A stretch of 32,374 bases of DNA from Patescibacteria group bacterium (lineage in GTDB: Bacteria > Patescibacteriota > Microgenomatia > Woykebacterales > RBG-16-39-9b): contig JACZRW010000006.1 of NCBI GenBank assembly GCA_022574495.1, positions 1 to 32,374 on the forward strand. Reading direction: 5' to 3'. This document shows positions 1 through 32,374 of the stretch, one piece after another. Position numbers and translations under genes: made by a program. Below the pieces are notes generated by a model that was not told where the DNA came from, made no database searches, and worked only from the letters and a program-made list of their open reading frames with translations. Each line of letters starts with the position of its first letter. Positions within the stretch are counted from its first letter, which is position 1.

Positions 1-474
1 ATGTTAGCCCATCGTATTAAGAGCATTGGCGAGGATACTGGCACGCCCCCAGTCGTGATTGGCTACAGTATGGGGGCTGTCCAAGCGTCAGTAATTGCAA
101 GAAGAGTACGAATTACCGGGGCTATCCTCATTGCCGGACCACTGAAGGGTGGTAAAGTCCATCCAATTCTGAATGACGGTATTAAGGAGGTGCAGAGAGA
201 TATCGCCTTTAGAGGCGATAGACCAGATGGGTGCTGGGGTACCTGTAACTGCAGTTTCTCAACAGACTTGGAGGAAGGGTTACCAGATGACGTCCCGATC
301 GTATGCTACATCGCACTCCTTGATAGTCTTGTGGAACGGCAAAGCTGCCGTGGTGAAGGATCCAACTGCGTTAACGTGGAAGTACTAGACACCCACTTAG
401 GGATTCCTTACAACGGGCAGTTGTTACTCGATATGTTCTTTCACAGCTTACCAAGCCTATTTTTGGAACCCTGA
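1..474 (+). CDS. Alpha/beta-hydrolase-like protein, probably truncated at the window's 5' edge
   Basis: ORF open from base 1; GYSMGA matches the GxSxG nucleophile elbow followed by small residues; stop TGA followed by a terminator. Confidence 0.55.
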   Translation: MLAHRIKSIGEDTGTPPVVIGYSMGAVQASVIARRVRITGAILIAGPLKGGKVHPILNDGIKEVQRDIAFRGDRPDGCWGTCNCSFSTDLEEGLPDDVPIVCYIALLDSLVERQSCRGEGSNCVNVEVLDTHLGIPYNGQLLLDMFFHSLPSLFLEP

Positions 475-480
475 AGCTAT

Positions 481-528
481 CGCCTGAGATCGTACAATGT
501 ACGGGATCAGGCGGTTATTTTTTTATTT
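481..528 (+). terminator. Intrinsic terminator
   Basis: CGCCTGA-gat-CGTAC-aat-GTACG-gg-ATCAGGCG hairpin followed by TTATTTTTTT, directly after the 474 stop. Confidence 0.85.
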
Positions 529-637
529 ATTTATTACATTTAGGAATTTAGTCAAATAATTAGCCGAATTTAGCATACCATGTCAGTAAAGCTCACTGTA
601 GATTATCCTCTATCACAGGTTAAAATAGATAAATTGT

Positions 638-1558
638 ATGAAATCCACAAAATCAACACTTCGCGTACAAGCTCCTGCTTCTGCCGCAAATTTGGGACCG
701 GGGCTAGACGCTATGGCCTTGGCTATCAACCTCCATAATACTTACACTTTTAAAAAGTCAAATAAATTTAAAATAATAGTTACCGGTTTGGGTAGTAATA
801 CTTTATCAACCAAAAAAGATAACTTTGTTTATAAAGCTTTCTCAACTCTTTGTAAAAAGCAGAAGGACAAAACTCCAGAGATTGAAATATTAATTAGTAA
901 CGAGATCCCACCAGCTAGAGGAATAGGTAGTAGTGCCGCCGCTATTTGTTCAGGCTTATTGGCAGCAAACGCAATGATGGGTTATAAGTTAAATAGAACA
1001 GAACTACTCCAAATAGCAACCGAGATTGAAGGGCATCCAGATAATCCTGCCGCCGTTCTTTTTGGAGGGTGCGTAGTTGTAACAAACGATAATGGTAGAA
1101 TTTACTGGAGTAGAGTAGGTATTCCGCCTCAATTAAAAGTAGTTCTTTTTGTTCCTGATTTTGAAGTGCCTACTATAAAAGGAAGAAAAATATTACCTAA
1201 AAAAATCTCTTTAACTGAAGCTATTTTTAATATTCAAAGAGCATCATTATTAATTTCAAGTCTAGCTCAATCGGATTTTGAAATGCTTAAACTGGCTACA
1301 AGAGATAAGCTTCATGAGGAAGTAAGGATAAATAAATTTTTTCCGGATGGATTTAAACTAACAGAGGCAGCCAGAGACGCCGGAGCTAAGGGTGCTTTTC
1401 TGTGTGGGTCTGGATCAAGCATCGGCGCTTTTGCAGTAGAAAAACCAGATTATATTGCCATCATGATGCAAGAAAAAGCAGAGGAATTAGGAATATTGGG
1501 AACCACCACGATAGTCTCTTTAAATAGTACCGGAGCAGTGGTGGAAGAATTTACATAA
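638..1558 (+). CDS. thrB: Homoserine kinase (GHMP kinase family)
   Basis: RVQAPASAANLGPGLDAMALAI N-terminus, PPARGIGSSAAAICSGLLAAN GHMP motif, EGHPDNPAAVLFGG. Confidence 0.92.
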   Translation: MKSTKSTLRVQAPASAANLGPGLDAMALAINLHNTYTFKKSNKFKIIVTGLGSNTLSTKKDNFVYKAFSTLCKKQKDKTPEIEILISNEIPPARGIGSSAAAICSGLLAANAMMGYKLNRTELLQIATEIEGHPDNPAAVLFGGCVVVTNDNGRIYWSRVGIPPQLKVVLFVPDFEVPTIKGRKILPKKISLTEAIFNIQRASLLISSLAQSDFEMLKLATRDKLHEEVRINKFFPDGFKLTEAARDAGAKGAFLCGSGSSIGAFAVEKPDYIAIMMQEKAEELGILGTTTIVSLNSTGAVVEEFT

Positions 1559-1598
1559 CCTCTTGATTTTTTTATTCCTTTGAATCAAAATTAAATTA

Positions 1599-2195
1599 GT
1601 GATTACAACGATTCACTACATACGCCATGGTCAGGTAGATAATCCAAACAATGTTGCGTATGGAAGGATGGCGGGATTTCATTTAAGTAACACCGGGAGG
1701 AAAGAAGCAAAGAAAGTTGGAGAGTTTCTTAAAAGAAAAAGTATCTCCATAATATATACCTCTCCGCTGGAAAGAGCTTTTGAAACTGCCCATATAATCT
1801 CCGAGCCATTTGAAAAAAAACTAAAGATTATACATAAATATGAACTAATAGAAATTGATGCAAGAAAATGGCAATCATTACCAATAGACGAGCTATTCCA
1901 AAATAAGTTCTTTGAGTCTTTTATAACAAATCCAGAATCACCTGAGGTGCCGGAAAATTTAGAAAATTTAGCTAGTAGAATGGAAAAATTCGCTTTATCT
2001 CTATGCAATCAGCATAAGGGACAGGAACTTATATGTATATCACACGAAATCTCTATATTGGCTTTAAGATTTAAGTTAGAAAATAAACACTTAGCTCTGA
2101 TAAAAAATCAAAATGCCAACACAGCGTCTATCACTACGTTTGTTTTTAATGAAGATTGCTCGCTAAAAGAAACCAGTTACACAGAACTTCAGTAA
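1599..2195 (+). CDS. Histidine phosphatase family protein (phosphoglycerate mutase-like)
   Basis: YIRHGQ near N-terminus, YTSPLERAFETA, CISHE; GTG start. Confidence 0.85.
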   Translation: MITTIHYIRHGQVDNPNNVAYGRMAGFHLSNTGRKEAKKVGEFLKRKSISIIYTSPLERAFETAHIISEPFEKKLKIIHKYELIEIDARKWQSLPIDELFQNKFFESFITNPESPEVPENLENLASRMEKFALSLCNQHKGQELICISHEISILALRFKLENKHLALIKNQNANTASITTFVFNEDCSLKETSYTELQ

Positions 2196-2206
2196 AGCAG
2201 TATTTG

Positions 2207-2267
2207 GTATCTAGTATTTTGTATTAAGTATTTGTTAAATAAACTATTTTTTACTTATACTAGATAC
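2207..2267. terminator. Inverted repeat between convergent genes, possible bidirectional terminator
   Basis: GTATCTAGTAT (2207-2217) / ATACTAGATAC (2257-2267), perfect 11 bp arms, between the 2195 stop (+) and 2274 stop (-). Confidence 0.45.
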
Positions 2268-2273
2268 ATAATA

Positions 2274-2618
2274 CTAATTATTTGATACCAACTTATCTAT
2301 CTTTGCCGCTAGAATGAAGTCGTTATCATGTAACCCTTTAATAACGTGGGTATAGTTAGTTAATCTCACTCTATTATATTTAATATCAATGTTTGGATGA
2401 TGTCCCTCACCTTCGGCAATACCTGCAATTTTATTTACAAAACTCATCGCCTCCACAAAGTTCTTAAATTTAAAATCCTTAACAATTTGCTTGTGCCCAC
2501 TTTCCTCCTCTAAATCCCAACTATCAACTTGGAATAGAAGTTTTTTAATTTTCTGATCTTCAAGCGGGGGGATTCCTCCTTTACAAGGAACACATTTTTT
2601 CTTCGCTAGATTTTCCAT
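2274..2618 (-). CDS. 4a-hydroxytetrahydrobiopterin dehydratase (pterin-4-alpha-carbinolamine dehydratase)
   Basis: GEGHHPNIDIKYNRVRLTNYTHVIKGLHDNDFILAAKID matches the PCD/DCoH signature. Confidence 0.9.
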   Translation of the reverse strand: MENLAKKKCVPCKGGIPPLEDQKIKKLLFQVDSWDLEEESGHKQIVKDFKFKNFVEAMSFVNKIAGIAEGEGHHPNIDIKYNRVRLTNYTHVIKGLHDNDFILAAKIDKLVSNN

Positions 2619-2710
2619 AAAATTTACTTTAGTATTAGTATAGTAAGTATTATATTAGTTTTAGTAATGTAATATATACTAATTTTATCACTTGCAAGTA
2701 CCTACGATAC

Positions 2711-3949
2711 ATGATTAAAGAAGTCGAACTTCGTAAATGCGAGATAGCTCAATATAGAAATCTTACAGAATCTACTCATTATGATGAGATTTATGAATAC
2801 GCCGCAAAATTGAAAGGTAAAAAAATAATCCATCTGAATGCAACTTCATCTGGTGGGGGAGTGGCTGAAATCTTAAATACTCTTGTCCCACTAATGGATT
2901 GTGTGAAAGTAAATGCCAGATGGTTTTACATAGAAAAAAATTCTAAATTCTTTCATTTAACTAAGGAGATACACAACTTTTTGCAGGGGAAAAAAGGAGA
3001 TCTTACAAAGGAGGAGAAAAACTTCTTCCTAGAAACTAACAAAGAGATGGCAAAAGAAATGCAATCCTTAAAACCCGATTTATGGATTTTGCATGACCCC
3101 CAACCAGTGGCGACTCAAGGATTCCTATCAGGATCTCATAAAGCAATTTGGAGATCTCATATTGATACTTCAAAAACAAATAGAAAAGTCTGGAATTTCC
3201 TTTTGCCCTATCTAAAAAAATACGATCTTTATATATTTTCGATGAGGCGATATATAGGTGAAGGGTTAGAATACAAAAAAACTCGAATATTTCCACCGGC
3301 AATTGATCCATTAAACCAAAAGAATGTGGAGATGGATAGGTCTTCTGCAAAAAAAATAGTGGGTAAATTTGGTATCGATACAGAAAGACCATTGATATCA
3401 CAAATCTCTAGATTTGATCCTTGGAAAGACCCGTGGGGGGTTATAGATGCCTACAGAGTAGCTAAAAATAAATTCCCAAACCTTCAACTTGCGCTCATTG
3501 GTGTTTTTTCTCTAGATGACCCTCAAGCACAGAAAATTGCGAGTGAATTAATAAAATATTCCAATAAGGATAAAAATATTCACATTCTTTCAAACAAAGA
3601 TGGGGTGCACGCACTAGAAGTAAACGCCTTTCAGAGAGTATCTGATATAGTGATTCAAAAATCTATTAAAGAAGGCTTTGGTATGACCGTTACAGAAGCG
3701 ATGTGGAAAGAAAAACCAGTAATTGGAGGAAGGGCGGGTGGTATTTTAGAACAAATTGAAGATGGGGTAAATGGATTCTTGGTTACAACTGTTCAAGAGA
3801 CAGCCGATAGAATAGTTCAGCTTCTGGAAGATGAAAATCTAGCTAAAAGAATGGGTCAAAAAGGAAAAGAGACTGTCCGCAAAAAATACCTTATCCCTAG
3901 ACTATTGCGAGACCACTTAAAACTTTACGACGAGATTCTTAACAGCTAG
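2711..3949 (+). CDS. treT: TreT-like trehalose glycosyltransferring synthase / GT4 glycosyltransferase
   Basis: IIHLNATSSGGGVAEILNTLVPLM, NARWFYIE, LHDPQP, FDPWKDPWGVIDAYR, HALEVNAFQRVSDIVIQKSIKEGFGMTVTEAMWKEKPVIG closely resemble remembered archaeal TreT sequences. Confidence 0.87.
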   Translation: MIKEVELRKCEIAQYRNLTESTHYDEIYEYAAKLKGKKIIHLNATSSGGGVAEILNTLVPLMDCVKVNARWFYIEKNSKFFHLTKEIHNFLQGKKGDLTKEEKNFFLETNKEMAKEMQSLKPDLWILHDPQPVATQGFLSGSHKAIWRSHIDTSKTNRKVWNFLLPYLKKYDLYIFSMRRYIGEGLEYKKTRIFPPAIDPLNQKNVEMDRSSAKKIVGKFGIDTERPLISQISRFDPWKDPWGVIDAYRVAKNKFPNLQLALIGVFSLDDPQAQKIASELIKYSNKDKNIHILSNKDGVHALEVNAFQRVSDIVIQKSIKEGFGMTVTEAMWKEKPVIGGRAGGILEQIEDGVNGFLVTTVQETADRIVQLLEDENLAKRMGQKGKETVRKKYLIPRLLRDHLKLYDEILNS

Positions 3950-4060
3950 GTCTTAATCACTTAATTAACTTTTCGATTCGCTATTACTTCTGCCTACTTT
4001 ATCTTAAATACTAGAAAATATTCAAGAGAGAAGGCAAACAGGTTAAATGTTGGAAAAAAT

Positions 4061-4110
4061 GAAAAACCCAGGGCATTTCGGTTACTCGAGTGAGTAACTA
4101 TATCCCTGGG
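4061..4110 (-). terminator. Intrinsic terminator of purL
   Basis: On minus strand CCCAGGG ... GTTACTC-actc-GAGTAAC ... CCCTGGG followed by TTTTTC. Confidence 0.75.
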
Positions 4111-4165
4111 CTCACGCTTAAGGCTACGTGTTTCCTAGCTCATTAACTTTATAATCTCCTCCTCG

Positions 4166-7100
4166 TTAACTCTGGCGACACCAATCATAAGCGTTCTGGA
4201 ATAACCGCAGCCAAGGACTAGCTAATAGGTCTTTCCATTCTTCCGGTAACCAGGGCCACTGCCAGAGTTGGCTACTCAATCTTTCCGAATGAGGCATCAT
4301 CACCAAGTGCCGTCCGTTAGGGCTACAAAGAGCGGTGATCCCATTTGGACTACCGTTGGGATTGAATGGGTAGGTTTCGGTCGATCTCCCTAACGGATCA
4401 ACGAAGCCGAGTGGAATCAACTTCTGCTCGTGCAGCAGGTGAAGTTGATCTTGCTTAGGCAGGTACAATTGACCTTCTCCATGCGCTACCCAAATACCCA
4501 AGCGACTGCCTTCCATTCCACGAAAGAAAATCGATGGACTCTCTCGTATCTCCACCGTTGCGAAACGGGACTCAAAGCGTTTGGAACGGTTAGCGATGAA
4601 TCGCGGTAGGAACCGATCTTCAAGGCCCTGCCACGGTACCAACCCTAAGACCGTAAAGAGCTGGCAACCGTTACAAACACCGAGTGAGAAGGTGTCTGGT
4701 CGATTGAAGAAGTCTTTGAACTGCTCGGAGATTGAAGGGTTAAAGCGGATTATCGCTCCCCAACCTTTCCCGGCGGTAGGTACATCCTTTCGAGAAAAAC
4801 CGCCAACCGCCACAAGACCAACGAAGTCTCGTAATTGTACCTTTCCTTCGATTAGGTCCCGAGTCGTTACGTCATAGACATCGAAACCGGCCAAGTGAAA
4901 GGAAGCAGCCATCTCCTGATCCCCATTGCTACCTTCGTCACGAAAGACCACCACTTTTGGTTTTGCACTTCCTTGCAAAACTTCCGGCAACGTCACCTGT
5001 GGGGTGTAGGTGAGTGAGAAAGAAGGTGGATCCCATTTCTGGAAGGACGCCGTTTCTTCAGCAACACATTCGGGGTCGGTTTGGAACTCTTCGATCAAGG
5101 TGCTGGTACTTTCCCAGAGAACCCTAAGTTCGGACAACGAATTGTCCAGAACAATCCCGTTTGTGTCGGAGATAACGAAGCGGGAGCCGCGGTCAGCAAC
5201 TTCTCCGATTAGTTGCGCCGGAACTTGGGACTCAGACAACCGAGCGAGAACGATCTGGGGTGAATCAGTCTCAACCACCAATCCCAACTCCTCGTTAAAA
5301 AGGAAACTGATGGGATCGGAAGTTTGGAGTTGAATACCCATACCGTAACCACCGGCGATTGCCATCTCTACTAATGTGGTTATCAACCCGCCGTCACTTC
5401 TATCGTGGACTGCTGATATCAAACCCTGCTCGACAAACTCTTGGATAGTGTCGAAAACTCGAGCGAGCAACGACACGTCCTCGACGTCCGGGCAGTCGGA
5501 ACCGATTTGATCGAACGATTGTGCTAATGCCGACCCACCTAGGCGCATTCTTCCTACGCCGAGGTCTATGAAGATGAGGAAAGACCCTTCTTTCTTCAGA
5601 TCTGGTGTAACCTTTATTCGGACGTCATTCATGTAGGCGTAGGTGGCAATCACCAACTGACCCGGAGCCTTGACTACCTCATCGGTCTGCTCCGGACCTT
5701 GCATCAGAGTCGCCATTGAGAGACTGTCTTTACCACCATCCACAGCGAGACCAAGTTCCACCATAATGTTACTCATGGCGACGGCAGTGTCATACAGCTT
5801 GGCACCCTCACCAGGAAGCTTCGCGGCCCACATCCAGTTGGCTTGGCAGCGAATTTCGTCTCGGTTGCTAACACGCGCACCGCAAAGGTTAAGGAGTGCT
5901 TCTGCAACTGCCAATCTTCCCATCGCAGCTGGGTTTAATAAACCCTTGATGGGTTGTTCACCCAAGCTACGCGCTGTACCCGTATAACCAAAGTGGCTGT
6001 GAGCCTCAATGGAGAAATCGGCAACCGGTAATTGAAACGGCCCAACACATTGTTGCTGGGCAATCAATCCGCCAACAGCACGGTCGACTTTTCTTACCAG
6101 GTAACCCTTGGAACCAACTGATAGTAACCTCAGAATTTTATCTAAGGCGACTTCTACTGTCAGATCCTCAGGCAACTCTAGCGGATCAAGTTCTTGGGGT
6201 AGATGAACTAGGTCGCAGTGCTTCTGAAAACCTTCACCGAGCGCAACTTCCTGAGGAAGCTCAACCGGTCGAGAACCATCGTTGTCTTCAAGAACGAAGT
6301 TCCCATCACCAGTCACCTCGCCCAAAAACGCCACCGGGCAACCCTCACGCCGACAGATTTCTTCTAAGAGTTTTCTGTCAGCTGGTCGGATAAGAAGACA
6401 CGCTCGTTCTTGAGACTCGTTTCCCAAAAGCTCAAGTACAGAGAGGTTCTTGTCCCCAACCGGGATAGACCTTAGGTTTATTCTTGCTCCGAGGGGGTGA
6501 ACCAACTCCGGAAGGGCGTTGCAGTCACCACCGGCACCAAGGTCATGAATAGAAACAATCGGGTTTCCTTCTCCGAGTTCAATACAAGCCCGGATAACTC
6601 TGTATACCCGCTGTTCCATCTCTGGATCCCCACGTTGGACAGAATCAAAGTCGAGTTTTGCTGTATTCTGTCCTTGCATCATGGAGCTGGCCGAACCACC
6701 ACCCAAACCAATACGGTAGGCGGGACCCCCGATTTGCACGACCAACATACCCACTTCAGGGTCACCTTTGTAGACATGAAGGTCATCAACTAGACCAGCA
6801 CTAGCCGCGTAGAGAATCGGTTTGTACCAAGCCCAGTGATTATCTCCCAGTTGGAAATCGAAACTACGAACAAAACCGAGAGTTACCGGCTGTCCGAAGC
6901 AGTTACCGTAGTCAGAAGCACCGTTGCTTGCTTGAATTAGGACATCGATTGGTCGAGCAAACTGCTCTGGTGGTGGCCAGGCTTTCTTTTCACCTGGTAA
7001 ACCCAAACCCAAAGCAGCTACCGCGTAGCCAAAGGCGTAGGCAGTAACCAAGGCACCTTTGCCAACCGAAAACCCATCTCTGGTAACACCCCCACCGCCG

Positions 7101-8050
7101 GTTGCGGCTCCTGGGTAGGGTGAAATACCGGTTGGATGGCTGTGTGTCTCGGCAGTCAGTGTGGGGTGAAGAACACGGTTGGATGAGACAAGAAGACTGG
7201 GTTGTCCTGGAAATTCTGGTACCAGGATTTCCACCAATCCTCCACGAATTACCGAGGAGTCATCACTAAAGGCAGACAGCGAGTTCCCTGGACTCAGTTT
7301 CCAAGGTCTCATGACGATTTCCAGCAAGGTTTGCCCAACTGGCTGACCATCAATTGTTATTTCACCTCTGAAGAAGGGGTGACGTGAGTGTTCGGAAAGA
7401 CTCTGAGCAAGCTGGAAGAGCTCAACATCAGACGGGTTTCTTTCCAATTCCACCTGGAAGATTTGTCTGATGTATTGAACATCCTGTTCGTCCCATCCCA
7501 ACCCCAACTCCTCGTTCAAGCGGAGTAGGACTTCCGATCCTTCTGCCAAAACTGGGACGATTCTAACTGCGGCCGTTTCTACATTAGTTGCAAAACTTGA
7601 CAGAGGAACCGGGTAGATCATCTCCGTCATACGGTCGAACAAACCCTTAATGAGGGCTCCGACTTGGCTCTGTTCAATCTGGGGTTCGAAACCCAGGCGC
7701 AACGATCGCTCGATTCGTATCGCTTTGGATAACCCACAATCCCGAAGCACCGAAATAGCGTTGCTGGACCAAGAAGTCTCAAAACTGAGATGTGGTCCAA
7801 TTTCAACCACTTCTTTGCCTGTCAAGAAAGTAGTTTCCCCAAAATTATCCGGTTCGAACATTTCGGCTAACAACCAGCGGATCAACTCATAGTCCGCTTC
7901 GGTCAAACTCTCTTCTAGTTCGAGGTAGTAACACCACTCACTAGAAATCGAAAGCCCGTCGATACCTAAGCTACGAGCCTTTTCCTCAAGTTGTCCTTCT
8001 CGCCAACGATTAAGAGCGGGTTGTTGATAGAAGCGTACTAGTTGGGTCAT
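4166..8050 (-). CDS. purL: Phosphoribosylformylglycinamidine synthase, large single-chain form (synthetase plus C-terminal glutaminase)
   Basis: 1294 aa; AETHSHPTGISPYPGAATGGGGVTRD, SIHDLGAGGDCNALPELVHP, VDGGKDSLSM, SAVHDRSDGGL; glutaminase GVCNGCQ and AHGEGQ. Confidence 0.97.
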   Translation of the reverse strand: MTQLVRFYQQPALNRWREGQLEEKARSLGIDGLSISSEWCYYLELEESLTEADYELIRWLLAEMFEPDNFGETTFLTGKEVVEIGPHLSFETSWSSNAISVLRDCGLSKAIRIERSLRLGFEPQIEQSQVGALIKGLFDRMTEMIYPVPLSSFATNVETAAVRIVPVLAEGSEVLLRLNEELGLGWDEQDVQYIRQIFQVELERNPSDVELFQLAQSLSEHSRHPFFRGEITIDGQPVGQTLLEIVMRPWKLSPGNSLSAFSDDSSVIRGGLVEILVPEFPGQPSLLVSSNRVLHPTLTAETHSHPTGISPYPGAATGGGGVTRDGFSVGKGALVTAYAFGYAVAALGLGLPGEKKAWPPPEQFARPIDVLIQASNGASDYGNCFGQPVTLGFVRSFDFQLGDNHWAWYKPILYAASAGLVDDLHVYKGDPEVGMLVVQIGGPAYRIGLGGGSASSMMQGQNTAKLDFDSVQRGDPEMEQRVYRVIRACIELGEGNPIVSIHDLGAGGDCNALPELVHPLGARINLRSIPVGDKNLSVLELLGNESQERACLLIRPADRKLLEEICRREGCPVAFLGEVTGDGNFVLEDNDGSRPVELPQEVALGEGFQKHCDLVHLPQELDPLELPEDLTVEVALDKILRLLSVGSKGYLVRKVDRAVGGLIAQQQCVGPFQLPVADFSIEAHSHFGYTGTARSLGEQPIKGLLNPAAMGRLAVAEALLNLCGARVSNRDEIRCQANWMWAAKLPGEGAKLYDTAVAMSNIMVELGLAVDGGKDSLSMATLMQGPEQTDEVVKAPGQLVIATYAYMNDVRIKVTPDLKKEGSFLIFIDLGVGRMRLGGSALAQSFDQIGSDCPDVEDVSLLARVFDTIQEFVEQGLISAVHDRSDGGLITTLVEMAIAGGYGMGIQLQTSDPISFLFNEELGLVVETDSPQIVLARLSESQVPAQLIGEVADRGSRFVISDTNGIVLDNSLSELRVLWESTSTLIEEFQTDPECVAEETASFQKWDPPSFSLTYTPQVTLPEVLQGSAKPKVVVFRDEGSNGDQEMAASFHLAGFDVYDVTTRDLIEGKVQLRDFVGLVAVGGFSRKDVPTAGKGWGAIIRFNPSISEQFKDFFNRPDTFSLGVCNGCQLFTVLGLVPWQGLEDRFLPRFIANRSKRFESRFATVEIRESPSIFFRGMEGSRLGIWVAHGEGQLYLPKQDQLHLLHEQKLIPLGFVDPLGRSTETYPFNPNGSPNGITALCSPNGRHLVMMPHSERLSSQLWQWPWLPEEWKDLLASPWLRLFQNAYDWCRQS

Positions 8051-8090
8051 CTAATCTCCTCTCCTTCTGGATTATTCAAAATTTAAAGTG

Positions 8091-8109
8091 CTACTCAACT
8101 ATTGAGTAG
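8091..8109. repeat. Palindromic hairpin in the purL 5' region
   Basis: CTACTCAA-CTA-TTGAGTAG, perfect 8 bp arms, ~40 nt upstream of the purL ATG. Confidence 0.45.
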
Positions 8110-8269
8110 ACCCATAATATCAATATCAGCTTTCTAATGCAATTTAAGTTGTAAATTCCAGAGAGTGTGATGAAATAATCTATTAGATCTAATAAGTAGT
8201 TTAATTATTTTTATGCTGTCTCATTTAGCCTCGGAGTGAGACACGACTATAATCGCAAGATTAAACTTG

Positions 8270-8340
8270 CTCTTGTAACTCTAGCAAGTTATAATCGTCT
8301 TCGATTACATCTCGCCTCTTGTAACTCTAGCAAATTATAA
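8270..8340 (+). repeat. Two-copy 25 bp direct repeat with 21 bp between copies
   Basis: CTCTTGTAACTCTAGCAAGTTATAA (8270-8294) and CTCTTGTAACTCTAGCAAATTATAA (8316-8340), one mismatch. Confidence 0.7.
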
Positions 8341-8416
8341 CAATTGAAAGATTCGAGACTGCTATGCTTCATTTAATCCTATTAATCAGAGTGTATCTTT
8401 GTGCTAAACTATTTGT

Positions 8417-8779
8417 ATGCGGACTGGGGTTCCTGCAACATCATATATTTCTACACTTCCGGTAACTTTTTTCACCTGGTGGTTTCTGGAAAGCCCAAAA
8501 ATAATCTATAAAGTATTGTACTTTACATTTGTATCCGTGGTTCATCAATTGGGCTATAAATCTCTTTTTAAAACTTTTTTCAAACCCTGGAAAAATGAAT
8601 ACCGAGAGGGTTTAGTTGGTTTTTCTGTTGTTATGGGTATCACCATAAAAACCTTGTTAATATTTGTAGAGAGCTTCGTCATACTATTTTTATTAGTAAC
8701 AATCATTCCAATTTTTATTGCTTGGGTCCTATTACCATTTTTAGTTTTGTGGGGAGTATATGTCGGCCTTTTCGCCTGA
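8417..8779 (+). CDS. Small multi-pass membrane protein
   Basis: 120 aa, several hydrophobic segments; 3' end overlaps the ATG of the downstream Clp-like gene by 20 nt. Confidence 0.55.
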   Translation: MRTGVPATSYISTLPVTFFTWWFLESPKIIYKVLYFTFVSVVHQLGYKSLFKTFFKPWKNEYREGLVGFSVVMGITIKTLLIFVESFVILFLLVTIIPIFIAWVLLPFLVLWGVYVGLFA

Positions 8780-11207
8780 ATTTTCAAAGGTTTTTAAAGC
8801 AGCAGCGTTTTCTAATCTTATATCTACTCTTCCATTCTTACTTATACGAATCGGAGTGCTAAGTCTATTTGGTGTACTATCCATCTCTTCAATAAACTCT
8901 ACAGTATTATATTTCTGGGTTTCTTTGTTTTCCCTAGATTTGATGCTTGAGGTTTTCTACCACTTCAATGTCTCAGAATACAAAACAAAGAAAATGATAA
9001 ACGAAGAAATTGATAATATTTCCCAATCTTTCAATATCCAAGCTGCTAAAATTATTTTAAAAGCTCCTGATTGGAGTCATGTCTCGTCATTATTAAAATC
9101 CTTGCTAGGGGATAAAAAAATAAAATCTTTCTTCGCGAAAGCAGGTTTCAATAAAGAAGAGGTGGAGGCCTTGGCAAAAGCTAGCGCAAATGATCCATTA
9201 GATATACAAAAACTAGTGTTAACTTCTTATGAATTTGCCAAAAAAGAGAAAAATAAATCTATAGATCAGATAGATTTGCTTCTGGCCCTATTTTCTGAAT
9301 CTAATGCTCTTAGGCAAGCGGTATTTTCGAAACAACTTAACGATACGGATCTGGGAAATATTGCTTATTGGACTAGACACTTATTTACAAAATCTGAGAT
9401 TCATTTTTGGGATAAATCTCCATATGCTTTAGGTCTTGGACTAGCCTCACTTTGGGAAGGAGGCTGGACTCTTGAGACAGAGAGATTTTCTAAAAATATA
9501 AATAATGAAATACTCGGAGGCAAAATTAAAAACCACCTAGTAGGTCGAGGAGACGTGATCAATCAAGTTGAAAAAGTATTATCGAGGTCTTCAAAAAGAA
9601 ATGTAATCCTTATAGGCGAGCCGGGGGTTGGTAAAACTACGGTGGTTTATGGCCTGGCCCAAAGATCAGCACATGGAAATCTTCAGGAATCCCTAAAATA
9701 TAAAAGATTCCTAGAGCTAGATCTGAGTGCTCTTCTAGCATCTGCCGGTGGGGGAGAGCTACAGGAAAGATTAAATAATTTACTTACTGAAATCTCTCAT
9801 GCCTCAGACGTTGTACTCTTTATACCTCAGATTGAATTCTTAACCACAAGTGAAGGAGGAGGGGCCGATATTACCGGCCTTTTGATAAACACCTTGAAAG
9901 GAAGTGGTCTACAGGTTATCGGAACCACAACTCTAGAAGAGTACAAAAAAAATATTGAGCCAAAAGTAACCTTTGCCGAAGCCTTTGAAAGTGTCGAAAT
10001 ATCCCCACCTTCTAGAGACATGAGTATAAGAATCCTAGAAGAAGCGGCCACTAATATAGAATTGAAAAATAAAATTACCGTAAGTTACAAGGCAATAGAA
10101 AAAGCAGTGGATTTATCCCTTAAATTTATGCCTGATAGAACATTGCCTGGAGTGGCAATCAACCTTCTTGACGAAGCAGCCACCGCTACTTCCTTAGAAA
10201 GGAAAAGGATATTGATTCCAGAATTAATCGAACAAATTGTTTCTCAAAAAACTAAAGCTCCCGTTACCTTCGCTAAGGGAGAGGAGTCTAAGAAACTTTT
10301 AAATCTCGAAAAAGAACTACACAAAAGAATTATCGATCAAGAGGAGGCTATAAAATCAGTATCAGAAGCAATAAGAAGAGCGAGAACTTTACACCGAGAC
10401 AGTAGTCATCCCATCGGAGTATTTTTATTTCTTGGTCCAACTGGAGTTGGAAAGACTGAAACTGCAAAAGCCCTAGCGAGTATTTATTTTGGATCTGAAG
10501 AAAGAATTATTAGAGAGGATATGAGTGAGTATCAAGAAGAACAATCTATAAATAGACTAATCGGAGCTCCGCAAGGAACAGGCGGAAATCAAAGAGGTCA
10601 ATTCACGGAAAAAATTAGAGAAAATCCTTTTACGGTGGTCCTCTTGGACGAGATGGAAAAGGCAAATCCAAAAATACAACAAGCGTTTCTTCCAATTTTT
10701 GATGAAGGAAAAATCGAGGATTCGTCCGGTAAACAAATAATTTTTACAAATTCCATCATTATTGCAACATCCAACGCTGGGGCAGAATTTATTAGAGAAT
10801 CGATCCAGTCCGGTAAAAGTGCAATTGATATAAAAAAACCACTACTAGAGAAACTTCAAAGGGAGAATATTTTTCGTCCTGAATTTCTAAATAGATTCGA
10901 TGATATCGTTGTATTCAAACCTCTATCACCAGATGAAGTAAAGCAAATTGTTGGTTTATTATCTTCTCAATTGGCCCACAGACTAAAGAAACAGGATATA
11001 GACATTAAATTTGATGACGCATCGCTAGATTTAATTTCTAAAAAAGGTTTTGATCCAACTTATGGTGCAAGGCCCTTGAGAAGAGTTCTGCAAAACGAAG
11101 TAGAGTCTACTCTCTCCAAAAAAATTCTTTCTGGAGAAATAGCTCGCGGAAGCAAAGTACTAGTAAGTACTTATGGCGATAAGCTAACACTCAAACCGTT
11201 ACCTTAA
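8760..11207 (+). CDS. Membrane-anchored Hsp100/Clp-family AAA+ ATPase (two AAA modules)
   Basis: N-terminal hydrophobic segments; D1 Walker A GEPGVGKTT; D2 GPTGVGKTE, VVLLDEMEKA, RPEFLNRFDDIVVF, GARPLRRVLQNEVE. Confidence 0.9.
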   Translation: MSAFSPEFSKVFKAAAFSNLISTLPFLLIRIGVLSLFGVLSISSINSTVLYFWVSLFSLDLMLEVFYHFNVSEYKTKKMINEEIDNISQSFNIQAAKIILKAPDWSHVSSLLKSLLGDKKIKSFFAKAGFNKEEVEALAKASANDPLDIQKLVLTSYEFAKKEKNKSIDQIDLLLALFSESNALRQAVFSKQLNDTDLGNIAYWTRHLFTKSEIHFWDKSPYALGLGLASLWEGGWTLETERFSKNINNEILGGKIKNHLVGRGDVINQVEKVLSRSSKRNVILIGEPGVGKTTVVYGLAQRSAHGNLQESLKYKRFLELDLSALLASAGGGELQERLNNLLTEISHASDVVLFIPQIEFLTTSEGGGADITGLLINTLKGSGLQVIGTTTLEEYKKNIEPKVTFAEAFESVEISPPSRDMSIRILEEAATNIELKNKITVSYKAIEKAVDLSLKFMPDRTLPGVAINLLDEAATATSLERKRILIPELIEQIVSQKTKAPVTFAKGEESKKLLNLEKELHKRIIDQEEAIKSVSEAIRRARTLHRDSSHPIGVFLFLGPTGVGKTETAKALASIYFGSEERIIREDMSEYQEEQSINRLIGAPQGTGGNQRGQFTEKIRENPFTVVLLDEMEKANPKIQQAFLPIFDEGKIEDSSGKQIIFTNSIIIATSNAGAEFIRESIQSGKSAIDIKKPLLEKLQRENIFRPEFLNRFDDIVVFKPLSPDEVKQIVGLLSSQLAHRLKKQDIDIKFDDASLDLISKKGFDPTYGARPLRRVLQNEVESTLSKKILSGEIARGSKVLVSTYGDKLTLKPLP

Positions 11208-11332
11208 TACTGTAATAATTTCTATCCACACAACGTTACTAAATTGATAGGTAAAGATCCGGACTTGACACCACTACGTCCTTGAAGTGTGGACTTCGAG
11301 GTGTCAAAACCCCGTAGCTTTAGCAATGGGGG

Positions 11333-11361
11333 TTGACAAATTGGGTTTTCTTTCGGATAAT
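11333..11361 (+). promoter_or_regulatory. Sigma70-type promoter
   Basis: TTGACA (11333-11338), 17 bp spacer, GATAAT (11356-11361). Confidence 0.65.
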
Positions 11362-11418
11362 ATGGCCTGTCATTATTACTGCCTGCTGTTTCATACCAGC
11401 AGGTATTTTATTAATAAA

Positions 11419-12003
11419 ATGGTTGAATATCTTACTACTATCGGAGATAAAACCTTAAACATTAGCCGAAAGTCACTAGGATTTTCAGCTTTTATGAAGA
11501 GATTCAGGCTTCCAATTCTTATTATCCTCACTATTACAATCCTTGTTTTCCTGGCAGTGTGGGCCCAATCTGGCATTAGCCAAAAACCCACTGCAAAAAT
11601 AAATCAATCCTTTTCCACTCAAGCTAGAACAGAAGATAAAATAAGAGTAAGAGATGCGGATCTTTTGGTAACAATAAATGGTGCTGATATAGATAACTCA
11701 CTCTTAATTCAAGGAAAGAGAGCCAGAACCAGAGAGGGTAAAACTTTCCTTATTATAAATATGGAGGTCGAAAATGAATTCCAAGTACCGCTTTATATTT
11801 TCCCGGTGGATCTGCTGCGTCTAGTAAGAGAGGACGGCAAAAAAATAGCACCTAGTGTTCACCAGGGAACAGTAGAAATAAGACCAATTTCAACGAAAAA
11901 AAGCAATGTTGGTTTTGTAATAGACCCAGATGAAAAAAATTTCAAGTTAGAAATCGGAGAGCTCTCTGGAGAAAAACAACTATTAGAGATATCATTTAAA
12001 TAG
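11419..12003 (+). CDS. Membrane-anchored extracytoplasmic protein, DUF4352-like beta domain
   Basis: ORF opens at 11287 but the promoter lies inside that extension, so ATG 11419 is preferred; single N-terminal TM, then GKTFLIINMEVEN...PLYIF...VGFVIDPDEKNFKLEI. Confidence 0.55.
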   Translation: MVEYLTTIGDKTLNISRKSLGFSAFMKRFRLPILIILTITILVFLAVWAQSGISQKPTAKINQSFSTQARTEDKIRVRDADLLVTINGADIDNSLLIQGKRARTREGKTFLIINMEVENEFQVPLYIFPVDLLRLVREDGKKIAPSVHQGTVEIRPISTKKSNVGFVIDPDEKNFKLEIGELSGEKQLLEISFK

Positions 12004-12006
12004 ATT

Positions 12007-12228
12007 ATGGTGGACGAATATTCGACCAGTGAAATAAGTGAAAAATTAATTTCCGAAATAAAGGAGGCTATCGGTAGTAAAGAGTATGGTTCGGTAGAAA
12101 TCTATATAGAATCCGGCCGTGTGGTTCAGATCACAGAAAGAGTGATTCGAAAAAAGATAAGATCAAATGGTAATGAGACTAAAAAAGGGGAAATGGTTTA
12201 CTGGAGACCGATAAAAAATCGTAAGTGA
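12007..12228 (+). CDS. Small YezD-like (DUF2292) protein
   Basis: 73 aa; EAIGSKEYGSVEIYIESGRVVQITERVIRKKIR resembles the YezD/DUF2292 pattern. Confidence 0.65.
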   Translation: MVDEYSTSEISEKLISEIKEAIGSKEYGSVEIYIESGRVVQITERVIRKKIRSNGNETKKGEMVYWRPIKNRK

Positions 12229-12252
12229 CCGATTTCGTGCTGTAGTAGGGGA

Positions 12253-12282
12253 TTGACAATGGAATTTGCAGCGACTTATAAT
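12253..12282 (+). promoter_or_regulatory. Strong sigma70-type promoter upstream of the repeat-protein operon
   Basis: TTGACA (12253-12258), 18 bp spacer, TATAAT (12277-12282). Confidence 0.7.
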
Positions 12283-12288
12283 TGTAAC

Positions 12289-12452
12289 TAGAGTAATATA
12301 CTCTTCAGAGACATTGCTTTAAACAAATTAGTAACTTGCCCAAATACTGTTCCTAAATAGACACGACAAAGAGCCTACCTCCTGCCAAATGGGCTCTCAG
12401 CCGACCGCAAACGGAGGCAGCTCTTCAAAATTTTGAAGCGCTGCCTTTTTTT
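12289..12452 (+). ncRNA. Candidate structured leader / attenuator or independent small RNA
   Basis: Starts at the expected TSS with hairpin AGAGTA-ATA-TACTCT; then AGAGCC...GGCTCT, CCG-CAAA-CGG, and a terminal terminator. Confidence 0.45.
12415..12452 (+). terminator. Intrinsic terminator inside the leader of the repeat-protein operon
   Basis: AGGCAGCtcTTCAAAATTTTGAAgcGCTGCCT near-perfect palindrome plus TTTTTTT. Confidence 0.85.
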
Positions 12453-12513
12453 GGTGCAAAATTTTGCAATAATTATTAATGGTGCACAACTACACTCGAG
12501 AGGGGGTGAGCAA

Positions 12514-13614
12514 ATGAACAAACAAAAATTACTTTATGGTGCAGCTAGCGGTTTTGCCGCTTTGGCATTTTCGCTAACTCCTGTACTAGCTGCAGAAGCT
12601 ACCAATTCTAACACCGGTGCAAACTCTGACAACGACGCTAAGATAGATATCGATAATGACGTTACAATATCACAGGAAAATTTTCTCGATGTTAACAACG
12701 ATATTAGTGTAAACATTAACACTGGGGGTAACACCGCTGATAAAAACACTGGTGATGGTAGTGTCAGTACTGGTGATGGTGACGCAACAGTTAGCATTTC
12801 CAACCTAGGAAATAGTAACTCTGCTTCTATCAACATGTCCGGAAGCGTTGATGCTTCCGCAAGCAATGACACCACTGGTTTCAAATCTGACAACGATGCT
12901 ACGGTAAAAGTCGAAAATGACTTTGACCTAACCCAGAAAAACATAGCTAAGGTCAATAACTACGTGGACATTGATGTTGACACTGGTGATAACAGTGCAG
13001 ACAAGAACACAGGTGACGGAAGCGTAAAAACTGGAGATGGAGACGTAGAAGTCTCTATCGAAAACATGCTTAACGAAAACGACGCTGAAGTAGATCTAGG
13101 CAGTATTGGTGAGGCTTCGGCTTCTAATGATAATACTGGTGCTAAGTCTGACAACGACGCTATAGTAAAGATCAATAATGATGTTGATATTTTACAAGGA
13201 AACAATCTCTCCGTGAAAAATCACGTAGATGTTGACGTTGACACTGGTAATAACAGTGCCGACAAGAACACCGGTGATGGTGATGTCGATACTGGTGACA
13301 GTGACGTAGACGTTGAAATCTCCAACAAAGGCAACAGCAATGACGTTGATGTTGAAGGTGGAGACGATATAGACGCTGACGTGTCAAATGACACCACTGG
13401 TTTCAAGTCTGACAACAACGCTAAGGTAGAAGTCGATAATGACTTGGATGTAACTCAAAAGAATAAGACTCACATCCATAACGATGGCGACATTGACGTT
13501 GACACAGGTGATAACAGTGCCGACAAGAACACCGGTGATGGTGATGTCGATACAGGTGATGGTGATGTTGATATTGACGTAGAAACAGATGTCAATTCTA
13601 ACAACCTCGACTAA
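12514..13614 (+). CDS. Exported repeat protein, four 87-aa units; no C-terminal anchor seen
   Basis: ATG 12514 behind AGGGGGTGA; signal peptide MNKQKLLYGAASGFAALAFSLTPVLAAEA; unit starts at 12610, 12871, 13132, 13393 (exact 261 bp spacing). Confidence 0.85.
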   Translation: MNKQKLLYGAASGFAALAFSLTPVLAAEATNSNTGANSDNDAKIDIDNDVTISQENFLDVNNDISVNINTGGNTADKNTGDGSVSTGDGDATVSISNLGNSNSASINMSGSVDASASNDTTGFKSDNDATVKVENDFDLTQKNIAKVNNYVDIDVDTGDNSADKNTGDGSVKTGDGDVEVSIENMLNENDAEVDLGSIGEASASNDNTGAKSDNDAIVKINNDVDILQGNNLSVKNHVDVDVDTGNNSADKNTGDGDVDTGDSDVDVEISNKGNSNDVDVEGGDDIDADVSNDTTGFKSDNNAKVEVDNDLDVTQKNKTHIHNDGDIDVDTGDNSADKNTGDGDVDTGDGDVDIDVETDVNSNNLD

Positions 13615-13627
13615 CATCAGATCTTAT

Positions 13628-13711
13628 CTCGGGATCTCGTTTCGCTAGAATGGCGGGACGAGCCCGAGTAAGGTTGGGGGCAGACAAAATTAATCTAAAT
13701 AATTTTGCCTG
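13628..13711 (+). repeat. Two consecutive hairpins between repeat genes 1 and 2
   Basis: CTCGGG...CTCGT...ACGAG.CCCGAG (13628-13668) and CAGaCAAAATTA-atctaaa-TAATTTTGcCTG (13681-13711). Confidence 0.55.
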
Positions 13712-13773
13712 ACCACAACAAAAGATTAGTGAAAAATAAAAATAGAAGGGTAAGAAAAAATAAAATAGGGATA

Positions 13774-15903
13774 ATGAATAGCCTTATAATTGTAATGACA
13801 GCAGTGGTAATTGCTTTTTCACCGGTAATTGCCCTATCTTCCCCGGCTCACGCAGTACCAGATTTACCAAGTACTCCGGATTCTCCAGACTCACTAGATT
13901 CTCCAGATGAACCGGAAAGCCCAAAGACTCCAAAGTTACCAGGGGAAGACGAACCAGTCATTCAAAATGATCAGACTAGCACTGAAACTGATACTAATGA
14001 AGGCCAGGTAGAGGAGGAGAATAATAATGAGTCCCAACCAGATTCAAGCAATAATGATCAGCCCAGCACTGAAACTACTAGCACTGATTCAAACAATGAT
14101 ACAAAAATTCAAGGTAATGTTGGTACCACCACAGAAGATTATACAAAACCTGATACTCAAGAGACTTCTATAGACAACCTAGAATCAGTTGGTGGTTATA
14201 ATAACAATGAGGTGAGTCTTGCCGATTTAGCCGCTGGGAATTCAAACACTGGGGCAGATTCAGATAATAATGCCAGACCAGAAATAAACAACGACTTTGA
14301 CTTAACCGCTACAAATAATCTTAACGCAGATAATACTGCGTATGTAAACGTAGATAGCGGGAAGAATTCGGCTGATAAAAATACCGGAGACGGAGAAGTA
14401 GTTGCCGGCGATGCCGACATTGTACTCACAGCTCTAAATGTCGGTAATAATACTGGCGTCGGCACCCAAGTTTTCAATGTTTATGATGATCAAACCGGTG
14501 ACTTAATTATAGATTTTGATAATGTTTCCTCCCTACCGCTAGGGACTGTATGCGGCGATGGAAGTGCCACAAATACTACCACCGGTTCAGACTCAAATAA
14601 TGATGCCACTACTGTATGTACTACCCAAAATACAATACTAATAGATAATAATGGAAATATAATAAATGACTACTATTTAAGTGCTGACACCGGTAATAAT
14701 AGTGCGGATAAAAATACCGGGGACGGATCGGTAACCACTGGAGATGTCAATATTGTCTTGAACGTAATAAACTTTATTAATAATACTTTTCTCGGCGGCG
14801 GTGGGGAATTATTACTTGGCTTGGTAAACATTTTTGGAAACTTTGATGGCAATATTGGCCTGAATATCCCTAACTCAGGAGACGACTACCTTCTAACCTC
14901 TAGTAGTGCCGGAAATTCTAACACTGGAGCAGATTCAGATAATAATGCCAGCACTTCATCAAGTAGTGATACTGACATAGCTATGACAAACACAGCGGAT
15001 ATTTTAAATAATATCATGCTCTTTGGCGATACTGGAAATAACGACGCGTCCAAAAACACCGGGAGTGGGTTGGTAACTACTGGAGATATTAATTCAAACC
15101 TAAACGTAACTAACATCAGTAACACGAATGGGATTGGTGATGGTGGGACCATTTGGATGGTATTGGTTAACAACTTAGGTAATTGGACCGGACAGATTTG
15201 GGGATTTGATAGTACTGGAGTTGCATCACCATTTTTCGCTTTTGAAATAGGGGAGGACGGTGCGTTTAATGCGATTACCGGCGCTGGTTCTACCAATAAC
15301 GCCACGGTTACAAATAATAACGATACCGATATAACCATGAATAATAATGCCAAGCTAACCAACAATATTTATATAAACGCCAATACTGGAAATAACAGCG
15401 CCACCATGAATACTGGAAATGGAACTATAAGTACCGGGGATGTAAATGTTGCCGCCAATATAGTTAATATATTGAATAATAATTTCCTGGCCAGCAAATT
15501 TGTGCTAACCATTGTAAATGTCTTTGGGAGTTGGACCGGTAACATATTACCTTTCGGCTGGGGAGGATCTGATTCAGATGTTATTGCGGATGAAAGCTCT
15601 TCTATTTCTCTTGAAGCAAATGGTGTTTCGAGTAATCAAGTAGGATATACACCATCTGTAAATGTTCTTGGTGTAACTTCAAGTAATAATTTCAATTCAG
15701 ATAGTAATTCAGACAAAGAGGAGGAGAGGGAGATTGCCACTCTGCTAACAAAATCGGAGGGAGGTGCTAAGATAAATTCTGTCACAAAAGTGATCGGAAA
15801 GGATGCTGGATCTATTTACGATTATTGGTGGGTAATAATACCATTACTAGTTGCCACCACTTCTGCCCTATACAGAAGGAGGTTTTTATGGAAAAAGCAC
15901 TGA
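13774..15903 (+). CDS. Exported repeat protein, four divergent units, C-terminal TM anchor
   Basis: Signal peptide MNSLIIVMTAVVIAFSPVIALSSPAHA (ORF extends to TTG 13705); Pro/Ser/Asp/Glu-rich linker; four units with the 56-aa core; C-term WWVIIPLLVATTSALYRRRFLWKKH. Confidence 0.85.
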   Translation: MNSLIIVMTAVVIAFSPVIALSSPAHAVPDLPSTPDSPDSLDSPDEPESPKTPKLPGEDEPVIQNDQTSTETDTNEGQVEEENNNESQPDSSNNDQPSTETTSTDSNNDTKIQGNVGTTTEDYTKPDTQETSIDNLESVGGYNNNEVSLADLAAGNSNTGADSDNNARPEINNDFDLTATNNLNADNTAYVNVDSGKNSADKNTGDGEVVAGDADIVLTALNVGNNTGVGTQVFNVYDDQTGDLIIDFDNVSSLPLGTVCGDGSATNTTTGSDSNNDATTVCTTQNTILIDNNGNIINDYYLSADTGNNSADKNTGDGSVTTGDVNIVLNVINFINNTFLGGGGELLLGLVNIFGNFDGNIGLNIPNSGDDYLLTSSSAGNSNTGADSDNNASTSSSSDTDIAMTNTADILNNIMLFGDTGNNDASKNTGSGLVTTGDINSNLNVTNISNTNGIGDGGTIWMVLVNNLGNWTGQIWGFDSTGVASPFFAFEIGEDGAFNAITGAGSTNNATVTNNNDTDITMNNNAKLTNNIYINANTGNNSATMNTGNGTISTGDVNVAANIVNILNNNFLASKFVLTIVNVFGSWTGNILPFGWGGSDSDVIADESSSISLEANGVSSNQVGYTPSVNVLGVTSSNNFNSDSNSDKEEEREIATLLTKSEGGAKINSVTKVIGKDAGSIYDYWWVIIPLLVATTSALYRRRFLWKKH

Positions 15904-16715
15904 AAAATACAACGGTAAAAATTATAACAGCTGTTTTGTTTTTTGGAGTAGCCATGCTACTAGCTTCGTCTACATTTGCTGCTGAAGCGAGTAATTCAAA
16001 CACAGGAGCAGATTCTGACAATGACGCTAGCGTGAACATTGGAAATAATGTCACTATCGAACAAAATAATGATGCCAATATAAACAATATTATTCATGTC
16101 AATGCAAACACTGGCGGAAACTCTGCTAGCAAAAACACTGGGGATGGCTCGGTAAACACCGGAGATATAAACGGAAGCATTAATATCTTCAATAGTGTAA
16201 ATGGAAATGGTCTAAACAGTCTTGGTTTCGATTGTGACGGACTATGTGCAGTCGATTTAGACATCTCTGTATCCAATACTAATACCGGAGCAGATTCTGA
16301 TAACGAAGCCAGTGTCAACGTGGAAAATGACTTTGATATCACTCAAAACAATAACTTGAATATCGATAATAAAGTCAAAGCCAATCTGGATACTGGAAAT
16401 AACGACGCAGATAAGAATACCGGCGATGGTTCGGTAAACACCGGGGATATCAATTTTGATATCAATATAACCAATGAAGGCAATGAAAATAACATTGGAG
16501 GCCCAGTGGATGAAGACGATCCAAGCGAACCAGCTAAGAAAGAGCAGGATGCAATACTTCCAGAAGAAGGAAAAGTACTTGCAGCTGCTGAAGGCCTACC
16601 GGTAACCGGTGGAACTCTACCAATAATGCCAATTATGGCTATTATTCTGGCTGGTTTGGCAATGAGGAAAGTTGAAGAAACGCTTAGATTAAGATTTCTC
16701 CCAGAGAAAAAATAA
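15888..16715 (+). CDS. Exported repeat protein, two units, LPXTG-type C-terminal signal
   Basis: ATG 15888 preceded by AGAAGGAGG; signal peptide ending STFAAEA; two 56-aa cores; C-term LPVTGGTLPIMPIMAIILAGLAMRK...; overlaps the gene 2 stop by 16 nt. Confidence 0.85.
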   Translation: MEKALKNTTVKIITAVLFFGVAMLLASSTFAAEASNSNTGADSDNDASVNIGNNVTIEQNNDANINNIIHVNANTGGNSASKNTGDGSVNTGDINGSINIFNSVNGNGLNSLGFDCDGLCAVDLDISVSNTNTGADSDNEASVNVENDFDITQNNNLNIDNKVKANLDTGNNDADKNTGDGSVNTGDINFDINITNEGNENNIGGPVDEDDPSEPAKKEQDAILPEEGKVLAAAEGLPVTGGTLPIMPIMAIILAGLAMRKVEETLRLRFLPEKK

Positions 16716-16741
16716 GATTAACTAGAAAACCAGACGAATGT

Positions 16742-16777
16742 AGACCCCCGGCATGTCCGGGGGTCTTTGTTTTTTGT
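16742..16777 (+). terminator. Intrinsic terminator of the repeat-protein operon
   Basis: AGACCCCCGG-CATGT-CCGGGGGTCT followed by TTGTTTTTTGTT. Confidence 0.92.
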
Positions 16778-16849
16778 TGATAATTGTGATAAAATTCGCT
16801 CCCAAACCTATATTGTTTCAGGAATTCTCAGTAGCTAAAGGAGGGATCA

Positions 16850-17433
16850 TGGAGGCTACGACTATATCCGACGATAGGCTAATAGAGCTAATGACAAGTG
16901 GTAAGCAAATCCTAAAACCATGGGGTCGAGGTTCAAGATCACTAGCCATTATCTATCTTCACGAGGTCAGGAGAGCTAGCTACAAAGAAATCAACGCCTT
17001 GATAGAAGCTAGTGGCCAGCTACGAATGAAGAGTACAAACATCAAATCAATACTAGATGGAGGCATAGCGGCAATCAAGGCAGAAGGACCAATAGATCCC
17101 AAGGTCTACGATCCAATCATCGTGGAAATAGCCAAAAGCGTAAACGGTGAATTTGTAAAACATGACGAACCAAAACACAAAACGCTATGGAGTTCAAGCG
17201 CTAATTCACCGACACTACCAATAATCTGCCCTCGCTGCCGTGGTAGGATGCGCCCGGAGGTAGACAAGTATGGAACATACGCAACTTGCTTCACGTGCGG
17301 GTATGTCCACGAATCCAATCTCACCCCCGCTCAGCAAGAGGTCAAACAAGACCAGGAGGAGAAAAACCGAGGAGAGCGGGAAAGAAGCCGAAAACCGACT
17401 CATGGTAGGGGAAAAAGGAAAATCTATCTCTGA
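16850..17433 (+). CDS. Zinc-ribbon protein of unknown function, basic C-terminal tail
   Basis: ATG after AAAGGAGGGATC; CPRC...CFTC zinc ribbon; tail EEKNRGERERSRKPTHGRGKRKIYL. Confidence 0.65.
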
Positions 17434-17619
17434 TGGCGCCTCTTGTGGAATACATCCACTTGAGGCGCTCAATCTTCTTCCAAATTCATTTTCTTTACAT
17501 TGCTCTAAAAATATAGCCCCCATCACTACTAGTGTCACCAGTTGGTTTCTAGTCTAAAGTCAAATACATTGATTTTAGATTGTACTATCTTACTCATTTG
17601 TTTATACTTTTCACAACTT

Positions 17620-18591
17620 ATGATAATTTCAGATAAAGTCTACGGAAAAGTTGAAATAAATGAACCAGTTCTTATTGAATTGATAAAAAGTAAACCACTT
17701 CAAAGACTTAAAGGGATAAATCAAGGCGGTACGCAACACATAACCCCAGAGTATAAAAATCTAACTAGATACAAACACTGTGTGGGGGTGATGCTGCTAC
17801 TCAAACGCTACGGGGCCTCAACCGAAGAACAAATTGCCGGCCTTTTGCATGACGTGCCTCACACCGCTTTTTCCCATGTGATTGATTACGCGATTGGTAA
17901 AGCAGATAAGCAAACTTTTCATGAAGATCACAAAGAAAGAATAATTTTAAACTCGGAAATTCCCAAGATATTGAGTAAGTACCAGTATAGCCTGAAGAGA
18001 ATTTTAAACGAGGAAAACTTTCCGTTACTCGAAAAGGAGATTCCAGACCTATGTGCAGATAGAATTGATTATTTTTTTATCGATTTAGACGCGGTACCAA
18101 AAGGATTTCATACCCCCAGTTACTTTCTTAAACACCTAATAGTTTCTGACAATGAATTTGCCCTTGACAGCAAAAAAGTAGCCCTAGAATTTGCCAAGGA
18201 CTTTATGAAGAAGTGTCTGACATCGTGGAATAGCCTAAAAGCGCTTACTGCTTTCTCGCTACTCTCAGAAACAATTAAAATAGCCCTGGATGAAAAACTA
18301 ATAACCCAAGATGATATTTTTCAGGATGACGCTTATCTTTTCAAAAAATTAAAGAAAATAAAAAATAAAAAAATACAAAGAAATCTAAGTCTTCTCCATC
18401 CCGACGTAAAAATATTAGAATCAGATAAAAATTTTGAATATCACGCAAGAGGGAAGGCAAGATACGTAGACCCAAAGGTACTGGTAGCAGGTAAAAAAAT
18501 TCGAGTATCCACTCTCTATCCTGATTTTAAAAAAGAAATAGAACAATTCAAACAAAAAGTAAAAGCAGGACGTAAGATAAAAGTTTCCTAG
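17620..18591 (+). CDS. HD-domain phosphohydrolase
   Basis: LTRYKHCVGVMLLLKRYG...EEQIAGLLHDVPHTAFSHVIDY; ADRIDYFFIDLD; likely start ATG 17620. Confidence 0.85.
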   Translation: MIISDKVYGKVEINEPVLIELIKSKPLQRLKGINQGGTQHITPEYKNLTRYKHCVGVMLLLKRYGASTEEQIAGLLHDVPHTAFSHVIDYAIGKADKQTFHEDHKERIILNSEIPKILSKYQYSLKRILNEENFPLLEKEIPDLCADRIDYFFIDLDAVPKGFHTPSYFLKHLIVSDNEFALDSKKVALEFAKDFMKKCLTSWNSLKALTAFSLLSETIKIALDEKLITQDDIFQDDAYLFKKLKKIKNKKIQRNLSLLHPDVKILESDKNFEYHARGKARYVDPKVLVAGKKIRVSTLYPDFKKEIEQFKQKVKAGRKIKVS

Positions 18592-18617
18592 ATTCCCCAG
18601 TAAAAGTTGCTATAGTT

Positions 18618-18626
18618 TGATATAAT
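18618..18626 (+). promoter_or_regulatory. Extended -10 promoter of the pilin gene
   Basis: TGATATAAT (TGnTATAAT) ~58 nt upstream of ATG 18684. Confidence 0.5.
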
Positions 18627-18683
18627 ACATCAGTTGAAAGATAGCATCGCGGAGCGAGGTTGCCGAAAGGAGCAAGGAGAGTC

Positions 18684-18830
18684 ATGTTCAATCTTGTGAA
18701 AGAGTTCATCGAAGGCCTAACAGAAGAACACGGTCAGACATTGTTCGAGTATGGCTTGATAATGGCAGTGATCGCAATCGCCATTGTCGTGATTGCCGCT
18801 GTGACGTTTGGCCCCATGCTGCTCGACTAG
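18684..18830 (+). CDS. Flp/Fap-type pilin (absent from the supplied ORF track)
   Basis: Manual translation MFNLVKEFIEGLTEEHGQTLFEYGLIMAVIAIAIVVIAAVTFGPMLLD; GQTLFEYGLI matches the Flp pilin GQTLVEYALI consensus; SD AAGGAG. Confidence 0.85.
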   Translation: MFNLVKEFIEGLTEEHGQTLFEYGLIMAVIAIAIVVIAAVTFGPMLLD

Positions 18831-18856
18831 GATCACAGATCACCTACTTGTCCAAG

Positions 18857-18905
18857 AAGCTGGCAAACTTTGGAGGAAACTCTGAGAGAGGCCGGCTTTT
18901 TCATT
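18857..18905 (+). terminator. Intrinsic terminator after the pilin gene
   Basis: AGCTGGC (18858-18864) / GCCGGCT (18891-18897) followed by T-run. Confidence 0.65.
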
Positions 18906-19059
18906 TTAAACCTAAATAGCCACAAAATAAAAATCCTTATGCGCTTAATGAAGAAAAACGTCCTAGACAAATAACAATTATGTTGTACAGTATTGAAGCA
19001 TAATTTATTACATAATAGGGTATTGACTCCTTAGGTTTAGTGTGATTAAATATGTTTAA

Positions 19060-19767
19060 ATGCAAAATACCACAGATATACAAGCAAGAATAAAACCCCC
19101 CTATGTGCCTCTGAGCAAGTTGATTGAGACATTTAGATTACTGTCTACTAGAAGCTTTTCTAGTTTTGGACCAAGCGATTTGACAAATAGAGGGTTTTCA
19201 AAAACAGATGCCTTCCAAAGTGTATCAGCGTTAAAATTTTTAGGTTTTGTAGACGAGGCTAATCGGACAAATGACCTTTCTAAACTTCATCTAAAGGGGG
19301 ATGAAAGGTCTAAAGCAATTTTGGAAATTGTAAAAAAGTCTTATACAAAAATCTTCGAAACAATACCCGAAGCAAATAAACTTCCCAAAAACGAGCTTTA
19401 TAATGAATTTGTTGCGCTATATAATTTAAGCCCCCGCTTAGCGAATCCATCTGTGAGTAACTTCCTATGGTTATGTAACGAATCTGGCTTGGAGGTTTCA
19501 GAACAACCTATTGGTCGAAAAAAGAATAAAGTAGCGGAGAGAAAAACAAAAATAACCAACAAAATTCCTGAAAAAAGAGATAATTATGCAAAAAGGGAAT
19601 TTACAGGTAATACCCACATAATAGAAGCAGGTAACTTCCAGTTATTACTTCCAAAAACATCAAAAATAATGGATGCTGTATATAACGGTGAGTTTAAGGA
19701 AATACGCGATAAACTTGTAAAACTTTCCGATGAGTTAAAAGATGAAGAAAAAATCTTGGAGGGCTAG
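19060..19767 (+). CDS. DUF5343-like protein
   Basis: PPYVPLSKLIETFRLLSTRSFSSFGPSDLTNRGFSKTDAFQSVSALKFLGFVD...G N-terminal pattern. Confidence 0.6.
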   Translation: MQNTTDIQARIKPPYVPLSKLIETFRLLSTRSFSSFGPSDLTNRGFSKTDAFQSVSALKFLGFVDEANRTNDLSKLHLKGDERSKAILEIVKKSYTKIFETIPEANKLPKNELYNEFVALYNLSPRLANPSVSNFLWLCNESGLEVSEQPIGRKKNKVAERKTKITNKIPEKRDNYAKREFTGNTHIIEAGNFQLLLPKTSKIMDAVYNGEFKEIRDKLVKLSDELKDEEKILEG

Positions 19768-19840
19768 CCAGTGGCCTGGCAGCTGGTCCCATTAGCCAGT
19801 AATGTATTAACAAGTACTGGGTTCGATTCCCAGCCCTCCT
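19758..19840 (+). tRNA. Aberrant class II-like tRNA or tRNA pseudogene, apparent anticodon CAT
   Basis: GGAGGGC/GCCCTCC acceptor; D arm GCC-AGTGGCCT-GGC; CTGGT-CCCATTA-GCCAG anticodon arm; TGT-ATTA-ACA variable arm; TGGG-TTCGATT-CCCA T arm; no encoded CCA. Confidence 0.55.
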
Positions 19841-19936
19841 ACTCACACCCTTAAATTAAGATTTAGTTTATCCCATAATGATTGATTTGTCTGTACTGTC
19901 GTGGTATTATACACTTGTACTTGTTAGTACATTGAC

Positions 19937-19966
19937 AAAAAGCCTCCGGTTTACGGGGGCTTTTTG
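19937..19966 (+). terminator. Intrinsic terminator
   Basis: AAAAAGCCTCCG-gttta-CGGGGGCTTTTT. Confidence 0.8.
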
Positions 19967-20042
19967 CTTTCCAAACTAAATTTGATTAGACAAAAATTCT
20001 GAGCCCTTGTGGTCTCCACTAGAGATGTTTTTTGAACCTAAT

Positions 20043-20633
20043 TTGAGGCTAATTTGTGCCTAGAAATCCCATTTTTAGCCTCAACCCAGGAGAGGGGTTA
20101 TTTTGGGGTATAATATACTGCTGTATCAGCCATATTTTGGTATTTTTATGGTAAGACATACAAGCAGCGTTTTTTATAAAATAGGTACAGAGAATAGAAG
20201 TGAATGCCCAGGATATAAAGTACAAAAGCCAGAGCCAAGAAATAAAAATAATAATATCTAGCCTCAAAGGGGAGTACATCTAACGTCGCATAAGATACAT
20301 TGTGCGACGTAGTATTTAATTGAACCTAACCCTGAAATTACGCGAGAGGAGTGGTTTTGGGAGTAGTCCAAAATATAGCACGCTTTTCTAACGTGAGCGA
20401 CCACTTCGTAGTCTAAAAAACTCTTTAGAAAGGCTCCTAGAGGCTTGTCCTACAAACTCTGACGTCGCATTTTATATGAGAACCATTAATTAATCCAGTT
20501 TTGTAGTTGGGGCCAATATTGCTTGTTGTACAAGCTATTATTTAACTTTTTAGGTTCAATCTTGTGTGAATATTTATGTAGTCCAACATACATTTGTGCC
20601 TAAGAAGAGGGGTAGCACTCTCTTCTAGAGTGC
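20043..20633. other. Hairpin-rich non-coding region
   Basis: TTGAGGCTAA/TTAGCCTCAA (20043-20052/20075-20084); ACGTCGCA/TGCGACGT (20283-20290/20303-20310); GGAGTGGT/ACCACTTC (20348-20355/20400-20407); GCACTCT/AGAGTGC (20615-20621/20627-20633); no credible CDS. Confidence 0.5.
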
Positions 20634-20927
20634 GACAAAACCCAAAATCTATTCGGGTATTTTTGGAGTCGGCCATTTTTAGCCTCATGGGCTACACCCT
20701 ATAGTTTTTAACTTTCCACACATGGAAACTAGTGTATCAGACTATATCATTTTCATTCTATTCACACACACGTTTCTCTCAAAAAGGGGATTATGCTACT
20801 ACACTCCTCTACTCCAACCAATGGCTCTAGAAATTTCTCTGGGTTCAATTCCTACGTAAAATAAACCTGCTCAAGTAACTAAAATTATATTTACTCAATT
20901 TATTGTTTTAACTCAACTCGTATGTGG

Positions 20928-21701
20928 TCACCCACTCCAACTAGTCGTAGCTACCAGGAATACAAATACAACTGCGGCAACAAAGAGGTATTCTAAAACT
21001 GTACTCTTCTTTAAATCATCTTTCATGTGGTGCTGTAGTATCCCAAGCAGAACGTAGACAACCGCTGTCAGGGTAAGACCAACCTTAGCCGGATCCAGTG
21101 GCCAGAACGAAAAACTCAAAGCTATCTGTCCTAGTATAACTCCTGAAACAAGAGAGTTTATGGTGATACGAGGGCTAGGGGTTTTTTCCAATTCTATTTT
21201 CCAAAGATATTGGGTAAATAAAAATACACCAATAACCACCACAATAATGGCAAAAAGCCAAAAATCTAACCCAAGCCCAAATAACAAAGAAAATATTACA
21301 AAAGAAACAAACAATGTCCCTAAGTAAGAAACCGTATTGGCGGCTCTTATCAGTGGAATGTTTCTTTCGGCCGAAACATTAAAAATATTTTCTGAAAGAA
21401 GAATAATATACATTACAACTCCAAAGATAACGCTTAATACCAACCGAGTTAAATTCTCTGGCTCAAATTGAAAAATAAACCCAGCAAAACTCGCCGCTAA
21501 AAATGTGGGTAGTGTAAAAAGAGTTAGAAATTCAAATCCAGATACATCTCTAAAGATCGACCAGACTGAAAAAACATAGCTTGCTAATATTATTCCCAGT
21601 AAAAGCCACAGTCTTGTATCTTCATTGGCGAAAGGAAAAAAATAAAGACTAATGGAAAGCAAAAAACTTGTTATTACTATTCTTTGCCGCTTAGCTAACA
21701 T
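20928..21701 (-). CDS. Multi-pass integral membrane protein of unknown function
   Basis: 257 aa, about eight hydrophobic segments. Confidence 0.65.
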   Translation of the reverse strand: MLAKRQRIVITSFLLSISLYFFPFANEDTRLWLLLGIILASYVFSVWSIFRDVSGFEFLTLFTLPTFLAASFAGFIFQFEPENLTRLVLSVIFGVVMYIILLSENIFNVSAERNIPLIRAANTVSYLGTLFVSFVIFSLLFGLGLDFWLFAIIVVVIGVFLFTQYLWKIELEKTPSPRITINSLVSGVILGQIALSFSFWPLDPAKVGLTLTAVVYVLLGILQHHMKDDLKKSTVLEYLFVAAVVFVFLVATTSWSG

Positions 21702-21711
21702 GAGGAGTATT

Positions 21712-22275
21712 CTACCTTAAAACTTTTGTCTTTGACAAGTGGCACAAAGCAATCGCTACAGCATCATAAGCATCATCTCTAAATCGATTTACTTCCCGAC
21801 CGGTTTGATCCTTAGGTTTTGGTAGTTCTGATACCCCTAGCAATCCTCTTACATGTTTCTGAACATCTTTCTTATCTGCTCTTCCATGTTTTGCCACTTC
21901 TAACTTTACTTCTAGTCCTGTATATTCGAAAAACTGGGTTTTAGATTCTGCAGCCACCAACATTACTATTCCTCTTGCTTGTCCAACTACCATCGCCGTC
22001 TTAGAATTTACCCCAAAGAAAAGTCTTTCAGCAATTAGCCAATCTGGCTTGTACTTATTTAAAACTCTCTTTAATTCATTCCTCAAAATCAGCAACCTAT
22101 TCGTCATTTCATCCTCTGGACGTGTCAGTATACATCCATATTCCAATAGCTTCACTCGCCCCTTTAGTTTCTTACCACTATTCCCCATCTTGACGCTAGG
22201 TTGCTTGGTTTCTTGAATTTCTACTACTCCCCAACCTGTTGTGGCTATCCCCGGGTCTATACCAAGTATTAACAT
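21712..22275 (-). CDS. ruvC: Crossover junction endodeoxyribonuclease RuvC
   Basis: MLILGIDPGIATTGWGVVE; AERLFFGVNSKTAMVVGQARGIVML; DDAYDAVAIALCH. Confidence 0.94.
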   Translation of the reverse strand: MLILGIDPGIATTGWGVVEIQETKQPSVKMGNSGKKLKGRVKLLEYGCILTRPEDEMTNRLLILRNELKRVLNKYKPDWLIAERLFFGVNSKTAMVVGQARGIVMLVAAESKTQFFEYTGLEVKLEVAKHGRADKKDVQKHVRGLLGVSELPKPKDQTGREVNRFRDDAYDAVAIALCHLSKTKVLR

Positions 22276-22393
22276 AAATAAGTGTATATTTTAAGTATAA
22301 TTATAAGAACCTGCTTCGTCTTGTGCTTATATACACAATTTTAGCACTCGCTCGCAGAACCTTGCCTTTTGCGCTTTGCGCAAAACGTACCCT

Positions 22394-22657
22394 TTAAACA
22401 TGGTCAAAATCTCCTTTTTTTCTACGCTCATCAATTTCCTTAAGAATTTTCGGATACTCCTTTTCCAGATCAACTCTGTAGTGATTCGCTATTAAAAAGG
22501 TTGAAAAAAGCACGTCACAGACACTATCAACTAAATCGGACTTGGATCTATTTTTTGTTTTCCAACCTTCCTTCACTTGTATTGCATTTGCTAGCTCCCC
22601 AGTTTCTTCAACAAGATCATTAAATCTCTGATAAATCCCCCATGGTTTTCCGGGCAT
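22394..22657 (-). CDS. MazG-like nucleotide pyrophosphohydrolase; start may lie further upstream
   Basis: FNDLVEETGELANAI ... SDLVDSVCDVLFSTFLIANHY. Confidence 0.72.
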   Translation of the reverse strand: MPGKPWGIYQRFNDLVEETGELANAIQVKEGWKTKNRSKSDLVDSVCDVLFSTFLIANHYRVDLEKEYPKILKEIDERRKKGDFDHV

Positions 22658-22701
22658 TTTATCTTTAACTTTTTTTGTTTCGGCAACTGCTTCATTAAGT
22701 C

Positions 22702-23460
22702 TTATATTGTCTCCTTTTGTAATATTTTCTCTGGAATGTCAAAGTTTGCATACACCTTCTGAACATCGGAAAGGTCATCTAACTTCTCCATAAGATCCAA
22801 TATTTTTTTCGCTTTATCAGATTCCTCAATTTTTATAGTATTTTTTGGTTTCATAGATAGCTGCGTCCCAACAATTTCCATACCTTTTTCTTCTAAGGCT
22901 TTCATCACTTTTTCCAGCTCTGACGGTTCACAATAAACTAAAGCATTATCACCAAACACTTCCACATCCTCTGCTCCGGCATCTGCAGCCGCTAAAAGCA
23001 CCTCGTCTGGGCCATTATCGTTTTTCAATCTCACGTCTATCTGAGCAAACTGGCTGAAAAGATATGAAACACTTCCCGGTCCAGACAAAGTACCACCACT
23101 TCTATCAAAAATACTTCTTATTTCCTGGGCTGATCTTTGTCTACTGTCTGTTACCACGAAAATTAATACCGCTATTCCTCCCGTACCAAAACCTTCGTAA
23201 ATTATTTCCTCCAGTTTTACACCTTCTCCCCCCTTGCCGACTCCCCTATTTATCGCCCTTCGAATATTTTCTTTAGGCATATTTAATCTCTTTGCTTCAT
23301 CAATCGCTAAGCGAAGTTTAAAGTTTGTTTCCAAAGAGTCACCACCTTCTCTAGCAGCAAGGGTTACTGCATTACTAACTCTTGTAAACACCGCACCGCG
23401 TTTTACATCGGTTACCCCTTTTTGTCTTTTGATAGTCGACCATTTACTGTGTCCGGACAT
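22702..23460 (-). CDS. yebC: YebC/PmpR-family DNA-binding/regulatory protein
   Basis: MSGHSKWSTIKRQKGVTDVKRGAVFTR; GGTLSGPGSVSYLF; typical length; adjacent to ruvC. Confidence 0.95.
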   Translation of the reverse strand: MSGHSKWSTIKRQKGVTDVKRGAVFTRVSNAVTLAAREGGDSLETNFKLRLAIDEAKRLNMPKENIRRAINRGVGKGGEGVKLEEIIYEGFGTGGIAVLIFVVTDSRQRSAQEIRSIFDRSGGTLSGPGSVSYLFSQFAQIDVRLKNDNGPDEVLLAAADAGAEDVEVFGDNALVYCEPSELEKVMKALEEKGMEIVGTQLSMKPKNTIKIEESDKAKKILDLMEKLDDLSDVQKVYANFDIPEKILQKETI

Positions 23461-23519
23461 AGTGAAGAAATTTTACCACAAATTTAATTCAAAAACGAGA
23501 AACAGAAAACTCCTTTTTT

Positions 23520-23559
23520 TGTCAAGACTTGACAAGAGCATTAAAATACCTTTTATACT
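23520..23559 (+). promoter_or_regulatory. Promoter with overlapping inverted repeat (candidate operator)
   Basis: TGTCAAG-A-CTTGACA (23520-23534) overlaps -35 TTGACA (23529-23534); TATACT 23554-23559. Confidence 0.55.
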
Positions 23560-23577
23560 AGAATTGAGGATTATATT

Positions 23578-24435
23578 ATGGTCGAAACGAATTTATATCA
23601 AAAATCTCAAGAAGCAATAAATGCAGCCCTCACCCAAGATTGGAAAAAAGCCCTTGACCTAAATCTGGAGATTTTGAAAAATGATCCGGAAAACACAGAC
23701 ACTTTAAATCGTCTAGCCAAAGCTTACACAATGCTTGGCCAAATATCCAAAGCAAAAACTTTCTACAACAAAATATTAAAAATAGATAAATACAATATTA
23801 TAGCCACCAAAAACCTCAGTAAGCTCTCTACTATAAAGGAGAAGGATATTAAAGTTGGTCAGTCTGTAGGCAATGGAATTATTGACCCAGATGTATTTTT
23901 GGAAGAACCAGGCAAAACTAAATTAATAAGTCTCATAGATCTAGCAATGCCTAGCGTGTTAGCAAATTTAAATATCGGTGATCAAGTAAGACTTGAACCT
24001 CAAAGAAATGAAGTGATAGTTTTTTCTCAAGATGGAAGAAGATTGGGTAAGATAAATGAAGATTGGGCTCCAAGTATTTCCCAAGCTTCTCGTGTTGGAA
24101 GTAAATTTAGAGCCTTAATAAAATCGGTACAGATCAAAGCCGACGACTCCAAATCATATTTATCCATCTTTGTGAAAGAAACAGAACGTTCAGAAAAGCT
24201 TTCCCAAAGTATATTCCCCATTGACTCAAGCGGCTTTACGCCGTACATAAGAGGTGACGCTCCGGGTCTACTTTCTGAAAGTAAAGAAACTGCTACAGTA
24301 GAACCAAATGAAGAAACCGGTGATGAAGAAATAGACAAGGTTAATAATTCTCCTGAAGAGTCCTCCCCCACTAATTCGCTAGAAACTATAGCCGAAAAAG
24401 AAATTCAGGATGAAGAAAATCTAGAAGACAACTAA
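23578..24435 (+). CDS. TPR-containing protein
   Basis: DWKKALDLNLEILKNDPENTDTLNRLAKAYTMLGQISKAKTFYNKILKIDKYNIIA TPR pattern; acidic C-terminus. Confidence 0.8.
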   Translation: MVETNLYQKSQEAINAALTQDWKKALDLNLEILKNDPENTDTLNRLAKAYTMLGQISKAKTFYNKILKIDKYNIIATKNLSKLSTIKEKDIKVGQSVGNGIIDPDVFLEEPGKTKLISLIDLAMPSVLANLNIGDQVRLEPQRNEVIVFSQDGRRLGKINEDWAPSISQASRVGSKFRALIKSVQIKADDSKSYLSIFVKETERSEKLSQSIFPIDSSGFTPYIRGDAPGLLSESKETATVEPNEETGDEEIDKVNNSPEESSPTNSLETIAEKEIQDEENLEDN

Positions 24436-25220
24436 GCCAATTCCTCATCAACTATGGTAGTTTGAACCACCGGTGGCTTTTGAGTATTTGTTTTTGTAGC
24501 TTTAACCTGCGAAGCTGGAACTGATTTCGCTATCGTCTTTGTAGTCTCTTCTTTAATAACTTTAGGTATTTCTTTTTTCACCGCTTTTACCACCTTTAAT
24601 TTTTTTGGCTCTGCTTTTTCCGGTTTACTCTCAATTATTGATTTAGTCTCATCTTTCTTTTCTGGTAGCTTCTCCTTTACTTCTTTTGTTTTTTCTTCTC
24701 CTACTTCCTGTGTCTTATCAGCTGCTTTTTCGGGTCTACTAGGTGGGGATTCTATTGCAGCCCAAATGGCAGTTTGATTTTTTGCGGGAATGACAATTTG
24801 CAATTCTTCCCCTACTGCAATCCCAGAGTGGTCCACAGATGCAGGCAACACTCGGTAAGATCCCTCCTGGGACACAACGTGAAATTTACCTTCTTTTTTA
24901 GTAAGGGTGCCTTTAGTTTTGTATCTCTTAACATGTTCAATCTGCTTAAATCTCTTCTCCCCTTTTTCATTAACCAATTTCATTGTATCCCCAACTATTA
25001 GCATACTTTTTGAAGCATAGTTTGCTGGAACAGGATATTTATCCCCTGATTCGGTTACCATATTCTCACCGTCAAAAGTGCCGATTATTCCCGGCAAGGC
25101 TGTATCAACCTCTTTAGATGGGCTTTTATGTTCTAATTCACTCAATAACTGCTTAGCAAGACGAATACTGGATTCTGAGGCAGATAGTGCTTGTCTTATA
25201 AGTTCAATTTGTTTACTCAT
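24432..25220 (-). CDS. Hypothetical protein with Lys/Glu/Pro-rich C-terminal tail
   Basis: 262 aa; SD AAAAAGGAGGTAAATTT before ATG; low-complexity basic tail. Confidence 0.75.
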   Translation of the reverse strand: MSKQIELIRQALSASESSIRLAKQLLSELEHKSPSKEVDTALPGIIGTFDGENMVTESGDKYPVPANYASKSMLIVGDTMKLVNEKGEKRFKQIEHVKRYKTKGTLTKKEGKFHVVSQEGSYRVLPASVDHSGIAVGEELQIVIPAKNQTAIWAAIESPPSRPEKAADKTQEVGEEKTKEVKEKLPEKKDETKSIIESKPEKAEPKKLKVVKAVKKEIPKVIKEETTKTIAKSVPASQVKATKTNTQKPPVVQTTIVDEELA

Positions 25221-25235
25221 AAATTTACCTCCTTT

Positions 25236-27935
25236 TTATGGTCCCTCTTTACTAAAGGGTTCTGATATTAAAACTTCTTCTTGGTCTCTTGTAGAATCGT
25301 GTTTTCTTTCCGGGTTTGCGTGTGAAGCTTCTGGGAAACTAACTATTTCAACTTCTCCATCATCCTCATTCATTTGTGTACTTGGCACGGGTTGGGCTAC
25401 AAATCTCTTCGGTTCAATATGTTCTTCCGTTGAAGATGGCACTTCCTTTTGCTCCCCATCTACTGGTACTTCTCTAAGCATAACATCCTCTTTAACCGAC
25501 CACTCTGGCGGCCTTGGAGGCTGTCCAGGCTGAAATTTGGTTTCTGTCCATTTCTTTATTACTTTTTCGACCCTCTCGACATTATTAGCAAATTTTTCTC
25601 GAGAAAGTTGGATCGCTCTTTCTCTTAGATTTGTAGCATCTGTAAAAGGTGGTAAAGATCTTGCCGAAAAAGGCATGGAGGATTGATCATCTATCTGAAG
25701 TTTCATATACATCTCGTACTTTCCAAGATTTATCAGATCATTTTCCAAAAATGTTGGGGTAAATTCTCTTTCCAAGAAATGGGCATCAGTTGGACCAACA
25801 CCAAAACTGATTATGGTACCAATATTTCCAAATATTGCATCTCTAACTGTTTCCGGCATTTGCTCAATATACTGGTGTGTAATAGTTAGATCCAGACGGT
25901 ATTTCCTCGCTTCAGATAAAACTACCGCAAAAGCATCGGTGGCAAAATTTTGAAATTCATCTGCGTACAAGAAAAAATCTCTTCTTTCATTTTCAGGAAT
26001 ATCTACCCGTCTCATAGCCGCAAACTGTAATTGGGAAACAATCATCGCTCCCAAGAGTGCGGTGTTATTGGCGCCAATTCTTCCGGTTGCCAAATTTACA
26101 AATAATATTTTTCCTGAATTTATAATCTCATCAATCTTTATAGTACTCTTTGGTTGGCCAACAATATTTCTAATTAACTCTGAATTTAGGAACTGACCAA
26201 CTTTATTTTGAATGGGACTTATCGCTTCGGTTACTAGTCGTTCATTTCTTTCCATTTTGGCAAATTCTTCATTCCAGAATGCTTTCATTTGGGGATCTTG
26301 GATCATTCCAACGATATACCTTCTGTAGTCTCTGTCGACCAATAGTCTAGTAATAGAAAGCAAAGAAGTATTAGGGACTTCAAGAAGAGTCAAAATACAA
26401 TTCTTCAATATATATTCAAGTCTTGGTCCCCAACTCTCGGCAAAATATTTTTTGAAAACATTCACCAAAGCATCAGCCATTAATGTCTTCTGCTTTGGGT
26501 CTACCATCTCCAACATGTTTAAAGAGACTGGGTAGTCAGCGTCAGCCGGATTAAATATCACCACGTCTTCAAGACGATTTTGGGGAACAAAATCTAAAAG
26601 TTCGTCAATTAGTTGCCCGTGCGGGTCCAGCACCGCTACGCCCTCACCGGCTCTCATATCTTGAATCGCCATATTTTTCATAAGAGTACTCTTCCCAGTA
26701 CCCGTCTTCCCCACAGCATAAATATGTTTTCTTCTGTCTGACTTTTTAATTCCAAATTTAATCTGAACATCTCGGTATAAAGTTTCACCAATAATATTTG
26801 CCTTAGTGGTTGGCAAATTCAACGGTGGCTCCCCTTTCTTGGCTCTCGTCCAGGCAATAGTAGGAGTTTCAACTGAAATATTCGGCAAGTGGAATATCGA
26901 AGCTAGTTCTTCTATATTTAAAATATAATCCCCGGCTTCTTTAACATCAGGAAATAATCTTTTCTGAAACGCGGTTAATAATACACTCTCTGATGGTGTT
27001 TCTGGATCCCTACCAAATCCATTTAGACTTGCAGTTGAGAATTGTTTGAAGGAAGCAACAACACTGGAAAGCTTATGTTTAGCTTCTTCAGCTGTATTTC
27101 CAACAACTACTATACGGATCTTCACTTCAAAACCTAGTTTGGAAAGTTTATTCTCAATCATTTTAAGATCTAGCTCTTGTCCCGCAGATAGTCTGGGTGG
27201 CAAAGGTGGTCTAGTATCTAATCGTGGCGGTTCCTGAGGCCCTCTTGCAATATAGGGGAAGATATTTGTACCAATTGATATAATACTTTTTCCAACGTCT
27301 ATCATGATATCCTGAGGATTTACACTAACGGGAGTAATCCCCTCACGAACCGATTTTACGTATTCGTGCCCTCTTTCCTGCCAAAAATCCTCTACTGGTC
27401 TTACCAAATATTGAATCCACACTTGCTCTCCGGTCCGTTGGGTGGCCAGCGCGCTCGTAATCGCCGATAATGGGTCAACTTCAAAGTCCCGAAAAGTTTT
27501 TATAGGGAAAGTAAAATCCTTTTCCAAGGAAATCTCGGTTGCGGAAATATTGGCATTGGAACCAATACTTTTAGTGTAGTCTACGGCTTCTCTTATTTCT
27601 GCGTCTGGGTATTGGGCGTATATTTGGGATTCTACGAAGTTTTTGAAAATTCTTGGAGTATAAACATAAAAGCGTACACCATCTATCGAAGACGCCATCT
27701 CAAGTGATAAATGTTCTTGAACATCTGGAGTAAAACGCAAAAGACCGTGGAGCGACGCAAACATTTGCTCGGCAGCTATTGGTAATCTTTCATTTTCGCG
27801 AGGAAGTTGAATGGAAAGAAGAACACCATCGTTTATCTCAGACTTCTTCCCTCCGATTTCTAGCTTTCTTGCCGCTCTCCAGGCAAAGAGAAATGATATG
27901 GAAATAACGACCGCTATTACAAAAATAAATGTCAT
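25236..27935 (-). CDS. VirD4/TraD/HerA-like type IV secretion ATPase with N-terminal TM
   Basis: IYAVGKTGTGKSTLMKNMAIQD Walker A; GVAVLDPHGQLIDELLD; FFLYADEFQNFATDAFAVVLSEARKYRLDLTITHQYIEQ. Confidence 0.88.
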   Translation of the reverse strand: MTFIFVIAVVISISFLFAWRAARKLEIGGKKSEINDGVLLSIQLPRENERLPIAAEQMFASLHGLLRFTPDVQEHLSLEMASSIDGVRFYVYTPRIFKNFVESQIYAQYPDAEIREAVDYTKSIGSNANISATEISLEKDFTFPIKTFRDFEVDPLSAITSALATQRTGEQVWIQYLVRPVEDFWQERGHEYVKSVREGITPVSVNPQDIMIDVGKSIISIGTNIFPYIARGPQEPPRLDTRPPLPPRLSAGQELDLKMIENKLSKLGFEVKIRIVVVGNTAEEAKHKLSSVVASFKQFSTASLNGFGRDPETPSESVLLTAFQKRLFPDVKEAGDYILNIEELASIFHLPNISVETPTIAWTRAKKGEPPLNLPTTKANIIGETLYRDVQIKFGIKKSDRRKHIYAVGKTGTGKSTLMKNMAIQDMRAGEGVAVLDPHGQLIDELLDFVPQNRLEDVVIFNPADADYPVSLNMLEMVDPKQKTLMADALVNVFKKYFAESWGPRLEYILKNCILTLLEVPNTSLLSITRLLVDRDYRRYIVGMIQDPQMKAFWNEEFAKMERNERLVTEAISPIQNKVGQFLNSELIRNIVGQPKSTIKIDEIINSGKILFVNLATGRIGANNTALLGAMIVSQLQFAAMRRVDIPENERRDFFLYADEFQNFATDAFAVVLSEARKYRLDLTITHQYIEQMPETVRDAIFGNIGTIISFGVGPTDAHFLEREFTPTFLENDLINLGKYEMYMKLQIDDQSSMPFSARSLPPFTDATNLRERAIQLSREKFANNVERVEKVIKKWTETKFQPGQPPRPPEWSVKEDVMLREVPVDGEQKEVPSSTEEHIEPKRFVAQPVPSTQMNEDDGEVEIVSFPEASHANPERKHDSTRDQEEVLISEPFSKEGP

Positions 27936-27997
27936 TTTGCTCTCTTTTCGTCAATAGACGAATTAACCTCACTTCTGACTCCTCCCCAACTGGAATG

Positions 27998-28026
27998 ACT
28001 ATACTTTAACTGAACCTAAAAGTCAA
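27998..28026 (-). promoter_or_regulatory. Sigma70-type promoter of the VirD4/TraD-like gene
   Basis: Minus strand TTGACT-17 bp-TATAGT. Confidence 0.6.
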
Positions 28027-28124
28027 TTAAAGCAGGCTAGCAATTAGAGCAGTCACTTAAGAGGCAACCCTGATCTTCAGGAGTAACATTAGATCATCGT
28101 AAGATCCAAGGTTCTTCTACAAAC

Positions 28125-28148
28125 AAAAAAGCCCTCGAGAGGGTTTTC
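28125..28148. terminator. Intrinsic terminator, likely bidirectional
   Basis: AAAAgCCCTC-GA-GAGGGTTTT. Confidence 0.7.
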
Positions 28149-28197
28149 CTGTCTTTGAAAGTGGCATTAGAAGCTTTAGCTTCGCAGTCACTCCAAC

Positions 28198-28223
28198 AAA
28201 AAAGCCCCCGAAGGGACTTTTTT
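28198..28223. terminator. Intrinsic terminator, likely bidirectional
   Basis: AAAAAAGcCCC-CGA-AGGGaCTTTTTT type hairpin. Confidence 0.75.
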
Positions 28224-28320
28224 GTCTTTAGGAGTGACTAATTTTGGTCACTCCTCGGAAGAAAGGAGAGAGATCTTGCATACTATATCACCAAAGAGTA
28301 AAAAAGTCAAGTTTTAATGG

Positions 28321-29406
28321 TCATTGACCGTAAAAATCAACTTCAAACTGGCTTGAAACAACCACTTTTATATCCGCTCCAGATTCTATCTCCTCCTTCT
28401 CAACTTCAATATTCAGAAATCCCGCTATCCTCTGGGCTGCTTTATTCTTATCTGAGCCTAAAATCACCTTTGTTTTTGATTCCTCAGTGTTATTTGAAAA
28501 ATTTAGTGTGCTTCCTCCTATATTGTTAATAACCCTTATCACTAAGGTAATATTCTCTCCTACAATCTCAATTACAGCCTGTTCATTACTAATTCCTGTA
28601 TCCACCAGATTTTCCCTTAAAAGACTATCTATATCACTCAAGGAAAATTGTTTGCTGTCTACGGTTTCATCTAGATTAACAAAATACAGTTTATCATCGT
28701 TTATTTTTCGAAAATCCCAAGCTAGACTCCAAAGAGACCCAACCGCGTAATTTGTCTTCATATTTTCATTAAGCCAACTTTTGTAGCCAAATAATTTTGG
28801 CAACACCCTGAAAGAATTAATTTTCCCATGAATGCTCCTTATTCCATTTTCGTCAAACTTCAAATCATTTTCGACAAAAACAAAATATCCATCTATTGGC
28901 AGCGCTAAAAGCTCTTTTACCGATAGATATAAGGAATCAAATTCTGAGTCTCTGTAAGGTTTGCTAAAATAAGCGGCACTTAAACTCATATCTTGGTCTA
29001 CTCCTGAAGAATACATTTTTGGTGACCTAGGTATTCTTAGAAAAGTCACCGATTCCCTACTTGAACTAAGCGAAGCTAAGGCCACGTCTTGTAGGCTATT
29101 ACGCTCAGATACCGAGATGAGTAATATATTTGTTCTATATTTACCATTTACTTTACCTTCAACGGCTATATTTGTTTGTATATTACCAAATGGTTGATTT
29201 AAATTACCCACCCAACCAGGTAGTCTCACCAATAAATTTCCCAGGGCAAATAATATTACAACTGCAATAAATAGTTTGATCAGCCTTTGGGATTTTTGCT
29301 TAGCGTTAGCACGATTCCAGTAACTAGAACTGTGATTTGATTGATGATCGTAAATTCTACGGGTAGGGTTTTTCATATAATCAAAATTCCGTCCTCCACG
29401 AACCAA
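28321..29406 (-). CDS. LCP/LytR-like membrane protein with putative LytR_C-like C-terminal domain
   Basis: N-terminal TM; TNILLISVSERNS...VTFLRIPRSPKMYSSG resembles the LCP core; C-terminal VIRVINNIGG...KNKAAQRIAGFL. Confidence 0.55.
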   Translation of the reverse strand: MVRGGRNFDYMKNPTRRIYDHQSNHSSSYWNRANAKQKSQRLIKLFIAVVILFALGNLLVRLPGWVGNLNQPFGNIQTNIAVEGKVNGKYRTNILLISVSERNSLQDVALASLSSSRESVTFLRIPRSPKMYSSGVDQDMSLSAAYFSKPYRDSEFDSLYLSVKELLALPIDGYFVFVENDLKFDENGIRSIHGKINSFRVLPKLFGYKSWLNENMKTNYAVGSLWSLAWDFRKINDDKLYFVNLDETVDSKQFSLSDIDSLLRENLVDTGISNEQAVIEIVGENITLVIRVINNIGGSTLNFSNNTEESKTKVILGSDKNKAAQRIAGFLNIEVEKEEIESGADIKVVVSSQFEVDFYGQ

Positions 29407-29576
29407 AGTCCCAAGATGCCATGACCACCATAACCCTAGTCATTAAACATTGGCAATCAGACGACTTCTTCCCACTCTTGGCAGCAGGCAGGCCGTATAG
29501 ATTCATCAGGGTTTTAAAATAGACAGTACTATCAACTCATTTTACCATACTAAACTGTTGATCTAAGAAAATATTA

Positions 29577-31304
29577 TCAATATGCAAAGAGGTTACTTTT
29601 TTCTCGCAATTCTCTCAAATGCTTTTCTCTTAGCTTACCACTATATAGTTGGTTTATTTGATTATCTTCAAGCAAAAGTGATACATAATGACTACTCAAG
29701 ATTCTTGGTATTATTACGTATGATGCACCTTTTTGATAATACTTCAGTGCTTCAGACACATTGGAAGCAGTAACAATCACCGGCACGCGAATATTCTCAT
29801 CTTTTAGAAAACTTAGTAATTCTTCTGTATCATCTGGATCATGAACGGTGGAAATTATCAATTCAGCCTTTTTCATATTGGCTTTCTCTAAAATCTCTTC
29901 GTCACTAATGTCTCCAAAAAGAACGTCATACCCTTCATCAAGTAATCCCCTAACCGTAGAGGGGTTGAAATCTATAGCCACTATATTCTTTCCCTTCTTC
30001 TTCAAGTTCCAAATCATCTCACCCCCCAATCTTCCCACTCCAATTAATATTACGTGATCTGTAAAATCCTTATCCTCCTCTAGTACTTTTTCCTCTAAAG
30101 TCTTTCTTTGAAACACATTAAGATATTTGCTTACTTTTTTGTAAAACTTAGAACTATTCAAAATTAAATATGAACTAACACTAATAGTAATTATTCCAAC
30201 CAAAGTGATTACATTTACTAAATCGTTTGATATATGGCCTACCTTTAACCCAAGCGCGACAAGTACTAGAGAAAATTCTGAAATCTGAGCTATTGCCAGA
30301 CCAGCCATAAAAGAAGTTCTTTTTCTAAAACCTAGATAACCCATAATGGTCATCATAATTATGGGGTTTCCTATCAACACGAATAGCGATAACAGTATAG
30401 CTGGTTGCAAACTTGCTATTATGTTCCCAAATGAGAGTTTTAAACCAAGGCCTATGAAAAATATTACTATGAAAAGATCTCTCAGCGGCCTTATCCGAAC
30501 TGCAATCTGGTGCTCTTCTTTGAGGGTGGCTAGACCCACACCGGCAAGAAATGCACCTATTTCAATGGAAAAACCTAAAGCAACTGCAAGAGATGAAAAT
30601 AACATTGCCCACGCAATTGATGTTATAAATAAAAGCTCTACATTTTTTGCTACCGCATCAAAAATATAAGGAGCTACGTATCTACTAATCCAGTAGGTTA
30701 ACGCTACAAATATTGCGCCTACAATAAAAGTGAGACCAAAACCACCAATAGAGAATCCATCTCTCCCTATAGAAGCGATTGTAATCAATGCAATTATCAC
30801 CACTAAATCTTGGACCAAAAGCAACCCCACCGTGATTTTTCCGTATAGAGAATTTAATTCCCTTTTTTCGGTGAGGAGTTTTATGATAATTATCGTACTG
30901 GAAAATGTTAACGCCAGGGCCACATATACCGCTTCTAAATTCCCAAATCCAAGTAACTTGGCGATAAGGAATCCAATTGTACTAGTGAATATTATCTGCC
31001 CAAGTCCAGTAAAAAGTGCAATCTTGCCCAAATACCGAACATCTAGTATTTTTAGTTCCAAACCAATAAGGAAAAGAAGAAAAGCGATACCAAGTTCAGA
31101 CAAAAAATTTAGAGTACTGCTAATTTCCGTTCCTTCAAAAATTCCTAACGACGCAACAATAACTCCAACCAAAATGTAGGCAAGAATAAGTGGTTGTTTA
31201 AAATTTCTAGCCACTGCTCCAAAGACAGCGGCAGCGGCGATTATTATCCCAACGGCAAAAAAAGCAGAAGTCACTATGGATTTATTGTAACAAAAGTGCT
31301 CCAA
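29577..31304 (-). CDS. Kef-type cation/proton antiporter (CPA2) with RCK/TrkA-N domain
   Basis: ELGIAFLLFLIGLELK, FSSTIIIIKLL, VGLLLVQDLVVIIAL; HVILIGVGRLGGEMIWNLKKKGKNIVAIDFNP. GTG at 31274 is a plausible alternative start. Confidence 0.92.
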   Translation of the reverse strand: MEHFCYNKSIVTSAFFAVGIIIAAAAVFGAVARNFKQPLILAYILVGVIVASLGIFEGTEISSTLNFLSELGIAFLLFLIGLELKILDVRYLGKIALFTGLGQIIFTSTIGFLIAKLLGFGNLEAVYVALALTFSSTIIIIKLLTEKRELNSLYGKITVGLLLVQDLVVIIALITIASIGRDGFSIGGFGLTFIVGAIFVALTYWISRYVAPYIFDAVAKNVELLFITSIAWAMLFSSLAVALGFSIEIGAFLAGVGLATLKEEHQIAVRIRPLRDLFIVIFFIGLGLKLSFGNIIASLQPAILLSLFVLIGNPIIMMTIMGYLGFRKRTSFMAGLAIAQISEFSLVLVALGLKVGHISNDLVNVITLVGIITISVSSYLILNSSKFYKKVSKYLNVFQRKTLEEKVLEEDKDFTDHVILIGVGRLGGEMIWNLKKKGKNIVAIDFNPSTVRGLLDEGYDVLFGDISDEEILEKANMKKAELIISTVHDPDDTEELLSFLKDENIRVPVIVTASNVSEALKYYQKGASYVIIPRILSSHYVSLLLEDNQINQLYSGKLREKHLRELREKSNLFAY

Positions 31305-31306
31305 AA

Positions 31307-31457
31307 GAAAAACGACCCTTTTTCCAATCCTTCAAAGTTATATATGAAGAACGGACGGAGTCGTTTTTCCTCCTTAGAAAACCAAACTATTTTGACTTAC
31401 TAAGGGATTGGAGGTTTTTATGTAACCATTTTTTATATAAGTCAAAGGGAAACCTCC
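31307..31457 (-). promoter_or_regulatory. Structured leader upstream of the antiporter gene
   Basis: Perfect pairs GAAAAACGAC/GTCGTTTTTC (31307-31316/31360-31369), TTTGACTTA/TAAGTCAAA (31391-31399/31438-31446), GGAGGTTT/AAACCTCC (31410-31417/31450-31457); the last two interleave. Confidence 0.45.
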
Positions 31458-31511
31458 ATGGGGTAACCTTGACTACCTCTCCCTCGCAGGACAGGATTTT
31501 GAGGGTCTAAA

Positions 31512-32219
31512 TTATGAGACTAGAGAGACATAGCTGTCTTTTGTTCTTAACCGGTCACGATACTCATCAGGTTTATCATGCCGAAAGGCACGAAAAGACA
31601 TGATTTCATCGAGGTAATTCACGGTGTCGGCTTCATTGTACAGCCAATAAGCCAGCTGTATAAATCCGCTTATAACATGAGTCCTCTTACCCATCTTGTG
31701 CAACCTTTTGGCCGCATCTACAAATGCTCTGTCACCAGAGAAGATGACAAAGTCCTGCACTTCCGGGTAAGTCTCTACCACCCTAGCAATCTCGCTAATG
31801 AGGGAATTGTCGACCACGTGGCCTTCAAATTCACTCCTTCCCCTTACCACTCGGAAACTGAGAGAGGTATTAGCATGGATTTCTACTAGATCACGTGAAT
31901 TCTTGGCCTGTCGCAAATACCTCCTTGTTACCCCACGAGCTCGAACGAGCAGTGCCTCATTGGCCAGACCAGCTCGGTAGGATACTACCCGTACCTCAGG
32001 TGCAACTTGCCTACCAGCCCAGAGAACCCTTTTGCAAAGATGTTCCCATCTCTCGTCCTTGGACAGATATAGGTCGATTAGGTGGTCATGTAACGTCTTT
32101 TCTCTTGGGACCCCTTCTTCAAACGTAGGCCCTGGCCTAGATCGACGTATAACCATATTCCTAATGGGAACTGCTAGATTCGACAGATCTACAAAGACTG
32201 CCGACGCCCATCCTTCCAT
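31512..32219 (-). CDS. NYN/PIN-like (LabA/DUF88-type) putative ribonuclease
   Basis: AVFVDLSNLAVPI ... DNSLISEIARVVETYPEVQDFVIFSGDRAFVDAAKRLHKMGKRTHVI. Confidence 0.75.
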   Translation of the reverse strand: MEGWASAVFVDLSNLAVPIRNMVIRRSRPGPTFEEGVPREKTLHDHLIDLYLSKDERWEHLCKRVLWAGRQVAPEVRVVSYRAGLANEALLVRARGVTRRYLRQAKNSRDLVEIHANTSLSFRVVRGRSEFEGHVVDNSLISEIARVVETYPEVQDFVIFSGDRAFVDAAKRLHKMGKRTHVISGFIQLAYWLYNEADTVNYLDEIMSFRAFRHDKPDEYRDRLRTKDSYVSLVS

Positions 32220-32270
32220 TTCAACCTCCTCCTAGTCCAGTGGTACTTTATGTACACTGAAGACATGAAG

Positions 32271-32300
32271 ATTATATCACAATTATGTGGGTGGTGTCAA
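32271..32300 (-). promoter_or_regulatory. Sigma70-type promoter of the NYN-domain gene
   Basis: Minus strand TTGACA-18 bp-TATAAT. Confidence 0.7.
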
Positions 32301-32374
32301 CAACTATGGGTTGGTTTAATTTTCAGATACTTTATCTAAAATAGCTTGGAGATCTAGGGGTAATTTACTTTCGA

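Follow-up and report, generated by a model that had tools for sequence, protein, structure and literature searches.

What do three consecutive genes build when all three encode exported proteins with one repeat in common, and only two of them carry a means of staying on the cell? The question is raised by a stretch of 32,374 nucleotides (the window) from a patescibacterium, which we take to be a tiny groundwater-type bacterium. Patescibacteria live attached to other cells; to our knowledge, their attachment apparatus beyond type IV pili is mostly undescribed. The reading that we favour, with a probability of roughly 0.55, is a regulated surface fibre or coat in which the first protein (g1) is the major subunit, the second (g2) the membrane base and the third (g3) a wall-linked part, and which may serve in host attachment or as a protective coat.

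The initial annotation had counted ten copies of a 56-residue core in these proteins (four, four and two, between 12514 and 16715). Its pattern, with a fixed 26-residue spacer, recovers exactly this arrangement, and it has 0 matches among 2000 residue-shuffled versions of each protein. In the list below the cores were placed by this pattern and the other features were read from the sequence.

12514..13614, + strand: g1, signal peptide and four repeat units, without an anchor
12514-12591, + strand: signal peptide of g1
12610..12777, + strand: g1 core 1
12871..13038, + strand: g1 core 2
13132..13299, + strand: g1 core 3
13393..13560, + strand: g1 core 4
13705..15903, + strand: g2, export signal, stalk, four repeat units and C-terminal transmembrane segment (TM); start codon ambiguous, TTG 13705 or ATG 13774
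14245..14412, + strand: g2 core 1
14578..14745, + strand: g2 core 2
14920..15087, + strand: g2 core 3
15274..15441, + strand: g2 core 4
15823..15870, + strand: C-terminal hydrophobic anchor of g2, above the TM threshold in most orthologues
15888..16715, + strand: g3, signal peptide, two repeat units and C-terminal LPXTG sorting signal
15999..16166, + strand: g3 core 1
16281..16448, + strand: g3 core 2
16596..16610, + strand: LPVTG sorting motif of g3, followed by a hydrophobic stretch and a basic tail

Pairwise identity between the cores is 44-73% as protein and 49-77% as DNA, which argues for diverged, selected repeats rather than recent DNA duplication. Because some units of the homologues contain a one-residue insertion (GDG to GGDV), the description of the core as indel-free is true of the window's genome and not of the whole family. 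Orthology of g1 units by position is partly kept (with the window as query 17/44 best matches keep their position, with the homologue L050 26/44), so a frozen unit order is not claimed. Profile searches of Pfam, NCBIfam and the PDB returned no family match for the repeat of g1, g2 or g3, no relative was found among phages, plasmids and viral contigs, and the operon is not described in the literature searched, subscription papers lying outside that search. By these comparisons the three-gene repeat set appears to belong to no described family, and it is conserved in many uncultured relatives.

The three fates first proposed for the proteins also stand, and their order is conserved across the class. 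All three would be exported by Sec and built on one common beta-rich unit. In g2, a stalk rich in Pro/Ser/Thr/Glu (about aa 50-165) is present, motifs of the type VN[VI]FG..G[DN][IF] alternate with the four repeat units, and the C-terminus ends in a hydrophobic stretch followed by RRR..KKH; at the hydropathy threshold used for TM calls (1.6), the window's C-terminal segment falls slightly below and most orthologues above. The C-terminal TM, placed behind the long Pro/Ser/Thr-rich stalk, would keep the protein in the cytoplasmic membrane. Since g1 lacks an anchor, contacts between its units and those of g2 and g3 would keep it at the surface, where it would make up the bulk of the structure; assembly of g1-g3 into a fibre is our inference.

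The order of an unanchored, a TM-anchored and an LPXTG protein is found again across the class and, beyond it, in further classes of the phylum. Of 40 class relatives, 17 have the repeat, and a phylum-wide sample of 192 genomes contained 25 with it (about 13%); the contig search for relatives used a closer, four-sequence g1 alignment, which limited its reach. Ca. Woykebacteria (Microgenomates, Patescibacteria) belong to the window's family. A minority possibility, which we nevertheless take seriously, is that these are independent surface proteins with a common domain, g1 being released, g2 and g3 each anchored on its own as an adhesin, and no polymer uniting the three. Stand-alone two-unit secreted proteins do occur elsewhere in related genomes (L039, L040, L041 and L049), but the fixed g1-g2-g3 order over class and phylum, the single RNA leader ahead of g1, the overlap of reading frames (g3 begins 16 bases before g2 ends) and the typical unit number and accessory motifs that each gene keeps all speak against it.

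Support for sortase-linked surface display comes from the neighbourhood of g3, which combines the features of a sortase substrate (signal peptide, LPVTG, hydrophobic stretch, basic tail and a sortase in the genome) and gave no Pfam anchor match; LPXTG or LPISG stands at the equivalent site in most class-level orthologues. Sortases (PF04203) are encoded in the window's genome (G000, C57 and C19) and in 40/40 relatives, at 1-5 per roughly 1 Mb genome. In all 13 class cassettes with an intact g3 outside the window's family, a sortase reading frame lies within -79 to +54 nt of g3, touching or overlapping it. Nearly all g3-linked sortases fall into two dedicated clades, A (8/8 linked, support 100/98) and B (5/8 linked). 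The enzyme and the sorting signal co-vary, in that clade-A cassettes have a g3 with LPXTG (or LPISG) in 8/8, whereas in the four distinct clade-B cassettes with g3 read the TM is present and LPXTG absent. The co-occurrence expected of the three genes and a sortase holds for the genes across the class and for a directly attached sortase in most relatives, but not for sortase linkage in the window's own genome: no sortase was linked to g3 in G000 or its family's cassettes, and most cassettes in other classes had none detectable nearby. In the favoured model, g3 would be cut at LPXTG by a sortase, dedicated and adjoining in relatives and shared in the window's family (C57 in G000), and would thereby become joined either to the wall or to a further subunit. 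Sorting is not indispensable, as the class cassettes L031, L033 and L054 have neither g3 nor a linked sortase.

The locus resembles the sortase-dependent surface protein loci of monoderm bacteria (LPXTG proteins with class-specific sortases) in the Sec signal, the LPXTG-TM-basic tail of g3, the sortase gene next to it in relatives and the matching of sortase clade to signal type. It differs from them in a repeat that is unrelated to known MSCRAMM, Cna-B or pilin domains, in an unanchored g1 that lacks a sorting signal and, within the window's family, in an unlinked sortase. A classical sortase-polymerised pilus, with g1, g2 and g3 as shaft, base and tip, would suit the three-protein layout, LPXTG in g3 and the dedicated sortase beside g3 in relatives, and one relative encodes an LPXTG protein of SpaA/Cna-B type, together with a sortase, immediately upstream of the operon. 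Such a pilus is nevertheless improbable. Covalent pilin polymerisation requires a sorting signal on the shaft subunit, but only g3 has one, and g1, the expected shaft, has neither LPXTG nor TM; g1-g3 also gave no match to a pilin or Cna-B domain. The locus also recalls the fibres of TasA and camelysin (PF12389), which are likewise products of a secreted fibre-type operon in monoderm cells, and in L030 a sub-threshold PF12389-like neighbour lies downstream of the sortase, but g1-g3 have no similarity to PF12389.

In the conserved positions of the repeat, Asn/Gln/Val/Ala point inward at every second residue in a strict alternation over 33 columns (about 33 residues). From this alternation we consider the fold to be beta-rich. 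AlphaFold contributes weakly: the one decent model, the best of five, reached pLDDT 72 and pTM 0.59, a second job was worse (pLDDT 59, pTM 0.37), and g1 and a two-unit block gave the same secondary structure at low confidence, with long strands and no short rungs. Foldseek, run against PDB and BFVD, gave no significant structural neighbour. The alternation would suit a functional amyloid like curli or Fap, in which a surface base nucleates subunits that then stack as a beta-solenoid, and CsgA and FapC entries appear among the weak Foldseek matches. This is rather unlikely, as those matches are insignificant (best E 0.2, TM-scores <= about 0.13) and the predicted strands are long. Of the suggested curli-like character, the amphipathic alternation is strong, while curli membership is rejected, neither the Curlin repeat (PF07012, searched in g1-g3 and the window's genome) nor the CsgG secretion channel having been found. 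Secreted repeat subunits, inward Asn/Gln and an anchored partner make for a works-like resemblance to curli (CsgA/CsgB, CsgG), in contrast to which the repeat here spans about 56-90 residues and there is no outer membrane route.

The density of Asp/Asn/Gly had also suggested possible Ca2+ binding, and g1 is indeed very acidic (18.6% Asp, net -60). An S-layer-like or RTX-like coat that binds Ca2+ is, even so, very improbable: Asp sits mostly at variable, exposed positions that are Asn/Ser/Thr in relatives, the positions that never vary hold Asn, Gly, Thr, Gln and Ala, and no RTX or S-layer family match was obtained. With no conserved acidic ligands across 224 distinct units, Ca2+ binding is not supported and conserved Ca2+ sites are rejected.

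How the favoured fibre or coat might be regulated is suggested by the elements that flank and separate the genes.

11287..12003, + strand: DUF4352 domain protein with N-terminal TM, upstream partner (PF11611, E 2.6e-6); the annotated start may be too early
12007..12228, + strand: small DUF2292 protein, 73 aa (PF10055, E 1.4e-6, above cut-off)
12253..12282, + strand: sigma-70 type promoter TTGACA-18-TATAAT, 12/12, by consensus match only
12398..12452, + strand: conserved leader RNA element upstream of g1, with RCYGACCGCAAACGGAGGY at 12400-12418
13617..13678, + strand: intercistronic g1-g2 hairpin (z -4.6); a strong hairpin of other sequence in 6/6 orthologous gaps
16742..16766, + strand: intrinsic terminator after g3, 10 pairs, 8 G-C, T-run

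Within the leader, which spans 12283-12513, an antiterminator-like hairpin (12398-12420, including RCYGACCGCAAACGGAGGY) overlaps an intrinsic terminator hairpin with a T-run (12415-12446); the two are mutually exclusive, and both alternative helices covary. These are features of a two-state attenuator in a 5' leader, for which switching is predicted. Among pattern-only matches to the leader with enough downstream sequence, 26/28 precede a repeat-protein reading frame. A possible second copy lies on C63 of G000. Known attenuators (pyr, bgl/lic type, riboswitches) likewise have a leader between promoter and first gene, a T-run terminator and two covarying hairpins with one common strand, but neither the leader sequence GCYGACCGCAAACGGAGGC nor its gene association matches any family in Rfam 15. 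Matches to mir-290 and the like lay far below gathering scores, reflected only hairpin likeness and were discarded. Judged from its sequence, the leader is a previously undescribed, switch-like element.

Transcription would start upstream of the leader, whose alternation between terminator and competing hairpin would place synthesis of the surface proteins under attenuation control. A promoter was found upstream of the leader element in 25/45 loci, compared with 18% for randomly chosen stretches within those loci, an apparent enrichment that is supportive, not decisive. The hairpin between g1 and g2, present in 7/7 gaps tested, the window included, may raise g1 over g2 and g3. More tentatively, and as a possibility that we hold well short of the general reading, the locus may encode a new surface fibre confined to Patescibacteria: a three-protein heteropolymer of an undescribed beta repeat, anchored through a membrane base and through a sortase-linked member, its synthesis being switched by a cis-regulatory RNA of a new class that senses perhaps a host- or wall-derived signal. 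As a cis-regulatory RNA devoted to a surface structure, the leader would be new. Genetics is, as far as we know, nearly absent in Patescibacteria; the conserved sortase-linked operon is a concrete candidate for how these cells display surface proteins or make contact with a host, and the leader makes its regulation testable in vitro.

The genes ahead of the promoter recur as well. In nearly every class cassette g1 is preceded by the DUF4352 gene, and a coding region homologous to that of DUF2292 lies upstream of the leader in L028, L026 and L027 and, by eye, in L029, L034, L052 and L103.

Three consecutive ORFs in the window, g1 to g3, encode proteins that carry ten 56-residue cores distributed 4 + 4 + 2, exactly as the initial annotation had described, and when the residues of each protein were shuffled 2000 times, the core pattern never matched. 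With a promoter-like site before it and a terminator after it, the trio seems to be transcribed as a unit of its own, and a search of the window's own genome confined the repeat to this locus. Additional motifs of the type VVN[VI]FG..G[DN][IF] follow the units of g2 and are absent from the window's g1 and g3.

Features of the trio in the window (genes on the plus strand)
12253-12282: promoter-like site, 12-of-12, upstream of the trio
12398-12452: leader, a conserved RNA element upstream of g1
12514-13614, plus: g1; start ATG at 12514, preceded by GAGAGGGGGTGA
13617-13678: g1-g2 intercistronic hairpin; six other genomes have a hairpin of different sequence at the corresponding position
13705-15903, plus: g2
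15888-16715, plus: g3; start ATG at 15888, preceded by AGAAGGAGG; 16-base overlap with g2
16742-16766: strong intrinsic terminator downstream of the trio

The repeat matched nothing among Pfam and NCBIfam models or PDB sequences, singly or as a profile, and none was found in phage, plasmid and viral collections. Because the nearest matches are contigs of Candidatus Woykebacteria (MHCR01000016.1, contig C16 of genome G005, and MHCO01000033.1, contig C33 of G001, both placed in the window's family) and G016 is a Gottesmanbacteria genome of the same class, the window belongs to the Microgenomates group of Patescibacteria. The repeat is present in 17/40 relatives and, in a phylum-wide sample of 192 genomes, in 25. 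In a scan of 85,462 species genomes with short, strict patterns, which does not prove absence outside the groups recovered, named records came from Patescibacteria only (Woykebacteria, Gottesmanbacteria, Daviesbacteria, Woesebacteria, Roizmanbacteria, Andersenbacteria and Saccharibacteria), the remainder being unnamed bacterial bins.

Conserved columns alternate strictly across 224 distinct units: even columns 10-42 read S, N, hydrophobic, hydrophobic, (N/T), V, Q, N, A, I/V, N, V, hydrophobic, A, T, and odd columns of this stretch vary among D, N, S and T; after TG the pattern moves out of register and picks up again at odd columns 61-71. Such strict alternation with inward Asn and Gln is a mark of amphipathic beta strands. 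Two AlphaFold jobs, each with one tolerable model of five (pLDDT 72, pTM 0.59, and 59, 0.37), predicted the same pattern of a ~31-residue strand, a short hairpin region and a ~17-19-residue strand, and a structure search gave no solved or viral match. We regard the unit as beta-rich. The acidic residues fall mostly at variable positions, which argues against a conserved Ca2+ site.

Across the class, the locus is ordered as a small exported protein, DUF4352, DUF2292, leader, g1, g2, g3 and sortase. Here g1 has 4-5 units and no anchor, g2 4-5 units and a C-terminal transmembrane (TM) segment, and g3 usually 1-3 units with LPXTG or TM; the g1-g2-g3 order recurs in further classes of the phylum, where a sortase may or may not accompany it. 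In several of these cassettes, as in the window (12007-12228), the small DUF2292 protein lies between DUF4352 and the leader.

At least one sortase occurs in every relative, so co-occurrence is uninformative and adjacency is what informs. Among class cassettes outside the window's family with a complete g3, 13/13 have a sortase ORF at -79 to +54 nt relative to the end of g3, usually overlapping it; in one of them (L030) the g3 lacks a recognisable core and was included because of its position. In a 75-member sortase tree, the linked enzymes fall into a clade with 8/8 linked (support 100/98), where the g3 signals are LPXTG-type in 8/8, and a clade with 5/8 linked, where all four distinct cassettes whose g3 was read have TM without LPXTG. 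The window's family keeps the LPXTG of g3, its sortases being a shared, unlinked one and a second on contig C19 of unrelated context. The proposed sortase-linked component therefore draws its support from adjacency in relatives, and the window alone does not provide it.

Aligned g1 upstream regions share a nearly invariant GCYGACCGCAAACGGAGGC, which in most class cassettes lies 110-220 nt ahead of g1; a hairpin that ends in GCCTCCGTTTTTT comes after it. Searched alone with <=2 mismatches, this pattern matched 59 of 192 class genomes, and a reversed control few; among 30 fetched loci a repeat-protein ORF lay just downstream in 26, a contig end in 2, and 2 were likely chance. The stretch can fold as NNRCY-GA-CCG-CAAA-CGG-A-GGYNN; in the alternative structure, a terminator, its CGGAGGYNN strand pairs with a downstream NNRCCTCCG. 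Being mutually exclusive, the two structures have attenuator anatomy. Both helices covary: 35 and 47 cells have changed on the two sides at once, a level that none of 500 shuffles reached, and all slid controls were lower; one example is the R-Y pair at columns 3 and 21, which is GC 18, AU 13 and GU 2. These counts call for caution, since the structures were derived from the very sequences that were counted. No Rfam match was found in seven loci or the window. The libraries and open papers searched contain no description of the repeat family, of the unanchored/TM/LPXTG trio or of the RNA element; sortase-linked surface loci are of a known kind.

In 7/7 genomes tested, the g1-g2 gap folds into a strong hairpin (z -3.9 to -7.9), the sequences being unrelated. 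Intercistronic hairpins commonly protect the upstream message, and such protection would point to g1 as the subunit made in the largest amount. Around the observed signals for export and anchoring, the gene order, the linkage to a sortase and the RNA, we propose a surface fibre or coat made mainly of secreted g1, whose units would bind like units in g2, anchored in the membrane, and in the sortase-linked g3; the rival explanation is that these are three surface proteins with a common domain, each acting separately. In the proposed fibre or coat, the output of the trio would be set by leader attenuation.

Unanchored stand-alone secreted two-unit proteins, all on the minus strand, occur at other genomic sites or in convergent orientation to the operon (loci L039 6842-7426, L040 7052-7636, L041 6416-7009, L029 11205-11804 and L049 15517-16107). 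The leader also precedes those of L039 and L029 (minus strand), so the element identifies the repeat proteins as a regulon. The window's own genome may hold a second copy (G000 C63:8325-8343, minus; L174), with 2 mismatches and a terminator-like hairpin of its own, ahead of an ORF resembling a sugar-nucleotide dehydrogenase; if real, this copy would bring surface polysaccharide into that regulon.

In L029, from Gottesmanbacteria, a SpaA/Cna-B LPXTG protein and a sortase (2-3238 and 4135-4746) lie directly upstream of the operon. A ClpB/ClpA-type AAA protein with N-terminal hydrophobic segments (window 8760-11207) is also found upstream of the cassette in L025, L026 and L028. The 1294-aa ORF at 4166-8050 (minus), which we take to be PurL-like, has a GC of about 0.50 vs about 0.37 for the contig and was possibly acquired.

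Follow-up and report, generated by a model that had tools for sequence, protein, structure and literature searches.

The window considered here, meaning the whole 32,374-nucleotide stretch of DNA that was analysed, is contig 15 of a 0.94-Mb genome assembly (G000) from a class that we term Microgenomatia. The nearest named relatives that carry the gene described below, gene A, are two assemblies of Candidatus Woykebacteria, which we take to be candidate phyla bacteria of the group Microgenomates. At this locus gene A is followed on the same strand by two further genes, B and C, that carry the same repeats, and it is preceded by a leader region. The features are arranged as follows.

12253 to 12282, forward strand: sigma-70-like promoter upstream of the hairpin, TTGACA-18-TATAAT, 12/12 as a consensus match only
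12398 to 12420, forward strand: leader RNA hairpin recognised by covariation, comprising stem P1, a GA/A internal loop, stem P2 (CCG/CGG) and a CAAA tetraloop
12413 to 12452, forward strand: intrinsic-terminator-like stem, identified by folding and followed by T7
12502 to 12509, forward strand: ribosome-binding site GGGGGTGA, seen in the sequence 5' of the ATG at 12514
12514 to 13614, forward strand: gene A, a secreted four-unit repeat protein of 366 aa (mature pI about 4.05)
12514 to 12591, forward strand: Sec-type signal peptide MNKQKLLYGAASGFAALAFSLTPVLA, assigned by eye from the sequence
12610 to 12870, forward strand: unit 1, odd type (NTGA)
12871 to 13131, forward strand: unit 2, even type (TTGFKSDN...TQKN)
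13132 to 13392, forward strand: unit 3, odd type (NTGA)
13393 to 13611, forward strand: unit 4, even type (TTGFKSDN, TQKN), truncated at 73 aa
13774 to 15903, forward strand: gene B, with a Pro-rich N-terminus and several repeat units with hydrophobic inserts
15888 to 16715, forward strand: gene C, with two repeat units and a C-terminal sorting signal
16596 to 16610, forward strand: LPVTG sortase motif of gene C, followed by a transmembrane segment and a basic tail

A first-pass annotation of this DNA had described four unit starts, at 12610, 12871, 13132 and 13393, each exactly 261 bp (87 aa) apart, with units 1 and 3 beginning NTGA and units 2 and 4 beginning TTGFKSDN and sharing TQKN. Both observations hold, and all four units lie in the single frame that runs from the ATG at 12514 to the stop at 13614. 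The repeats do lie within the interval of 12610 to 13614 that had been given for them, but the gene begins some 100 bp earlier and the fourth unit is incomplete. Compared with itself, the protein is 56.5% identical at a lag of 87 residues and 59.6% at a lag of 174, the highest self-identity at any lag in a shuffle control (n=1000) being 24.7%. Pairwise identities over the available length are 64% for units 2 and 4, 60% for 2 and 3, 59% for 3 and 4, 56% for 1 and 3, 52% for 1 and 2 and 47% for 1 and 4. The DNA copies of the units are too diverged for Tandem Repeats Finder, which therefore did not report the gene A array. The protein contains no cysteine, and a search for a sorting signal in it found none, the C-terminus reading ...VNSNNLD.

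Homologs of gene A occur in 24 of 94 relatives at a strict cut-off and, by profile, in 19 genomes of a 241-genome phylum sample, other classes included; no relatives of the repeat protein were found on viral contigs. The four-unit orthologs of other genera of the family are 51-60% identical and have genes B and C adjoining. Exact 87/87/87 spacing is special to Woykebacteria, the spacing elsewhere being typically 88/89-91/88. By eye, two homologs appear to have about five (L042) and about six (L038) units, so the unit number is not fixed at four. An insert in unit 4 flanked by a second cysteine pair is present in five loci (L040, L041, L054, L055 and L056), and in most distant relatives the protein finishes with a hydrophobic LLGL-type tail, conserved among them and absent from the Woykebacteria. 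The repeat is a real four-unit secreted surface protein of uncultivated Microgenomates, and it is ancient.

The alternation of odd and even units extends well beyond the motifs at their starts. Within the window, five informative sites favour the split that places units 1 and 3 opposite units 2 and 4 (13/24), one favours 12/34 and none favours 14/23, and the 13/24 split has a column bootstrap of 0.93. A quartet test on 19 homologous four-unit proteins returns 13/24 as the best split in 15 of them, with informative sites in the ratio 72:34:21. Leave-one-out profiles, built with the unit ends removed, assign 60 of 76 units to the correct parity class and place odd above even in all 19 proteins, a signal that is partly due to the terminal unit 4, the most different unit. 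When the 16 units of four family members are placed in one tree, the even units of three genera make up one of the two groups that a branch separates (91/96), and units 2 and 4 of the window are joined at 84/91; no branch of this tree is starred and the odd units do not form a clade. The expectation that a unit phylogeny would group 1 with 3 and 2 with 4 is therefore borne out for the even units, while units 1 and 3 group in a way that is not exclusive of units from other genomes. In the larger tree of 76 units, those of distant lineages mostly cluster by position, and the four positions are therefore old.

The placement of cysteines gives a second view of the same pattern. At least two cysteines follow unit 1 in 34 of 51 distinct four-unit homologs and unit 3 likewise in 34 of 51, and none of the 51 has at least two after unit 2 or unit 4. 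These homologs are related, so the counts are not independent, but the absence behind even units extends over many families. The pairs behind odd units take the forms CC, CGC or CxxC. Like the window's own protein, the two nearest Woykebacteria relatives and some other lineages, such as those of the TTGPFSNN type, lack cysteines at the odd-unit ends. In most relatives a cysteine pair closes the odd unit but not the even one, so that two units together, rather than a single one, make up the structural repeat. Cysteine placement, leave-one-out profiles, quartets and trees together lend strong support to the earlier suggestion that odd and even units have distinct roles.

In most copies of a two-unit paralog of about 195 aa the first unit is followed by cysteines and the second is not, as if the paralog were a free-standing odd-even block. 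On profiles its first unit is more odd-like than its second in 10 of 13 cases with the ends included and in 8 of 13 with the ends trimmed, and this drop means that the odd-plus-even reading of the paralog rests mainly on the cysteines; by profile, it was rejected as a clean odd-even pair. This secreted paralog is present in ten of the loci inspected (L074, L075, L081, L083, L092, L125, L151, L153, L159 and L162), often behind the same leader.

The alternation had also been taken to imply duplication of a two-unit block. By itself it does not imply a duplication in this lineage: the odd units form no clade, the split crosses genera and third codon positions lack the preference. We consider it highly improbable that a two-unit block was recently duplicated in tandem in this lineage and that the alternation is a functionally meaningless trace of it. 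Such an event would account for 13/24 being the window's best split and for the pairing of units 2 and 4 within genomes, but third codon positions of the window units show no preference for 13/24 (75:70:70), and where all four units have the same residue 13/24 is the worst of the three splits (33:37:37). Against it also stand the grouping of the even units of three genera and the parity pattern in 15 of 19 homologs spanning the class. A recent block duplication is thus rejected on the third codon positions together with the occurrence of the pattern in several genera. From the flat third-codon signal it follows that the alternation is old or is maintained at the protein level. The 13/24 split is common to several genera, so any block duplication would be ancient; judged from the sequences compared, it is older than those genera.

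Profile searches of gene A against Pfam, NCBIfam and the PDB returned nothing credible. The best of five AlphaFold models is all-beta and of moderate quality (pLDDT 72, pTM 0.59), the other four remaining below 50, and a deeper alignment of two units gave a pLDDT of 41. A Foldseek search returned no match below E 0.1; its top matches, none of them significant, are mostly solenoid or beta-helix proteins. The unit profile has a strong lag-2 alternation, which fits the pattern expected of beta strands. A sub-repeat of 16-17 aa was considered and discarded, as only lag 2 stands out and longer lags remain within the shuffle level. At best, the modelled fold of gene A may be described as all-beta and solenoid-like.

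The composition of the protein raises two other readings. With 80 D+E against 18 K+R and a pI of 4.05, mature gene A protein is strongly acidic, as would befit a calcium-binding acidic repeat (RTX or type-III-like) in which acidity rather than parity is the key feature. We regard this as very unlikely: there is no Pfam match to RTX or dockerin repeats, and two homologs with the same four-unit plan (L059 and L060) contain visibly few Asp/Glu and many Asn/Ser/Thr residues, so that acidity is lineage-specific. Unlikely too, though less so, is a curli-like functional amyloid in which gene A encodes the subunit and B or C the nucleator. Asn/Gln-rich beta repeats with QxN and NxA motifs, the presence of CsgA and FapC among the non-significant Foldseek matches and the paralogous anchored partners in the cassette would all suit an amyloid of this kind. 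Yet Pfam scans of gene A and 12 homologs yield no curlin match, the one NCBIfam hit (CsgH) is sub-threshold at E 0.07, no structural match is significant, and the unit is 87 residues long rather than about 22, with no significant sub-period.

The neighbours of gene A bear on a role at the cell surface. Gene B, for which an earlier start at GTG 13729 is possible, ends in a transmembrane segment plus basic tail. Gene C, which shares its first 16 bp with the end of gene B, encodes a signal peptide in addition to its sorting signal, and the window's genome contains two matches to the sortase family PF04203 over the Pfam cut-off. Relatives keep the A-B-C order, and their copies of gene C have LPxTG-like motifs in the corresponding position. 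On the other side of the cassette, a DUF4352 protein is encoded on the same strand at 11287-12003, and in most relatives co-directional ORFs of similar size lie upstream of gene A.

Between that upstream gene and gene A lies a leader with two overlapping structures. In many loci the sequence AGCYGACCGCAAACGGAGGC lies upstream of gene A, with a second stem and then a T-run behind it. Across 38 distinct leader sequences the first structure consists of a 5-bp P1, a GA/A internal loop, an invariant 3-bp P2 and a CNAA-type loop; in the window P1 has 3 contiguous bp where the family has 5, and a covariance model (R1) matches the window at 12394-12425 with E 9.5e-7. Hairpin cells are paired in 94.1% of cases, against 82.5% when shuffled and at most 46% when slid, the 5' side of P1 having been left out of the search pattern. 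Double-changed cells number 41 against 16.9 in shuffled alignments and the covariation score is 0.375 against 0.168 (sd 0.017); because the P2 stem is invariant, this covariation rests on the three variable P1 pairs. The 5' arm of the terminator overlaps the 3' arm of the hairpin, and the two structures are therefore mutually exclusive. The same overlap is found in 54 of the 60 instances that bear a T-run (67 instances in total), and the terminator is the stronger fold, with -21.6 kcal/mol against -8.2 for the hairpin in the window and medians of -24 and -8 kcal/mol across instances. Promoter-like sites precede 6 of 18 other leaders where 2.8 are expected, slightly above chance. In four loci of distant relatives (L049, L050, L052 and L019) what looks like another element, AAGTGC and then a hairpin, lies between the terminator and the ribosome-binding site.

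The search pattern occurs once in the window's genome, and its reversed control once in 89 genomes. The covariance model finds the leader in 56 of 233 genomes of Microgenomatia and, at E 1e-4, in no other class of the 241-genome phylum sample. Among the 94 relatives the leader is present in 20 of the 24 with gene A and in 6 of the 70 without (Fisher p 1.3e-11), the genomes with gene A and no leader being G001, G029, G050 and G067. Forty further leader matches mostly have gene A or a two-unit homolog downstream, with signal peptide and ribosome-binding site. The leader also lies 5' of UDP-glucose/GDP-mannose dehydrogenases in four genomes, and of a PIG-L deacetylase, a family 2 glycosyltransferase and a camelysin-like protein; taken together, these targets suggest a surface-coat programme. 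Camelysin/TasA-like proteins stand behind the hairpin in L077 (1371-2153; Peptidase_M73) and L079. In G000 itself the only other match is a weaker one on contig 63 (8318-8349; L123), which has its own overlapping terminator and lies about 100 nt 5' of a UDP-glucose/GDP-mannose dehydrogenase.

A simpler account would make the hairpin and T-run merely the transcription terminator of the upstream gene, kept by common descent. Position by itself is compatible with this, as most leaders lie 3' of a co-directional gene (in 40 of 46 instances the upstream ORF runs in the same direction). However, termination has no need of a GA/A internal loop, a CNAA-type loop or a covarying P1, and five instances have a divergent gene upstream. 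The 12/12 promoter match of the window sits between the upstream gene and the hairpin, G000 has the motif at two places only, and unrelated surface genes are preceded by the same element. We judge a plain terminator to be quite unlikely.

Known regulators of comparable design were also sought. No Rfam covariance model matches the leader at its gathering score except for chance miRNA models. A BglG/LicT-type partner was rejected, since CAT_RBD has no match in G000 and the control search was positive in four genomes. A NusG paralog as trans factor was likewise set aside, as no genome of 89, with or without the leader, has more than one PF02357 match.

Our preferred reading, which we hold with moderate confidence, is that the product of gene A is secreted and wall-linked and serves as a coat or fibre protein built from odd-even pairs, and that it is made as part of an A-B-C cassette controlled by an RNA attenuator. 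The protein would be beta-rich and would consist of two odd-even pairs of units of about 87 residues, with the terminal cysteine pair of the odd unit potentially cross-linkable in most relatives. Within the cassette, A would be soluble, B anchored to the membrane at its C-terminus and C attached through its LPXTG sortase signal, so that A may assemble on or beside the anchored B and C into a cell-surface coat or fibre. It is secretion, the repeats and the anchored partners that point to such a role. Transcription would start at the promoter, some 110 bp ahead of the leader, and the transcript could then fold into either the small hairpin or the stronger terminator. A putative factor acting in trans would stabilise the hairpin, block the terminator and allow the cassette to be made; if it were missing, the terminator would form and transcription would stop. 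The leader hairpin thus probably decides whether the surface-coat genes are transcribed.

On a wider scale, we see about an even chance that the hairpin represents a new class of small antiterminator or riboswitch-like element, confined to Microgenomatia in our sample, that coordinates a surface-matrix regulon through a ligand or protein. The proposed regulon, which shares this even standing with the hairpin class, would include the odd-even coat proteins and their anchored partners, nucleotide-sugar dehydrogenases, a glycosyltransferase, a de-N-acetylase and camelysin-like genes.

For the most part, candidate phyla bacteria have yet to be cultivated, and attachment to other cells is their presumed way of life, which makes how they build and regulate their surface an open question. 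At this locus a surface-protein cassette of conserved make-up and defined odd-even architecture comes together with a candidate regulatory RNA, which ties the cassette to polysaccharide-type genes. This RNA can be tested in ordinary laboratory hosts, so that culture of the organism is unnecessary.

Surface repeat proteins and attenuators are known kinds of system; the repeat family and the hairpin are new with respect to the libraries searched. Open-access titles and abstracts on surface proteins of candidate phyla and on regulatory RNA mention neither, and an earlier description in the fuller literature is possible. The RAT hairpins of BglG/LicT are small 5' leader elements that share sequence with an intrinsic terminator, their 3' arm overlapping its 5' arm. 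The leader hairpin shares this overlap, but it differs in sequence and loops, and the window's genome is without a CAT_RBD protein. Processive antitermination by the EAR element, LoaP or RfaH is tied to surface, matrix or polysaccharide genes, and the antitermination proposed here is likewise linked to surface genes; in contrast, our leader is without an Rfam match and the genomes that bear it are without a second NusG. With curli CsgA/CsgB, gene A has in common secreted Asn/Gln-rich beta repeats and clustered paralogous partners, whereas it has no curlin profile match, its 87-aa units are paired as odd and even, and its partners have LPXTG and transmembrane anchors. To our knowledge, its lineage is regarded as lacking an outer membrane. 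The cassette's anchoring has a parallel in the LPXTG sortase-anchored surface proteins of monoderm bacteria. While gene A is anchorless and its repeats fall outside the catalogued families, gene C is organised like those proteins, with signal peptide, repeats, LPVTG motif, transmembrane segment and basic tail, and the two sortases of the window's genome extend the likeness.
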